The position numbers and the translations under genes were made by a program. The notes under the pieces were generated by a model. That model was given only the letters and a program-made list of their open reading frames with translations, ran no database searches and was not told the origin of the DNA. DNA of 64,000 bases from Peristeroidobacter agariperforans. Its GTDB lineage: Bacteria > Pseudomonadota > Gammaproteobacteria > Steroidobacterales > Steroidobacteraceae. Numbering within the stretch: position 1 is the stretch's first letter; each line of letters starts with the position of its first letter. The DNA is taken from the NCBI RefSeq assembly GCF_004138335.1, contig NZ_RYFW01000001.1, positions 1,116,001-1,180,000 of the forward strand, read 5' to 3'. Positions 1 to 64,000 of this stretch are shown in pieces.

Positions 1-564
1 GGTAGCGGCCCTTGTTTCCTTCAGGAAGAAGGTCGGTAGCACCGTGAGTGCCAGCAAGGCGGCCATACAAACGAAGGTGACCTGCCAGTTGGTGCGCGCG
101 AAGACGCTGAGTAGCAAACCGCCGCCAAGGATCATACCGAAGCGATACGCGCCCACCTGAATAGCGTTTGCGAGTCCCCGCTCCTTGGTATCGAGCATGC
201 GAACGGCGAGCCCGTCCGTGATCACGTCTTGAGACGCGGCAAGGATGTTGAACGCGAAGGCGGCCATGATCAGCACCATCAAGCCATTGCTCGGGTCGGC
301 CTGCGTCAACAGCAAAGCGCCGATGATCGAGGCCAACTGAAAGAAGAGCAGCCAGGCGCGGCGGGTGCCGGTGTGATCGAGGAACGGCGCCCAGAGAAAC
401 TTCAATACCCAAGGCAGTGCTACGAAGCTGAGGAGGCTGATTTGCGTGAGCGAGTAGCCGGCCTCTCGGAGCAGCACTGGGAGTGCGAGCGTGAAGAAGC
501 CGAATGGCAGGCCCTGCGCCACGTAGAGCGCGATCAGCAGGGTAATTTTGTAGCTACGAGTCAT
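1..564 (-). CDS. AmpG-like MFS transporter, C-terminus cut by window edge
   Basis: Reading the minus strand from the ATG at 564 gives 188 uninterrupted codons running off the left edge, so only the N-terminal half is present. The protein starts MTRSYKITLLIALYVAQGLP and has about five hydrophobic segments. It carries the AmpG/SLC33-type signatures ALPWVLKFLWAPFLD (around residues 49-63) and AASQDVITDGLAVRML (around 109-124). Known AmpG proteins import anhydromuropeptides, and relatives carry acetyl-CoA or siderophores. The substrate here cannot be fixed because the C-terminal half is missing and no murein genes lie nearby. Confidence 0.8.
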   Translation of the reverse strand, partial: MTRSYKITLLIALYVAQGLPFGFFTLALPVLLREAGYSLTQISLLSFVALPWVLKFLWAPFLDHTGTRRAWLLFFQLASIIGALLLTQADPSNGLMVLIMAAFAFNILAASQDVITDGLAVRMLDTKERGLANAIQVGAYRFGMILGGGLLLSVFARTNWQVTFVCMAALLALTVLPTFFLKETRAAT

Positions 565-989
565 CGGCCACTCGGCCTCGTTGGTCTCGGTAGCGTAGTT
601 TAGTGCGCTTCGCTCGCTTCGCGCGGAGCTAACGCGCCACCGTTCTCCTGGCCGGATTTCGCTTCGCGCTGTCGCTTCGCGTTGCGCGCAGCCTGACGGC
701 AGAGCTGGGGCGTAGGTGGGGGTCTCGGGAAACTGGCGAGCGTCTTCGGTACTGCCAACGTGCAACGGCTTGCTCGAATGGCGGCGGCGGTACAGTCACC
801 GTGCTTGCGAACTTCCCGAGACCCCCACCTTTCCCCAGCTCTAAGATGCGCGACTCGATGCTTTGTCCTGCGTCCAAGGTGGGAGCGTTGGGCTGGGGCG
901 CTTTCTCGGGCGTCTGCGCTTCGCTGGACGCGGAGAGGGGGCGGCAGCACTGAACTCCGGCCGGGCTTCCCCTTGCCAAACATCTGGGA
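565..989. other. Non-coding gap with a long inverted repeat
   Basis: This 425-base stretch has only short Arg/Pro-rich open frames on both strands and none resembles a protein. Its one clear structure is the inverted repeat at 701-842. The left part holds the start region of the AmpG-like gene; no clear promoter could be picked. Confidence 0.6.
701..842. repeat. Long imperfect inverted repeat
   Basis: The left arm (701-731) begins AGAGCTGGGG and continues AGGTGGGGGTCTCGGGAA. The right arm (812-842) is its reverse complement except for a three-base block in the middle, so 28 of 31 positions pair. The roughly 80-base interior shows further partial complementarity (CTGGCGAGC near the left arm, GCTTGCGA near the right), so the element may fold into one long hairpin. 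It lies between the 3-hydroxybutyrate dehydrogenase stop and the transporter start. It could be a REP/MITE-like element or a strong structural terminator; no second copy was noticed in the window. Confidence 0.65.
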
Positions 990-1748
990 TTACTGCGCAG
1001 TCCAACCACCGTCCAGCACCAGGCACTGGCCCGTGATATTCCGCGCCGCCGGACTGAGCAGAAACTCGACGCATCCAACCAATTCATCCGTGGTAATGAA
1101 TTCCCGCTTGGGCATCGGCTTCAGCATGATCTCCTCGACCACCTGCTGCTCCGTCATGTGATGAGTCTTGGCGAGTGAGGCGATCTGCGCATCGACGAGT
1201 GGCGTCTTCACATACCCCGGGCACACGGTGTTTACCGTGATATCCGCGTCGTGCGTCTCCAGCGCAATCGTCTTGCTGAAGCCCACGAGACCATGCTTCG
1301 CCGCCACGTACGCGCTCTTGAACGGCGACGCGATCAGCGCGTGAATCGAGCCGATATTCACGATCCGGCCATAGTTCCTCTTCCGCATGGACGGCAACAC
1401 AGCTCGCGTCAGCAAAGCAGTTCCCGTCAGCATCACCGCAATCAGGAGCTGCCACTTCTCCGGCGGAAACTCCTCCAGCGGCGACACGAATTGCAGGCCG
1501 GCGTTGTTGATCAGGATATCCGGCGTGTCTTCACCCAAAGACGCAAACGCCGCATCGATCTGCTTCGCATCCGACAAGTCGAACGCCAGCGTACGAATCC
1601 GAGGCACACTGTTTCTTAACGAATCGAGCGCGGACTGCTGTAAGTCACAAGCGATGACCTCGTGGCCGCCCGCCGCGAAGTGTTCGGTCAGCGCCAGGCC
1701 GATGCCGCTGGCCGCGCCGGTGATCAGGATGCGATGTTTAGAAGCCAT
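990..1748 (-). CDS. bdhA: D-3-hydroxybutyrate dehydrogenase (SDR family)
   Basis: This short-chain dehydrogenase of 252 residues interconverts 3-hydroxybutyrate and acetoacetate with NAD in the cytosol. It has the GAASGIG nucleotide loop, NNAG, the catalytic Ser in NIGSIHA and the YVAAK motif. Family-specific features include NNAGLQFVSPLEEFPPEKW, TVCPGYVKTPLVDAQI and a DGGWTAQ end. The ATG at 1748 (MASKHRILITG) is chosen over a TTG at 1760 because it gives the usual N-terminus. It follows the TonB receptor on the same strand after about 80 bases and may be co-transcribed with it. A different hydroxyacid substrate remains possible. Confidence 0.8.
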   Translation of the reverse strand: MASKHRILITGAASGIGLALTEHFAAGGHEVIACDLQQSALDSLRNSVPRIRTLAFDLSDAKQIDAAFASLGEDTPDILINNAGLQFVSPLEEFPPEKWQLLIAVMLTGTALLTRAVLPSMRKRNYGRIVNIGSIHALIASPFKSAYVAAKHGLVGFSKTIALETHDADITVNTVCPGYVKTPLVDAQIASLAKTHHMTEQQVVEEIMLKPMPKREFITTDELVGCVEFLLSPAARNITGQCLVLDGGWTAQ

Positions 1749-1829
1749 GAGCCCGGTCAATCAGCTTTTCAGAAGCCGTGTTGTGGCGCTAGGGCGCACA
1801 ACACGACACCTGGAACGTTCGATTCGCAA

Positions 1830-4139
1830 TTAGTAACGATACGTTGCGGTTACCGAGACGGTCCGCGGCGGTCCGTAGAAACCTATCTGGCTGAACCCAC
1901 CCGTCGGGCCCGTCGCGCCGAAGTCATAACCTGCGACTCGATATTCCTCGTCGAGGATGTTCTTGCCCTCGACGGCGAAGCGCCAGGTTTCATCCGCGGT
2001 CGTGTAGGCAACGCCCAGATCCAGAATGTCATAGGCATCCTGATCCGTGATGCTCGCAGTCGTGTTTGCGACCTTGGTAGCACTGCGGTACTGATAACCC
2101 GCGTGAATGCTCATGTCGCCAGCCCCGAGCGACCACTCATAGGTGCCGCCGAGGAACGTCGTCCAGTCGGGCGAGTTGATCGGTTCGTTGAAGCCGCTGA
2201 GATCCACGCGACAGCCGGGTGCCGGCGTCGGGCAGGAAGTGAAGAATTCTTCGAACTCCGCGTCCAGGTAACCCACATTCGCCACCAGCGTCAGCCCCGC
2301 GACTGGCCGCCACATCGTTTCCAGTTCCACGCCCTGGTTCACCTGTTTGCCCGCGTTCAGCACTGCAGTGGCGTTGACCGGAATGCCATTGCGGATCACG
2401 AACTCCTGCGTCGTGATCTGAATGTCTTCGTATGGCGTGTAGAAGGCAGTGAGGTTCAGCTGCAAGGTGTCGTCGAACCACGCCGATTTCATGCCCACTT
2501 CGAAGTTGTCCGCGGTCTCGGAGTCGTAACCATTGCTCGTATTCGGATTGGCGAGCTGATTGCCGCGCATATCGAAGCCGCCGCTCTTGAAGCCTTCGGC
2601 GTAGCTGAAATACAGCATCAGGTCGTCGTTGAGCTTGAAGTCCATGCCGAGGCGCGGCGAGACGTTGGAGAAGCTGCGGTCATTGGTGTAGTCGCTCTGC
2701 ACGGCGATCAGCGTGAACCCGGCAGGCACATTGCGCTCATTGAAGAGCGTAGCGTTCGGCGCGAGCACGCCGGCATATTGGGCGACGAACACGGTCGCCT
2801 CTTTGTCGTCCTCATTCCAGCGAGCCCCGACGTTCAGGTTCAAGCGGTCGGTCAGCGACCAGGTCGTATCGAAGTACACCGCGATGCTGTCGGTATCGAC
2901 GCTGCCTTTAGTGAGCGAGGTCAGGCCCAGCGAGCCTAAGGAGGCGTCGAACGCACCCGTCGCCTGGCCGGTGAAGTAATAGACACCGGCGACGCCTTGC
3001 ACCAGATCGCTGGTGTAGGTCAGTTGCACTTCGCCGCTGGTTTGATCGTCGCTGTACTGGGCAGGCACCTGGAACAGATTGGCGTTCAACTCGTCGAAGT
3101 CGATGAACTGGCGGCCCTCGCCTTCGCGATACGCGCCGACGACCTTCAGGTCCAATGCGTCGGTGAGCGATTGGGTGTACGTCGCGGCGACGCCTTTGTT
3201 GATGAAGCGATCGCGGTCCACCGGCATGTCGGTGCGTTGGTCGTAGCGATCGTTCAAGCGCGGATAGGTGCCGGCCGCCGGACCGGCCGCGACGGTGAGA
3301 TTGTTGAGCCGCTGGCCGCCGGTAGCATTCGAGTTGTCCTGCACGGTATCGGCCAGTATGCGCAGCCTGGAGCTGTCGCCCCAGACAAACGTCGCATTGG
3401 CGCGCGCCGCGAGCACGTCTTTGTCAGAAACATCCTGTCCGACGCGGTTGTACGAGCGTGCCCGGCCGTCGTCGACGATCTCGCCGTAACCATCCCGTCG
3501 CAGGTAGGCTACCGCAGCGCCGAGAAAGACGTGCTCGTCGACCACGGGCATCGAGCCGCCAACTTTGACTTCGCGCTGGTTGTAACTGCCGCCAGTCGCT
3601 GAAACATTCAGCGCCGCCTCATCCGTCGCGATATCTCGCGTTACGTATTTGATCGCGCCGGCGATCGTGTTCTTGCCGTACAGCGTGCCTTGCGGCCCGC
3701 GCAGGACTTCGATGCGCTCGACATCGTAAACGTCCAGCAGCGCGCCTTGCGGGCGAGCGATATAAACATCGTCGATGTAGATGCCCACGCCGGGCTCGAA
3801 GCCCCACAGCGGATCGTTCTGGCCGACGCCGCGGATGTATGCGTTGATCGTGCTGCTGGTGGCGCGGCCGGCGTTCACTTTGATATTCGGCGCGAACGCG
3901 GTCATATCCTCGAGCGTGCGGACGTTCTGGGTCTGCAGCTGATCCGCTGTGAGCGCGGAGATCGCTACAGGCACGTCCTGCAGACTTTCTTCACGCCGGC
4001 GTGCAGTGACGACGACGCTTTCGATGCTGGTAACGGCGGCGTCATTGTTCGATTGCGCGCTGGCCGGTGTCGGCAGCTGTGCGGCGAGAATGGCGGCGAT
4101 CGACAGGCGCAAGGCGCCCCGAGAAGTATAGGCAGTCAT
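1830..4139 (-). CDS. TonB-dependent outer-membrane receptor
   Basis: A 769-residue outer-membrane receptor that would import a ligand with energy from TonB-ExbBD. The N-terminus is a signal peptide ending near PASAQS. A TonB-box-like SVVVTARRREESLQDVPVA precedes the plug, and the barrel ends in an aromatic C-terminus (TATYRY). The family is the iron-complex receptor type common in organisms that take up siderophores, sterols or plant compounds, so the ligand is unknown. The ATG at 4139 is preferred over TTG at 4145 because a GGGGG tract lies about nine bases upstream. It is divergent from a TetR gene with two operators between them. Confidence 0.88.
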   Translation of the reverse strand: MTAYTSRGALRLSIAAILAAQLPTPASAQSNNDAAVTSIESVVVTARRREESLQDVPVAISALTADQLQTQNVRTLEDMTAFAPNIKVNAGRATSSTINAYIRGVGQNDPLWGFEPGVGIYIDDVYIARPQGALLDVYDVERIEVLRGPQGTLYGKNTIAGAIKYVTRDIATDEAALNVSATGGSYNQREVKVGGSMPVVDEHVFLGAAVAYLRRDGYGEIVDDGRARSYNRVGQDVSDKDVLAARANATFVWGDSSRLRILADTVQDNSNATGGQRLNNLTVAAGPAAGTYPRLNDRYDQRTDMPVDRDRFINKGVAATYTQSLTDALDLKVVGAYREGEGRQFIDFDELNANLFQVPAQYSDDQTSGEVQLTYTSDLVQGVAGVYYFTGQATGAFDASLGSLGLTSLTKGSVDTDSIAVYFDTTWSLTDRLNLNVGARWNEDDKEATVFVAQYAGVLAPNATLFNERNVPAGFTLIAVQSDYTNDRSFSNVSPRLGMDFKLNDDLMLYFSYAEGFKSGGFDMRGNQLANPNTSNGYDSETADNFEVGMKSAWFDDTLQLNLTAFYTPYEDIQITTQEFVIRNGIPVNATAVLNAGKQVNQGVELETMWRPVAGLTLVANVGYLDAEFEEFFTSCPTPAPGCRVDLSGFNEPINSPDWTTFLGGTYEWSLGAGDMSIHAGYQYRSATKVANTTASITDQDAYDILDLGVAYTTADETWRFAVEGKNILDEEYRVAGYDFGATGPTGGFSQIGFYGPPRTVSVTATYRY

Positions 4140-4186
4140 GCTCAAGTCCCCCTAACTGACCCGTCATGCGATGCAGGCCTGGATTT

Positions 4187-4204
4187 ATTCATCAGGTGAT
4201 GATT
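4187..4204. promoter_or_regulatory. TetR-type operator copy 1
   Basis: ATTCATCAGGTGATGATT is a near-perfect dyad (TCATCA-GG-TGATGA core). A second copy lies 56 bases away, centre to centre, in the same divergent gap, which points to binding by the adjacent TetR protein. Confidence 0.65.
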
Positions 4205-4242
4205 ATTGACGAGATTGCCTCCACCGGCGCTCGCTGTCAATT

Positions 4243-4260
4243 ATTCAGCAGTTGATGAAT
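4243..4260. promoter_or_regulatory. TetR-type operator copy 2
   Basis: ATTCAGCAGTTGATGAAT shares the ATTCAnCA-N2-TGATGA plan of copy 1 and is dyad-symmetric with one mismatched pair. It lies just upstream of the TetR gene start, a position suited to autorepression. Confidence 0.65.
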
Positions 4261-4314
4261 ACTTGCCGAGAGCTAACCATGTATGCTGTCAGGGTTTTTA
4301 CCCAACCCACGAAC

Positions 4315-5022
4315 ATGAGCACCAAACGCCGCAAAGTCCGTCGGGGCCGGCCGTTGAAGACCGACGCCGCGCCCGACATGCGGGAGCGGATCCTCGACGC
4401 TGCCGAAGATCACTTTTCGCGCCATGGCTTCTGGGGCGTGACGGTGCGCGAGGTGGCGCAGGAAGCGAAGGTCGACACCGCCCTGTTGCACTACTACTTC
4501 GATACCAAGCGCGGCTTGTTCGATGCCGTGTTCGAGCGCCGGGCGGAGATCATCAACAAGGAGCGCATCGAGTCCATCGACGCCTATGTGAAGTCGGCCG
4601 GCAGCGCCATCAGCGTGGAAGGCGTGATCGATGCGTTTTTACAGCCCATCCTGCAGCGGGCAGCTACCGGCGATCAGCGCTGGCACAATTACTTTGCGTT
4701 GATCGCCCAGGTGAACAACACGCCGGCCTGGGGCGGTGAAACCATGGGCCGCACTTTCGACAACGTGATTCATCATCTGATCGACGCGCTTCGTCAGGCG
4801 CTGCCCGATGTCAGCGAAGAAGAGTTGTACTGGAGCTATCACTTCCTCTCCGGCGCGCTGACGCTCACGCTGTCGCAGACCGGGCGCATCGACCGGCTAT
4901 CCGAGGGGCTGTGCAAATCCAGCGATTTCCAAGCCATCGGCCGGCGCATGGCGCCATTCATCGCCAGCGGCTTCGAGCGTCTGTGCAAGCCGCAGGCGGC
5001 GAAACGTAAAAAGGCCCCCTGA
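4315..5022 (+). CDS. TetR/AcrR family transcriptional regulator
   Basis: A DNA-binding repressor of 235 residues. A basic N-terminal tail (MSTKRRKVRRGRPLKT) leads into the TetR helix-turn-helix: RERILDAAEDHFSRHGFWGVTVREVA, then VDTALLHYYFDTKRGLFDAV. The C-terminal ligand domain is divergent. The ATG at 4315 gives a normal TetR N-terminus. An in-frame ATG at 4279 with a GAGAG eight bases upstream is a real alternative, whereas the ATG at 4255 lies inside operator copy 2. The gene is divergent from the TonB receptor, so it probably controls the receptor, possibly the dehydrogenase, and itself. Confidence 0.88.
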   Translation: MSTKRRKVRRGRPLKTDAAPDMRERILDAAEDHFSRHGFWGVTVREVAQEAKVDTALLHYYFDTKRGLFDAVFERRAEIINKERIESIDAYVKSAGSAISVEGVIDAFLQPILQRAATGDQRWHNYFALIAQVNNTPAWGGETMGRTFDNVIHHLIDALRQALPDVSEEELYWSYHFLSGALTLTLSQTGRIDRLSEGLCKSSDFQAIGRRMAPFIASGFERLCKPQAAKRKKAP

Positions 5023-5053
5023 AGCTGCGCCGTTTCAGGTACAACGTCGGCCC

Positions 5054-5719
5054 ATGAATTGGTTTGTCCAAGGCCTCACCCTGGTGCTGAGTACGATTGT
5101 GGCGCTGCTGCCCATCGTCAATCCGCTGTCTGCGGTCGGCATGGTCGTGACGATCACCTCGAACTTGAACGAGCACGAGCGCACCGAGCAGATCCGGCGC
5201 GCCTGCATTTACATGTTCTTCATTCTCACGTCGTTCCTGGTCGCGGGCGGCCTGATCATGAACTTCTTCGGCATTTCCATTCCCGGCCTGCGCATCGCCG
5301 GCGGCATGATCGTGAGCTACCTGGGCTTTCGCATGCTGTTCCCGGATACCGTGGCGATGTCACGGCAGGAGCAGATGGAAGCGGCGGGCAAGGCCGATGT
5401 GTCGTTCACGCCGCTCGCCATGCCGGGCTTGAGCGGCCCGGGCTCGATCGCCGTCGTCATCGGCTTGTCGGCTTCGGCGCAGCAGACCGAGCACATCGTG
5501 GTAGGCCACGTGTTGATCGCGCTGGGCATCGCCGTGGTCGGCGTGATCTCTTACATCACGCTGCGAGCCGCCACCAGGCTGTCGAAAGTGCTCGGCATCG
5601 CGGGCATGAACGCGATGGCGAGGATCATGGGCTTCCTGCTGATCTGCATCGGCGTGCAGTTCATGATCAACGGCGTGCTGGATGTGGTGCGGCTGGCGCA
5701 CGCCGCGGCTGCGGCTTAA
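5054..5719 (+). CDS. MarC family (UPF0056) integral membrane protein
   Basis: A 221-residue inner-membrane protein with about six hydrophobic segments. It matches the MarC/UPF0056 family in ALLPIVNPLSAVGMV near the N-terminus, GLRIAGGMIVSYLGFRML, and PLAMPGLSGPGSIAVVI in the middle. The biochemical role of the family is unsettled; an older link to multiple antibiotic resistance was not upheld. The stop overlaps the stop of the opposing thioesterase gene (shared TTAA), so the two are tail to tail with no space for a terminator. Confidence 0.88.
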   Translation: MNWFVQGLTLVLSTIVALLPIVNPLSAVGMVVTITSNLNEHERTEQIRRACIYMFFILTSFLVAGGLIMNFFGISIPGLRIAGGMIVSYLGFRMLFPDTVAMSRQEQMEAAGKADVSFTPLAMPGLSGPGSIAVVIGLSASAQQTEHIVVGHVLIALGIAVVGVISYITLRAATRLSKVLGIAGMNAMARIMGFLLICIGVQFMINGVLDVVRLAHAAAAA

Positions 5720-6504
5720 CCAAAGACAGCGAACAACTGCCGAGACAGCGCGACCGGCCGGCCGTTCGGATCGTGCAGCAGGCCGGTTTGATTCACATAG
5801 CCGCCGGTCGCGGCATCGATGTCGCTGTCGATGCGCCACCAGGCTTCCGGGCTGAATTCCAGATCGTGCTCGAAGAACTCCAGCATCCAGACCAGTGAGC
5901 TGCCCGGGGCTGGCGCCTTGTACATGGACAGCGCGGGCGTCGGAATGCAATCGATCAAGCCGACGATGTGCGATTCAGTCAGGGGCGCGGGATCGCGATG
6001 GCGAATGAACACTTTGGAAGGCGAGCGCGTGCTGCTGAAGGGTTTCGCCCCCAACGCCCAGCGCAGCGCGAAGTGTTGTACGAAGGCAGGGAAGCGATCG
6101 GGTGAGTAACGAACCTCGTTGATCTCCTCGACCTTCCGCGGCGAATCGACTGCAGCCGGTTTGACGAGCACCGCCGACTCGCGATCCATGCCGTAGACGC
6201 CAACTTGCACGGCGGCAACCTGATCGCCATCGAGCACTTCGCACTGAGCCAGCGTCACCGCTCGGCCAACACGTAATACGCGTGCCCGAATGCGCCACGT
6301 CCCGGCGGCGGCCGGACCAACGAAGGTCGTTTGCAGCGAGCGCAGCGGCCGGTCGCGTGGGACCAGCTTGCGCATCGCTTCGTTTCCTACTCCGGCAACG
6401 AGTCCGCCATAGGTGGCGCGGCCCTGCATCCAATCGTCGCTGACCGTGACCTGGAATTCTTCGCCCGTCGCACCAATCGAATCGAGAATCTCGGAGAAAC
6501 GCAT
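5716..6504 (-). CDS. Acyl-CoA thioesterase-like protein (double hotdog, TesB-type)
   Basis: A 262-residue protein that probably hydrolyses acyl-CoA. It has two hotdog-like halves: an N-terminal one with QGRATYGGLVAGVGNEAM and LRSLQTTFVGPAAAG, and a C-terminal one with GLIDCIPTPALSMYKAPAPGSSLVWMLEFFEHD and DIDAATGGYVNQTGLLHDPNGRP. These match the thioesterase-like superfamily near TesB. The ATG at 6504 is chosen because upstream codons encode no family sequence and would run into the csaA gene. It is the third gene of the acetolactate synthase operon, 28 bases after csaA. Its substrate is unknown. Confidence 0.78.
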   Translation of the reverse strand: MRFSEILDSIGATGEEFQVTVSDDWMQGRATYGGLVAGVGNEAMRKLVPRDRPLRSLQTTFVGPAAAGTWRIRARVLRVGRAVTLAQCEVLDGDQVAAVQVGVYGMDRESAVLVKPAAVDSPRKVEEINEVRYSPDRFPAFVQHFALRWALGAKPFSSTRSPSKVFIRHRDPAPLTESHIVGLIDCIPTPALSMYKAPAPGSSLVWMLEFFEHDLEFSPEAWWRIDSDIDAATGGYVNQTGLLHDPNGRPVALSRQLFAVFG

Positions 6505-6532
6505 CGCTGGACCCTGTTTCGGACGCGGCACA

Positions 6533-6889
6533 TTACAGCAGCTTCGCGCCGTTCGGCACTCGTCTTTCTGGACGGACCAGCACCACGCGTCCTTCCTCAT
6601 CGTGGAATCCCGTGACCAGTACTTCAGAGCGGAATGGGCCGATCTGTTTGGGCGGGAAATTCACAACCGCCATCACTTGTTGTCCGACCAGATCTGCCTT
6701 GCCGTACAGCGCAGTGATCTGTGCGCTCGAAACCCGCTCGCCGATCTGCGGACCGAAATCGATGCGCAGCTTCCAGGCGGGCCGACGGGCTTCGGGAAAT
6801 TCCATCACTTCCAGAATGGTGCCGGCGCGCAGTTCTACTTTCTCGAAGTCACCCCAGCTGATGGGCGGCGCGAGCGTTGGTTGAGTCAT
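6533..6889 (-). CDS. csaA: CsaA-like tRNA-binding protein
   Basis: A 118-residue single OB-fold protein of the CsaA/Trbp111 group, which binds tRNA and has been proposed as an export chaperone. It contains [32 protein letters not shown], then SSAQITALY and [19 protein letters not shown], all family features. Its ATG shares one base with the stop of the upstream acetolactate synthase (TGATG), so translation is probably coupled. Why a tRNA-binding protein is paired with branched-chain synthesis is unclear. Confidence 0.85.
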
Positions 6890-8598
6890 CAAATTTCCTC
6901 TACATGATCGAGCGCTTCGGTATTGGCGGCGCCCAGCGGCACCATCGGCAAAACGTGCTGAGTTGCGGCGATCGGCACGCGGATCAACACCGGACCGCGA
7001 GCGGTCATCGCGCGGGACATTGCACCGTGCGGATCGGCTGCACCGCCCAGGTCCAATGCCGGAATGCCGAAAGCCTCCGCGATGGCGACGAAGCGACTCG
7101 GTTGTGAATACAGCGAGGCGACGAACCGCTGCCGATAGAACAATTCCTGCTGCTGGCGGACCAGACCGAGCGCGGCATTATCGAGCAGCACGATTTTCAC
7201 ATTCAAATCGAGCTCGGCCAGCGTCGCCAGCTCCTGCACGTTCATGAGCAGGCTGCCGTCGCCCGTGAAGCACACGGTTGTAGCGTCCGGCTCGACCAGC
7301 GCCGCGCCGATGGCGGCGGGCAGGCCGAAGCCCATCGTGCCGAGGCCGCCCGAGGTGAGCCAGCGATCCGGGCGCATGAACGGGAAACGTTGTGCCACCC
7401 ACATCTGATGCTGGCCGACGTCGGTAGTTACGATGACATCCTCCGGCGCGAGCGCACCGACCGCTCGCACGATCCCATACGGCGAGCACACGTCGCTGCT
7501 GCCTGGTGTCCGCAGCGGATGACCCTGCTTCAGTTGATTCACTCGGGACAGCCACAGTGCTCGCCGTGTCGCCTGCACACGTTTCAGTAATTCGCGGGTC
7601 GCGAAGCCCGCGTCGGCGCAGATCGACACGTCGACCGCTTTGATCTTGCCGAATTCGCGCGGGTCGATGTCGATGTGAATGATTCGAGCGTGCGGGGCGA
7701 ACCGCTTTGGATCGCCCGTGGCGCGATCATCGAAGCGCGCGCCGATGGCAATCAACAGGTCGCACTCATCGATGATCAAGTTGGTATAGCGCGCGCCGTG
7801 CATGCCCAACATACCGATGTCCAGACTGTGGCCGGCGGGCAACGCGCCCAATGCCATCAGTGTCGAAGTCACCGGCAGGGCGGCGCGTTCAGCCAGCTCA
7901 CGAATCTCCGCGTGCGCCCTCGCCTTGACGATGCCGCCGCCCACATAGAGCACCGGCCGTTGGGCCGCATTGATCATTTGAGCCGCGAGATCGAAGTGCT
8001 GCCGCGTTTCGAGCACGGAGATCGACGCTTGCTCACGCTGTGCTTCCCTCGCAGGCTCAGACTCGGAGAGTTGAAGCTGAACATCCTTGGGCACATCGAT
8101 CAGCACCGGGCCGGGTCGTCCACCCTCGGCGATGCGGAAGGCTTCCGGGATCACGTGCCACAGTTCGCTCGCATTCCGCACGAAGAAACTCGCTTTGGTG
8201 ATGGGGCGTACCATGTCGACGGTCGGCACTTCCTGAAACGCGTCGGTGCCGATCAGCGACTGCGGCACCTGGCCGGCGATGCACACCAAGGGAATCGAAT
8301 CGAGCTTGGCGTCGGCAAGCGCGGTCACGACATTCGTCACACCGGGGCCAGAGGTTGCGAAACAGACGCCGGCTTTGCGCGTGATGCGCGACATGCCTTG
8401 CGCGATGAAGCCTGCTGCTTGCTCGTGGCGCGCAAGGATGTGGCGAATGCGCGTCGAACGGCCCAGCGCTTCATACAACGGCAATAACGCGCCGCCGGGT
8501 ATGCCCGCGACGATGTCGACCCCCTGCCGCTCCAGGAGGTGGATGATGAGCTCGGCGCCAGTGCGTTTCGGTGCAGCGGCCGGTTGTGTAGCGATCAC
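6889..8598 (-). CDS. ilvB: Acetolactate synthase large (catalytic) subunit
   Basis: A 569-residue ThDP enzyme that joins two pyruvates, or pyruvate and 2-oxobutyrate, at the first common step of valine, leucine and isoleucine synthesis. The N-terminal domain has [14 protein letters not shown] and the ThDP-activating Glu in [14 protein letters not shown]. The C-terminal domain has the GDGS...N ThDP-Mg motif ([18 protein letters not shown]). The GTG at 8598 has an ideal AAGGAG six bases upstream and is preferred to a longer frame from 8628. The attenuator at 8643-8791 lies just before it. No small regulatory ACT subunit follows; csaA overlaps the stop instead. Confidence 0.92.
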
Positions 8599-8642
8599 GA
8601 GGGCTCCTTGTTGGGCCCATCGACACAAAACCGGCGCTTAAA

Positions 8643-8678
8643 ACGAAAAACCCCCGCCGGCTTTGCACCGACGGGGGT
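8643..8678 (-). terminator. Attenuator terminator of the ilv operon
   Basis: On the minus strand CCCCCGTCGG pairs with CCGGCGGGGG (one G-T wobble) around a seven-base loop, followed by TTTTT. It sits 26 bases after the leader-peptide stop and about 45 bases before the ilvB start, the classic attenuator position. Confidence 0.88.
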
Positions 8679-8704
8679 CGTTGATTCGTAATTTAATAGT
8701 TCCC

Positions 8705-8791
8705 CTACGGCGCGTCGCTGATGGCTACGACCGGTACTACGACGTTGATCAGGCTGATGATCACGGCGATGGGGGAGGAAGTATGGGACAC
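8705..8791 (-). CDS. ilvL: ilv operon leader peptide
   Basis: A 28-codon frame starting GTG at 8791 and ending TAG at 8705. Residues 8-24 read IAVIISLINVVVPVVAI, so 12 of 17 are Ile, Val or Leu. It lies between a sigma-70-like promoter and a Rho-independent terminator ahead of acetolactate synthase. This is how ribosome stalling on scarce branched-chain aminoacyl-tRNA controls ilv operons in enterobacteria. A GTG at 8764 would give a 19-residue version that keeps most of the control codons. No strong Shine-Dalgarno sequence precedes either start. Confidence 0.8.
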   Translation of the reverse strand: MSHTSSPIAVIISLINVVVPVVAISDAP

Positions 8792-8809
8792 GTGCGGGTT
8801 AGTCACTTA

Positions 8810-8821
8810 AGTCACGTGACT
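8810..8821. promoter_or_regulatory. Perfect palindrome at the ilv transcription start
   Basis: AGTCACGTGACT is a 12-base perfect palindrome directly downstream of the -10 box at 8824-8829. A second AGTCAC lies at 8801-8806. The position suits an operator that would add repression to attenuation. Confidence 0.4.
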
Positions 8822-8823
8822 GC

Positions 8824-8853
8824 ACTATAGCCACCCCGCGCGTAACCTGACAA
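8824..8853 (-). promoter_or_regulatory. Sigma-70-like promoter of the ilv operon
   Basis: On the minus strand TTGTCA (8848-8853) and TATAGT (8824-8829) are separated by 18 bases. The predicted start lies about 25 bases before the leader-peptide GTG. Confidence 0.65.
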
Positions 8854-8877
8854 GTGCGCTGACGTGCAACACCTCAT

Positions 8878-10011
8878 TTATTGCGTCAGGGCGCGTGGAG
8901 CGGGGCCAACATAATGCGCGGTGGGCCGAATGATGCGATTGTCCTGTCGCTGTTCCATCACATGTGCGACCCAGCCGAACACGCGCGCGGCCGCGAAGCT
9001 CGCGGTGAAAAACTCCTTGGGAATACCCAGCGCCAGATAAACGACGCCTTTGTAGAACTCCAGGTTGGCGCGCAGCGTGCGTCGTTTCTCACGAGTTTGC
9101 TCGATGAAGGCTTCGTCGACGGCGCTCAGCACATCGAGCAGCTTGATGTGTTCAGGCCGATGCGCAGCTTGCTGGGCCAGCGCCCGGATCATGCGTGAGC
9201 GAGGATCGACCACGCGATACTCGCGATGACCCATGCCCATCACCTTGCGCCCGGTTGCAAGGCACTGCGCCACGAACTCGCGTGCGCGTTCAGGCTCGCC
9301 GACTTCTAGCGCCATCTCCAGTGCTTGCTGATCGGCGGCGCCGTGCAGCGGTCCATATAACGCGCCCATGGCGGCAGAGAGGGCCGAAGTCGCCGGGGCT
9401 AGTGTCGAAGTGACCACGCGCGCGGTGAATGTGCTGGCGTTGAAGCCATGATCGAGTTGCAAGATCTGCGCACTTTCAAATACCGAGACTTCGAGCGGCG
9501 AGGGCTGCCGGCCGTGCAACAGTTGCAGGTAACGCTCGCCATAGCGGCGCGAGCTCGGATACGGATGCTCGGGATGATCCTGCAGCGCTGCGTAGATGGT
9601 GGCGATGGCGGCGGGAATGCGAGCAGCGACGATGAGCGCCTCTTCTTCCTGCGGCGATCGGCCCAGGCTGATGGCGGGAGGTTCCAACGCGAGCAAGCTC
9701 GTGATCGCTTGCAATGTCGCCATCGGATGCTCGCCATGCCGCGCGATCTGACGAAGAGACGCGGCGAGCTCCGGCGGCAAGCGGCCTGCGATCCACAAAT
9801 AGTCTTCGACTTCCTGGAGTCGATCGGCATCCGGCAGCGTTCCGAACACGACCAGGTGCATGACTTCTGCGAAGCGCTTACGCGCCAGCTCTTCGACGGC
9901 GTATCCGCGGTAGTAGAGCCGGCCGGCTTCGCCATCGATCAGCGACACCGCAGTGGTGTCGGCGATCACGCCTTCCAGACCCTTGTGAACGTGTTGCAAT
10001 GACTCGCTCAT
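8878..10011 (-). CDS. Citrate synthase family protein
   Basis: A 377-residue short-type citrate synthase, which condenses acetyl-CoA or another acyl-CoA with oxaloacetate. Conserved features are LDHGFNAST (His188), GPLHGAAD (His223), GMGHREY (His262) and QDNRIIRP near the C-terminus. The third catalytic residue, normally Asp in NVDFYS, is Glu318 here (NLEFYKG). Paralogous citrate synthases with Glu at this place may exist, so the protein may be a second or methylcitrate-type enzyme rather than the main cycle enzyme. It starts at ATG 10011 with GGGGAC upstream and is divergent from a LysR gene that may control it. Confidence 0.85.
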   Translation of the reverse strand: MSESLQHVHKGLEGVIADTTAVSLIDGEAGRLYYRGYAVEELARKRFAEVMHLVVFGTLPDADRLQEVEDYLWIAGRLPPELAASLRQIARHGEHPMATLQAITSLLALEPPAISLGRSPQEEEALIVAARIPAAIATIYAALQDHPEHPYPSSRRYGERYLQLLHGRQPSPLEVSVFESAQILQLDHGFNASTFTARVVTSTLAPATSALSAAMGALYGPLHGAADQQALEMALEVGEPERAREFVAQCLATGRKVMGMGHREYRVVDPRSRMIRALAQQAAHRPEHIKLLDVLSAVDEAFIEQTREKRRTLRANLEFYKGVVYLALGIPKEFFTASFAAARVFGWVAHVMEQRQDNRIIRPTAHYVGPAPRALTQ

Positions 10012-10139
10012 GACTCGTCCCCGCGGCGCCTCGATGACTGCTCAAGCTACGCCTGAGCGCGCTACTCCACGACGCCGCGGCGGCGATGCGTTTATCAGCG
10101 GCTGTGATCGCATCGGCGGGCGTTATACCCTTATCGATC

Positions 10140-10156
10140 GCGCTGACAGGCAGCGC
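10140..10156. promoter_or_regulatory. Inverted repeat in citrate synthase/LysR gap
   Basis: GCGCTG-ACAGG-CAGCGC is a perfect six-base dyad, 51 bases before the LysR start. It is an operator candidate. Confidence 0.35.
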
Positions 10157-10172
10157 TTCTTTCAATGAATTT

Positions 10173-10189
10173 GCAGTAGCTGCGACTGC
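10173..10189. promoter_or_regulatory. LysR-type dyad upstream of the LysR gene
   Basis: GCAGT-N7-ACTGC is a perfect dyad with the 15-17-base size typical of LysR binding sites. It lies 18 bases before the LysR ATG in the divergent gap, consistent with autoregulation and control of citrate synthase. Confidence 0.45.
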
Positions 10190-10207
10190 TGCGCGAAAAT
10201 TGACCAC

Positions 10208-11089
10208 ATGCAGATCGAGCGCAATGAAGTCCGTTGTTTTCACGCCGTGGTGGAGGCCGGCGGGTTTAGTCGCGCCGCTGAACGATTGAACTTATCGCAA
10301 TCGGCGGTGAGCCAGGCCATCGCCAACCTCGAGCATCGGCTCGGCGCGGTGCTCTTGCGTCGGGGCAATCCGCCGCAATTGACCGAAGCCGGCATCCGGC
10401 TGCTGCGTTATGCGGAGACGGTGCTGAACGAAGAGCGCGAGACATTAGCGGACATTGCGCAGATCAAGACCGGTGCGTTGTCCACTTTGTCCCTGGCGCT
10501 TTCACCCGCCACCAATGCGCGTTTCGGTATCGCGCTGTTGCGCGAGTTCTCGGAGCGCAATCCCCTGACCCGCTTCAAGGTGACGGTCGCGCCCAGCCGC
10601 GAGATCGTCCATGGCGTGTCCGACGGCCGTTGGGAAGTTGGCTTCGGGCCCTTGCAACACACCATGCCCGATTACTTCACGGTGTACTCGTGCTTCGCCG
10701 AGACGCGTCGTTTGATGATTGCCCGCGATCACCCCAGTCGCGAAGCGCTCAAGCGCGATCCGCAAGCGACGTTGCGCACGCTGCCTCTAGTGACTTCCTA
10801 TCTCGACGAAGCGGCCCGGCGCCCCAGCGGCGATCGGTTGCGCAACGCCTTCGCGTCGGTTTGGGAGGTCAGCCACATGGAGCTGCGGCTGGCGCTGGTC
10901 GCCGAGGGCAAGGCCGTGACCTATGTCTCCAATCTCGTGACCGAGCTGCCGCCCGAGCTCGAGCACATCGAAGGCCTGCCGTTTTCCAGTATCGAGCGGC
11001 AGGTAGGCGTCTATCACCTTCGCCATCAGCCGTTGTCGCAGGCCGGAGCCAGATTCCTGGCGCTGTGCCGCGAGCGCTGGAATATCTGA
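10208..11089 (+). CDS. LysR family transcriptional regulator
   Basis: A 293-residue LysR protein. The N-terminal winged helix-turn-helix reads FHAVVEAGGFSRAAERLNLSQSAVSQAIANLEHRLGAVLLRR, and the remainder is a periplasmic-binding-like effector domain. LysR proteins usually act on the divergent neighbour, so the citrate synthase gene is the likely target; a dyad sits 18 bases upstream of this start. The inducer cannot be told from sequence. No clear ribosome-binding site precedes the ATG. Confidence 0.9.
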   Translation: MQIERNEVRCFHAVVEAGGFSRAAERLNLSQSAVSQAIANLEHRLGAVLLRRGNPPQLTEAGIRLLRYAETVLNEERETLADIAQIKTGALSTLSLALSPATNARFGIALLREFSERNPLTRFKVTVAPSREIVHGVSDGRWEVGFGPLQHTMPDYFTVYSCFAETRRLMIARDHPSREALKRDPQATLRTLPLVTSYLDEAARRPSGDRLRNAFASVWEVSHMELRLALVAEGKAVTYVSNLVTELPPELEHIEGLPFSSIERQVGVYHLRHQPLSQAGARFLALCRERWNI

Positions 11090-11283
11090 ACTGGCATTCA
11101 CTGGAATATTTGCAGCGAACCCCTTGGTGCGCGCTGCTTACTCCATTCTCCTAAGCGATAGCCGGTAGAGTTGCTCAACGCGCCGGATGCGTCCGCTGTG
11201 CTACGTTGGCCCCGGGGAAGAAGAAAGAGCCGCGTCCAGCGCAGACGCGATAAGTCACCTACTTCAGTCTTCAGCGGGGCGTT

Positions 11284-12429
11284 ATGTTCGGGTTCACGCA
11301 GTGGTGGCGGCAGCGCCGCCGGCCTGCGAGGCGTGGCAATTCGGATGCGGACGGCGGCGTGCAGCAGCTGCAGGCAATCAATAAACGATTGCAGCTGTAT
11401 CTCGACCGAGCGCCGCTCGCCTGCATTGTCTGGGACACCCACCACATCGTGCGCGCCTGGAACCCGGCGGCGGCCGCGACCTTTGGATATTCGGAAGCGG
11501 AGGCCATCGGCCGGCACATTCATGAGCTGGTCGCTACGCCGGCCAGCATGCCCATCATCGAGGACGTCTGTCCCAAGTTACTTTCCGGCGTCGAATTCCC
11601 CGATGGCGTGACGCTCGAGACCCGGCGCAAGGACGGCAGCCACATGCAGTGTCACTGGCGGCTCGCGCTGGTGGATCGTGGTACGGCCGACGAGGGTGTC
11701 ATCGCCTTCGCCAGCGACGTGACCGCTCGCCTGCAGGCTGAACGGGATCGAGAGTTGCTGGAGAAGAGCCGGGCGCTCGCGGCCATGGCCGGCGGCATCG
11801 CACACGACTTCAACAACATTCTGCTGGCGATCTGTGGCAATGCCCGGCTCGCGGCGGAAGACCTTCCGGCCGATCATCCGGCGCAGCTGTCGCTCGCCGA
11901 AGTGCAGCGGGCCAGCGCCCGCGCGGCCGGCATCATCACTCAAATCCTGGCGTTCAGCGGCAATGAAGAAGAAACCTCGAAGGACGTTGTGTTATTCCAC
12001 GACGCGGCGGCCCGGCATCCGTCGCACGGCTCGCAAGTGCCGCGTGGCCAGGGCCAGAGCGTTCTCTACCTCGACGATGAGGAATCGCTTGTATATCTCG
12101 TAACCCGCGTGTTGCAGCGGCTGGGCTATCGGGTGGCGGGCTTCACGGATGCGAACGAAGCGCTGGCGGCGTTCCGTTCCGATCCGACAGCGTATGAGGC
12201 GGTGGTCACCGACTTGTCGATGCCGAGCATGTCGGGCATCGAGTTCGCCTCGCAGGTCCTGCAATTGCGCCCGGAAGTCCCCGTGGTGATGACCTCGGGG
12301 TACGTAGGCGCCAAGGATCGCGAATCGGTGATGAAGTCCGGCGTGCGCGATCTGCTGTTGAAGCCGAATACGGTGGAAGAGCTGGGCGATGTCCTGCACC
12401 GGCTGATGGCGCAGGCTCGGGCTTCTTAA
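11284..12429 (+). CDS. PAS-HisKA-receiver protein lacking the kinase ATPase domain
   Basis: A 381-residue soluble signalling protein. Order: a PAS domain (about 33-150, with FGYSEAEAIGRHIHELV), a HisKA dimerisation helix with the H-box MAGGIAHDFNNIL (His174), a short linker (about 225-255), then a receiver domain. The receiver has the acidic DDEE at 264-267, phospho-acceptor Asp310 (VVTDLSMPSMSG), MTSGY at 336-340 and Lys360. The HATPase_c domain that should lie between HisKA and receiver is absent; the frame is open and reads straight through. It therefore cannot autophosphorylate from ATP and may act as a phospho-relay partner or sink for another kinase. Confidence 0.85.
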   Translation: MFGFTQWWRQRRRPARRGNSDADGGVQQLQAINKRLQLYLDRAPLACIVWDTHHIVRAWNPAAAATFGYSEAEAIGRHIHELVATPASMPIIEDVCPKLLSGVEFPDGVTLETRRKDGSHMQCHWRLALVDRGTADEGVIAFASDVTARLQAERDRELLEKSRALAAMAGGIAHDFNNILLAICGNARLAAEDLPADHPAQLSLAEVQRASARAAGIITQILAFSGNEEETSKDVVLFHDAAARHPSHGSQVPRGQGQSVLYLDDEESLVYLVTRVLQRLGYRVAGFTDANEALAAFRSDPTAYEAVVTDLSMPSMSGIEFASQVLQLRPEVPVVMTSGYVGAKDRESVMKSGVRDLLLKPNTVEELGDVLHRLMAQARAS

Positions 12430-13640
12430 GCGGCGACCATCGGGTCGAAAATCACGAAGCGGTTGCGGCCGGCCTGCTTCGCCTTGTACAGCGCTTCGTC
12501 CGCCTGCCGGTATAACAACTCGAAGGTCGCATCCGCGCCCGGCGCTACGCAGATCCCGATAGAAACGCCAAAGTGCGAGCGGCTCGAGTTGCTGTCGTGT
12601 GAGAACACCTTGCCCAGGATGCGGCGCGCGATCTCAGTCGCCGCGTCCAGGTCGCAACCCGTGGCGAAGATCAGGAACTCATCGCCGCCCATGCGTGCGC
12701 AGATGTCTTTCTCACGCACACTGTTACGAATCGTATCCGCGACCTTCACGATGAACTCGTCACCGGCGGCGTGACCGTATAGATCGTTGATGCCCTTCAG
12801 ATCGTCGATATCGACCAGGATCACGGCATAACTGGACGCGCGTGCGACCAGCGCCTCGCGCGAGAACCTGAGCGCGCCACGGCGATTCAGCAATTGGGTC
12901 AACTCGTCGCGGATCGAGATTCGATACTGCTCATCGATGCGGTCCTGCACGTGATAGTGATAACGCGCGACCAGATAACCGATCAGCAGCGCGATCAGCA
13001 CCGCGCCGGCCACCGAGCCGTAAAGGATCGCGCGGAAGCTCGATTCCAACGCCAGGTAGTACGTGAGGTCGAAGTCGACGCCGACGAAGCCGCTGTAGCG
13101 GCCCTGGCTGTCGTAGATAGGGGTGTGGCCGGACAGGAAGGTGCCGTAAACGTCGCGCTGAAAGCTCGGGTAGACGTAGGTTTTCCCGCTCGCGATCCGC
13201 TGCAGATAGTCCGGATCCGGCTCGACATCGATGCTCTCGAACGGCTCCATGTATGCCGAAGGCCGCAGCTTGCGCGTGGTCTTCAGCTTGCTCGAGGCGG
13301 CGGTGTCGACGACGAAGAAGCTCTTACCGTCGCGCTCCACCATTGTGTAGACATAAAAGATCTCGGGATCCGCCGAGTGAAAGCGCACCAGCGGCGCGAC
13401 CACACGCTCGTACAGCTCGGGCGTGTAGTTGGCGGGATCGAGCAATTGCCGGTGCAGATCGCCATCGACGACGCTGGCCGCAATCTGCGCAATCTCGCCG
13501 ACGTGCGAGCGCAGGACTTGCAGCCGAGCATTCTTGGACAGCCACTGCGGAACCGCGACCACGGTCAACAGCACCGCTGTCGCGGCGAGCGTGACCAGCC
13601 AGAAAATGCGTGGCGAGATTTTGCGGAAGTCGCGGAACAT
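12426..13640 (-). CDS. Membrane diguanylate cyclase with periplasmic sensor
   Basis: A 404-residue inner-membrane protein that should make c-di-GMP. A first transmembrane helix (about 12-32) and a second (about 205-226) enclose a periplasmic region of some 170 residues with PAS/Cache-like features (GTFLSGHTPIYDSQGRYSGFVGVDFDLT). The cytoplasmic GGDEF domain has the intact motif at 318-322 and an inhibitory RxxD site, REKD at 309-312, five residues before it. It is tail to tail with the PAS-HisKA-REC gene, their stops overlapping by three bases. Confidence 0.9.
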   Translation of the reverse strand: MFRDFRKISPRIFWLVTLAATAVLLTVVAVPQWLSKNARLQVLRSHVGEIAQIAASVVDGDLHRQLLDPANYTPELYERVVAPLVRFHSADPEIFYVYTMVERDGKSFFVVDTAASSKLKTTRKLRPSAYMEPFESIDVEPDPDYLQRIASGKTYVYPSFQRDVYGTFLSGHTPIYDSQGRYSGFVGVDFDLTYYLALESSFRAILYGSVAGAVLIALLIGYLVARYHYHVQDRIDEQYRISIRDELTQLLNRRGALRFSREALVARASSYAVILVDIDDLKGINDLYGHAAGDEFIVKVADTIRNSVREKDICARMGGDEFLIFATGCDLDAATEIARRILGKVFSHDSNSSRSHFGVSIGICVAPGADATFELLYRQADEALYKAKQAGRNRFVIFDPMVAA

Positions 13641-13861
13641 CAGCTCGCTATTTAAACACTCTGAGCGCTGCTGTCCTTAGTCCGTCAGTCCATCCCTTAG
13701 GGAACCATTGTTGCATACAAGGCGGAACCGCAGGGCAAAACGCGTCACCATTACGCGGGCCGAAACGGACCAGCGTCATGAAACGTCAACGCAGTTGCCG
13801 GTGCTCGGGGCAACCACCCACAATTCACACGGACCTCAATAATCACTACCAGGGAATCGTC

Positions 13862-14239
13862 ATGAACAGCCTGCGCAGAATGCTCCTGGCCGCCTCCGCC
13901 GCCGCCGTGATGCTCGCCACGTCCGCTTTCGCCGCCGACGCCAACGTGGCCGGCGAGTGGGATCTGACCGTCGAGACTCAGGCCGGCGCCGGCAATCCGC
14001 ATTTCAGCCTGAAGCAGGACGGCAACAAGATCAGCGGCACCTACAAGGGCATGCTGGGTGAGTCGCCGGTCACCGGCACCGTCAAGGGCAACGACATCAC
14101 CATCAGCTTTCAAGTGAATGCGCAGGGCACGGACCTGGCGGTGAGCTACACCGGCACCGTCGATGGCGCGAGCATGAAGGGCACCGTGAAGCTCGGCGAG
14201 CTGGGCGAAGGCACCTTCACCGGCAAGAAGGCCGGCTGA
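13862..14239 (+). CDS. Small secreted protein of unknown function
   Basis: A 125-residue protein with a clear Sec signal peptide: MNSLRRMLLAASAAAVMLAT, cleaved near AFAADA. The mature part of about 100 residues is rich in Gly and Thr and alternates short beta-type strands (GEWDLTVET, HFSLKQDGNKISGTYKG, VTGTVKGNDITISFQV, SYTGTVDGASMKGTVKLGE). This suggests a small lipocalin-like or beta-sandwich fold. An AGGGA lies before the ATG at 13862; the open frame extends upstream but without a plausible start. I do not recognise a named family, and no neighbour indicates its role. Confidence 0.75.
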   Translation: MNSLRRMLLAASAAAVMLATSAFAADANVAGEWDLTVETQAGAGNPHFSLKQDGNKISGTYKGMLGESPVTGTVKGNDITISFQVNAQGTDLAVSYTGTVDGASMKGTVKLGELGEGTFTGKKAG

Positions 14240-14257
14240 TCGGGCCGTTTTTCCGGA

Positions 14258-16105
14258 CTAATCCAGCCCTTTCCAGCAGTGCATTTGCGCCAGCTCGATG
14301 GCGCTGCGACGGCGCAAGCGCCAGTGGCGCTCGCGCTGTTCACGTTCACGGCGTAGCTCGGGCCAGCGCTCGAGATACGCCGCGAGCACTTTGCGATCCG
14401 GCGAGTAACGAGCGAACGCTTCGGCATGCGCCGCACGCAGAGCCATGGCGCCGTTATAACCACCGAAGCCTTGGGTTGCGCACAGCGCGCCGCCATCGCC
14501 GTTACCAATTACCGGTGCTGACTGCAGCTTGAACGATTCGGCCACTGTGCCGAGATCCGGATCGAGATGCCGCAATGTCGGCACGCCCACCGCGGGTTTG
14601 CCGAGCAGGAACTGCAGCGCCTGAGAGACCGCCTTCAATCCTGTCTCGCCCATGGTGTGGCCGTCGCCCACCGCCTTCGGCGTGCCTACGGCCACCGTCG
14701 GCAATGCGCTCTTGATGCCTTGTCTCTCTGCCGCGGCCGAACGCGCATTGGCTGCGGTCGTCAGATCGGTCTTTGAATTCGTGCGCGTGCCGGTGGCGTG
14801 CGCGACCAGATATTGGAAATCGGCCACCCCATAACCGTGACCGCGATAAGCGAGCTCCAACGCGTGAATCAGCGCGTTCTCGCCACCGAAACCGACGCCG
14901 GCGAAGTGCGCCTTGCCGCCCGCCTCGCCGCTCTGGCCCCAGCCCACGATGATGGAAGTGATATCGAGGAAGTTACGCAGCGCGAAGTCGAGTGTCGTAA
15001 TGACCAGGCCCGAGCCGCCCTCGCCCACCACGGTGCCATTCGCGTCGATGTCGAATGGGGCGAGGCTGTCCGCGATCGAGCGCTGTTCAGCGGGGCTGCG
15101 ACCGGCGTTGAGTGTTTCCAGCTTGCCCCGGGTCATCAGGGCGCCCGGGCCGAAGGCATCGAGGATCTGCCAGTTCGGGCGGGTGGCCGCGTCGGCCGCG
15201 GTCCACAACACCAGCTGCGGACGCTGATAACCCGGATAGTCGAGCAGCATCTGCGCCGCGAACTCGGAGAATACGATGGAGCTGGACGCACACGCCCCAA
15301 CGGCGTTCAGCGGGGTCTGCGGGACGCGCATGAAGCCGCTGGCCGAGCGCAACGAATCGAGCAGTTCAGGATGTTTCAGCGACTTGCTGAGCGAGTACGA
15401 CGGGGCAAGCATCGTCGACAGCAGCGCCGGACCGTGCGACGACAGCGAGTTCGCCAGGCGCATCGCGAACTTGTCGCGCAGCTTGTCGTTCTCCGGTGTG
15501 ACCGTGCCAGCTGCACGCAACTGGCCGTGCGAATCCAGGCCGGGGAAGGCGGTGGCGCCGGCGACGCGAAATTCATAGGGATTCGGGATCAGCTCCGCCA
15601 ACGAAACGGGCAGCGCCGCCAGCGCGCCCAATCCCGTGTAGGCAAACAACTGGGATTGCAACGACGGGCCGAGCCGCGGATCGTCGTCGAACAAGCCATA
15701 CATGTCCTTGAGCGCCGAATCGCGGACGTCGCGATAGGTGAGGCCGGCCAGCCGGCGCAAGCCGCCGCGATCGAAGTCATGGGGCAAGGAGGCGGCTACG
15801 TCCGTGACGACGGCGTTGCCTAGTGCGGTGAGCTCGTCGATGTAACGAATGCCGAGCGAAGCGCGCAGCTGCTTGCCGTGCAGCCGCTCGATTTCCTCGA
15901 TGCTCGTGCTTTCGCCATTGACCCAGCGCAGTTTCAGCGAGCCGTCGTCCTGCGGATCGACGTCGATCAGGCCGGCATCGAACGCCGCGAGCGCGATGAA
16001 TTCCGGCGCGTCGGTAACGCGTGCGCGATAGGTCTCCGTGCTGCCCACTGCAGAGATCGAGCAGGGCGTTCCTACCGTGACTAGAACTTTATCGGCCGTG
16101 AGCAC
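14258..16105 (-). CDS. Stand-alone beta-ketoacyl synthase
   Basis: A 615-residue condensing enzyme of the thiolase fold. The catalytic triad is intact: Cys272 in GACASSS, His436 in VAHATGT and His483 in GDGHTMGETG. It is longer than FabB/FabF (about 410 residues). The extra roughly 200 residues lie mostly before the Cys, and the C-terminus is a basic Arg/Glu-rich tail (about 580-615). No acyl carrier protein, ketoreductase or acyltransferase gene is adjacent, so its pathway (fatty acid, polyketide or special lipid) is open. The start is GTG at 16105 with GGGAAG upstream. Confidence 0.82.
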   Translation of the reverse strand: MLTADKVLVTVGTPCSISAVGSTETYRARVTDAPEFIALAAFDAGLIDVDPQDDGSLKLRWVNGESTSIEEIERLHGKQLRASLGIRYIDELTALGNAVVTDVAASLPHDFDRGGLRRLAGLTYRDVRDSALKDMYGLFDDDPRLGPSLQSQLFAYTGLGALAALPVSLAELIPNPYEFRVAGATAFPGLDSHGQLRAAGTVTPENDKLRDKFAMRLANSLSSHGPALLSTMLAPSYSLSKSLKHPELLDSLRSASGFMRVPQTPLNAVGACASSSIVFSEFAAQMLLDYPGYQRPQLVLWTAADAATRPNWQILDAFGPGALMTRGKLETLNAGRSPAEQRSIADSLAPFDIDANGTVVGEGGSGLVITTLDFALRNFLDITSIIVGWGQSGEAGGKAHFAGVGFGGENALIHALELAYRGHGYGVADFQYLVAHATGTRTNSKTDLTTAANARSAAAERQGIKSALPTVAVGTPKAVGDGHTMGETGLKAVSQALQFLLGKPAVGVPTLRHLDPDLGTVAESFKLQSAPVIGNGDGGALCATQGFGGYNGAMALRAAHAEAFARYSPDRKVLAAYLERWPELRREREQRERHWRLRRRSAIELAQMHCWKGLD

Positions 16106-16252
16106 TTAGCTTCCCGAAAGACCCAAACCACCAGGATAGAAGAATACACTCCGCCGTCACAGGTTGCTGCAACGCGCGGACTTCCACAATGGATTACTGG
16201 GGTCTGCGGATACCCCAGCCTGGCTGAAATGAGTCCGGATCGGCGCCTCGTC

Positions 16253-17269
16253 TCACAAATGCGCGGCTACCTGATCCACTTCCTCGCTGCTGCCGATGAT
16301 GACCGGGACGCGCTGGTGAATATCGGTGGGACGCACGTCGAGAATGCGCTCGCCCGGGGCGCTGAGCGCCTTGCCGCCGGCCTGCTCGACGATCATGGCC
16401 ATCGGATTGGCTTCGTACATCAGGCGCAGCTTGCCCTTCGGCGCCTTCCGGGTCGGCGGATACATGAACACGCCGCCCTGCAACAGAATGCGATGAACGT
16501 CGGCCACCATTGCGCCCGCATAGCGGCTCGAATAACCGCGCTCCTGCGCCCAGGACAGATACTTCTGGTAGCCCTCGGGGAAGCTGAGCCGATTACCTTC
16601 GTTGACCGAGTAGCACTTGTTGGTCTTCGGAATCCGCACGCCCTGGGCCACGCGCATGAACGCGCCGTACGCCGGATCGAGCACGAACATATCCACGCCG
16701 AGGCCGATGGTCAGCACGAACACGGTCGAGGAGCCGTACAGCACATAGCCCGCCGCGACCTGCTCGGCGCCCGGTTGCAGCAGCGACGACTGCGGTTGTG
16801 GCGAGCGACGATCCTTGCGCAGGATGGAGAAGATGGTGCCGACCGAGCCGCAGACGTCGAGGTTCGACGAACCATCCAACGGATCGAACAGCACGCAATA
16901 CTTGCGCTCGGCGGCATCGTCCGAGCGCAGGATCACCGGCTCCTCGTTCTCTTCCGAAGCGACGATGGCCACGCCTTCACGGCCGCCGAGCGTGCGCAAC
17001 AGGATGTCGTTGGCGATGACATCGAGCTTCTGCTGCTGCTCGCCCTGAACGTTTTGATTGCCGACCGTGCCCAGCACGTCGTCGAGCCGCGCGCGCCGCA
17101 CGTGCGAAGCGATCATCTTCGCCGAGATTGCCAGCGCCGACAGGATCCAGGAGAACTGACCGCTCGCCTCGGGATAACGCGTCTGCTGCTGCAGGATGTG
17201 AGCTTGGAGCGTGACGATCTCGTTGGAGCGGGCGGGCGCGTCGGCGGGCGTATCGATCATGGCGGACAT
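16253..17269 (-). CDS. fbp: Fructose-1,6-bisphosphatase class I
   Basis: A 338-residue gluconeogenic enzyme that hydrolyses fructose-1,6-bisphosphate to fructose-6-phosphate. The metal-binding motifs are SEENE (about 105-109) and FDPLDGSSNLD (about 128-138); the C-terminal half has KLRLMYEANPMAMIVEQAGG. The ATG at 17269 (MSAMIDTP) gives the family length; a longer frame to 17482 adds only unrelated residues. It lies between two unrelated genes on the same strand. A small hairpin (GGGGT/ACCCC, 16199-16216) lies downstream. Confidence 0.93.
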   Translation of the reverse strand: MSAMIDTPADAPARSNEIVTLQAHILQQQTRYPEASGQFSWILSALAISAKMIASHVRRARLDDVLGTVGNQNVQGEQQQKLDVIANDILLRTLGGREGVAIVASEENEEPVILRSDDAAERKYCVLFDPLDGSSNLDVCGSVGTIFSILRKDRRSPQPQSSLLQPGAEQVAAGYVLYGSSTVFVLTIGLGVDMFVLDPAYGAFMRVAQGVRIPKTNKCYSVNEGNRLSFPEGYQKYLSWAQERGYSSRYAGAMVADVHRILLQGGVFMYPPTRKAPKGKLRLMYEANPMAMIVEQAGGKALSAPGERILDVRPTDIHQRVPVIIGSSEEVDQVAAHL

Positions 17270-17435
17270 ACGGGCGATGGGCTCTGATTTGAAGTTCGAT
17301 GTAATGCACCGGCGGACCGTTTGGATCCACCGCGCTCGATCGAAATGTATCATCAGAAAACAACGCGCCGGGGAACAGCGTCGATTGATAACGCTGTACA
17401 AGAGAAATAAAAGGTTGTGACGTCGCTGGATGGAG

Positions 17436-18689
17436 TCAGGCAGCTTCGGTGCGCGCGCGCTTGCGAGGCACGCGGAACGCACCAGTCTTGAGCGTCGCGT
17501 ATTCCCGATCCATGACGACGGTTCGGTTGCGACCGCCTTCTTTTGCCGCGTACAGCGCTTCGTCGGCGAGCTGGATCAAGCCATCGTGATTGCGGCCGGC
17601 TTGCGGCTCGACGCACGCAGCGCCGATGCTCACCGTCACTTGCGGCCCCACCGACGACGCCGGATGCCGAATCTGTAGAGCTGCGAGGTTGGAGTGCAGC
17701 TCGCGACACAACTCCTCGACGCGATCGCGCTGTACGTCGAACAACAGCACGACGAACTCTTCACCGCCGTAACGAGCGGCGATGTCCAACGGACGTCGCG
17801 CCGACTGAGCGATGGCGCCGGCGACGCGCGCCAGGCAGTGATCGCCCGCTTGATGGCCGGCGTGGTCGTTGAACGCCTTGAAATGATCCAGATCGACCAG
17901 CAGCAGTGCGATCGGCGCGCGCGTACGGATCGCTTGATTCCACAAGCGCTCGATGTGCGCATCGAACATGCGACGGTTGCCGATGTTGGTCAGCGCGTCA
18001 CGGTGCACCGAGTCGGTCAGCATCATGTTTCTGAACCAGTTCAACCGCTGGGTGCGCGAGAAGCTGTAATGAAAGAAAAATCCCAGCACCAGTGCGACGC
18101 TGGTCATGGCCAGATCGAACGAGCGCTGGCCGCTGTTCAAGCCGGCGGCCCAGCCGGTCAGGCCGTAAGCGACGACGATGGCAGTCGCGGTGATCGTCGC
18201 CTGCCCCTGCATCATGCCGAACAACATGTACGCCGAGAGCACCAGCATGGGCAGCACCGAGCTGAGCGAGTAGCCCTGCCGGTGCATGAGCAAGTCACAA
18301 GCGACGATGCACAGGCTCTGCAACAGCGCCACGGCCGGCGCCGCGAACGTCAGCCAACGCGAATACAGCTTGGTGTAAGTCACCAGGAGCATCGCCGTGC
18401 AGGTCGGCAAGAGCACGCCGAATCGAAGCAGGTCGACGATGACCATCTGATCCGGCGCGAACAAGGTTTCGCGCAACTCGCGAAACGGACCGCCGGCCAT
18501 CGACACGATCAGCAGCAGCCCCATCGCCGGCAGCATCGTGTACTTCACGCGCTCGCGCACATGATCGGTGTGCCAGTTGCGATATTGGCTCTCGAGCGGT
18601 TCGGCAAAGGTCAGCGGCGGCAACAGCTTCGCGAAGCGCTCGCGCAGGGAGTTGCGGTGCTTGGTTCGGGACGGAGGCTTGATGTGCAC
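17436..18689 (-). CDS. Diguanylate cyclase with multi-pass membrane domain
   Basis: A 417-residue GGDEF protein. The N-terminal half holds about five or six hydrophobic helices between residues 52 and 210 with little periplasmic sequence. A short linker leads to the cyclase domain with GGEEF at 308-312 and the inhibitory site RPLD at 299-302. It starts at GTG 18689 without a strong ribosome-binding site. A CRP-type palindrome lies 117 bases upstream, the best regulatory clue. The protein should make c-di-GMP at the inner membrane under feedback inhibition. Confidence 0.9.
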   Translation of the reverse strand: MHIKPPSRTKHRNSLRERFAKLLPPLTFAEPLESQYRNWHTDHVRERVKYTMLPAMGLLLIVSMAGGPFRELRETLFAPDQMVIVDLLRFGVLLPTCTAMLLVTYTKLYSRWLTFAAPAVALLQSLCIVACDLLMHRQGYSLSSVLPMLVLSAYMLFGMMQGQATITATAIVVAYGLTGWAAGLNSGQRSFDLAMTSVALVLGFFFHYSFSRTQRLNWFRNMMLTDSVHRDALTNIGNRRMFDAHIERLWNQAIRTRAPIALLLVDLDHFKAFNDHAGHQAGDHCLARVAGAIAQSARRPLDIAARYGGEEFVVLLFDVQRDRVEELCRELHSNLAALQIRHPASSVGPQVTVSIGAACVEPQAGRNHDGLIQLADEALYAAKEGGRNRTVVMDREYATLKTGAFRVPRKRARTEAA

Positions 18690-19003
18690 GGAAGTAAGGT
18701 TAACCCTGTACGTGCTCTCAGGACACGGACGAAAATCACGTTGCGCGCATTACCCTCACAGCATGCGTTCCAAATCGGCAAAAAGGCGGGTTGGAGTGGC
18801 GAAGTTGTGACCCGGATCACATTTTGAAGCCGGGGTGCTCGAGGGACGCGGACCTTCGCACGCGGTCGGGCCGGGCGCCAGGAAGCAATCGGTGCTTTCG
18901 GGCTCACCGGTAGCGGGCCGCGATTCGCCGGCGTGGGCTTCCACCGGACCGATCGCCAGGCCGATGATGAACCAGGGGCTATGTAAAATTCCGAGGTCGC
19001 GTC
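18690..19003. other. Divergent non-coding gap with a CRP-type site
   Basis: A 314-base gap between the diguanylate cyclase (leftward) and the DUF2807 lipoprotein (rightward). No coding frame is supported. The CRP-type palindrome at 18806-18821 is the only clear signal. Confidence 0.6.
18806..18821. promoter_or_regulatory. CRP/Clp-type binding site
   Basis: TGTGA-CCCGGA-TCACA matches all ten conserved core positions of the CRP consensus (TGTGA-N6-TCACA). It sits in the gap between a diguanylate cyclase and a DUF2807 gene, 117 and 183 bases from their starts. Confidence 0.72.
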
Positions 19004-19798
19004 ATGAACAAACTTCCCATGCTGGCCGCGGTGGCGTTGCTTCTGAGCGGCTGTGGCGGCGGTCACGACGGCGGCGGCGATCGCGGTCCGGTCGTGAGTG
19101 AGCGTCGCGATGTCGGGTCGTTCGACTCCATCAGCCTGGAAGGCGCGGCCAAGCTGGAGATCCGGATTGGCGAGCCGCTGTCGGTGCAGGTCAGCGGCAA
19201 CGAGAGAACCATCGGCCGCACCGAGACCCGCGTCAGCGGCGGCACGTTGCACATCAAGAACAAGGTGCGCGACTGGGGAATGCTACGGAACAACACGCGC
19301 CTCACCGTAAAGATCACTCTGCCCGAGCTCCAGTCGCTGGAGGTGGAAGGCGGCAACGATGTGAGCGTGGCCGGCCTGCACGGCGGCGACACGGCGATCA
19401 AGGCGGCCGGTGCGACCAATATCATAGCGGATGGTCAGTTGGACGAGCTCACCGTGCGGCTCGCCGGAGCAGGCCATGCGGACCTGAGCAAGCTCGCGGT
19501 TGCTGACGCGAAAGTTACGGTCGACGGCGTCGGCAGCGTGATCGTGAACCCGCAGGAATCGCTCGATGCGACGATGAACGGCGTCGGCGCGATTTTCTAC
19601 ACAGGCTCGCCGCGCAAAGTGAACACGCGCATGAATGGCTTGGGCACGATCGCCCGTCAGGATTCGAACCAAGGCTCGAGCGAGCCGAAGGTCGAGTCGG
19701 AACAGCCGCCGGCCGAACCTGATTCACTGGAGCTCGAGCGCGAAGATCCGAAACAAGAGCCGGTGGATCACAAGGAAGGCAGGATCATCGTCATCTGA
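19004..19798 (+). CDS. DUF2807 (GIN domain) lipoprotein
   Basis: A 264-residue predicted lipoprotein: MNKLPMLAAVALLLSGC ends in a lipobox with Cys17, followed by a Gly/Asp-rich linker. Residues about 35-215 form the repetitive beta-helical DUF2807 domain (FDSISLEGAAKLEIRIGEPLSVQVSGNE, LQSLEVEGGNDVSVAGL, VDGVGSVIVNPQESL, MNGVGAIFYTG). The C-terminal 45 residues are acidic, low-complexity and probably disordered. The family is common on bacterial cell surfaces but has no firm function. It converges on the lhr gene. Confidence 0.85.
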   Translation: MNKLPMLAAVALLLSGCGGGHDGGGDRGPVVSERRDVGSFDSISLEGAAKLEIRIGEPLSVQVSGNERTIGRTETRVSGGTLHIKNKVRDWGMLRNNTRLTVKITLPELQSLEVEGGNDVSVAGLHGGDTAIKAAGATNIIADGQLDELTVRLAGAGHADLSKLAVADAKVTVDGVGSVIVNPQESLDATMNGVGAIFYTGSPRKVNTRMNGLGTIARQDSNQGSSEPKVESEQPPAEPDSLELEREDPKQEPVDHKEGRIIVI

Positions 19799-19819
19799 CC
19801 CGGGGGTGGGCCTTCGGGG

Positions 19820-22800
19820 CTAAGCGAGGTCAGCGAGCGGCGCCGGCACCTGACGTTTCAACAACGCTCCTCGCACCTGCCATTGCTCGGCGGCGTCGAG
19901 CTGCTCGATAAACTTCACTTCGCCGCCTGCATACAGCGCCGTCGGCACGCCGTCTCGATACAACACGCGATTGCCCGTGAGCGCCGGCAGACGGCCACCC
20001 GGCGTGAGAATGCCAACCAGATTCAGCGGATCGGCCGCAGACAACGCGACCAACTGCAACTCCCCTTCGCGCCGGCGCACTTCGCGCAGCTGACCGATCG
20101 CTTCGGGCAATGCGAACTGCTCGCCGGAGAATCCAGCAACAAAACGCCCGCCCCGAATTTCGCCGCGTGCTTCCAGCCGCCGCAAGCACATCAGCAGATC
20201 TCGCCATGGCGGCAGCCAATCGGCTTCGCGCTCCAGCAGCTTCCAGAACACGACGCCCCAGCGCCTCAGCAGCGTGCGACAGATGTGCTCGACAGCTTCG
20301 TCGTTGCGCGGCGGCACCGGCTTACCGTCATCGAGCTTTGTTTCTTTCCGTTTGACCAACGCCCATCGACCCGCATCCTGCATGCCGAAGATGGCGATGC
20401 GTCGGTGTCGACGACGATCGCGCGCGCTGCTCCGGCGTCGATCCGCAGGCATCAACAGGGCGCGCAGACCGCCGAAGCTGTCGGAATTCACCAGGCCAAG
20501 TGCGACCAGTTCGCCAAGCGCTTCTTCCACCTGCACTGGCAACAAACCGACGTGATCCACGATCTCGTCGTAGAACGATGCGCCGTTCTCATCGATGTAG
20601 TCGGCGACCCGGCGCGCCTTGTCGGTGAGTTGTGAGCGTTCGATGTTGTTGGAGAACTGCGACCACTGTTTCACATTGCGTCGAGGCAGCAACGCAATCG
20701 GCGTCGAACGCACTGGCGCGGCGCCTCGTTCCGAGTCGCCGTTACGAGTGGCCAGACGCGTCCAGATGATGCGGCCGGCGAGACATTGCTCATCCAGCCA
20801 TGCGGGTTCGTACTCGGCGATGCGCGCCGGCAATATTTCCGTTTCCCATGCTCCGGCTGGAGCATCGAAGCCCTCCAGCTGAGCCAGGACAGCAGGCACC
20901 GAGTCCGGGCCCTGCATACGATGGTTCGGAGTGACCCGTTGCCAGTCGAAAAGAAAGCGCAGGAAGTCGCGCGCCTGCACGGGTTCGATCTCGGCACGGA
21001 GCCGCTTCACGGTGTAACGATGAATGCGCGCGAGCAAGCGGCGATCGCACCACTGAACGGTGCCTGCGGATACATCCGAGTCGAAGCTGCCACGCATGGC
21101 CGTGCCTTCGGCTTCGAGTGCCAAGAGCGCGCCGTCGACGTCTTCGATGTTTCCACCAAACGAGGCTGCGAGTTGTGCAGCGGTCGTCGGGCCGAGCCCC
21201 TCCAGGCGTCCACGCACGATCTCGCGTACGGCCTCATCGCGGTCGCGCTTGGCCGCATAGGCAGCGGGCACGACGATCGGAGGCTCCATGGAAACATTGG
21301 GAAACAGAGCTTCGAAGTAAGGCACGCGCTCGGTCGCGACGAAGATGCTGGCGGCGCCGACATCGAGCCTGGTCAAGCGTCGTTGAGTCATGAGCTCGTG
21401 ACAAAGGCCCGGCCAGCTCGGCTGGCTCTCGACCTCTTCATTCGTCATGAAGGTCAGCCACAGCAAGGCATCGTGCAGCTGATCGGCATTGCCTGCATCG
21501 GGCCACGCTTCTTCACGAACGCGAGCAATCGCAGCTGAGTCCAGCTTGCCGATGTCGGAAGCGGATTGAGGATCCATCCAACGGCGGCTCATCACCGCCT
21601 GCGTGCGTCGCTCCTCGAGGGGTGCGTCGTCGAGATAGGCGTACGGGCGCGCGTTCAGCACTTCCAGCGCCAGCGGCGACGGCTCGGTGAGGTCGCGGCC
21701 CTCCACTTTGACCTCTTGGGTGCTCAGGGCGCGCAGCAGTCGCTCGAAGCCTTCGATATCCATGGCCTCTTCCAGGCAGTCGCGCACGGTCTGCTGAACC
21801 AAGGGGTGCTCGGGCACCACGATGTCGCCGACGATGTTCTCGCCGCACGCGACTTGGTCCGGAAACACGGACGCGAGCAGATCTTCCGCATTCATGCGTG
21901 CGATCTGCGGCGGCACCTTCTTGCCGCCACGGAATCGCGGCAGCGCCAGCGCGATCGAAGCTCCCCAACGCCAACGCGTGTTGAACATCGGCGCGTCGAG
22001 CATGGCTTGAATGAGGATGTCGCGCGCGCTGTTCGGGTGCAGATACTTCGCCACATCCAACAGCTCGAAACTGTGCGAGCCGGTCAGTGACAGAATGATC
22101 GTGTCCTCAGTGGCCGCAGCCTGCAGCTCGAAATTGAACGTGCGGCAGAAACGTTTGCGCAGGGCCAGGCCCCAGGCGCGATTGATCCGGCTGCCGAACG
22201 GCGAGTGAATCACCAGTTGCATGCCGCCGGACTCATCGAAGAAGCGCTCGAAGATGACCTTCTGCTGCGTTGGCAGCGAACCCAACGCGGCCTGCGCCGC
22301 CGCCAGATACGCGACCAGTTGGCCGGCGGCGAATTCGCCGAGGCCCACTTCTGCAGTCAGCCACTGGTAGGCGGCGGATCTGGCGAGGTCGCCATTGTAG
22401 GAGTGGTCATCGAAGCGGCTTTCGATTTCTTCGCGTAAGCGCGAGACCGCGACGGACAACTCATCGGTTCGTCCCGGCGCCTCTCCGAGCCAGAAAGGAA
22501 TGCTTGGCGCTTCGCCCTTTGCGTCCTGCACTCGCACCGTGTTGCGCTCGACACGCAGGATGCGATACGACGAATTGCCGAGCTGGAAGACATCGCCCGC
22601 CATGCTCTCGACCGCGAAGTCCTCATTGAGCGTGCCGACCATGACGCCTTCGGGTTCCAGCATCACTTGATAGTCGGCCGTGTCCGGAATCGCGCCGCCC
22701 GAAGTGATCGCAGTCAGGCGAGCGCCTTTGCGGCCTTTGATGATGTGATTGACGGCGTCGTGATACAGCAGCGCGCCGTGCCGACCGCGACGAGTCGTGA

Positions 22801-24208
22801 ACCCCTCGGCCAGCATGTGGACGATTTCATCGAACGATTCGCGCGTGATCGTCTTGAATGGATAGGCGTATCGAACCAGATCGAACAGCTCTTGTTCCGT
22901 GCATTCGCGGGCCGCGGCTTCAGCAACGATTTGCTGGCACAGCACGTCGATCGGCGCCACCGGAATCCTCAATCGATCCAGCTCGCCTCGACGCACGCTG
23001 TCGAGCAGCGCTGTGCACTCCACCAGATCGTCGCGCGACTGAGGAAACAAACGCCCTTTCGGTGTCGCGCCGACCGCGTGTCCGGACCGACCCACCCGCT
23101 GCAGGAACGCATTGATGGTGCGCGGCGAGGCGATCTGGCACACCAGGTCGACATCGCCGATGTCGATGCCGAGCTCGAGAGAAGCGGTGGCGACCAGCGC
23201 CTTGAGCTGACCGAACTTCAGCCGCTGTTCGGCATCGAAGCGCAGCTCCTTCGCCAGGCTGCCGTGATGGGCAGTGACCGAAGGGGGCGCATCTTTGGGC
23301 TTGTCTTTGTCCAGGCGCTCGGTGAGCTGACGACAGATCCGCTCAGCCGTGCGCCGCGTGTTCACGAAGATCAGCGTCGTGCGATGCTCGTTGATGAGCT
23401 GCACCAGCCGATCGTAAACCTGACCCCAGGTTTCATTCGACATCACCGCTTCCAGCGGCTCTTCCGGCAGCTCGATGGCCAGGTCGCGTTTGCGAATGTG
23501 GCCGCTGTCGACGATGGCGCAGTCGGCCTCGCCATTCGGCAGCACGTAACGTCCACCGACCAGAAAACGCGCGACTTCTTCGATGGGCTGCTGAGTGGCC
23601 GAAAGACCGACCCGAGTGAGCCGGCGGCCGACCAGCGCTTCCAACCGTTCCAGCGAAAGTGACAAATGCGAGCCGCGTTTGCTGCCGGCGACCGCGTGGA
23701 TTTCGTCGACGATAACCGTGCGCGTCGTGCTCAACATCTCACGGCCCGACTCCGAGCCGAGCAGGATATAAAGCGATTCCGGCGTCGTTACGACGATGTG
23801 CGGCGGCTTGCGCCGCATTTGATTGCGTTCGGCCTGCGGTGTGTCGCCGGTACGAACCCAGGTGCGGATGTCGACATCGCGCATGCCCGACTCGAGCAAT
23901 TTGTCGCGAATGCCGGCGAGCGGCGCTTCGAGATTGCGATTGATGTCGTTGGACAGCGCCTTCAGCGGCGAGACATAGACGATGCGCGTCTCATCCGGGA
24001 GCCCGAACTGCTCGCCTTCGCGCACCAGCTCATCGATGGCGGCAAGAAACGCCGCCAGCGTCTTACCTGAACCGGTCGGAGCCGCGATCAGTACATGTTT
24101 TCCTGACTGAATCGCCGGCCACGCGTCCGCCTGCGCGGGCGTGGGCACATGAAATCGACTGGTGAACCAGGCGTCGACCGCCGGGTGGAAATAAGGGGTG
24201 TGACTCAT
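19820..24208 (-). CDS. lhr: Large ATP-dependent helicase Lhr
   Basis: A 1462-residue superfamily 2 helicase. The N-terminal Lhr core has Walker A APTGSGKT (about residues 43-50), the DEIH box in [23 protein letters not shown], and motif VI in [14 protein letters not shown] winged-helix/DUF1998-like part and the long Lhr C-terminal region follow. Lhr acts as a 3'-5' translocase in DNA repair. The ATG at 24208 (MSHTPYF) is chosen; an ATG at 24226 would add six residues. The gene stands alone between the DUF2807 gene and the RND pump operon. Confidence 0.92.
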
Positions 24209-24315
24209 GGGGGCAGCGCCGAGCATACCCCAGACGTTGAGAACGATGACGCGAGTTCAAGAGCGGGTCTGGGGGATGGGCGGCAGCATGCAGCCCATCC
24301 TTGCCAGTCGGCGTC

Positions 24316-25761
24316 TTATTTGAGCGAAGCCTGCGCATCCAACGGCCGGAAGCCGCCGCCCAGGGCCTTGTACGTTGCGAGCAGCGCCGTCGCTGTCTGC
24401 GTTTCGCTCAATGCCAGCTGATCTTCCGCCGTCAGCGCGCTGCGTTCCGCATCGAGGACGGTGAGGAAGTCGGCGACGCCGCTTTCGTAGCGGGCGCGAG
24501 CCAGCGTCACGGCTTCGAGCGAAGCGGTGGTGCTGTCTTGCAGGTGAGCTTGCTTCACCTTTGCCTTCACATAGGCAGTCATGCTCGCATCAGTCTCCTC
24601 GAGCGCCTGAAGCACCGTTTGCTGGTACACGGCCAGCGCACGATCCGTGGCAGCTTCGCGCTGTTTGATCTGCTGGCGAACGCGACCAAGATCGAACGCG
24701 GCCCACTGAATGCTCGGGCCGAAGGCGTAGCTCTCGCTGCTGCCTTTGCCGAGATCGCCGCTGTCGATGGCGTCGAAGCCCCAGCGGCCGACGAACGAGA
24801 TGCGCGGGAACAAGTCACCGACCGCAACGCCGATCTGCGCGGTGGCCGAGGCCAGCTGACGTTCCGCAACCATGATGTCAGGACGACGACGCAGCAGCAG
24901 CTCCGGCGTGCCGATGTTTTGAGTCGTCGGCAGCGTCGGGAGCTTCTGCACCGCCGAGAGCTGGGGGAGCAGGGCTTCGGGCGACTTGCCGGTCAGCACG
25001 CCCAGACGCAGGATGCTGCGAGTGATGTCCGATTCGAAATCCGGAATCGTTGCGAGCGTCGCCGACAGCTGCGCTTGCGCGCGTGACGTATCGAGCTGCG
25101 TGCCACGGCCCGCATCGAGTCGAGCGGTCGTGATTCGCAGCGTTTCACGCTGGTTCTCCGCGTTACGCTGAGCAACCTCGAGCCGCTGCTGCGAGCCCCG
25201 CAACTCAAAGTAATTGCGTGCGACTTCAGCAGTGATGCTCACTTGCGTGCTGTACACGCCCGCCTCTGCCGCTTGCACCAACGCCGTGTTCGCTTCGACG
25301 TTGCGTCGGATGCGACCGAAGAAGTCCAATTCCCAGAACGCGTCGAAGCCCGCATCGTAGTAGTCCTGATCGCGCGCGAAGCCAAGCGCCTGGCGCGCAC
25401 TGCCTCGTGATTCGGTCTGACCAGCCGAAGCGGTCACGGTCGGTGCGAAATCCAACTGCGCCTCGCCACGAATTGCTCGCGCTTCCCGCAAGCGGGCAGT
25501 CGCGATGCGAATGTCGTGGTTCGCCGCCAGCGCTTCTTCGATGAGCGAGTTCAACTGCTCATCGTTGAACGCCTTCCAGAAGTCGCCCTCGACATCGGCG
25601 GTCGCGAACTGCGTCGCGTCCGTGCTCACGAACTCATCGGGAGACTTCGTCTCGGGCCGCTGGTAGTCCGGCCCGACCGCGCAGGCGGCGAGCACGGCGC
25701 TCACCGCGAGAACGGACAACTTCTTGCTCACATTCAACGCTACTTGTTTCAGGTTACGCAT
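24316..25761 (-). CDS. RND efflux outer-membrane channel (OprM/NodT type)
   Basis: A 481-residue outer-membrane factor. A lipoprotein signal ends at VLAACAVGPDYQRP, the usual OprM-type start (Cys acylated, then GPDY). Two repeated coiled-coil/beta-strand halves follow (e.g. RLREARAIRGEAQLDFAPTVTASAG and LARARYESGVADFLTVLDAERSALTAEDQLA). The ATG at 25761 is preceded by AAGGAG nine bases away and overlaps the last eight bases of the pump gene, so the two are translationally linked. It completes the tripartite pump encoded at 25754-30249. Confidence 0.93.
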   Translation of the reverse strand: MRNLKQVALNVSKKLSVLAVSAVLAACAVGPDYQRPETKSPDEFVSTDATQFATADVEGDFWKAFNDEQLNSLIEEALAANHDIRIATARLREARAIRGEAQLDFAPTVTASAGQTESRGSARQALGFARDQDYYDAGFDAFWELDFFGRIRRNVEANTALVQAAEAGVYSTQVSITAEVARNYFELRGSQQRLEVAQRNAENQRETLRITTARLDAGRGTQLDTSRAQAQLSATLATIPDFESDITRSILRLGVLTGKSPEALLPQLSAVQKLPTLPTTQNIGTPELLLRRRPDIMVAERQLASATAQIGVAVGDLFPRISFVGRWGFDAIDSGDLGKGSSESYAFGPSIQWAAFDLGRVRQQIKQREAATDRALAVYQQTVLQALEETDASMTAYVKAKVKQAHLQDSTTASLEAVTLARARYESGVADFLTVLDAERSALTAEDQLALSETQTATALLATYKALGGGFRPLDAQASLK

Positions 25762-28700
25762 GATGGGCCGCTCCTTCGATGGCCTCTGATTTGTTGCCAG
25801 CACGGAATTTCTTGACGACGGCCGCGCGCAGCAGGACGTAGAACACTGGTGTCAGGAACAGACCGAAGAAGGTCACTCCAAGCATGCCGGAGAACACGGC
25901 GATGCCGATGGCGTGACGCATCTCCGCGCCTGCCCCCGACGCGAGCACCAGCGGCACCACACCCATGATGAATGCGATCGAAGTCATCAGGATGGGCCGC
26001 AGTCGCAGGCGCGCGGCTTCGAGCGCGGCGTTATACGGATCGACGCCGGCTTGCTCGCGGTCCTTGGCGAACTCGACGATCAGAATCGCGTTCTTGCTCG
26101 CCAGGCCCACCAGCACGAACAGTGCGATCTGCGTGAAGATGTTGTTGTCGCCGCCGGTGATCCACACACCGAAGATCGCGGACAGCAGCGCCATCGGCAC
26201 GATGGCCACGATGGCCAGCGGCAGCGTCCAGCTCTCGTACAGCGCTGCGAGCACCAGCACGACCAGCAGCACGCACAACGGGAACACGAACACCGAGCTG
26301 TTGCCGACCAGGATTTCCTGATAGGTGAGATCGGTCCATTCATACTTCACGCCGTTCGGCAGATTCTCGGCAAGGATGCGCTCCATCACCGCCTTTGCCT
26401 GGCCGGTCGAATAGCCGGGCGCCGGACCGCCGTTGATATCGGCAGTCAGATAGCCGTTGTAACGGAACACGCGATCCGGGCCGTAGGTCTGCGAGACCTG
26501 CACGACGGAGCCGAGCGGAACCATGTCGCCCGCTTCGTTGCGCGTCTTCAATTGCAGAATGTCTTCAGCCTTCGCGCGATAGTCGTAGTCCGCCTGCGCG
26601 ATCACCTTGTAGGTGCGGCCGAAACGGTTGAAGTCGTTCACGTACTGGGACGCGAGATACACCTGCAGCGTCTCGAACACGTTGCTGAGCGGCACGCCGT
26701 GCTCCTTGGCCTTGACGCGATTCACGTCGGCGAGAATCTGCGGCACGTTCACTTCGTAGTTCGAAAACACGCCGGTGAGCTCCGGCGCCTGACGCGCTTT
26801 GGCGATGACTGCCTGCGTCGCCTTGTACAACTCGTCGTAGCCCAAGTCAGCGCGATCCTCGAGCTGCAGCTTGAAGCCGCCGAGCGTGCCGAGGCCGTTC
26901 ACCGGCGGCGGCGGGAACGTGACGATCTGCGCTTCCTTGATCGAGCTCAGCGCACCGTTCAACTGCTGCGCGATCGCGAAGCCCGACAGCTCGGGCGACT
27001 TACGCTTGTCGAAATCGTCCAGCGCGAAGAACACGATGGCCGAGTTGGAGCTGTTGGTGAAACCGGCGACCGACAGGCCAGGGAACTGCACCGCGTTGTG
27101 CACGCCGGGTACTTTCATGCCGATCTCGCCCACCTCACGCACGATCTGTTCGGTGCGATTCAACGAAGCCGCGTTCGGCAGCTGGATCAGCGTGATCAGG
27201 TACTGCTTGTCCTGCACCGGGATGAAGCCTTTGGGCGTGACCTGGAACAGGCCCCAGGTCGCAACCAGCAGCAGCGCGAACACGCCCATCGTCATGCTCT
27301 TGTGACGGAGCACGCCACGCACGCCGCCGACATACTTGTCGCCGGAGCGATGGAAGAAGTTGTTGAACGCTCGGAAGAAGCGGCCGAGCACTTTGTCCAT
27401 GCCGCGAGTCAGCGCGTCCGGCTTCGCACCGTGCGGCTTCAGCAGCAGCGAGGCCAGCGCCGGGCTCAAGGTCAGCGAATTGATCGCGGAGATCACCGTC
27501 GAGATGGCGATGGTCAGCGCGAACTGCTTGTAGAACTCGCCGGTGAGGCCGGTGATGAATGCGATCGGCACGAACACCGCGACCAGCACCAGGGCGATGG
27601 CGATGATGGGACCGCTGACCTCATCCATGGCCTTGTAGGTCGCTTCCAAAGGCGACAGGCCGCTCTCGATGTTTCGTTCGACGTTTTCGACCACCACGAT
27701 CGCGTCATCGACCACGATGCCGATCGCCAGCACCAGGCCGAACAGCGACAGCGCATTGATGGAGAAGCCGAAGGCCAGCATCAGCGCGAACGTACCGATG
27801 ATGGACACGGGCACGGCCAGCAACGGAATGATCGAGGCGCGCCAGGTCTGCAGGAACACGATCACGACGATCACGACCAGCGCCAGCGCCTCCAACAACG
27901 TCTTGATCACGGCCTTGATCGAGTCGCGCACGAAAATGGTCGGGTCGTACACGATTTCATAGCTGACGCCTTCCGGAAAGTTCTGGCTCAGCTCCTTCAT
28001 GGTGGCGCGCACGGCATCGGACAGCTCGAGTGCGTTGGCGCCAGGGGACTGAGAGACCGGAATCGCGACGGCGGACTTGTTGCCCAACAAGCTGCGCAAC
28101 GAATATTGGGCGGCATCGAGCTCGATTCGCGCAACGTCTTTGAGCGTCGTGATGGAGCCGTCAGGCAGCGTCTTTACGATGATGTCGCCGAACTGTTCCT
28201 CGGTGATCAAGCGTCCGGACGCAGTGACGTTCAACTGATAGTCGACGTTGGCCGGTGCGGGATCCGCGCCGATGACACCAGCGGCGACTTGCACGTTCTG
28301 TTCGCGGATCGCGTTGACGACATCGCCCGCGGTGAGGCCGCGGCTCGCGATGCGTTCCGGATCGAGCCAGACGCGCATGGAGTAATCGCCGGAGCCGAAC
28401 AAGCGAACGTCGCCCATGCCGGGCAGGCGCGCCAGTACGTCACGAATCTGCAGTGTGGCGTAGTTGCGCAGATAGACGGTGTCGTAACGGTTATCGGGCG
28501 AAGTGAGGTGTACGACCATCAACAAATCGGGCGATGCCTTCAAGGTGGTGACGCCGACGCGTCGCACGTCTTCGGGCAGGCGTGGCAATGCCTGCGCCAC
28601 GCGGTTCTGGACCTGCACCTGCGCCGTGTCGATGTTGGTGCCGAGACGGAACGTAACTGTCAGTGTCATCTGACCGTCGCTCATGGCCTGCGAGGACATG

Positions 28701-28936
28701 TAGAGCATGTTCTCGACACCATTGATTTCCTGCTCGAGCGGCGCCGCGACGGTTTCCGCGATCACCTTGGGATTGGCGCCCGGATAGCTTGCGTTGACCA
28801 CCACGGTCGGCGGCACGACCTCCGGGTACTGGCTGATCGGCAGCTGCCACATGGCAATCGCGCCGACCAGGAAGATGACGATCGAGACGACCGCGGCAAA
28901 GATCGGTCTATCGATGAAGAAGCGAGCGAATTTCAT
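25754..28936 (-). CDS. RND multidrug efflux pump inner-membrane transporter (AcrB/MexB type, HAE1)
   Basis: A 1060-residue proton-driven transporter. It starts MKFARFFIDRPIFAAVVSIV and has 12 membrane helices with two large periplasmic loops. The TM4 proton-relay pair is present (IGIVVDDAIVVVENVER). The C-terminal half repeats the fold (VPMALLSAIFGVWITGGDNNIF, LVGLASKNAILIVEFAKD). It is the middle gene of a minus-strand operon: adaptor, pump, channel. A GGGGAAAC precedes the ATG. Exported drugs cannot be predicted. No local repressor gene flanks the operon, unlike many mex/acr loci. Confidence 0.95.
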   Translation of the reverse strand: MKFARFFIDRPIFAAVVSIVIFLVGAIAMWQLPISQYPEVVPPTVVVNASYPGANPKVIAETVAAPLEQEINGVENMLYMSSQAMSDGQMTLTVTFRLGTNIDTAQVQVQNRVAQALPRLPEDVRRVGVTTLKASPDLLMVVHLTSPDNRYDTVYLRNYATLQIRDVLARLPGMGDVRLFGSGDYSMRVWLDPERIASRGLTAGDVVNAIREQNVQVAAGVIGADPAPANVDYQLNVTASGRLITEEQFGDIIVKTLPDGSITTLKDVARIELDAAQYSLRSLLGNKSAVAIPVSQSPGANALELSDAVRATMKELSQNFPEGVSYEIVYDPTIFVRDSIKAVIKTLLEALALVVIVVIVFLQTWRASIIPLLAVPVSIIGTFALMLAFGFSINALSLFGLVLAIGIVVDDAIVVVENVERNIESGLSPLEATYKAMDEVSGPIIAIALVLVAVFVPIAFITGLTGEFYKQFALTIAISTVISAINSLTLSPALASLLLKPHGAKPDALTRGMDKVLGRFFRAFNNFFHRSGDKYVGGVRGVLRHKSMTMGVFALLLVATWGLFQVTPKGFIPVQDKQYLITLIQLPNAASLNRTEQIVREVGEIGMKVPGVHNAVQFPGLSVAGFTNSSNSAIVFFALDDFDKRKSPELSGFAIAQQLNGALSSIKEAQIVTFPPPPVNGLGTLGGFKLQLEDRADLGYDELYKATQAVIAKARQAPELTGVFSNYEVNVPQILADVNRVKAKEHGVPLSNVFETLQVYLASQYVNDFNRFGRTYKVIAQADYDYRAKAEDILQLKTRNEAGDMVPLGSVVQVSQTYGPDRVFRYNGYLTADINGGPAPGYSTGQAKAVMERILAENLPNGVKYEWTDLTYQEILVGNSSVFVFPLCVLLVVLVLAALYESWTLPLAIVAIVPMALLSAIFGVWITGGDNNIFTQIALFVLVGLASKNAILIVEFAKDREQAGVDPYNAALEAARLRLRPILMTSIAFIMGVVPLVLASGAGAEMRHAIGIAVFSGMLGVTFFGLFLTPVFYVLLRAAVVKKFRAGNKSEAIEGAAHHA

Positions 28937-28977
28937 AAATGTTTCCCCACAAAACGGGGGCGAAAGCGGCCCCTACA

Positions 28978-28998
28978 GCCGCGGCGCGAGGCCGCGGC
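28978..28998 (-). other. Intercistronic hairpin in the RND operon
   Basis: GCCGCGGC-GCGAG-GCCGCGGC is an eight-base GC stem between adaptor and pump genes, without a U tract. It may slow 3' decay of the adaptor message or attenuate pump expression rather than terminate. Confidence 0.5.
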
Positions 28999-29028
28999 CA
29001 AACAGGTCAGGCAACAATCAGCTGATTC

Positions 29029-30249
29029 TCAGGGCTTGGTCGACGCGAGCATCGCGTTGTCGTTCAGTCGCGCATCCATCGCCACCTTTTCGGGAGCGAC
29101 GATCACGCCCGGGTGCACACGCTGCAGGCCATTGACGATCACGTTCTCGCCGGGTTGCAGGCCGTCTTCGACGATGCGCAGGCCATCGGTGAGCCGGCCG
29201 ACCTTCACGCTGCGATAGGAGACCTTGTTCTCGCCATCGACCACGTAAACGAACTTCTGGCTCTGATCCGTACCGATGGCGCGATCGTCGACCAGCACCG
29301 TCTTGTGCGAGCTGTGACCCAGCAGCTTCACTCGGGCAAACAAGCCCGGCGTGAGATAGCCGTCCTTGTTCTCGAACGAAGCGCGGGCGCGAATCGTGCC
29401 GGTGCGCGGATCGACCTGGTTATCGACGAACGTCATCGCGCCCTTGTGCGGGAAGCCCTGCTCGTTCGCCAGCGCCATCAGCACGGGGTTGGCGGCGTCG
29501 CGCGAGCTCGGACGATCGCCACGACGGGCCAGTTCGGTGTACTTCAGATACACCTGCTCGTCGCCTTCGAAGGTCACGTAGATCGGATCGATCGACACCA
29601 GCGTCGTGAGCAACGTCGCCTGAGTCGAACCACCCGTCACCAGGTTGCCCGCAGTGACAACAGCGCGGCTGACGCGGCCGGTGATCGGCGCGGTGACGCG
29701 AGTGAATTCGAGATTCAACTTCGCAGCCGTCACGGCGGCGCGAGCAGCTTCGACGTTGGCCTGCGATTCGCGCTGCGCGTTGAGACGCTGGTCATACTCT
29801 TCGCGAGAGACGGCCTTTACGCCGAGCAGCTTTTCACTGCGCTCCACATCGGTATTGCTCAATTCAGCTCGGGCGATGGCGCGGGCCAGCTCGGCTTCCG
29901 CCTTCGACAGATCGGCGCGGTACGGACGCGGGTCGATCACAAACAGCAGATCGCCCTTTTTCACGATGCTGCCTTCGGTGAAGTTCACGCTTTCGATGTA
30001 TCCAGTCACGCGCGGCCGAATCTCCACCGATTCCACTGCTTCGAGGCGGCCGGTGAATTCATCCCATTCCTGCACGTCGCGTTCGAGCGCGGCGGCGACC
30101 GAAACCTGCGGCAGCGGCGCGGCGGCTTGCGTCTGCGCTTCGCTGCTGCAGCCCTGCAGCAGCAGCGTCAGCACGGCAGCGGCCAGTGCTGGCAACACAA
30201 CGGTCACAAAGCGACCGGCGGGCTGGCTGTCACGAGTTGTATTGTTCAT
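29029..30249 (-). CDS. RND efflux periplasmic adaptor (MexA/AcrA type)
   Basis: A 406-residue membrane-fusion protein linking the pump to the outer-membrane channel. A lipoprotein-type signal (LLLQGCSSEAQ) is followed by the lipoyl/hairpin and beta-barrel regions: VEIRPRVTGYIESVNFTEGSIVKKGDLLFVIDPRPY, ARAAVTAAKLNLEFTRVTAPITGRVSRA, and GEQKFVY-like and GLQPGENVIVNGLQRV segments near the end. The ATG at 30249 has a strong GAGGGAG just upstream; a longer frame to 30363 lacks support. First gene of the operon. Confidence 0.93.
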   Translation of the reverse strand: MNNTTRDSQPAGRFVTVVLPALAAAVLTLLLQGCSSEAQTQAAAPLPQVSVAAALERDVQEWDEFTGRLEAVESVEIRPRVTGYIESVNFTEGSIVKKGDLLFVIDPRPYRADLSKAEAELARAIARAELSNTDVERSEKLLGVKAVSREEYDQRLNAQRESQANVEAARAAVTAAKLNLEFTRVTAPITGRVSRAVVTAGNLVTGGSTQATLLTTLVSIDPIYVTFEGDEQVYLKYTELARRGDRPSSRDAANPVLMALANEQGFPHKGAMTFVDNQVDPRTGTIRARASFENKDGYLTPGLFARVKLLGHSSHKTVLVDDRAIGTDQSQKFVYVVDGENKVSYRSVKVGRLTDGLRIVEDGLQPGENVIVNGLQRVHPGVIVAPEKVAMDARLNDNAMLASTKP

Positions 30250-30525
30250 TCGAGACTCCCTCAAAACCTGCAAGACAAATCCACACGGCAGCGGCACTGC
30301 CTGACTGGGGCGCAACTTTAGGCACCGGACGCAAGAGGAGAAATCGGGTTGAGCGCACGACATTGATGAAGTCGGATCAGGAATCGCGACCGAAACGATC
30401 GGTTATCTCTATATGCCGTCATCAAAAGAACCCGTCACCTACGCATCGAGTGCATCCAGTGGCTGAAGAATTGCGACAATGACGGCACAGCGGCAATAAC
30501 GTGACAGGTAATGGAGTAACGCCGG

Positions 30526-31203
30526 ATGGTTGTGGTGCATCACCTGAACAACTCGCGCTCGCAACGGGTGTTGTGGATGCTGGAAGAGCTGGGCGTGCCG
30601 TATGAAATTCAACGTTATCAGCGCGATGCCAAGACCATGCTGGCGCCGCCGGAGTTGAAGAAGGTGCATCCGCTGGGCAAATCGCCGGTGATTACCGACG
30701 ACGGCCGCACCCTCGCCGAGTCGGGTTTGATCCTGGAGTATCTGGTCGAACGTTACGGTGCCGGAAAATTGGCGCCGCCCGCTGGCTCCGAGGAGCGATT
30801 GCGCTACCGGTACTGGATGCACTACGCCGAGGGCTCGGCCATGCCGCCGCTCTTACTAAAGTTGGTGTTCGATCGAATCGAGGGCGGGCCGATGCCGTTT
30901 TTCATCCGTCCGGTGGCGCGGGCGATCGCACGGCAGGTCAAGCAGGCGTTTATTACACCGCAATTACAGCTGCACCTGGACTATCTGGAAGGCGAGCTGG
31001 GGCGCAGCGAATGGTTCGCGGGTAATGAATTCACTGCCGCCGATATCCAACTGAGCTTCCCTCTGGAGGCGGCGGCCATGCGCGGCGGTTTGGATCAGAG
31101 TCGGCCGCGGCTCTACTCGTTTCTACAAAAGATCCACGCGCGGCCCGCGTATCGGCGCGCCTTGGAGCGCGGCGGTGGGTATGACTTCGGGCCGAAGGAG
31201 TGA
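30526..31203 (+). CDS. Glutathione S-transferase family protein
   Basis: A 225-residue cytosolic GST. The thioredoxin-like N-terminal domain has LNNSRSQRVLWMLEELGVPYEIQRYQRD with the likely catalytic Ser near residue 9-11. The glutathione-binding HPLGKSPVITDDGRTLAESGLILEYLVERY loop includes the cis-Pro and E-S pair. The all-alpha C-terminal domain carries GNEFTAADIQLSFPLEAA. It is divergent from the RND operon, so both may respond to toxic electrophiles, but no shared operator was identified. It converges on the DUF5329 gene. Confidence 0.88.
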   Translation: MVVVHHLNNSRSQRVLWMLEELGVPYEIQRYQRDAKTMLAPPELKKVHPLGKSPVITDDGRTLAESGLILEYLVERYGAGKLAPPAGSEERLRYRYWMHYAEGSAMPPLLLKLVFDRIEGGPMPFFIRPVARAIARQVKQAFITPQLQLHLDYLEGELGRSEWFAGNEFTAADIQLSFPLEAAAMRGGLDQSRPRLYSFLQKIHARPAYRRALERGGGYDFGPKE

Positions 31204-31215
31204 TGAGGGCCCGGG

Positions 31216-31584
31216 CTACTGCTTGGATTCTTGTCGGAACGTCGCCAGCGCGGACCGAAACCAAATGCTGCTCTGGACTTCCGGTTGCCCCGGGCACTTC
31301 ACCAGATAGGGCTTGCCGCTAGAACTGCTTTCGGATGCCGCGCGCTCGATGAATGCTTCAGCGGTGGGAACGAGGTCGCGATCGAGCAAGTACTCGTACT
31401 TGCGCTCGAGATGGCTCACGGCACGAGCGGCGCTGTACCAGGAGCCATTGCGATTGAACTGGCAGCCGGATGAGGCCAGATGAGCAATGAGATGCTCGAT
31501 CTCTCTTCTGGCGACTGGAGCGGGATCTGCCGGGAGTGCTGACAGCGGTATGGCAAGCGTCAGGAGTGCGAGGACTTTGTTCAC
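31216..31584 (-). CDS. DUF5329 family secreted protein
   Basis: A 122-residue protein with a signal peptide (MNKVLALLTLAIPLSALPAD) when read from the GTG at 31584. The mature part matches the DUF5329/YfeK-like pattern: EIEHLIAHLASSGCQFNRNGSWYSA, HLERKYEYLLDRDLVPTAEAFIERAAS, GKPYLVKCPGQPE. Two Cys (SSGCQF and VKCPG) may form a disulfide. The function of the family is unknown. The start lies seven bases after the Nudix stop, so the genes are probably co-transcribed. Confidence 0.75.
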   Translation of the reverse strand: MNKVLALLTLAIPLSALPADPAPVARREIEHLIAHLASSGCQFNRNGSWYSAARAVSHLERKYEYLLDRDLVPTAEAFIERAASESSSSGKPYLVKCPGQPEVQSSIWFRSALATFRQESKQ

Positions 31585-31591
31585 GCGTGCG

Positions 31592-32167
31592 TTACTTTCG
31601 AAGCAGGGCCAGCTTTCCCAGGAACCGTGCCAGATGAGGCTCGCTCCGCGAAGTCGGCGCCTCATCGAAGTGAAACCAGCGTACCGAGTAAAACTCCTCG
31701 GTATCGAATTCGAGAGGAGCGTGACGATCTCCCTTCAGGACGTACCATAGCGATACATCGGTGTGCCCGGCCGTGATGCCTACGGTCTCTGCAACAGTCA
31801 GCATTAAAGGCGCGCTGACATCTTCCGTAAGCGCGAGCCCGAGCTCCTCCGCCAACTCGCGGACTACCGTGACTCGAGGATGCTCGCCCGGCTCGACGTG
31901 CCCACCGGTGGGCAGCCAGAGTAGCGCCTTCTTGTGATCCACGAGCAGCACATGGTCCTGATCTACCAGGACGAAGTATGAAACCAGATGTTTGGGTGGC
32001 GTCGCCGGCTTGTGAATCCGGCACAACTGCGCACCGGAGTCGATCCACGCCAATGCATCGTCACGATGCGCGCGCTCGAGCGCGTCGCAAGGTTCAATGG
32101 AGCAAACTTCAGCTCGAATGGCGTCGCGCACACTCGAACTCAACGCACACACTGCGATCCGCTGCAC
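31592..32167 (-). CDS. Nudix hydrolase
   Basis: A 191-residue protein with a complete Nudix box, GGHVEPGEHPRVTVVRELAEELGL (about residues 88-111), the Mg-dependent catalytic helix that cleaves nucleoside diphosphates linked to another group. About 60 residues precede the fold (DALERAHRDDALAWIDSGAQLCRI), as in MutT-like proteins of unclear substrate. The start given is GTG at 32167, which overlaps the upstream gene by 28 bases; a slightly later start is possible. Confidence 0.82.
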   Translation of the reverse strand: MQRIAVCALSSSVRDAIRAEVCSIEPCDALERAHRDDALAWIDSGAQLCRIHKPATPPKHLVSYFVLVDQDHVLLVDHKKALLWLPTGGHVEPGEHPRVTVVRELAEELGLALTEDVSAPLMLTVAETVGITAGHTDVSLWYVLKGDRHAPLEFDTEEFYSVRWFHFDEAPTSRSEPHLARFLGKLALLRK

Positions 32168-33018
32168 GTCAGCGAATTGAAATCATAAACGGCCGACCGA
32201 CCGGGGTTGCCAGAAGGCCGAGGGACGTTGCGGAGAATGAAGAAGGTCACCGAATCCGCGCCGGAAAGGCCGCTCGGATAGATGAAGGGCGCGAGCACGA
32301 CATAGGCTTTGTCCAGGTTGGGCCGGGTTCTTGCCGTCGTGAGCAGGGCCCAGGCGTCCGCATCGGCGGGCGTGGCTGGACGAAGCAGACCTCTCGCGAC
32401 AGCGCTATCGATAGCCGCTTGCCCCGACCACGGCGCAGTCACCAGCTCCAGGCCGAGCGACAATGAATCGCCGACCAATATCTGGCCATCGCTGTAGCCG
32501 GGGAATATCTGATCGACCGGCTGTTGGAAAAGCTTGCGGGCGATGGGGTCGACCGAACCGCTCTGCGCATCGCTCACATAGAAATATCCGCAGGGACCCG
32601 GATTGTCGTAGCTGCTTTTCAACACTGGCACCGACTCTTCCAGGCCCACGACCGCCTGGTGGTGGTAACCGGAGATCATCACCGCGACGATCCTGGTGCC
32701 TTTGCTCCAGCTGATGTTCCAAACGCTCGGCTCGTATGCTCCCAGCAGCAGCGCGACCGATTGCGAGGGGCTGTTCACGGTGATGTCGAAGCGAGTCGCT
32801 TCGTGTCCGCTCTCATCGAGCGCATAGCCCAGTCGGCGGCCGGAATAGCTGCCCGCCGCATAAACGCGTAAATTTTCTGGGAGCGTCAGATTGTCGAACG
32901 CGCACGCAGTAGCCGCGGGCGCATCGAAGTCGACCTGCTTCAGGTCTTGCGCCAACGAAATCGATGAGAACAGGAAAAGTATCGCCGCCATTGCACGGCT
33001 GATGGCTACGTCTGACAT
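32140..33018 (-). CDS. Secreted protein of unknown function
   Basis: A 292-residue protein with a signal peptide (MSDVAISRAMAAILFLFSS, cleaved near SLAQD). The mature part is beta-rich with two possible disulfides (ACAF with TCSGSQC; PCGYF). Segments such as LRVYAAGSYSGRRLGYALDESGHEATRFDITVNSP and VALLLGAYEPSVWNISWSKGTRIVAVMISGYHHQAVVGL recall uncharacterised secreted sheets. I cannot name a family. The ATG at 33018 replaces a TTG at 33051. It lies 41 bases after a LysR gene and overlaps the Nudix gene. Confidence 0.7.
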   Translation of the reverse strand: MSDVAISRAMAAILFLFSSISLAQDLKQVDFDAPAATACAFDNLTLPENLRVYAAGSYSGRRLGYALDESGHEATRFDITVNSPSQSVALLLGAYEPSVWNISWSKGTRIVAVMISGYHHQAVVGLEESVPVLKSSYDNPGPCGYFYVSDAQSGSVDPIARKLFQQPVDQIFPGYSDGQILVGDSLSLGLELVTAPWSGQAAIDSAVARGLLRPATPADADAWALLTTARTRPNLDKAYVVLAPFIYPSGLSGADSVTFFILRNVPRPSGNPGRSAVYDFNSLTCSGSQCVR

Positions 33019-33059
33019 GGGCCTGATTCGACAGCTGCTGGAAGCAAGCAAGGGTTAGG

Positions 33060-34043
33060 TCATGGCGGCGCGGCTGCCGCCATACGTGCGACACGAGCCG
33101 GAATCGCGTCGGCGTTAGCGCCGTTGAGCGGCACTCGATCGGGAGTGACCTGCGGGAACAGGCCGCTGACGAATTCGATGAAGGCGCGAATCTTCGCCGT
33201 TGGCTGCCGGTGCTGCGGATAGACGACCGAGACCGGCCACCATGCACCGTCGTTCCAGTCTTCCAACACCGGTTGTAACAATCCCGACGCGATCTGCGCC
33301 TCAGCCGTGAAATCCAGGGTGCGCACGAAGCCGGCGCCGCTCACGGCCGCGGCCACGGCGGATTCGGGATCGCTGAACGACAACGGCGCGGCCGGAATGA
33401 TGCTGAGGTCGACCCCCTCCTTCCGGAACATCCAATCACGAATCTGATTGCTGCCCGGGCGGAACATGGCGATGCACTGCTCGGGCTTCAGGTCCTCCGG
33501 CGACTTTGGCGGCCCGCCCATGCGCTCGATGTATTCGGGCGAGGCGCAGGTGACGCCGCGCAGGTTGCCGACACGCCGCGCAATCAAGCTGGAGTCACTG
33601 AGATTACCGACACGCAGAGCCGCGTCGATGCCCTCCTGCACCAGGTCGATCACCCGATCGTTCATGCTCATCTGCACCGTCAGCTCGGGGTTTTGTTCAA
33701 TGAACCGCGGCAGAGCGGGCACGATGATCTTGCGGCCCAAGGAAATGGGCACGTCCACGCGCAGTTTGCCACGCGGAACGCCCCGCGACTCCGAGACCTC
33801 GTTTTCCGCCTGGTCGAGCTGGCCGAGCGCTTCACGACAACGCTCATAGAAGCCGGTCCCCAAGTCGGTCAAACTCAGCGAACGGGTAGTGCGATTGAGT
33901 AGGCGCGCCCCCAGGCGTTCCTCGAGGCGGCTGACCGCCTTGCTTATCGCCGAAGGGGACATACCTAGCGTCTGTGCGGCGGCGACGAAGCTGTGGGCTT
34001 CAACGACACGCACGAAGGCTACGATGTCACTGAAATTATTCAT
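33060..34043 (-). CDS. LysR family transcriptional regulator
   Basis: A 327-residue LysR protein. The helix-turn-helix is FVRVVEAHSFVAAAQTLGMSPSAISKAVSRLEERLGARLLNRTTRSLSLT. The effector domain has SPEYIERMGGPPKSPEDL and the usual DRVIDLVQEGIDAALRVGNL. It is of the CrgA/AaeR-like subgroup and is divergent from an NmrA-like oxidoreductase gene, its likely target. A perfect 16-base dyad sits 22 bases upstream of the ATG. The downstream secreted protein, Nudix and DUF5329 genes may lie in the same transcript. Confidence 0.9.
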   Translation of the reverse strand: MNNFSDIVAFVRVVEAHSFVAAAQTLGMSPSAISKAVSRLEERLGARLLNRTTRSLSLTDLGTGFYERCREALGQLDQAENEVSESRGVPRGKLRVDVPISLGRKIIVPALPRFIEQNPELTVQMSMNDRVIDLVQEGIDAALRVGNLSDSSLIARRVGNLRGVTCASPEYIERMGGPPKSPEDLKPEQCIAMFRPGSNQIRDWMFRKEGVDLSIIPAAPLSFSDPESAVAAAVSGAGFVRTLDFTAEAQIASGLLQPVLEDWNDGAWWPVSVVYPQHRQPTAKIRAFIEFVSGLFPQVTPDRVPLNGANADAIPARVARMAAAAPP

Positions 34044-34064
34044 TCAAAGAATTCTTTCCCTGCA

Positions 34065-34080
34065 GTCACGGAACCGTGAC
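34065..34080. promoter_or_regulatory. Perfect dyad in the LysR/NmrA gap
   Basis: GTCACGG-AA-CCGTGAC is a seven-base perfect inverted repeat with a two-base centre, 22 bases before the LysR start. It is a candidate operator for this LysR protein. Confidence 0.5.
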
Positions 34081-34224
34081 GTGGGCGCATTGTAGGCTCT
34101 CCATTGATGACCGTAACGCACGAAGTTTTTGCTGCCGCGGTGGTTTACCGCAATCCGAAGCTTGCTTAATGTATCGCCCAATTTCGCAACCCTTGATCAA
34201 GACCTGCTACCGGGGGATTGAACG

Positions 34225-35100
34225 ATGTTTCTGGTGACGGACGTAACGGGCCATGTAGGCCGAGCAGTGCTCGCCGAGCTAGCCAATCAGCCCGTGGCGG
34301 TCCGTGCGCTATTACAGGAACCCGTCGATCTGCCGATCAAGGCCCCGAATATCGAGGCAGTCCGCCCCGATCCGGAGGACCCGAGCAGTCTGCAGCGCGC
34401 CTTCGAGGGTGTCGAGGCCGCTTTCCTGGCCTCCGGCTATTCCCCTCACATCGCCGAAGCCCATCTGAAGATGGCCACCGCCGCCAAGGCGGCCGGCGTC
34501 AGGCGTTTCGTTCAGCTGTCGGGCGTCGGCGCCAATCCGCAGATGTGTTGCGCCCGCATGCTTCGCTGGCTGGGCCAGGCCGAAAGCGGCGTGGCGGCTT
34601 GTCCGGACGTTGCCGTGACCCGTCTGCGGCCGGCTTACATGCTCCAGCTGTTGTTCGAATTCGCGCCCACGATCGCCCAGCAAGGACTGATCGCCGGCCC
34701 GTTCCGCTCCAATGCCTGGAGCTGGGTCGACGCACGGGACGTGGCCGCCGTCGCGGTCGCTGCTTTGAAAGATCCTTCGCATGCGGGGCGCATCTATACG
34801 GTGACCGGCTCGGAGTCGCTTAGCTTTCCGCAAATCGCTGACAGGCTCAGTCATATTCTCGCCAAGCCGGTTCGCTACCATGACATCACTGCCAACGAAG
34901 CCCGTGGTTGGCTGCAGGGTAAGGGTCTGTCGCCGGTGATGATTGAAGCGAAGCTGGAATATTGGGACGCGTGCGCGTCCAACATGCTCAATGTCCCGCC
35001 CAATACCGTCGTTCAGGACGTGACCGGCCGTCCGCCGCGCTCTCTCGAAGCGTTCGTGCAGGACTACAAGGCGCGGTTCTTGTCAGCTTCCGCGGCCTGA
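34225..35100 (+). CDS. NmrA-like NAD(P)-binding oxidoreductase
   Basis: A 291-residue atypical SDR. The Rossmann start is MFLVTDVTGHVGRAVLAEL, where the first Gly of the usual TGATGxxG loop is Asp. Then follow VRPDPEDPSSLQRAFEGVEAAFLAS, the VRRFVQLSGVGA strand, AWSWVDARDVAAVA and GRIYTVTGSESLSFPQIADRL, all NmrA/quinone oxidoreductase-2 features. It may reduce a quinone or diazo compound, or act as a redox sensor. GGGGG lies before the ATG. The adjacent divergent LysR gene is the likely regulator. Confidence 0.85.
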   Translation: MFLVTDVTGHVGRAVLAELANQPVAVRALLQEPVDLPIKAPNIEAVRPDPEDPSSLQRAFEGVEAAFLASGYSPHIAEAHLKMATAAKAAGVRRFVQLSGVGANPQMCCARMLRWLGQAESGVAACPDVAVTRLRPAYMLQLLFEFAPTIAQQGLIAGPFRSNAWSWVDARDVAAVAVAALKDPSHAGRIYTVTGSESLSFPQIADRLSHILAKPVRYHDITANEARGWLQGKGLSPVMIEAKLEYWDACASNMLNVPPNTVVQDVTGRPPRSLEAFVQDYKARFLSASAA

Positions 35101-35112
35101 GCCGCCCACTCC

Positions 35113-36519
35113 TCAGCGAGTGAAGCTTGGCGTCAGGCCGGGCGAGACGGAAATCTCGACACTGCGTTGATCGTTGTCGATGGTGGCCAAGGTCACCGGA
35201 CGCCGCCACACTCTCGCGACGTATTCCAGCACCTTGCGCGCACGTTCCGGATCGAGACCGCGCCCGTCGGTGAGGTGGTCGTGGACCAGCTCGAGCTTAC
35301 CGTCCACATGAATGCGAGACGCGCTCACTCTCGGCGCGCCGAAGCCGTACTTCGGATGTAGCAGTGCCTCGTGAAGCATTGGCAGATCCATTTCCTGCAC
35401 AGTCAGTGTGCCGGTCGCCGGGCCCTTGAAGCGGAACAGCTTCAACTCCGTGGCCAGGTCATGAGTGAGATGGTTGCGCACGAACGAGAAGTCGTCGTCT
35501 TCCGCCATGATCCGGCGAGCGGCTTCCAGGCCCTGCGCCTCGACGATTTTTTCCCAAATCGAGAAGCCCAAGTGATACGGATTGGTCGCGAGCGCGACGT
35601 TCTCGCCGCTTGCGGTCGGGCGCACCACATCCGAGTGACATTTGATCGCATCGACATAGGCGGCCGAGGGCAGGAAGTCCGCCTCGCGTAACAGCCGTGC
35701 GTGCCAATACGAAGCCCAGCCTTCGTTCATGATCTGGCAGGCAAACACAGGATAGAAATAGAACGACTCTTCGCGGACCGCCAGGAAGATGTCCCGCTCC
35801 CAGGGCTCCATCTCCGGCGCGTACTGCGCGATGAACCACAGCAGGTCGCTTTCGGGATGCGGCGGGATCGGCGCTTTCTTCGCCGGACCGCTGTGCGCCG
35901 GTCGCGCGGTGTCCGGGCCGAGCGAGGCAAAGCGCTTCGCGAACTCATCGTTTGCCGGCGGCCCGCGCTCCGCAATCGTTTCGGGATAGCGGGGCCGACG
36001 CAGACCCTGATCGATATCGATGTGTTGTTCCAACGACAACGCCGCGTCGAGCACGAGCTCCACGCGTTCCAAGCCATGTTCTTCGATGGCCATCGCAATC
36101 TGGCGCGCATGCGCTGCGGCCTGTTCGACGATGTGCTCGCCGACCTGGTCCTGGCTGCGACGGAACAACATGTTGTTCGCGGAGAAGTCCGCATGCCCGA
36201 GCACGTGCGCCGTGACCAGCACGTTTTCCGCCGCGCTGTTGCTCTTGGCGAGATACGCGCGACCCGGATTGCCGGGGAACACGACTTCGAACAGCCGTGA
36301 CAGCCCCATGCGATGCTGGATCAACTGGTAGATGTAACGAACACCGAAAGACCAGTGCGGCATGCGCACTGGCAGACCGTAGATCGCGATCTCGGTCATG
36401 AAGCTTTCCGGCACCACCTCGAACTCGACCGGGTGGTACTTCAATCCCTGCGCACGAGCCAACTGTTCGATGCGCGAGATGTGGGATTGCCAATCTTCTG
36501 TGTGCATCGGTTCGGGCAT
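35113..36519 (-). CDS. SpoVR family protein
   Basis: A 468-residue member of the SpoVR/YcgB family, named from a Bacillus cortex gene but widespread in non-sporulating Gram-negatives, where its biochemical role is unknown. Family blocks include YGLPVRMPHWSFGVRYIYQ, VLVTAHVLGHADFSANN, MNEGWASYWHARLLREAD, NPYHLGFSIWEKIVE and SFVRNHLTHDLATELKLF. The ATG at 36519 (MPEPMHTEDW) is seven bases after the yhbH stop. It is the third gene of the prkA-yhbH-spoVR operon, known in enterobacteria as yeaG-yeaH with ycgB and induced by stationary phase. Confidence 0.92.
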   Translation of the reverse strand: MPEPMHTEDWQSHISRIEQLARAQGLKYHPVEFEVVPESFMTEIAIYGLPVRMPHWSFGVRYIYQLIQHRMGLSRLFEVVFPGNPGRAYLAKSNSAAENVLVTAHVLGHADFSANNMLFRRSQDQVGEHIVEQAAAHARQIAMAIEEHGLERVELVLDAALSLEQHIDIDQGLRRPRYPETIAERGPPANDEFAKRFASLGPDTARPAHSGPAKKAPIPPHPESDLLWFIAQYAPEMEPWERDIFLAVREESFYFYPVFACQIMNEGWASYWHARLLREADFLPSAAYVDAIKCHSDVVRPTASGENVALATNPYHLGFSIWEKIVEAQGLEAARRIMAEDDDFSFVRNHLTHDLATELKLFRFKGPATGTLTVQEMDLPMLHEALLHPKYGFGAPRVSASRIHVDGKLELVHDHLTDGRGLDPERARKVLEYVARVWRRPVTLATIDNDQRSVEISVSPGLTPSFTR

Positions 36520-36526
36520 GGCCGAC

Positions 36527-37708
36527 TCAGGACCCCTGAGAAGCGTGGGTGAAGAAATGCCGCACGGCATTCCAGATGTCATCGGTGCCGCTGACGCGAT
36601 ACGCGCCGACGCTATCGTCATCCCGCGACAGGTCGACGAACAGTCTGCCGATTTCGCTGTCCGGCGCGGAACCGGCGAGCGGGGCGACTTCCAGGAAGCC
36701 GCTGTAATTGCAGTCGCCGGATACATCTTCCAGTGCGGCCTGCGCCTGCGGTTGATCGGACGGGAAGTTCTCGCCGTCGGAGGCGTAGAACAAATAGATG
36801 TTGTACTGGCTCGGGCTGTAACGCTCGTCGATGATCTGACGCACTTTCTTCAAGCCGGCCGAAGCGACCGTGCCGCCAGTGCCGGTGACTTTGAAGAACT
36901 CGTCCTCTTCGAACTCCCACGCTTCGGAGGTGTGCGCGACGAACACCAGCTCCAGGTGACGGTACTGCCGGCGCAGCCCCTGAATGGCCCAGAAGAAAAA
37001 CGTCTTGGAGATCTGCCGCTCGCGCTCGCCCATGCTGCCCGAGACATCGAGCAACAGAACGACGACCGCCTGCATGGCCGGTTGCTCACGCTTCGCGAGC
37101 TGGCGATAGCGCAGGTCGTCATCGGTGAAAGAAGGCGACTCGGCGCCGCTGGCTGATTGCACACCGCGACGCTTGATGGATTCCTTCATCGAGCGGCGAC
37201 GATCGAGTCGTGAGCGCGCGCCGCGTCGATCCCAGCCTTCGCGCGTCCAGTCATCTTCCTTGGCGCGGCCGGCTTTGGCCTCGAGATTCGGCAGCTGCAT
37301 TTCTTCCCACAGCCAGTCGACGATGTCGTCGATGCGGAACTCCAGCGTGTACTGCACGCCGCCGTCTTCGTTGCCGCCCTGGCCGCGTTGATTCTCGCTG
37401 TCCTGCTGGGGCCGACCGATGCGATCGCCGGGCTTCGCCTGGCCCTGCCCGACGCCTTGCTGCTCGTTGGAATTGCGCAACCGGAAACGATAGTGCTCCA
37501 GCATCTTCACCGGCACGCGCACGGTGCTTGCACCACCAGTGAGCACGTCGGCGCCGGCCACGATTTGTGGCAGATGCTGGCGCACGGCATCGCGCACCTT
37601 GTCGTTGTGGCGCAGCCAGTCGCGCGCGCCGCGCGAGAAGAGGTCGTACCAACCGGCCTCGCCCGGGCTGCGATTGCCAGAATCACTACCCCTTGGGATG
37701 TCGCTCAT
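36527..37708 (-). CDS. yhbH: YeaH/YhbH family protein (DUF444, VWA-like)
   Basis: A 393-residue protein of the DUF444 family. A long basic/Gln-Gly-rich N-terminal part (about 80-115) is followed by FRIDDIVDWLWEEMQLPNL and the motif RRRSMKESIKRR. The C-terminal half is a von Willebrand-A-like domain with a MIDAS-type DVSGSMGERE (Asp221, Ser223, Ser225). The family partners PrkA kinase in stress responses. It is the middle gene of the operon; its ATG lies 103 bases after the prkA stop. Confidence 0.92.
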   Translation of the reverse strand: MSDIPRGSDSGNRSPGEAGWYDLFSRGARDWLRHNDKVRDAVRQHLPQIVAGADVLTGGASTVRVPVKMLEHYRFRLRNSNEQQGVGQGQAKPGDRIGRPQQDSENQRGQGGNEDGGVQYTLEFRIDDIVDWLWEEMQLPNLEAKAGRAKEDDWTREGWDRRGARSRLDRRRSMKESIKRRGVQSASGAESPSFTDDDLRYRQLAKREQPAMQAVVVLLLDVSGSMGERERQISKTFFFWAIQGLRRQYRHLELVFVAHTSEAWEFEEDEFFKVTGTGGTVASAGLKKVRQIIDERYSPSQYNIYLFYASDGENFPSDQPQAQAALEDVSGDCNYSGFLEVAPLAGSAPDSEIGRLFVDLSRDDDSVGAYRVSGTDDIWNAVRHFFTHASQGS

Positions 37709-37811
37709 GTCGCTCGCAACCCCCGTCTCATTCGACCTCGCAGCTACAGTACTCCTGTTGAGCGCGCCATGGATTGGTCCTTAGAGACTACTCCTTAACG
37801 CACGCTCCGGT

Positions 37812-39806
37812 TCACTCTTGAGCGAGCAAAGTCGTCACGTAACTCAGCGCTTCCTTGGCGCTGTGATCGTCGTAACCGTACTCCGAGGTCAGGCGGTCCT
37901 GAACCGCGGAGATTTTCTTACGGGCTTCGTCGTCCGGTCGCGCCGCCGACGTCACCAGGCGCAACACGTCACGCCGCTCCTCGAACAAGTACTGCTCGAT
38001 GGCTTCGCGCATGCGCGAGTGGCTGTTGAGGGTGAATTTCTCACCAGCCTTGTACGCCACCATGGCCTTGCGCACCACTTCCTGACGGAACGTCAGCTTG
38101 CCCGATTCCGATACCTTGATCTTGTCCTCGACCGAGCGCAGGAAGCGCTCATCGGCCGGACGCGACTCGCCGGTGATCGGATCGGTGACTTCGCGATGAT
38201 CGAGCGCCGCCTCCACTTCATCCAGGTACTTATCCAGCAACTGCTGGGCTTCGTCCTCGAACGAAGCGAACAGCGCGCGGTGCACGTCTTCCTTCACCCA
38301 GCGGTTGTAGAAGTCCTTGCGCGCCAACACCAGATAATCGATCCACAGCTTCTTCGCCTTCGCATCCATGCGCGCGTCGGTTTCGATGGAGTCCTTGAGC
38401 GCGAGCAGCACTTCCATGCTGGTCAGGCTCTTCTTGTCGGTGCGCGTGATGGCGTTGGAAATCGAATTCACGATAAAGCGGGGACTGACACCTGTCAGAC
38501 CTTCCTCGGGCGCTTCGGCGCGCAGCCGCGTGATCTCTGTCTCCGGGAAGCCTTCCACGCTCTCACCCGCGTACAGACGCAGCTTCTTCGACATGTCCAG
38601 GCCTTCACGCTCTGGCTTGTAAAGGCGCGTCAGCACCGCGAACACCGCGGCCAGCTTCAATGCGTGCGGATCCAGATGCACATCGCGAAACGCGGGCGCC
38701 GCGGACACCAGCTTGTTGTAGATCCGCGATTCCTCGAAGTACGACAGTGTGTAAGGCACCTTGACGATGACCATGCGGTCGAGCAGCGCCTCGTTCTCCT
38801 TCTCCTGCAGGAACTTGTGGAATTCCGCCAGGTTGGTGTGCGCCAGGATGGTCTCGTCCAGATAGATCAGCGGGAAGCGCGACACCTTGACGTTCTTTTC
38901 CTGGGTGAGCGTCAACAGCAGATACAGGAACTCGCGCTTCACCTTCAGGATCTCGATCATCTCGAGCACGCCGCGGCTGGCGGCATACACCGCGCCTGAC
39001 CACGACCACGCACGCGGATCGCCCTCGTCACCGTATTGCGCCACTTTGGACAGATCAACGGAGCCGACCAGGTCTGCGAGGTCCGCAGTGGTCGGATCGT
39101 GGGGTGCATACGTGCCCACGCCCACGCGTGACGCTTCTGAAAGGAAGATGCGCTCGACGGGCATGCGCAGGAAGTCGCCTTCGAACTCGCGTTCGAGACG
39201 GTCGCGCGCCCACGGGCTCAGCTCACCTTTGATCTCTACGCCATACGTATCCCGGAACTCGGCGCGCAGGCTTGCGGGAATGAGATTCAGTGGCGACTCG
39301 TGCATCGGCGAGCCCTGCAAGGCATACATAGCCCCTTCATCGGTGTGGCTGTATTCCTCGAGACCACGCTTCAACAGGATGGCCATGGTGGACTTGCCAC
39401 CGGACGGCGGGCCTAGCAGCAGTAACAAGCGTCTGCCGACATCGGAGCCGGCGGCGGCCGCCTTGAAATAATCGACGATGCGGCCGAGCGGCTCATCGAT
39501 GCCGAACAGCTCGCGCTTGAACAACTCTTTGGAGCCGGCGCCTTCGCTGTTGCCATTGCCGTTCGCGTTGGCATTACCAATGCCATTGGCGCCGGGAGAG
39601 TTTTTGCCGAACCAATTGAGCATGTCCCATAGATATTCATGGCTGCTACGGGCCAGTTGCCGCGCATTGCCTGGGACAACGGTGCGAAGGAATTCACCGA
39701 ACGTGCCCGACCAGTGTTGGGCCCGGTGGAATCGGCTGTAGGCGCTCAAGGCCTCGACGAAGCTCTCGCCGCGTTGCGAGCTTCCTCTGGGGCTGTCTGA
39801 CGTCAT
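37812..39806 (-). CDS. prkA: PrkA serine protein kinase (YeaG type)
   Basis: A 664-residue cytosolic AAA-type kinase. Walker A is GPPSGGKST (about 132-140). The AAA part includes DETILAHTNLAEFHKFL and DRMVIVKVPYTLSYFEE, followed by the C-terminal PrkA region (YNRWVKEDVHRALFASFEDEAQQLLDKYLDEVEAAL). An Asn/Gly-rich insert at about residues 72-91 lies just before the AAA start. The ATG at 39806 has GGAGGG eight bases upstream; a TTG at 39821 overlaps that site. First gene of the prkA-yhbH-spoVR operon. In Escherichia coli the YeaG kinase acts in nitrogen and stationary-phase stress. Confidence 0.93.
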   Translation of the reverse strand: MTSDSPRGSSQRGESFVEALSAYSRFHRAQHWSGTFGEFLRTVVPGNARQLARSSHEYLWDMLNWFGKNSPGANGIGNANANGNGNSEGAGSKELFKRELFGIDEPLGRIVDYFKAAAAGSDVGRRLLLLLGPPSGGKSTMAILLKRGLEEYSHTDEGAMYALQGSPMHESPLNLIPASLRAEFRDTYGVEIKGELSPWARDRLEREFEGDFLRMPVERIFLSEASRVGVGTYAPHDPTTADLADLVGSVDLSKVAQYGDEGDPRAWSWSGAVYAASRGVLEMIEILKVKREFLYLLLTLTQEKNVKVSRFPLIYLDETILAHTNLAEFHKFLQEKENEALLDRMVIVKVPYTLSYFEESRIYNKLVSAAPAFRDVHLDPHALKLAAVFAVLTRLYKPEREGLDMSKKLRLYAGESVEGFPETEITRLRAEAPEEGLTGVSPRFIVNSISNAITRTDKKSLTSMEVLLALKDSIETDARMDAKAKKLWIDYLVLARKDFYNRWVKEDVHRALFASFEDEAQQLLDKYLDEVEAALDHREVTDPITGESRPADERFLRSVEDKIKVSESGKLTFRQEVVRKAMVAYKAGEKFTLNSHSRMREAIEQYLFEERRDVLRLVTSAARPDDEARKKISAVQDRLTSEYGYDDHSAKEALSYVTTLLAQE

Positions 39807-39859
39807 CGAACCGCCCTCCAATCAGCGAGCCTATGAAATGTGTCAGGGCTCGCGGGTTC

Positions 39860-39865
39860 TATATA
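39860..39865 (-). promoter_or_regulatory. Candidate -10 box of the prkA operon
   Basis: TATATA on the minus strand, 54 bases before the prkA ATG, without a good -35 hexamer. This is compatible with the sigma-S control known for this operon elsewhere, but the evidence is weak. Confidence 0.3.
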
Positions 39866-40258
39866 CCTGTTACGACAGCATGCTCTTGCACGCAGTTCAC
39901 ACTGTCCTAATTCGTAACCAGCATACTCCGGTACTGCGACGAGAGATGCCGAGGGTTACTGGTAATCGCCAGGGCGATTGCCGACAACCCTACTTTCAAA
40001 GACTGCGCTATGGCCGAACATGTTCCGTACACAGGTGCGCCATGCGAGTGCGCCTGACGATGGCGTCGAACCGTAAAGATCGGCGGCGCCGATGAAGAAG
40101 GAATAATGAAGACCTGCGCAGCTCGCGGAAGGCGACGCTGGAACGCGCTGAAGTTGCGCATCTCACTCGGTTGAGTGCGGAACATGACTCACTGATTACT
40201 CCCTTCGCGCCAATCTTGCAATGCGATTCATGCTGATTGGTCTGCACGGCGCGTGCCA

Positions 40259-40284
40259 GCACCCATGTCTAAAGTCATGGGTGC
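40259..40284 (-). other. Hairpin downstream of lon (distal)
   Basis: GCACCCATG pairs with CATGGGTGC (nine bases) around an eight-base loop. No U tract follows on either strand, so it may protect or help end the lon message but is not a classical terminator. Confidence 0.45.
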
Positions 40285-40311
40285 AGGCGAGGAGTTCAGG
40301 ACGGGTTCAGG

Positions 40312-40338
40312 GCCGAGGGTGGAGGTCCCACCCTCGGC
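40312..40338 (-). terminator. Hairpin downstream of lon (proximal)
   Basis: GCCGAGGGTGG pairs with CCACCCTCGGC (eleven bases, five-base loop), 16 bases after the lon stop. There is no following U run, so Rho or processing may be needed. Confidence 0.5.
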
Positions 40339-40354
40339 ATAGCGGCTCTTCGAA

Positions 40355-42760
<2,406 letters not shown>

Positions 42761-42894
42761 TGAATTGTCCCACCCACCCTTTTCGGGCATTGGAGGCGCA
42801 GAGGTTCAACAAACACGGTCTTGCGACCGGTGGCTGTTCTAGGCGCGGGGTAGTCGAAACTTTCGGTGCCAGGCTTCACGTCGTACCCCGCCAT

Positions 42895-43299
42895 TTAGCG
42901 ATGTGCCAGGCGCAGGAACAGGCAGCCGTTGGTGTATGCCTGCTCCAGCAATTGATAATGTCCTTCAGGCAGCGCGATGCGCCGCTCGAAACTTCCGTAT
43001 GGAATTTCCAGCCGATGAACCGCGGTGGCGCGACTGGTCACCGGCAATGCGCGCGTGGCACTGACGATCAACAGCCCGCTGTCGGTGCGCACTTCGATGT
43101 GGTCGGGAGCAACACCGGGTAACGCCACGGCGACATGAACCTCGTTGCCATAAGCGAGGATGTCGATGGGCGGTTCCCAGCGCGGCTGAGCTGCAACCGT
43201 GCTGCCGAAACGAAAGAACTGCCGCTGCAGTTGTTGCGCGCGTTCCAACATTTCGCAGGCCTCGGCCCACATCCAGGACGGCGGGTTACGCATGGCCAT
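42895..43299 (-). CDS. Small heat-shock protein (Hsp20 / alpha-crystallin type)
   Basis: A 134-residue holdase chaperone. After a short helical N-terminus (MLERAQQLQRQFFRFG) comes the alpha-crystallin core: PPIDILAYGNEVHVAVALPGVAPDHIEVRTDSGLLIVSATRA, VHRLEIPYGSFERRIALPEG, and TNGCLFLRLAHR. The C-terminal I-x-I tail is missing, so higher-order assembly may differ. The ATG at 43299 (MAMRNPP) is used. A sigma-32-like promoter lies 31-58 bases upstream and lon is downstream, making a heat-shock pair. Confidence 0.88.
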   Translation of the reverse strand: MAMRNPPSWMWAEACEMLERAQQLQRQFFRFGSTVAAQPRWEPPIDILAYGNEVHVAVALPGVAPDHIEVRTDSGLLIVSATRALPVTSRATAVHRLEIPYGSFERRIALPEGHYQLLEQAYTNGCLFLRLAHR

Positions 43300-43329
43300 G
43301 ATTGAGTTCCAGGTAAGGCATAGCGACTT

Positions 43330-43357
43330 AGGTGGGGTCGGCAGTCGGACTATCAAG
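43330..43357 (-). promoter_or_regulatory. Sigma-32-like heat-shock promoter for hsp20
   Basis: On the minus strand CTTGATA-N13-CCCCACCT matches the RpoH consensus (CTTGAAA-N11-16-CCCCATnT) in 6 of 7 positions at -35 and in the CCCCA core at -10. The start would fall about 23 bases before the hsp20 ATG. Confidence 0.72.
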
Positions 43358-43403
43358 AACGACCCGCAAGCCAAGTAAACTCCCGCCGACGCCAGCCAGG
43401 TCC

Positions 43404-44000
43404 ATGGATCAGATGTCCAACCGCTTCGACGCCCGCTTCTATCAGCGCTTCTATATGAATCCGCGAACGCGGGTTACAACCCAAGATGAGATGGCCCGAC
43501 GCGCCGGCATGGTGGCCGCACTGGTCAAGCAGCTGGAGTTGCCGGTGAAGCGGATTCTCGATGCAGGCTGCGGACTTGGGTGGTTGCGCGCGCCGCTGCT
43601 CGAAGCTTTTCCCGAGGCTACGTATATCGGGCTGGAAGTGAGCGAGCACCTATGCCAGGAGCACGGCTGGGTGAACGAATCGCTCGCTGACTATCGACCG
43701 CGCGGTCGCTTCGATCTGATCATTTGTTATGACGTGATGCAGTACCTGTCTGACCGGGAAAGCGCGCAAGCGATGGCGAATCTTGCGCGTTTGTCACGCG
43801 GCGCCTTGTACTTCCATGCTCCGACGCAGGAGGACTGGCGCGACAACGCGGATCGCGACACTAGCGACAGCAATATCACCTTACGCCAGGCGAGCTGGTA
43901 TCGCTCGCGCCTGGCGCGACATTTCGAACACGCCGGCTTCGGCGTCCATGTGCGCCGGGGCGTGCCCTGGGGACAGTGGGAGCTGGAACGCAGCGGCTAG
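43404..44000 (+). CDS. SAM-dependent methyltransferase (class I)
   Basis: A 198-residue methyltransferase-like protein. SAM motif I is RILDAGCGLGWLRAPLL (about 51-67), followed by ATYIGLEVSEHLCQ and motif IV-like RFDLIICYDVMQYL. The C-terminal part is short, so the substrate-binding region is small; the substrate is unknown. The ATG at 43404 follows a CCAGG. It is divergent from hsp20 and its start is 46 bases from the sigma-32-like promoter. Confidence 0.8.
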   Translation: MDQMSNRFDARFYQRFYMNPRTRVTTQDEMARRAGMVAALVKQLELPVKRILDAGCGLGWLRAPLLEAFPEATYIGLEVSEHLCQEHGWVNESLADYRPRGRFDLIICYDVMQYLSDRESAQAMANLARLSRGALYFHAPTQEDWRDNADRDTSDSNITLRQASWYRSRLARHFEHAGFGVHVRRGVPWGQWELERSG

Positions 44001-44016
44001 GTCGTGGATGAGTAGG

Positions 44017-44979
44017 CTACTTGATAACAGTAGCCTCCGTGACCACGCGCACCGGCGGCTCGCCATTACTCCAAAATGGGTCCGCTTCTGGGTCCGTACC
44101 CCATCGCCCATCCAACAGCTCGATAAAGCTTCGCACCTTGGTCGCCAGATACCGACGCTGCGGATAGATCAAATAGATCCCCAGCGCGCCGGCATCGTAA
44201 TCGGCCAGCACCTGTTGCAACGTCCCCGCGCGCAGCTCCTGATAAACATTGAAGGTCGGCTGCAGGATCACGCCCTGGCCGCGAAGCGCTGCTTGCTTGA
44301 GCAGCTCATTGCTGGTCGCACGCAACGTTCCCAATGCCTGCACCATCGAATTGCGCCCGTCGCGTTCGAAGCGCCATTGCTGCGACGTGGGTGCGGTGTC
44401 GGTGAAGGCGAGACAGTTGTGATGGAGCAGGTTCTCCGGGATCTCCGGCTGCGGATTCTTTTTCAGATAAGCCGGCGACGCACACGCCACCAGTCGCGAT
44501 GTGGCCAGCTTGCGCGTCGTGAGATTGGTGCGCAGGTGGGCGCTGGCGCGAACCGCCAGATCGAAGCCTTCCTCCACCAGATCCACGAAATGATTACTGA
44601 CCGTTACTTCCAGCCGCACATCGCCGTGGCGTGCCGAATATTCCAGCAGCACCGGTCCGACGTGCGACAGGTCGAAGGCTCCCGAAACACAGATCTTCAA
44701 TGCGCCGCGGGGCACCGCGCTGTTGGCGCCGGCCACCGCTTCCGCTTCCTCGATATCTTCCAGAATCTGGACACAACGCTGGTGATAAAGCTGTCCGACG
44801 TCGGTGAGACTCAGGGAGTGCGTCGATCGATTCAGCAGGCGCGAGCCTAGTTCCTGTTCCAGGTGCCCGATGTACTTGGTCACCATTGGCGCAGAAACTC
44901 CCATCCGGCGCGCCGCCTCGGCGAAGCTCCCCAATTCGACCACTCTCGCCAACGCCACCATGCAGGTGAACTTATCCAT
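44017..44979 (-). CDS. LysR family transcriptional regulator
   Basis: A 320-residue LysR protein. The helix-turn-helix is MVALARVVELGSFAEAARRMGVSAPMVTKYIGHLEQELGSRLLNRSTHSLSLT. The effector domain includes VEEGFDLAVRASAHLRTN and VACASPAYLKKNPQPEIPENL. The ATG at 44979 is preceded by GGGGGAAAG. It is divergent from the lpxR-like gene across a 404-base gap with repeated motifs, so lpxR is a possible target. Its stop converges on the methyltransferase gene. Confidence 0.9.
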   Translation of the reverse strand: MDKFTCMVALARVVELGSFAEAARRMGVSAPMVTKYIGHLEQELGSRLLNRSTHSLSLTDVGQLYHQRCVQILEDIEEAEAVAGANSAVPRGALKICVSGAFDLSHVGPVLLEYSARHGDVRLEVTVSNHFVDLVEEGFDLAVRASAHLRTNLTTRKLATSRLVACASPAYLKKNPQPEIPENLLHHNCLAFTDTAPTSQQWRFERDGRNSMVQALGTLRATSNELLKQAALRGQGVILQPTFNVYQELRAGTLQQVLADYDAGALGIYLIYPQRRYLATKVRSFIELLDGRWGTDPEADPFWSNGEPPVRVVTEATVIK

Positions 44980-45182
44980 CTTTCTTTCCCCCCAGGAAAG
45001 ATTCCATTGCCCAGCAGGCATCGCTCCATAAGCGAGCGAAATCCCGTTCGCCCCCGGCACCAATCAGACGGTTTGATTTTTCACGGCTCGTTCACGGCTG
45101 GGCCAACAGCGTGCTCACGCCGCCCCGCTAATTTCTGTGCATCACAAGCGGATTAGTGCATTTGCAGCAGTGTGATTGCAAT

Positions 45183-45241
45183 AACGAAGCGACGGTGTGG
45201 TTGCCGCATGAGTAGTGAGAACGAAGCAGCACGGTGTGATT
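45183..45241. repeat. Direct repeat pair upstream of lpxR
   Basis: AACGAAGC followed by CGGTGTGGTT (45183-45202) recurs as AACGAAGC...CGGTGTGATT (45220-45241), 37 bases on. A third, partial GTGTGATTGC precedes them near 45171. The spacing of 3.5 helical turns suits cooperative protein binding. Confidence 0.5.
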
Positions 45242-45262
45242 CATGACCAGCGATTCATGAAT
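45239..45262. promoter_or_regulatory. ATTCATGA repeats with a perfect palindrome
   Basis: ATTCATGA occurs at 45239 and 45253, and the second copy extends to the perfect palindrome ATTCATGAAT (45253-45262). Operator candidate for lpxR or the LysR gene. Confidence 0.4.
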
Positions 45263-45383
45263 GTCATTCCGTTCACCGCGTTTATCGACGCTCCGGCTTT
45301 GGGGGACAGTAGCACCACGGAACAACAGCAACAGGTAGCGGCGGCGTGGCAGTAAACGCAGCGCCAGTGGGAAGGTCAAGGTT

Positions 45384-46571
45384 ATGGCGACAACGAACAA
45401 GACAGGATGGGCAGCACAGCTGCGATGGGCAGTCCTCGCGGCGTTAGGCACCGCTGCATTGGTAGTTACTGGCAATGAAGCGCGTGCCGATGAGCTGTCT
45501 TCGCTCGAAATCACGCCGGTGCTGGCGGTGACTGACGAAACCGTGGCCGCCTCGGTTAGTGATATCGAAGACGCTATCGCCGAGGTCGTCGTGTCCAATC
45601 AGCGCATCGGTTGGCTGGAAGGCGTTGACGCGGTGCGAGTGCAGGTCGACAACGACCTGTTCGCCGGTGGCAACCAGGACCGCGACTACACTGGCGGCTT
45701 GGGCATCACCCTCTCTGGCGAACGCGCTCGCGACGGCTTGTTGTCACTCGATCCCTTATTGGCTCGTCTGGACCGATTGGTGTTCAACGGCGAGGAAACG
45801 AACGTCCATTACGCCCGGCAGATCGGCCTGTTGGCGTTCACGCCCAAGAACACGCTGGTCCGCGAAGTGCAACCGGATGACCGCCCGTACGCCAGCCTGC
45901 TGTTCCTTTCCAACGGCCGGGTGACGGTGGATGAGGACGATCGCGGCGCCTGGACCAGCAGCCTGACCATTGGCGTGCTGGGCCTTTCGGTGTCGGAAAG
46001 CTTGCACAGCGCCGTCCACGAGCTGGTCGGTTCGGAACGACCGCTTGGGTATGATCATCAGATCTCCGCGGGCGGCGAGCCGACGGCGCGCTACACCCTC
46101 GCCCGCCAGCAGCTCTGGATCGCCGATCCGAGCGGTCAGATCGATGTGAAGACCACGCTGCAGGGAAGCGTCGGCTTCCTGACCGAGACCAGTGCTTCGA
46201 TTTCGGTGCGAGCCGGTCGTTTCAACTCGCCCTGGTGGAGTTTCGCGCCGGAGCTGACCGACTACATGGCGGCGCCGGTGCCGAGCGAGAGCTATCGCGG
46301 TGGCCGTGAGCTGTATGTGTTCGCCGGCGCTCGCGTCAAAGCTCGTGCTTACAACGCGTTCTTGCAGGGCCAGTTTCGCGATAGCGAGGTCCGCTACACC
46401 TCAGGTGAGGTGCAGCCGCTGCTAGCCGAGGCGTGGATTGGCGTGGTTACGCAAATCCTGGACCAGACGCAGCTCAGCTACGCCCTGCACTATCAAACCG
46501 CTGAATTGCGCGACGGCCCGGCCTCCCGCGACGCCCTGTGGGGCGCGGTACAGCTGACGCACGCATTCTAA
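45384..46571 (+). CDS. lpxR: Lipid A deacylase LpxR family outer-membrane protein
   Basis: A 395-residue predicted outer-membrane beta-barrel that removes the 3'-acyloxyacyl chain of lipid A. After a signal peptide (ending near NEARADE) and an unusual roughly 45-residue linker come the LpxR signatures: VQVDNDLFAGGNQDRDYTGGLGITLSG (catalytic Asn-Asp), VQPDDRPYASLLFLSNG, and ESLHSAVHELVGSERPLGYDHQI (catalytic His). The chain ends in Phe as barrels do. AAGG precedes the ATG, and a strong terminator follows at 46603. The adjacent divergent LysR may regulate it. Confidence 0.85.
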   Translation: MATTNKTGWAAQLRWAVLAALGTAALVVTGNEARADELSSLEITPVLAVTDETVAASVSDIEDAIAEVVVSNQRIGWLEGVDAVRVQVDNDLFAGGNQDRDYTGGLGITLSGERARDGLLSLDPLLARLDRLVFNGEETNVHYARQIGLLAFTPKNTLVREVQPDDRPYASLLFLSNGRVTVDEDDRGAWTSSLTIGVLGLSVSESLHSAVHELVGSERPLGYDHQISAGGEPTARYTLARQQLWIADPSGQIDVKTTLQGSVGFLTETSASISVRAGRFNSPWWSFAPELTDYMAAPVPSESYRGGRELYVFAGARVKARAYNAFLQGQFRDSEVRYTSGEVQPLLAEAWIGVVTQILDQTQLSYALHYQTAELRDGPASRDALWGAVQLTHAF

Positions 46572-46602
46572 GTTTTAGTTTCTCGACCCAGCCCCTGCAA
46601 TC

Positions 46603-46628
46603 GGCCCACCTCTGGTGGGCCTTTTTTT
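46603..46628 (+). terminator. Rho-independent terminator of lpxR
   Basis: GGCCCACC-TCT-GGTGGGCC followed by seven T. A perfect eight-base stem with a three-base loop, 32 bases after the stop. Confidence 0.93.
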
Positions 46629-46679
46629 ATTCGAGCGCCGCGCATAGCGCCGCCACAGAGGATAAGAAAAAGGGTTGTG

Positions 46680-49130
46680 TTACTTCGAGCGAGGCATGCG
46701 CACACCTTTCAGGCCGGTGTGCTGAGTGCGAAATTTCGTCGGCTTCGTCGATTGGCCTTTGCTCGGCGCTGCCTGCGGCGCGCCCGCGCGTTTCGCGTTT
46801 CCTGCCGCGTCGTGTCTTCGCTTGCCATGCGCCGGTGCGTTGTCTTTGGTCGAGTGCGGCGAATGTTTCGAGCGACGCCCTTCATGTGCCTCGCCCGTGC
46901 CGAGCGGCTGCCAGGCCGGAATCAAATGCTGCTTGCCCGGGCCGATCAAATCGGCGCGGCCCATGCGGCGAAGCGCATCTCTCAGAATCGGCCAGTTATT
47001 CGCGTCGTGCCATCTCAAGAACGCCTTGTGCAGCCGTCGCACCTTCAGACCCTTGGGAATGTGCACTTCCTCACTGCCGTGAGTCACCTTCCTCAATGGA
47101 TTCTTGCCCGAGTGCCACATCGCCGTAGCCGTTGCCATCGGCGAGGGCAGGAACGCCTGCACTTGATCGGCGCGATAGCCGTTCTGCTTCAACCACAGGG
47201 CCAGCTCGAGCATGTCCTCGTCGGTCGTGCCCGGATGCGCGGCGATGAAGTACGGAATCAGGTACTGCTCCTTGCCGGCTTCCCTGGAGAACTTCTCGAA
47301 CAGCTCCTTGAAGCGGTAATACGTGCCGACACCCGGCTTCATCATCTTCGACAGCGGCCCTTCGCCGATCGCCTCGGGCGCGATCTTCAAATAACCGCCG
47401 ACGTGGTGCTGAACCAGCTCCTTCACATATTCAGGCGACTCGACCGCCAGGTCATACCGCACGCCCGAGCCGATCAGGATCTTCTTGATGCCCGGCAGCG
47501 CACGCGCGCGTCGATACAAATTGATCAGCGGCGTGTGGTTGGTGTTCAGATTCGGGCAGATGCCCGGAAACACGCACGAAGGCCGGCGGCACGCCGTCTC
47601 GATCTCGCGTGACTTACAGGCGAGCCGATACATGTTCGCAGTCGGCCCGCCCAGATCGGAGATCACGCCGGTAAAGCCGGGCACCGAATCGCGGATCGTC
47701 TCGATCTCCTTGATGATCGAGTTCTCGGACCGATTCTGAATGATGCGGCCTTCGTGCTCGGTAATCGAGCAGAACGTGCAGCCGCCAAAGCAGCCGCGCT
47801 GGATCGCGATCGAGAAGCGGATCATCTCGTACGCGGGAATCTTGTTCGCACCCTTCTGCTCGCCATAGAACGGATGCGGCACACGCTGATAAGGCAGCTC
47901 GTAGATCGCATCCATCTCTTTCATCGAGAGCGGCAACGGCGGCGGATTCAGCCACACATCGACGTTCCCGTGCCGCTGCACGAGAGCGCGCGCGTTGCCC
48001 GGATTGGACTCGAGATGAAGGATGCGCGAGGCGTGCGCGTAGAGAACGGCGTCGTCACGCACGGCTTCGAAGGAAGGCATGCGAATGACGGATTGCGCGC
48101 GGTCAGAGGTCGGAACGTGGCGATGAAACTTCACGACCTTCGCGACGGGCTGCTTCGCAGCCGTCGCACACGGCGGCGCGCTCACTGTCGCCTCGCCGGC
48201 AACTGCTTCAGTGGACGCGGTATTGCCGGGCGCGGCGCCGATCTGCGAACCATTCGCGGCAGTCGCGCTACTCGCGGACGCCTCCATTCGGGGCGCGCCG
48301 CCGGCAGACGAAATATTTTCAGTTGCTGCGTTATTCGCTGCGGCCTGCATCGCCGCTTTCGACTTGGCGTCATTCGCCGCGTACGGATCGATGGGCGGAT
48401 TCAGCGGTCCGGGCTCGTCGATCGAGGTCGAATCGATCTCCGTCCACCCTTCTGGCGTCGCATGTCTTACGAACGCCGTGCCTCGCAGATCGTCGATCTG
48501 ATCGATCGGCTGACCCTTCGCCAGTCGGTGCGCGATCTCGACGATCTGGCGCTCGCCGTTGCCGTACACCAGCAGGTCCGCCTTCGCATCCAGCAGCACC
48601 GAGCGCCGCACTTTCTCCGACCAATAATCGAAGTGAGCGATGCGCCGAAGGCTGGCTTCGATACCGCCAATGACGATGGGCACGTCCGGGAACGCCTCGC
48701 GAGCTCGCTGTGAATAGACGATCACCGAGCGATCCGGCCGCTTGCCGCCCTCGCCGGCCGGCGTGTACGCATCGTCGCTGCGAATGCGCCGGTCCGACGT
48801 GTAGCGATTCACCATCGAATCCATGTTCCCGCCGGTAACGCCGAAGAACAGATTCGGCTTGCCGAGGCGGGCGAAATCCTCCGCAGAGCGCCAGTCGGGC
48901 TGCGCGATGATGCCGACGCGGAAGCCTTGGGCCTCCAGCACGCGGCCGATGATGGCCATGCCGAAGCTGGGATGGTCAACGTAAGCGTCGCCAGTGACGA
49001 CGATGATGTCGCAGCTGTCCCAGCCGAGTGCGTCCATTTCCTCCTTCGACATGGGCAGGAACGGAGCGGTCCCGAAGCGGGACGCCCAGTGCTTGCGATA
49101 GGAGAACAGTTCGCGGGGTACAACCTGCAT
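46680..49130 (-). CDS. ygiQ: YgiQ family radical SAM protein
   Basis: An 816-residue radical SAM enzyme. The 4Fe-4S motif is [17 protein letters not shown] (Cys447, Cys451, Cys454), and [27 protein letters not shown] and [15 protein letters not shown] follow. The N-terminal cobalamin-like region has [29 protein letters not shown]. An Ala/Ser/Asn-rich insert (about 251-330) splits the domains. The C-terminal 60 residues are basic and disordered ([20 protein letters not shown]), perhaps binding RNA. The reaction is unknown. No Shine-Dalgarno precedes the ATG. Confidence 0.92.
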
Positions 49131-49199
49131 CGGGGGGAATAGTCGGTTAGAGGTGCCGCGGCGGCCAAAGGGGCCACGGAAAAGGGTTGGGATCTTACG

Positions 49200-49823
49200 C
49201 TATTTACGGGCCAACTTCGCGCGGACGCCGCCCTGATCGGGGGCCAGCGCTCGCCTACGGGCAGCGGCGCTCACCGTGGAAACGTAGGGCGAATCCTTAT
49301 CGAAGAACCGCCAGGGCTTCTTGGCCCAGTCGCCGGCATAATCCACGCCGATCCGGGGCGCCCGGGCAACCTTCGGCGGCCGATATCGGGTCGGCTTCTC
49401 CAGCCACAAGGTGTCGCCGAGCAGATCGGCCCCATTCAGGCCGCGATCTATGTGTAGGGCACGACATAACAGGCCCGGCCCATGGGACGAGTTAGTAATT
49501 CCCTTCACCGGCTCCAGCCCTCGCAACAGCACTGCGTGCGGCGTTCCATGCGCAGCCGTCACGATGTTCAGGCAGTTCCAGAAGCCGTAAATCAAGTACA
49601 CATACGCGTGTCCGGGCGGCCCGAACATCACCTCGGTCCGCTTGGTTCGCCCGCGTGAAGAATGCGCCGCCAGGTCATGCGGCCCTTTGTACGCTTCGGT
49701 CTCCACGATACGACCCACCTGCTCGCCCTCCGGTCCCGCGTGAACCAAATGCATGCCGAGCAGATCGCGGGCGACCAGCAGAGTCTCTCGAGCATAGAAA
49801 TCGCGGCTGAGTTTGGTGGCCAT
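49200..49823 (-). CDS. 3-methyladenine DNA glycosylase (AAG/MPG type)
   Basis: A 207-residue base-excision repair enzyme that removes alkylated purines. It has the AAG features LVARDLLGMHLVH, GRIVETEAYKGPHDLAAHSSRGRT (catalytic Glu in VETEAY), MFGPPGHAYVYLIYGFWNCLNIVT, VLLRGLEPV, GPGLLCRAL and a C-terminal PRIGVDYAGDWAKKPWRFF. The start is ATG at 49823; an upstream frame to 49871 lacks family residues. A TATAAT lies only six bases before the ATG, so the message may be leaderless. It is divergent from the SRPBCC-ArsR pair. Confidence 0.93.
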   Translation of the reverse strand: MATKLSRDFYARETLLVARDLLGMHLVHAGPEGEQVGRIVETEAYKGPHDLAAHSSRGRTKRTEVMFGPPGHAYVYLIYGFWNCLNIVTAAHGTPHAVLLRGLEPVKGITNSSHGPGLLCRALHIDRGLNGADLLGDTLWLEKPTRYRPPKVARAPRIGVDYAGDWAKKPWRFFDKDSPYVSTVSAAARRRALAPDQGGVRAKLARK

Positions 49824-49829
49824 CGACAC

Positions 49830-49835
49830 ATTATA
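49830..49835 (-). promoter_or_regulatory. Perfect -10 box six bases before the glycosylase ATG
   Basis: TATAAT on the minus strand is followed by GTGTCG and then the ATG, so transcription would begin at or within a base or two of the start codon. No good -35 hexamer at 16-18 bases was seen. Confidence 0.5.
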
Positions 49836-49861
49836 GAGAGAACCTCCGCGCCGCCGGCGAC

Positions 49862-49880
49862 TGACAACCAATCGGTTGCA
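49862..49880. promoter_or_regulatory. ArsR-type operator 1
   Basis: TGACAACCAATCGGTTGCA has the dyad CAACC-N4-GGTTG and overlaps the -35 hexamer. It is the reverse-orientation partner of the site at 49905. Confidence 0.65.
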
Positions 49881-49905
49881 CTTGATCGCCGGCCAGAGTT
49901 ATATT
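49876..49905 (+). promoter_or_regulatory. Promoter of the SRPBCC-arsR operon
   Basis: TTGCAC (49876-49881) and TATATT (49900-49905) are 18 bases apart, ending 30 bases before the SRPBCC ATG. Both hexamers are overlapped by ArsR-type operators. Confidence 0.6.
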
Positions 49906-49923
49906 GCAACCATCGGGTTGTCA
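49905..49923. promoter_or_regulatory. ArsR-type operator 2
   Basis: TGCAACCATCGGGTTGTCA is the reverse complement of operator 1 except in its central four bases. It covers the end of the -10 box and the predicted start. Centres are 43 bases apart. Confidence 0.65.
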
Positions 49924-49935
49924 GTGGAGCGGGTC

Positions 49936-50382
49936 ATGCACAGCATCGAACGAAAGGTCTTACTGCGCGCGCCGCGCAGCCGCGTCTGGAACGCGCTCAC
50001 GGATGTGAAAAAATTCTCCCAATGGTTCTGCGGCGATTCGGTCGAGGGTGCATTCGCGCCTGGCGCGCGAGTGCACGTGAATGCCAGCGCCGAACAGGGC
50101 GGGAACTTCGACATCTTCGTGCAGGAGATGCAGCCGGAGCATTTGTTCACATGGCGCTGGCACCCGGGCGCGCACGATTCGTCGCTCGACTATGCGAAGG
50201 AGCCGACGACGCTGGTGGAATTCAAACTGGCGGACGCGGAGGGCGGCACGCTACTGACCATCACCGAGTCCGGCTTCGACGCCATTTCACTCGCGCGTCG
50301 AGCCAAAGTGTTCGGTCAGAACAATCAAGGCTGGGACGATCAGGTCAGAAACCTGGAGCGCTATGTCAACCAAGCGGCCTGA
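49936..50382 (+). CDS. SRPBCC (AHSA1-like) domain protein
   Basis: A 148-residue protein of the START/AHSA1 hydrophobic-pocket fold: MHSIERKVLLRAPRSRVWNALTDVKKFSQWFCGDSVEGAFAPGA, then FTWRWHP and TLLTITESGFDAI. Such proteins often pair with an ArsR gene and may bind a small hydrophobic ligand. The ATG at 49936 has GGAG nine bases upstream. It overlaps the arsR gene by 20 bases. Ligand and role are unknown. Confidence 0.86.
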   Translation: MHSIERKVLLRAPRSRVWNALTDVKKFSQWFCGDSVEGAFAPGARVHVNASAEQGGNFDIFVQEMQPEHLFTWRWHPGAHDSSLDYAKEPTTLVEFKLADAEGGTLLTITESGFDAISLARRAKVFGQNNQGWDDQVRNLERYVNQAA

Positions 50383-50707
50383 GCTCAGGCTCAAAGCCTC
50401 CGCCCCGATCTTCGCGGCGCTCGGCGATGAAACGCGGCTGCGGCTGGTGATTTTCCTGTCCGCAGCCGGCCCCTCGTCGACCGCGACGTTGACTGCAAAT
50501 GTCGACGTCACGCGTCAGGCGGTCGCGAAACATCTACGTGTGATGAAAGACGCTGGTTTGGTCACCAGCGTCTATCAAGGCCGAGACAGCGTGTGGCAAA
50601 TCGAGTCGTCACAACTCGAAGAGGCACAACGCTGTATCGAGCTCATCACCTCGCGCTGGGATCATGCAATCGATCGCCTGCGCGCCATGGTCGAGAAAGA
50701 TCAGTAG
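50363..50707 (+). CDS. ArsR family transcriptional regulator
   Basis: A 114-residue winged-helix repressor: APIFAALGDETRLRLVIFLSAAGPSSTATLTANVDVTRQAVAKHLRVMKDAGLVTSVYQGRDSVWQI. It lacks the metal-binding Cys of arsenic sensors, as expected for the ArsR group paired with SRPBCC proteins. It overlaps the upstream SRPBCC gene, so the two are coupled. It probably binds the two CAACC-N4-GGTTG operators over their promoter as an autorepressor. Confidence 0.9.
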   Translation: MSTKRPELRLKASAPIFAALGDETRLRLVIFLSAAGPSSTATLTANVDVTRQAVAKHLRVMKDAGLVTSVYQGRDSVWQIESSQLEEAQRCIELITSRWDHAIDRLRAMVEKDQ

Positions 50708-53223
50708 GGCTCGGCGCGGACCATGGCTCTCGCGTTGAATACCACGTGCGTTTCGGTGACTCCGCCGTGTTCGGTCAAGAAAGTCGATGGCGAGGACCAG
50801 AGCGTCGCGCCGGTGGTGGCGGAAAAGATCTTGTTGTGCTCAGGCGCATAAATGCTATCGCCCGAGACCACCTGGAACCGGCGAATCCGCGGAAGCGTCG
50901 GCGTGTTGAGGGGCAGTCCCTGGGCGTTGACCACGACCGCTTCGATATATCCACCCGGGAAGCCCGGTTCGTAGCGGTTCACGAACAGCCGATCTTCATC
51001 GAGCCAACCCACCGGGAACCCAGCGGCCGTGCCAACCAGGTTCGCGTTCGTGTAGACCCACGCGGTGGATTGAGAGACGGGGCCTCGATCCGTCGCGGCG
51101 AAGGACAGTGCGCTCGGCGAGAGCACAGGAGCCACCTCGGCTCCGGCAAGCTCATCGTTCGACACCGTGATCGTATCCGACCACAGTACCGAGCCGCCCG
51201 GCAAGGCAATCACAGCACGAGCAAGCTGGTTACTCGTCGCCGTGCGCCGGCTCGTGCTGAATGTTTGACCGGAGCTTGCCAGGGCGAAATCCGTCAGTAC
51301 GGTGGTTCCAGAAGTAGCCAAAGAGGTGATCTCGGTCGCCGACGGCAGCGAGAACGCTTTGAGGGTTACGCTGGAGCCGAGCAGGTCGGCTGCCGCTATC
51401 ACCGTGCCATCGTCGGACGACTGGAGCTTGCTGGCGCGGAAGTCGATCGTGCCAGCCGGCTGCAGAGTGCCAGCGTCGAAATAGAAGATCTTGTCGGCGG
51501 CGGTCGCCACCGCGATGAAGTCGCTGCCGGCGCCGATGTCCCTGACCAAGCCGTAGCTGAAGTAATCCGGGGTGCCACTCGTCACGTCGGCAAGCACGCC
51601 GTCGTTGTTCAGCACCGTCCAATCGGTGCTGGAGGTAGCGGCGAACGCCAGCAGGTCCCGAATCGGATCGGAGTAGGTGGTTTTCACCGGCGCGGCGCCG
51701 GACAAATCGATTACTTCGAGCCCGGCCTGGCCTTCGAAGTCCACCAGGATGGCGTCAGCCGACGCGAACACCCGCTCCATGTCGGCGTTGAGGGCGCCAT
51801 CGAAAGCGGGGTAGTTGATGGTCGGCGTGGTGCTCGACGGGTCGATCTCGTAGATGTTGATGCCTTCCCCCGCATTGGTTCGGAACGTCCAGAACCAGTT
51901 TCCCTGTCCAGTGAGACGCTCGATGTGCGGCAGCGTCTGCGAATCGGCCAGGACGCCATCTGCGGAATAGATCCAGAGCGTGTTGGAAAGACTGGTGATG
52001 AAATGTTCGCCATCCAGGAACCAGGAATGCGCCTGCCCCAGCAGCGGGCTGCTGGTGGTGGACGTGCCAGCCGGTAGCGAGATGCGTTCCAGCACCTGGA
52101 CGCCACCCGAGTTGTTCAGCAGGCGGAGCTCGCCGGGCGCAGCAAACACCTTGGCCGAGTTGTAACTGCCGGCCTTGGAGAACAACAAAGCGCCGCTGGG
52201 GGAGTAAACAGACAGACCCGTGGCGGTCGAGACAGCTGCATAGCTGCCGTCAGTGGCCAATTGCCACCAACCGGTGACCGACGAGCGGGGAATCGTCCCG
52301 AGCAACTGTCCGTCGGAGGAGTCTCGCAGCTCCAGGCCGTCTCGCGTCCACAGAGCGAAGGTCGGTCCCGCAAGGTCGATCTTTACATTGCAGCTCTCAG
52401 CGTAGATTCCGTAACAGCGCGTCTCGCCCTGAGCCAGGTTGACCTGGGTCTGAGCATTCCACAATGCCCAGTGGCCAAAGCCGTCGGCCCCCAGCACGCG
52501 ATCCCCTTCCTGGTCGAGAACCCGCTCGTCGCTATAGGACGCAGTCTTGACAAGGCCGAGGCCTAGATCGATCAACACGCCGGATTCGACGCCGATGGTC
52601 AACGCGACCGAATCGGTTCCTACCGCGTTTTCGGCAGTCACGGTATAGCTCGCCGGCGCGCTCATCTCGGTCGGCGTCCCGCTAATCGTGCCGTCGGCCG
52701 TGTTGAAGCTGAGCCCCGCCGGCAGCGGATTGTCGATGGCCCAAGTTGCGACCGGGCCGCCGCTGTTTTGCGGTGAAATGGTCGTGACTGCCAGGTCACG
52801 CACCAGCTTGAGCTCGGTTGAGCCGTAACCGATGCTCGGAGCTGCGTCGATGACGCTGAAAGAGATGGTGGTCGAGGTGCTGCCGCCGCTGTTGCTCGCT
52901 GTAACCGTATAGGTCGTCGCCGCGATGCCGGCAGTGGGCGTTCCGGAGATCACGCCGGTCGTGGAATTCAAAGTGAGACCGGCTGGCAGGGCGGGGCTGA
53001 CGGAATAGCTCGTCACCGTGCCCGTCACCGTGGGCGTGAGCGCCGTGATTGGCTTGGAGACCGCGAATACAGGTGTGGAGGAGGAGGAGGAGTAGCTGAG
53101 ACCGCTGGGTGCGGCAACCGCCGCGGGTGGTGGATTCGAACTTCCGCCGCCTCCGCCGCCGCCGCCTCCGCCGCAGGCCCCGAGAACGAGAAAGGGAATC
53201 ACCAATAAAACGCGGCTGTGCAT
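50701..53223 (-). CDS. Poly-Gly lipoprotein with Ig-like (He_PIG) domains
   Basis: An 840-residue surface or periplasmic lipoprotein. The signal MHSRVLLVIPFLVLGACGG has a lipobox with Cys17, then ten consecutive Gly and a Ser/Pro linker. Two putative Ig domains follow (about 40-210; PALPAGLTLNSTTGVISGTPT and PLPAGLSFNTADGTISGTPT are typical He_PIG repeats). The remaining 600 residues are beta-strand-rich with repeats of aromatic and Gly residues, perhaps a propeller. The ATG at 53223 has GGAG nine bases upstream and is preferred to GTG 53250. Function unknown; tail-to-tail overlap with arsR. Confidence 0.8.
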   Translation of the reverse strand: MHSRVLLVIPFLVLGACGGGGGGGGGGSSNPPPAAVAAPSGLSYSSSSSTPVFAVSKPITALTPTVTGTVTSYSVSPALPAGLTLNSTTGVISGTPTAGIAATTYTVTASNSGGSTSTTISFSVIDAAPSIGYGSTELKLVRDLAVTTISPQNSGGPVATWAIDNPLPAGLSFNTADGTISGTPTEMSAPASYTVTAENAVGTDSVALTIGVESGVLIDLGLGLVKTASYSDERVLDQEGDRVLGADGFGHWALWNAQTQVNLAQGETRCYGIYAESCNVKIDLAGPTFALWTRDGLELRDSSDGQLLGTIPRSSVTGWWQLATDGSYAAVSTATGLSVYSPSGALLFSKAGSYNSAKVFAAPGELRLLNNSGGVQVLERISLPAGTSTTSSPLLGQAHSWFLDGEHFITSLSNTLWIYSADGVLADSQTLPHIERLTGQGNWFWTFRTNAGEGINIYEIDPSSTTPTINYPAFDGALNADMERVFASADAILVDFEGQAGLEVIDLSGAAPVKTTYSDPIRDLLAFAATSSTDWTVLNNDGVLADVTSGTPDYFSYGLVRDIGAGSDFIAVATAADKIFYFDAGTLQPAGTIDFRASKLQSSDDGTVIAAADLLGSSVTLKAFSLPSATEITSLATSGTTVLTDFALASSGQTFSTSRRTATSNQLARAVIALPGGSVLWSDTITVSNDELAGAEVAPVLSPSALSFAATDRGPVSQSTAWVYTNANLVGTAAGFPVGWLDEDRLFVNRYEPGFPGGYIEAVVVNAQGLPLNTPTLPRIRRFQVVSGDSIYAPEHNKIFSATTGATLWSSPSTFLTEHGGVTETHVVFNARAMVRAEPY

Positions 53224-53343
53224 GATCATCGTCTCCGTCGACAAACGCACTTCGTCTGTATGTTTGGATTTATTTTTGCTGAGAACGGGTCGGAGAATAG
53301 CGCCCCCGTCGCTTCGATGTCAGCCTGAAAATCTGAAATTATG

Positions 53344-53913
53344 TCAGCTGTCGGCGCCGAGATGACTCGGCCAGTGACCGTGCAACTGCATGACATCCAG
53401 CTCGACCTGGCCCCTGTCGAGGTCGGCTGATTTCAGTTTGATCCGCATGAACTCGAGCGAGTCGCCGCGCTCGTAGTAATAGAAGACCGAGCTGCGGTGC
53501 TCGTCGCGGCTCGCGCGGGGAATCACATATTCGTTGAATGCGGTTTCGTGAACCAGCGGACCGCAGCTCAGTTGCGCTCCACCGAACTGGACACAGATGT
53601 GCGCAGCTTCGAGATCGCTACCGTCGACGATATTTTTGACACTGATCCGAAAGCGAGGTGGCAGGCCGACGGCGGTGGCGAGCACGTCGAGCGACTCGCC
53701 GACATTGATGCGAACGACCTTGCGCGAGCGATCGACACGCTGCGAATCGGCGACGCGAACAGTAGGCGAGTCGCGGTAGACGATGGGAGCGGGCGGCCGG
53801 GCGGCAGTGCGCGTGGCCGTCACGGGCAGGTGCTGGCGCCGCCAGTACAGTGCACCGACGATGAAGGCCGTCAGGCCAATCACGAGCCAAAGCTGTTGCA
53901 ACACGTATTCCAT
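53344..53913 (-). CDS. Membrane-anchored protein of unknown function
   Basis: A 189-residue protein. An N-terminal transmembrane helix (LQQLWLVIGLTAFIVGALYW) is followed by a basic/Pro linker (RRQHLPVTATRTAARPPAPI). A globular domain of about 120 residues follows with VVRINVGESLDVLATAVGLPPRFRISVKNIVDGSDLEAAHICVQFGG and QVELDVMQLHGHW. I do not recognise a family. Its neighbours (lipoprotein, flavodoxin-fold protein) do not indicate a role. No strong ribosome-binding site precedes the ATG. Confidence 0.65.
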   Translation of the reverse strand: MEYVLQQLWLVIGLTAFIVGALYWRRQHLPVTATRTAARPPAPIVYRDSPTVRVADSQRVDRSRKVVRINVGESLDVLATAVGLPPRFRISVKNIVDGSDLEAAHICVQFGGAQLSCGPLVHETAFNEYVIPRASRDEHRSSVFYYYERGDSLEFMRIKLKSADLDRGQVELDVMQLHGHWPSHLGADS

Positions 53914-54124
53914 TTCACATCTAGGGGCGCTGAAGGAGCGTCCTTCTCCTTGTTATCGGCAGGTCGCCGTTGCAACTGATGTGACCGGGTTCGAGGTCCT
54001 GACAATCGCCGTGCGACTCAATGTGTCACCGGAGTGTCTGGGCCAGGCGCCAGAAAATCGAGCGACTGTGTCACAGCTTGTGACGCACTCGATGGTCGTG
54101 AAATAACTTATTCCCTCGCGGCGC

Positions 54125-54613
54125 TCACAGCACGCCGAGCGCGAGGCCCGCCGCCAGCGTCTGACCCAACTCCGCGCATCGCTCGCGATCTGTTTCGCTC
54201 AGGTCGCCTTTGACGATCAGCGGTTCGGCGCATTGTTTCCAGCGATAACCCAGGGCGATGCGTTCGATGGAGCTGACAGCGCCCGTGCCATCGTTGCCGG
54301 CGCTGACGAAGACCGCGTACGGCAGGGCATCGACGCGGCCTTGCACCGGGTAGAACGTGCGATCGAAAAAATCCTTGATGGCGCCCGCCATGTAGCCGAA
54401 GTGCTCGGGCGTGCCGATCAGCAATCCATGCGCCCAGAGCAAATCATCGACGCCCGCCTCGAGCGCCGGCAGAGCGCGTAGCTCGATCTCCTCGCCCGCA
54501 TCGGCGATACCTTGCTTCACCGCTTCGACCATCGCATGCGTTCGGCCGCCGGCATGGCCGGCGTAGATCAACAACAGGTGAGGGCGAGTTGAGGACGGCA
54601 ATGCGGACCACAT
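54125..54613 (-). CDS. Flavodoxin-fold NAD(P)H oxidoreductase-like protein
   Basis: A 162-residue protein of the flavodoxin/NADPH-dependent FMN reductase superfamily. LLLIYAGHAGGRTHAMVEAVKQGI is the phosphate-binding strand-loop-helix, followed by LLIGTPEHFGYMAGAIKDFFDRTFYPVQGRV and FVSAGNDGTGAV, the flavin-loop positions. It probably binds FMN and reduces a quinone or similar acceptor. It is divergent from the M28 peptidase gene with only 46 bases between starts. Confidence 0.8.
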   Translation of the reverse strand: MWSALPSSTRPHLLLIYAGHAGGRTHAMVEAVKQGIADAGEEIELRALPALEAGVDDLLWAHGLLIGTPEHFGYMAGAIKDFFDRTFYPVQGRVDALPYAVFVSAGNDGTGAVSSIERIALGYRWKQCAEPLIVKGDLSETDRERCAELGQTLAAGLALGVL

Positions 54614-54659
54614 CTGTTACAGTTCTTGGTCACCGTAACTCGTTTCACTGGAGTTCCGA

Positions 54660-56399
54660 ATGTATACCGTTTCGCGACCGGTACGGTCGCTGTCAGCGCT
54701 GCTCCTTGCAGCAGCAATGCTCACCGCGCTGGGTTGCAAGCCCAAGGAACCGAAGCCGGTGCCGACGCCTGAAACTGCCGCGAGCCCGGTCAGAGACGAG
54801 GCGAAGAGCGCATCGTCACAGATCGCGGCCGACTATCTGCGCGAGCAGATTACAAAGATTTCATCCGATGAATTCGAAGGCCGCGCACCCGCGACGCCGG
54901 GCGACGTCAAGGCTCGTCAGTACATCGCGGACCAGTTGCAGCAGATCGGCTTCGCGCCGGGCGGCGCCGATGGCAGCTATCAGCAATCCTTCGACGTGGT
55001 CGGCGTCACCGCCCAGATGCCCAAGCAATGGTCCTTCAAGAAGGACGGCAAAACCGCATCGTTCAAATGGTGGGATCAATACATCGCCGGCAGCGGTGTG
55101 CAGGCCGAGAAAGGCTCGATCAAGAACGCCGAGGTGGTGTTCGTAGGCTATGGCATCCAGGCGCCCGAGTTCGGCTGGGACGATTTCAAGGGCCAGGATC
55201 TGAAGGGCAAAGTGTTGTTGATGTTGAACAACGATCCGGATTGGGATCCGGAGCTGTTCGGCGGCGACACGCGCTTGTACTACGGCCGCTGGAGCTACAA
55301 GTACGAGAGCGCAGCGCGCCAGGGTGCGGCCGGTGCGATCATCATTCACACCACGCCGTCGGCGGGCTATCCGTTCCAGGTGGTGCAGAGCTCGTGGTCG
55401 GGCGAGCAAGTGGAATTGCCGGCTGAGGACGAGCCGCGCATCCAGGTCAAAGGCTGGCTCACCGAGGAAGCGTCACGCGAGCTGACGAAGCTCGCCGGGC
55501 AGGATCTGGATCAGCTGGTGCAAGCGGCGAAATCCAAGGATTTCAAGCCGGTTTCGCTCGGCGTCACGACGTCGTTCGACTTCAAGAACAAGTTGAACCG
55601 CTCCAGCACCGCGAATGTGTACGGGGTGCTCAAGGGCAGCGATCCCGAGCTCAGCGACGAGTATGTGATCTACACCGCGCACCACGATCATCTCGGTATC
55701 GGCGAGCCCGATGCGGAAGGCGACAAGATCTTCAACGGCGCGATGGACAACGCGTCCGGCGTGGCGCAGGTGCTCGCGATCGGCAAGGCCTTCAAGGCGC
55801 TGCCGCAGCCGCCGAAGCGCTCCATCATGCTGTTGATGGTCGCTGCCGAAGAGCAGGGCCTGCTGGGCTCGAAGTATTACGCCGAGCATCCGACCGTGCC
55901 GCCCGCCAAGATCGTCGCGAACATCAACATCGATGGCGGCAACATTCTCGGTCGCGCCAAGGACATCGTATTCGTCGGCAAAGGCAAATCGACCATCGAC
56001 GATTACGTGAATGCCATTGCCAAGCTGCAGGACCGAGTCGTGACACCCGATCAATTCCCGGATCGCGGCTTCTTCTACCGCTCCGACCAGTTCAATTTCG
56101 CGAAGATCGGCGTGCCTGCGCTGTATCTCGATACCGGCACCAAGTTCATCGGCAAGCCCGAGGGCTGGGGCAAGGAACAGCACGCGGAGTTCGAAGAGCA
56201 CCATTATCACCAGCAGTCCGACGAGATCTCGGACAGCTGGAACTACGACGGCATGATCGAAGATGCGCAGCTGCTGTTCTACGTCGGCGACAACGTGGCG
56301 AACGCGGCAGAGGCGGATCTGCCGAAGTGGCTGCCGGGAGACGAGTTCGAAGCGGCGCGCAAGGCGTCGCAGGCGCAGCTCAGCACCAAGGCCGAATAA
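54660..56399 (+). CDS. M28 family zinc metallopeptidase (lipoprotein)
   Basis: A 579-residue predicted lipoprotein (MYTVSRPVRSLSALLLAAAM then LTALGC, Cys26). A PA-type insert lies at about 110-260. The M28 metal ligands are seen as TAHHDHLG (about 339-346), NGAMDNASG (Asp363), AAEEQG (Glu397-398), NIDGG (Asp425) and a His-rich EEHHYHQQSDE (about 512-522). It should be an aminopeptidase acting in the periplasm or on the surface. GGAG lies six bases before the ATG; a bidirectional-looking hairpin terminator follows. It opens a peptide-related block. Confidence 0.9.
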   Translation: MYTVSRPVRSLSALLLAAAMLTALGCKPKEPKPVPTPETAASPVRDEAKSASSQIAADYLREQITKISSDEFEGRAPATPGDVKARQYIADQLQQIGFAPGGADGSYQQSFDVVGVTAQMPKQWSFKKDGKTASFKWWDQYIAGSGVQAEKGSIKNAEVVFVGYGIQAPEFGWDDFKGQDLKGKVLLMLNNDPDWDPELFGGDTRLYYGRWSYKYESAARQGAAGAIIIHTTPSAGYPFQVVQSSWSGEQVELPAEDEPRIQVKGWLTEEASRELTKLAGQDLDQLVQAAKSKDFKPVSLGVTTSFDFKNKLNRSSTANVYGVLKGSDPELSDEYVIYTAHHDHLGIGEPDAEGDKIFNGAMDNASGVAQVLAIGKAFKALPQPPKRSIMLLMVAAEEQGLLGSKYYAEHPTVPPAKIVANINIDGGNILGRAKDIVFVGKGKSTIDDYVNAIAKLQDRVVTPDQFPDRGFFYRSDQFNFAKIGVPALYLDTGTKFIGKPEGWGKEQHAEFEEHHYHQQSDEISDSWNYDGMIEDAQLLFYVGDNVANAAEADLPKWLPGDEFEAARKASQAQLSTKAE

Positions 56400-56417
56400 A
56401 TATTCTCAGATTGAACA

Positions 56418-56453
56418 GGGCTCGTCGGTGCAAGCCGACGAGCCCTTTCTTTT
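56418..56453 (+). terminator. Rho-independent terminator of the M28 gene
   Basis: GGGCTCGTCGG-TGCAAG-CCGACGAGCCC followed by TTTCTTTT. Eleven-base stem; the opposing GntR gene stops inside it. Confidence 0.93.
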
Positions 56454-57237
56454 AGCCTGAATCCCGCACCAGCCGGCTGTCGGTCCAGTTATCGGGCCAG
56501 CGCTTCACCGGCATATCCGTGATCGCCAGGCGAATCAGCTCGGCCATCGAAGTTCTGGCTCGTTCCGTGTCTTTTGCTTCGATGGCCTCGAACACGCGCC
56601 AGTGTTCGGGCAACGGATCGCGCTTCAGTGCATGCTCGCGTTGTTTGAATTCCGTGAGCGCGTGCACCGCGGCGGCCACGCCATTTGTCAGTGAAATGAT
56701 GAAAGGATTGCGGGTCGCACGCAGCAGCTCGGAGTGAAAATCACGATCGGCAATGCGGCCTGCTTCGACATTCACCGTGTGCAGGCCCATCCGCTCGAGC
56801 GCGTTGCGCATGACTTCGAGATTCTTGTCGTTGCGGCGAGCGGCTGCGATCGCTGCCGCTTCGGGCTCGATGATCGTGCGCAATTCAAACAACCCTTGCA
56901 GCACTTCCAATTCGGGCTCGCCTGCGAAGACCCACGCGAGCACATCCGGATCCAGCAAATGCCATTGCTCGACCGCGCTCACGCGCGTGCCGGTGCGGGT
57001 TCGACTCTGCACCAGCCCCTTCGCGGCGAGCATGCGCACCGCTTCTCGATAGGCGGAGCGGGAAACTTTCAACTGACCGCTCGCTTCGATCTCGCCAGCC
57101 AGCACATGACCCGGACGATAACGGCCCGACACGATGCGCAGACCGAGATCGCGCGCAATGGAGCTGTGCAGGTGCAGTTCTTTGCGATTTTTCCGCTCGC
57201 CACCGGCGGTAACTTGATCGGGCTTGATAACGGGCAT
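56452..57237 (-). CDS. GntR/FadR subfamily transcriptional regulator
   Basis: A 261-residue regulator. The winged helix-turn-helix is LGLRIVSGRYRPGHVLAGEIEASGQLKVSRSAYREAVRMLAAKGLVQSRTRTGTRV, followed by an FCD effector domain (FELRTIIEPEAAAIAAARR, DFHSELLRATRNPFIISL, HWRVFEAIEAKDTERARTSMAELI). The ATG at 57237 is chosen for its AGAAGG five bases upstream; GTG at 57300 would add 21 residues. It is divergent from the second TonB receptor, which it probably controls. FCD regulators often sense sugar acids or other small carboxylates. Confidence 0.88.
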   Translation of the reverse strand: MPVIKPDQVTAGGERKNRKELHLHSSIARDLGLRIVSGRYRPGHVLAGEIEASGQLKVSRSAYREAVRMLAAKGLVQSRTRTGTRVSAVEQWHLLDPDVLAWVFAGEPELEVLQGLFELRTIIEPEAAAIAAARRNDKNLEVMRNALERMGLHTVNVEAGRIADRDFHSELLRATRNPFIISLTNGVAAAVHALTEFKQREHALKRDPLPEHWRVFEAIEAKDTERARTSMAELIRLAITDMPVKRWPDNWTDSRLVRDSG

Positions 57238-57432
57238 CGGCGCCTTCTGGACATCGCGCATGCGACCGTGCGGATTGTCCGGGTGCGCCGCGGCGATCAC
57301 AAGTGAATGCGCGGATGGCGCCTGCGTCGCATTCTGTGGGATAGCATAACCATATGTTCTGATTGATATTTATTTAAGTCTCGGCCTCGACGCGGACGCC
57401 GGCCCGGGCTGCCTCGCAATCGCAATCTTGAT

Positions 57433-57468
57433 TTGTCCGACATTTTGCAGATAGCATTTGTCTGAGAA
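57433..57468. promoter_or_regulatory. Candidate GntR operator pair
   Basis: TTGTCCGACAT (57433-57443) is close to the FCD-GntR plan TnGTnnnACnA, and TTGTCTGAGAA (57458-57468) repeats its left half 25 bases on. They lie just upstream of the receptor start. Confidence 0.4.
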
Positions 57469-57512
57469 ATCAACTTCGGCCGTACAGACGGCAGCTTTGG
57501 GGGGATAGCAAC

Positions 57513-60338
57513 GTGGCGAAGCTAGTCATTCGTTCGGCGTCCGCAATGGCGGCGCTTTCTTTGTCGGTGAGCGCATTCGCGCAACAAACGACGACACCGC
57601 AGACGACCGAGCTCGAAGAGGTCATCGTCAGCGGCGTGCGCGAAAGCTTGGTGCAGGGCCTGGAAAACAAGCGCAATTCAACGCAGGTCGTGGAATCCAT
57701 CGTCGCCGAGGACATCGGCAAACTGCCTGACAACAACGTTGTCGAAGCTCTGCAGCGTATCTCGGGTATTCAAGTCACCGATCGCGGCGGCGGCGAAGCC
57801 GAAGGCATCGTGATCCGCGGTCTCAACGACGTGACCACGACCTGGAACGGTCGCAACGTGTTCACCGCATCGCCGCCGCCTGCTTCGGCTCGCGGCTTGG
57901 CGCTGCAGGATATTCCTGCAAACCTCATCGGCAAGATCGATGTTTACAAGACGCGCGCGGCCGATCAGCTCGAAACCGGCCTCGCCGGTCAGATCGACGT
58001 GTCCACGCGCCGTCCGTTCGATTTCGACGGTCTGGAAGTTTCTTTGAACGCTCGCGCCACGACGCAAGAACAGCGCGAGGACATCGATCCAAACATCAGC
58101 TTCCTGGTCGCCGATACCTGGGACGTGGGCGAAGGCAGGTTCGGCGTGATGGCCAACGCCAGTTACTCGCGCGTGCGTTATCGCGATCAGAGCGTGACCG
58201 CCGGCGCGCTGGTGCCGTTCGCGACTGCTGACAATCCGCCGCAAGGCCTGGCTTGCAACGGCAGCGGCGCTGCCGCCAATTGGACCCCGCTCGAGCGCAT
58301 CTTCAACGGCGACTGCCGCGTTTCCGAAGATCCGATCTGGCAGGCCGGCACCGACGAAGGTCTGCCGACCGCGCCCGGCTCCATGCTCACGTTCAACGGC
58401 GTCGAATACCCGTACCTGCTGGGCCGAGACGCGCTGTTCGCCAGCGACTTCGAAGGCGATCGCGAGCGGCCCGCCGCAACCGTGGCTGTGCAGTGGGCGC
58501 CGAATGACACCTCCGAATACACCTTCGAAGCGTTCTATCAGGGCTATCGCGAGGAGACATTCAACAATCTGCACTTCACGTTCGCCGATTGGTGGGGCAC
58601 CCTTGGCCCCGATCCCGCCTCGACGATCACGATGTATCCGGGCACGAACCTGATCAAGACGCGCGTCGTCGGCGCCCCGTTCGGCTTCAACAGCGGTGAC
58701 GCGACGAAGAGCGATACGGACACCTTCGTGTACGCGTTGAACGGAAAATGGCAGATCAGCGACAAGTTCTCGCTGTCCGCGGACCTGGCGCTGCAAGATA
58801 GCGAATACAACACCCGCTTCATCGCCGTACGCACCGAGCGCGTGCCCGACCAGATCACGGTCGATTTCAACGCAGGTAATGGCATTCCGTCCTGGCACTT
58901 CGGCAACGATGCCGAAATGCTCGACCCGAACGACTGGACTGTTGGCGCCTTGTTCCAAAACCGAGGTCGCCAGAAAGGCGGCGCGGAGACACTGCAGATC
59001 GACGGCGACTACGAGCTCGGCGACGGCCTATTCCGCCTGCTGAGCTTCGGCGTGCGCTACGACGATCGCACCGCTGAATCGTTCAGCCCGCGCCCGACGC
59101 CCGAGCCGTTCCTCGGCGTGAACATGTCGACGCTGCCGTCCGGAATGGTCACGACCAACAGCGGCTTCTTCGATGGCGAAGGTGATGTGCCGACTGCATG
59201 GGCCGTGGTGAATGGCTATTACCTGCTGGACCATGCGCCGGAAGTCCGCGCGATGTACGGCGTGCCGACGGCCGGTCCCCAGCTGCTGCGCGCCTTCGAA
59301 GTTAAGGAGCGCACCGCGTCCGCGTATGTGCAGACCGATATCGAGGTCGGCAAGTTACAGGGCCAGTTCGGCTTGCGTTACGTGTCGGTGGATACGCCGA
59401 TGCAGTTCACCGACATCATCGAGGGCGACCGCTCTTCCACGAAAAAGAGCACCAGCGAATTGCTGCCATCCTTGACGTTGCGTTATGCGGTCACCGATGA
59501 CGTGAACGTACGCTTCAACTACGGCGAGACGCTGCGACGGCCGAACTTCTTCGATCTGAACGCCAATTTCGCGCTCACCGGCGACTTGACGCAGGTCGGC
59601 TACGGCTCGGGCAGCGGCGGCAACCCGGAGCTCGAGGCCGCCACGTCGAAGAACTACGACCTGACGGGCGAGTGGTACTTCGCCACCGACAGCGCGGTGT
59701 ACGCCACGCTGTTCCGTCGCGACATCGAAGGTCTGGTGGTCCCGCTGACGCGTCGTATCACGATCCCGAACACCGGTTTGAACACCGATTCGTTCGTGGT
59801 CACGCAGCCGGTCAACGCCTCCGATGGCACGCTGGAAGGTATCGAACTGGGCTTCGTTTACTTCCCGGACTACCTGCCCGGTGTGCTGCAAGGCCTGGGT
59901 CTCACGGGCAGCTTCACCAAGCTCGATTCCGAGCAGACCGTGCCGCTGACCAATTCCGCGGGCGAGATCATCGGCGAGGAGAAATCCGAGTTCTTCGGCG
60001 TGTCCGATACCTCGTACAACATCACGCTGGCGTACGATCGTTCCGGCCTGGGCGCGCGCTTGTCCTACGTGTGGCGCGACGATTTCAAGAACAACAACGA
60101 AGCGCGTCTGTTCGCGAACCCGATCGGCATCTGGCGCAAGTCCGAGGCGAGCCTGGATCTGCAGCTGTCCTATAACATCACCGACGACCTCGCCGTGTCG
60201 TTCGATGCGGTGAACCTGACCGAAGAAATGCAGCAGGCGTATTACGCCTTCGGCTCGGCGGGCGGCCCGGGCACGATGAACTTCGGCAATCTGCTCCTCA
60301 GCCGTTCGTTCGCGCTCGGCGTGCGGTGGCGTCTGTAA
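57513..60338 (+). CDS. TonB-dependent outer-membrane receptor (Caulobacter type)
   Basis: A 941-residue receptor. The signal peptide (ending ALSLSVSAFAQQ) is followed by a TonB-box-like EEVIVSG, the plug (SIVAEDIGKLPDNNVVEALQRISGIQV) and a large barrel ending WRL. The long barrel and KLPDNNVVEALQR feature belong to the Caulobacter-type group, which in other bacteria imports oligosaccharides, peptides or other polymers. It starts at GTG 57513 with GGGGGGA upstream. A GntR gene is divergent and a GGT-like gene follows, so the ligand may be a peptide or acyl-amide. Confidence 0.93.
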   Translation: MAKLVIRSASAMAALSLSVSAFAQQTTTPQTTELEEVIVSGVRESLVQGLENKRNSTQVVESIVAEDIGKLPDNNVVEALQRISGIQVTDRGGGEAEGIVIRGLNDVTTTWNGRNVFTASPPPASARGLALQDIPANLIGKIDVYKTRAADQLETGLAGQIDVSTRRPFDFDGLEVSLNARATTQEQREDIDPNISFLVADTWDVGEGRFGVMANASYSRVRYRDQSVTAGALVPFATADNPPQGLACNGSGAAANWTPLERIFNGDCRVSEDPIWQAGTDEGLPTAPGSMLTFNGVEYPYLLGRDALFASDFEGDRERPAATVAVQWAPNDTSEYTFEAFYQGYREETFNNLHFTFADWWGTLGPDPASTITMYPGTNLIKTRVVGAPFGFNSGDATKSDTDTFVYALNGKWQISDKFSLSADLALQDSEYNTRFIAVRTERVPDQITVDFNAGNGIPSWHFGNDAEMLDPNDWTVGALFQNRGRQKGGAETLQIDGDYELGDGLFRLLSFGVRYDDRTAESFSPRPTPEPFLGVNMSTLPSGMVTTNSGFFDGEGDVPTAWAVVNGYYLLDHAPEVRAMYGVPTAGPQLLRAFEVKERTASAYVQTDIEVGKLQGQFGLRYVSVDTPMQFTDIIEGDRSSTKKSTSELLPSLTLRYAVTDDVNVRFNYGETLRRPNFFDLNANFALTGDLTQVGYGSGSGGNPELEAATSKNYDLTGEWYFATDSAVYATLFRRDIEGLVVPLTRRITIPNTGLNTDSFVVTQPVNASDGTLEGIELGFVYFPDYLPGVLQGLGLTGSFTKLDSEQTVPLTNSAGEIIGEEKSEFFGVSDTSYNITLAYDRSGLGARLSYVWRDDFKNNNEARLFANPIGIWRKSEASLDLQLSYNITDDLAVSFDAVNLTEEMQQAYYAFGSAGGPGTMNFGNLLLSRSFALGVRWRL

Positions 60339-60349
60339 TAGCCCCTTCA

Positions 60350-60382
60350 GGAGCGGCGCCGTTCGTGCGCCGCTCCTTCTTC
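60350..60382 (+). terminator. Terminator after the TonB receptor
   Basis: GGAGCGGCGC pairs with GCGCCGCTCC around a seven-base loop, followed by TTCTTC. It separates the receptor from the GGT-like gene, so the latter may have its own promoter. Confidence 0.8.
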
Positions 60383-60450
60383 GATCCCACCGCGTTAAGA
60401 TCCTGCCCTTCGCGCCGCCGCCTGGCGGCCGCCATCAGACAGGTAGGGTC

Positions 60451-62358
60451 ATGCCATTCGATTCCAAACGGGTGAGCTCGCGTCTGACGATTGCGCTGGC
60501 CGCATTCGTCGCGACCATCGCCACGCCGATCCAAGCCAAGACAGTCAAGCCGCCGTTGCACGGCCAACATTGGGTTGCCGTCACTGGCAAGCCGCTCGCC
60601 GCAACCGCGGGCGCGCGAATCTTCATGCAGGGAGGCAATGCAATCGACGCGGCGTGCGCGATGATCGCCGCGACTTCCACGATGTGGGACGTGTTGAGCT
60701 GGGGCGGCGAGACCCAGGCGCTGATCTATAACCCGCACACTCGCAAAGTCATTGGCGTGAATGCGCTCGGTGTTGCACCGACCGGCGCGACGCCGGAGTT
60801 CTATCGCTCCAAGGGTTACGACTTTCCGCCCGAGTTCGGTCCGCTCGCCGCAGTCACGCCGGGTACGCCCGGCGGCATCATGGTAATGCTCGCCGAGTAC
60901 GGAAAACTCAGCCTCGCCGAGGTGCTCGCGCCCGCCATCGAAATGGCCGATGGCTATCCCATCGAAGCGCAGACCGCGGACCTGATCGAGAAGTGGCAGG
61001 ACGAGCTGCGCAAGTGGCCCGAGTCGCGCCGCACGTTCCTGGTTCACGAAGGCAAGGATGGCAAGCCGCTGCCGGGATATTCGCGTGTCGGCCCGGAGCC
61101 CGGTGAAATCTTCCGCCAACCGGATCTCGCCACGACCTTGCGCAAGCTGGTCGATGCCGAGGCGAAGGCGCGCAAGGACGGCAAGAACCGCAAGCAGGCC
61201 ATCATGGCCGCTTACGACCGCTTCTATAAAGGCGACATCGCGAAAGAATTCTCCCGAGGCTCGCAAGAGCTCGGCGGTCTGCACACCCCGGAAGATCTCG
61301 CCAACTGGCAGCCGTATCTCGAGGAGCCGGTGAGCGTCAACTACAAGGGCGTCGAGGTCTACAAGCTCACGCATTGGGTGCAGGGCCCGTCGATGCTGCA
61401 GGCTCTGAACATCCTCGAGAACTTCGACCTGAAGTCGATGGGCTACAACAGCACGCGTTACATCCACACGCTGTATCAGACCATGAGCCTGGCGTTCGCC
61501 GATCGCGATTTCTATTACGGCGACTCGCGCTTTCCGCCCGAAGAGCCGATCAAAGGTCTGCTCTCCAAGGACTATGCGCGCGAGCGCGCCAAGTTGATCA
61601 AGGAAGATCGCAACGATCCGGACATTCGTCCCGGCGATCCGTATCCGTTCCAGGGCGCGACCAATCCGTTCAAGGCGCAGCTCGATGCGTGGCGCACGGT
61701 CAAGGGTGGCCCGGACAAGTCGAAGCCGAACCAGTGGAGCCCGACGGCGCTGGCCGAGTTCGACCGCACGTTCCGGCTCGGCACCACTACCGTCGAGACC
61801 GCCGACAAGGAAGGCTGGGTCGTTTCCGTGACGCCGAGCGGCGGCTGGCTACCGGCGACCATTGCGGGCAAGACCGGCATCGGCATGAGTCAGCGCATGC
61901 AAAGCTTCGTGCTCGACCCGGCCGACAATCCGTTCAACGTCGTAGCGCCCGGCAAGCGCCCGCGTGCGACGCTGACGCCATCGATGGCGCTGAAGGATGG
62001 CAAGCCGTACCTCGCCTTTGCCGTACAGGGCGGCGACACGCAGGAACAAAACCTGCTGCAGTTCTTCTTGAACGTGGTCGAGTTCGGCATGACGCCGCAG
62101 GAGGCGGCCGAAGGCGCCAACATCACCACGTATCAGCTGCGCGATTCCTTCGGTTCGCACGAGTCCATTCCCGGGCGGCTGACGCTGGCCGAATCGGTGC
62201 CGGCTTGGGTTCGCAACGAGCTCACCAAGAAAGGTTACAAATTGGAATTTTCGGCAAACAATTCCGGGCCGATCACCGCCATTCAGATCGACGCCAGGCA
62301 CGGCACGTTCTGGGGCGCGGCCGCGTATCACGGTGAGGACTACGGCATCGCCTGGTAA
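60451..62358 (+). CDS. Gamma-glutamyltranspeptidase-family Ntn hydrolase
   Basis: A 635-residue exported protein (signal ending ATPIQAK) of the self-cleaving GGT/cephalosporin-acylase family. Features include GGNAIDAACA (61-70), GTPGGIMVML, GYNSTRYIHTLYQTMSLAFADRDFYYGD and the nucleophile region GTTTVETADKEG, where Thr445 aligns with the catalytic Thr of GGT. The Arg that binds the gamma-glutamyl carboxylate in classical GGT (RExAP) is Leu106 (LGVAP), and the TTH motif reads TTT. It may therefore be an amidase or acylase with another substrate. RBS GGTAGGG is upstream; an inverted repeat follows at 62370. Confidence 0.85.
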   Translation: MPFDSKRVSSRLTIALAAFVATIATPIQAKTVKPPLHGQHWVAVTGKPLAATAGARIFMQGGNAIDAACAMIAATSTMWDVLSWGGETQALIYNPHTRKVIGVNALGVAPTGATPEFYRSKGYDFPPEFGPLAAVTPGTPGGIMVMLAEYGKLSLAEVLAPAIEMADGYPIEAQTADLIEKWQDELRKWPESRRTFLVHEGKDGKPLPGYSRVGPEPGEIFRQPDLATTLRKLVDAEAKARKDGKNRKQAIMAAYDRFYKGDIAKEFSRGSQELGGLHTPEDLANWQPYLEEPVSVNYKGVEVYKLTHWVQGPSMLQALNILENFDLKSMGYNSTRYIHTLYQTMSLAFADRDFYYGDSRFPPEEPIKGLLSKDYARERAKLIKEDRNDPDIRPGDPYPFQGATNPFKAQLDAWRTVKGGPDKSKPNQWSPTALAEFDRTFRLGTTTVETADKEGWVVSVTPSGGWLPATIAGKTGIGMSQRMQSFVLDPADNPFNVVAPGKRPRATLTPSMALKDGKPYLAFAVQGGDTQEQNLLQFFLNVVEFGMTPQEAAEGANITTYQLRDSFGSHESIPGRLTLAESVPAWVRNELTKKGYKLEFSANNSGPITAIQIDARHGTFWGAAAYHGEDYGIAW

Positions 62359-62369
62359 CAGCTGAGGGG

Positions 62370-62396
62370 AGCGGCTCGCTGTTGGGGCGAGCCGCT
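62370..62396 (+). terminator. Hairpin downstream of the GGT-like gene
   Basis: AGCGGCTCGC pairs with GCGAGCCGCT (ten bases, seven-base loop), 12 bases after the stop, with no T tract. Likely a Rho-assisted end or message-protecting hairpin. Confidence 0.5.
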
Positions 62397-62551
62397 GCAC
62401 CCCGGCGGGGCAGGCGCCATTGAAGCCCATCACAGCTTCGATTTGACCGGCCGAGCCATTGACGTTGCTCATCATTTCTGTGACAAAGCCACGCGCGATC
62501 GCGCGCACACAGCTGATATTCAGCCGCTCTTGTCACGATAACTAAGAAGGC

Positions 62552-64000
62552 ATGCAGCCCACCGCCACGTCACTGGTCCCGCACGAAACACCGACTGTCA
62601 GTTACGACACCGCAGGGAGCACCGAAACCGCACGCATGCTCCGTACGCTGATCGGCAACCTCGATGGCATGGTGTATCGCTGCCGTGACGATGCCGACTG
62701 GACCATGGAGTTCGTCAGCGACGGGGTGCGGCGGCTGACCGGCTACGACGCCTCCGACCTGCTGTTCAACAAGCGCGTTTCGTACGAGCAGATCACCTAT
62801 CCCGACGACCGGGAGCGGGTTCGCACCGAGATGTACACGGGCCTGCGCACGCAGGGCCGCTTCGATTGCGAGTACCGCATCGTGCACGCGACCGGCGAGA
62901 TCCGCTGGGTATGGGAGCGGGGCACCGGCATCTATGACATTCACGGCAAGCTTGCGGCCATCGAAGGCCTGATTCAGGACATCACGGTCCGCAAGGAGTC
63001 GAGCCAGGCGCTGCGCGAGGCCGAGCGGCGCTATTACAACTTGTTCGAGAACGCCATCGAAGGCATCTTCCGCACCACCACGGACGGGCAGTATCTGGAC
63101 GCCAACCCGGCGCTGGCCCGGATCTACGGGTTCGACAGTCCCGGCGAGCTCATCGCCCAGCTGAAAGACATTCGCAACCAGCTCTACGTCGAGCCCTCGC
63201 GTCGCGAAGAGTTCATGGCGCTGGCGAAGTCGCGCGGCTCGGTCAGCGGCTTCGAATCGCAGGTGTATCGCAAGAGCGGCGAAGTCATCTGGATTTCCGA
63301 GAACGCGCGCGCCGTGTTCAACGAAAGCGGTCACGTCGTTTGTTACGAAGGTACGGTCGAGGACATCACGGAGCGCAAGCTCTATCAAGCCCGCATCGAG
63401 CAGCAGGCCAACTTCGATACGCTCACCGGTCTCGCCAATCGCTCGCTGCTCCACGAGCGGTTACAGCAAGGCATTCGATCGGCCGCCGCCTATGGCACTC
63501 GCCTGGCCGTCGTGTTCGTCGACCTGGATCGATTCAAGTTCATCAACGACGGGCTGGGTCACCATGTCGGTGACGAACTGCTGCGTGCGATGGCCGAGCG
63601 GCTGCGTGCGAGCGTGCGCGACGGTGACACCGTGGCACGGTTGGGCGGCGATGAATTCGTGCTGCTCATCAACGGTCAACGCGGGCCGGACGCCGTGGCG
63701 CTGGTGTTGGAGCGCATGCTCCACGCCATTTCACAACCCTGGGCCAGTCCGCAGGGCGAATTCAACGTCACTTGCAGCATGGGCGTCGCGTTGTATCCGG
63801 ACGATGGCGCCAGCGCCGAGACTTTGTTGAAGCACGCCGACCAGGCGATGTATCGCGCCAAGGAGAAGGGTCGCAACAACTTCCAGTTCTTTACGGCCGA
63901 GCTGAACGCGCTCATTACGGAGCGGGTGGAGCTGGAAAACAAGCTGCGCCGTGCGCTCGAGCGTCAGCAGTTCTCACTGCACTACCAGCCGCGCGTGGAC
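62552..64000 (+). CDS. PAS-PAS-GGDEF-EAL protein, C-terminus cut by window edge
   Basis: A 483-codon partial frame running off the right edge. Order: PAS 1 (about 30-148, ending IQDITVRKES), PAS 2 (about 158-275, ending VEDITERK), GGDEF (about 285-450) with intact GGDEF at 365-369 and inhibitory RDGD at 356-359, then the first residues of an EAL domain (ERQQFSLHYQPRVD). It should make and, if the EAL is active, also degrade c-di-GMP. The ATG at 62552 is used; AAGAAGG lies directly before it. No transmembrane segment is seen in the part present. Confidence 0.88.
   Translation, partial: MQPTATSLVPHETPTVSYDTAGSTETARMLRTLIGNLDGMVYRCRDDADWTMEFVSDGVRRLTGYDASDLLFNKRVSYEQITYPDDRERVRTEMYTGLRTQGRFDCEYRIVHATGEIRWVWERGTGIYDIHGKLAAIEGLIQDITVRKESSQALREAERRYYNLFENAIEGIFRTTTDGQYLDANPALARIYGFDSPGELIAQLKDIRNQLYVEPSRREEFMALAKSRGSVSGFESQVYRKSGEVIWISENARAVFNESGHVVCYEGTVEDITERKLYQARIEQQANFDTLTGLANRSLLHERLQQGIRSAAAYGTRLAVVFVDLDRFKFINDGLGHHVGDELLRAMAERLRASVRDGDTVARLGGDEFVLLINGQRGPDAVALVLERMLHAISQPWASPQGEFNVTCSMGVALYPDDGASAETLLKHADQAMYRAKEKGRNNFQFFTAELNALITERVELENKLRRALERQQFSLHYQPRVD

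Follow-up and report, generated by a model that had tools for sequence, protein, structure and literature searches.

A probable IvbL-type attenuator with changed downstream genes in Peristeroidobacter agariperforans and its relatives

Judging from its sequence, the element upstream of ilvB in the window (by which we mean the whole analysed stretch of 64,000 nucleotides) is very probably a ribosome-mediated transcription attenuator of the IvbL type, homologous to enteric ivbL. It is not a new kind of attenuator; what differs is the cargo, so that a well-known regulatory element seems to have acquired new genes. As far as our searches go, an IvbL-type attenuator is new to this lineage. The minus strand carries, in order, a promoter-like pair, a leader ORF rich in branched-chain residues, a terminator with a T run and the tightly packed genes ilvB, csaA and a TesB-like thioesterase gene (Table 1). 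The original prediction, made from the same DNA, had listed a promoter, a leader, a terminator with T run and ilvB with its ribosome-binding site in this order on this strand, and all of these parts are present.

Table 1. Features of the attenuator locus (window positions)
Feature	Position	Strand	Basis and occurrence in relatives
-35-like hexamer TTGTCA	8848..8853	-	pattern scan; same hexamer in L150, L152, L153; TTGTTG in L151
-10-like hexamer TATAGT	8824..8829	-	TATA(G/T)T before leader in 9/10 fetched family loci; not in L155
Leader ORF, 33 codons + UAG: (M)TNPHVSHTSSPIAVIISLINVVVPVVAISDAP	8705..8806	-	Val run + UAG stop in 10/10 fetched family loci
Control codons I13 to V27	8726..8770	-	folding between assumed ribosome edge and terminator loop; a stall here would free the antiterminator strand
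Antiterminator strand GCGCCG-UA-GGGG (spans the final two leader codons, the stop and 3 further nt)	8702..8713	-	alignment, covariation
Antiterminator partner CCCC-GU-CGGUGC (part of terminator 5' arm + loop)	8665..8676	-	alignment, covariation, RNAalifold
Intrinsic-terminator-like hairpin, 13 pairs, loop of 5; T-rich after, to 8640	8649..8679	-	folding
ilvB Shine-Dalgarno AAGGAG	8604..8609	-	read from sequence
ilvB, probable AHAS I-type acetolactate synthase large subunit, GTG start	6889..8598	-	TIGR00118, tree
csaA, CsaA/Trbp-type tRNA-binding protein	6533..6889	-	TIGR02222 + NF007493 above cut-off
TesB-like acyl-CoA thioesterase gene	5716..6504	-	PF20789, PF13622
Citrate/2-methylcitrate synthase gene, upstream neighbour, outside switch	8878..10011	-	profile matches

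The promoter-like pair (TTGTCA-18-TATAGT at 8853-8824) was the only one found, against a mean of 0.2 in shuffled sequences. The leader contains ...IAVIISLINVVVPVVAI... and stops with UAG at 8707-8705. It had been described as an ORF of 28 codons, which exists (GTG at 8791), but the same frame also opens 15 nt further upstream at a GTG at 8806, giving 33 codons. A clear Shine-Dalgarno sequence was not seen before either GTG. The upstream start appears somewhat more likely because several, though not all, related leaders start with M-T. In two related loci (L156 and L158) the leader ATG lies 6 nt past the -10-like hexamer, and the leader mRNA may be leaderless there.

The terminator-like hairpin (8679-8649) has a computed stability of -26.6 kcal/mol. 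In 5000 dinucleotide shuffles of 8600-8860, a comparable short ORF rich in Ile, Leu and Val occurred 10 times and a comparable terminator 11 times; the two in order never occurred. These numbers bear on a different reading of the locus, according to which the hairpin just serves to terminate transcription of the citrate synthase gene, the leader ORF having arisen by chance. That gene does have the same orientation and ends 24 nt before the -35-like hexamer. Nevertheless, the shuffles speak against this reading, as does the presence of the leader in every family locus fetched, including two (L152 and L157) without an upstream citrate synthase match in the fetched stretch. The covariation of the antiterminator pairing described below is a further argument against a mere citrate synthase terminator. 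We consider this explanation extremely improbable and rejected it on the shuffles and the leaders of the relatives.

Conservation of the leader frame in relatives had been set beforehand as a test on which the prediction could fail. The frame was found in all ten other ilvB loci fetched from the family. An ilvB orthologue is present in 11 of 200 family genomes, the window's own included (63 to 100% identity; ten genomes belong to the window's genus, G573 to a different one). At each of the ten other loci it is preceded by a Val-rich leader whose stop is embedded in CGCC(G/U)-UAG-GG, together with a terminator-like hairpin. The leader is nearly unchanged between the window and its four closest relatives, and the remaining family leaders diverge in sequence and range from 19 to 38 codons while keeping the Val run and the end. 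Among the 147 genomes sampled from the order, no full-length close ilvB orthologue was found besides that of the window's genome; the best other full-length matches reach 48% identity, and L025 holds a 54% fragment at a contig end, without the upstream side.

Phylogenetic analysis placed the window protein together with enteric IlvB. In a quick tree of 87 acetolactate synthases, which carries a long-branch warning (L047, L126 and L122 among others), the 11 family proteins group together (support 100) inside a clade of 35 sequences that includes enteric IlvB (support 96, or 100 together with two long-branch rows). The other biosynthetic enzyme of the same genome, L001, falls outside this clade. 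The window protein passes the TIGR00118 cut-off (655.9 against 538.35 bits) and scores below that of the equivalog model NF006016 (831.9 against 870 bits), where Escherichia L038 reaches 1072.2. A marker residue is informative as well: the window protein has Gln (RQQQ) like L038 (HQQQ), whereas L064 and the paralogue L001 have Trp (RQWQ and KQWQ, respectively), the residue found at this position in AHAS II and III. A passage of PMC5727371 describes AHAS I, which bears Gln, as having no preference for 2-ketobutyrate and Trp as favouring this substrate. By clade and marker residue the window IlvB is thus probably AHAS I-like, even though it stays below the NF006016 cut-off.

Across the clade, 32 of the 35 loci have a Val/Ile/Leu-rich leader above the score threshold, and 31 of these 32 leaders end in UAG, the exception being L044 with UAA. 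Four of the 35 loci (L217, L219, L220 and L221) were obtained through the leader model; without them the count is 28 of 31. L039, L118 and L126 are below the threshold; in L118 the Val run is shorter and the stop is UGA. The motif in its strict pattern is present in 29 of the 35 loci.

The UAG stop lies within a strand, GCGCCG-UA-GGGG, that can pair with CCCC-GU-CGGUGC in the 5' arm and loop of the terminator. We analyzed this pairing in an alignment of 25 loci (24 distinct) out of 32. Of the seven left out, L039, L044 and L118 lacked the motif, L126 yielded no leader, L127 had been overlooked by the script, and L042 and L045 are near copies. The terminator was out of register in the alignment and was therefore examined in each sequence separately. 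Paired cells amount to 89.5% (85.5% in shuffles), both sides have changed in 7 of 10 pairs (1.7 in shuffles) and the covariation score is 0.220 (0.142 in shuffles); none of these values was reached by any of 500 shuffles, and further pair types were reached by 6 of 500. Compensating changes include G-C to A-U in L121, L156, L158 and L123, C-G to U-A in L122 and L128, and G-C to U-A in L154.

Much of the covariation signal comes from three divergent rows (L047, L122 and L128); in L122 the pairing itself is poor (4 of 6). With these rows removed, both sides have changed in 3 of 10 pairs (0.89 in shuffles; reached by 3 of 1000) and in 5 cells (1.06 in shuffles; reached by 0 of 1000). When the partner is slid by +3, 6 pairs and 12 cells have changed on both sides, which is near or above the true register, yet only 67.4% of the cells pair. 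RNAalifold, run unaided, predicted 8 pairs, of which 6 coincide with ours, the GGGG part being one column off. Together with the conservation of the leader, the covarying pairing supports the ribosome-mediated branched-chain attenuation originally proposed for this locus.

The position at which the switch would turn was computed by folding the stretch between a stalled ribosome and the terminator loop, taking the ribosome edge to lie 14 nt downstream of the A-site codon's first base. For the window, stalls up to V27 keep the antiterminator (-17.5 kcal/mol or better), which is weaker at A28 and lost from I29 to the stop (-4.1 kcal/mol at the stop codon). A similar drop occurs three to six codons before the stop in L154, L155, L156, L157 and Escherichia L038. 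A ribosome placed at the start codon likewise leaves the antiterminator favoured in the computed fold, so that the folding revealed no protector hairpin able to cause termination when the leader is not translated.

From these parts we infer the following course of events. RNA polymerase would make the leader RNA with a ribosome trailing it. A shortage of Val-tRNA, and in this clade perhaps of Ile-tRNA as well, would stall the ribosome on the control codons, leaving GCGCCG-UA-GGGG free to pair with the emerging 5' arm and loop of the terminator, and the resulting antiterminator would allow read-through into ilvB, csaA and the thioesterase gene. With ample charged tRNA, the ribosome would cover the UAG-containing stretch, the terminator would form and transcription would stop. 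Published work on ivbL of E. coli is in line with the part assigned to the stop codon: passages of the respective reports state that more ribosomes on the UAG lead to more termination (PMC5373646) and that an ivbL reporter gives less output with Val and Leu (PMC11187965).

Which amino acid would be sensed can be judged from the leader codons. The 11 family leaders contain 4 to 12 Val, 0 to 5 Ile and 0 to 4 Leu codons. The Ile/Val/Leu-rich leader that had been predicted is thus present, while the constant signal narrows to valine; valine rather than isoleucine appears to be the constant control residue, to which the clade of the window may add isoleucine. The window leader, with 5 Ile, 7 Val and 1 Leu codons, could also be taken to sense isoleucine about as much as valine, all the more so as I13, I16, I17 and I20 precede the switch point. 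We regard this as possible but doubtful: Ile codons are absent from L156 and L157 and number just one in L158 and L159, Val codons occur in every leader, and the window enzyme bears the Gln of AHAS I, which lacks the 2-ketobutyrate preference mentioned above.

The leaders also differ from their ilvB genes in the choice of Val codons. In the window and L154 to L159, seven hand-picked representatives from which the near copies L150 to L153 were omitted, GTA makes up 22 of 54 leader Val codons and 13 of 269 in the ilvB matches, while for GTG the respective numbers are 4 of 54 and 142 of 269. The bias towards GTA is not general, as the leaders of L038, L040, L046, L121, L124 and L125 have no GTA, and enteric leaders do not show the GTA/GTG bias.

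The closest known system is ivbL of the E. coli type, which we compared through Escherichia sp. L038. There, too, ilvB follows (57% identity), and the Val-run leader of 32 codons ends in A-P-UAG with GCGCCGUAGGG. The terminator is similar, and the stretch around the stop codon pairs with the terminator arm and loop. Unlike enteric ivbL, the window leader has Ile codons, a GTG start without a clear Shine-Dalgarno sequence and GTA-rich Val codons, and it stands before an ilvB behind which no ilvN was found, csaA and the thioesterase gene following instead.

Other RNA elements resemble the locus less specifically. For the ilvB-OMG, ilvB and ilvB-II motifs, a passage of PMC10272879 likewise describes an upstream ORF rich in branched-chain amino acids before ilvB and proposes attenuation; the motifs are reported there from other lineages, and the likeness is one of description. 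No ilvB-OMG match was obtained among the Rfam models scanned on the window and eight related loci, a set that may not include ilvB-OMG, and no Rfam family reached its gathering score in these sequences. As a consequence, such loci easily stay unannotated. A weak His_leader match (24.9 bits, E 0.042, against a gathering score of 49) was rejected as reflecting a common layout only: His_leader and other classical leaders share the arrangement of leader peptide and terminator, with another amino acid and another gene. Among the literature matches listed, we recognised no paper treating this locus. Vitreschak et al. (2004) reportedly dealt with proteobacterial attenuators, and some of these leaders may therefore already be in print.

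To trace the element in other genomes we used a covariance model of the switch (R1), which includes all 11 family loci. R1 has a single match in the window's genome (77.9 bits). Strong matches (62 bits or more) occur in exactly those 11 of the 200 family genomes that have the ilvB orthologue, a result that is not an independent test because all 11 loci are in the model; the next best family match scores 31.3 bits, and 22 further genomes of the 200 match at or under that value. An independent result comes from the order of G504, in which 7 of 41 genomes match the model. Here L217, L219, L220 and L221 lie before ilvB genes of 54-56% identity, their leaders being new to the model. Three other matches, L177 (G504:C182:3564-3647, minus strand), L216 and L218, precede a gene for an MFS transporter, not ilvB; a Val leader could be read in L177 and L216 and was not found in L218. 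In the class sample, 13 of 369 genomes match at 1e-4, four of them outside the model: L175, which precedes an ilvB of 42% identity, L177 before the transporter gene, and L180 and L181, treated below. R1 missed 3 of the 10 genomes of the class whose ilvB belongs to this clade (G446, G351 and G339), and in the order of G385 it recovered just the model member (1 of 3 genomes). Four matches were set aside: L180 and L181 (34.0 and 29.7 bits), with the look of plain terminators, no ilvB by tblastn in 1.5-kb flanks and no Val leader read, and L169 and L170, also without ilvB by tblastn in 1.5-kb flanks. The ivbL switch is thus seen outside enterics, its core outlined by covariation (stop codon in the antiterminator strand, terminator loop as partner), and the genes downstream of it change between lineages.

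In the window, the genes behind the switch are those named in the original prediction (acetolactate synthase, CsaA and a thioesterase), as profile matches indicate; CsaA passes TIGR02222 with 152.8 bits (cut-off 119.65). They had been said to stand in place of the usual ilv genes, which is correct for csaA and the thioesterase gene and not for ilvB, because ilvB is the target of ivbL itself in E. coli according to a passage of PMC11187965. The csaA ATG shares 1 nt with the ilvB stop and is preceded by GAGGA, the thioesterase gene begins 28 nt after csaA, and a convergent plus-strand ORF ends at 5719. All three genes keep this order in the window and in L150, L151, L152 and L153. L154 has csaA without the thioesterase gene, L156 has csaA followed by the contig end and L159 has the thioesterase gene without csaA; neither was found behind ilvB in L155, L157 and L158 (1.5 kb seen in L158). 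In total, csaA follows ilvB in 7 of the 11 family loci and the thioesterase gene in 6. An enteric-type ilvN, searched with tblastn, was found behind ilvB in none of the 11 (up to 3.5 kb; 371 nt in L156 and 1.5 kb in L158) and in 15 of 21 other loci. Its absence makes it less probable that this is the same operon as that of ivbL, but does not affect the identity of the switch.

The anatomy, namely the packing of the genes with the 1-nt overlap, makes it likely that csaA is under attenuator control, and control by the charging of Val-tRNA can soundly be inferred. Both csaA and the thioesterase gene are presumably co-transcribed with ilvB. If csaA is truly under the switch, tRNA charging would set the amount of a tRNA-binding protein. 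It might be argued that the attenuator is real and in practice governs ilvB alone, csaA and the thioesterase gene being passive passengers or expressed mainly from another promoter. Indeed, csaA was not found behind ilvB in four of the 11 loci (L155, L157, L158 and L159), nor was the thioesterase gene in four (L154, L155, L157 and L158; L156 reaches its contig end). Furthermore, the two genes are neighbours in G622 as well, where no ilvB separates them from the citrate synthase gene, and therefore the pair does not need the attenuator. However, the overlap, the GAGGA, the 28-nt spacing and the gene order kept in five loci favour joint control, and we consider restriction to ilvB unlikely.

A more far-reaching scenario, to which we assign little probability, is that the IvbL element is a portable switch for Val-tRNA charging with turnover of its cargo. 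In this genus CsaA would then close a loop: produced chiefly under Val-tRNA shortage, it would change the charging or stability of tRNA and thereby act back on the attenuator that controls it, standing in for the IlvN feedback on the enzyme, which is missing here. CsaA is reported in a passage of PMC11286949 to bind tRNA, and the related Trbp111 to bind the tRNA 3' end, which makes such a loop thinkable and no more.

The window's genome has a single csaA match and no second copy was found; in G573 csaA and ilvB are on different contigs. The gene was not found in genomes G610, G628 and G576, and it is present in G586 and G622, which have no detected ilvB orthologue. In G622 (L194) the citrate synthase, csaA and thioesterase genes are adjacent, with no ilvB or leader between, which implies either an insertion of the leader-ilvB unit in the other genomes or its loss from G622. 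The gene for the small subunit is present as a single copy in 14 of 15 genomes tested, the remaining one being G628 (75% complete), which has none. In the window's own genome, the only small-subunit gene found and the other large-subunit gene (L001) stand head to head (683-3294) and do not form one operon.
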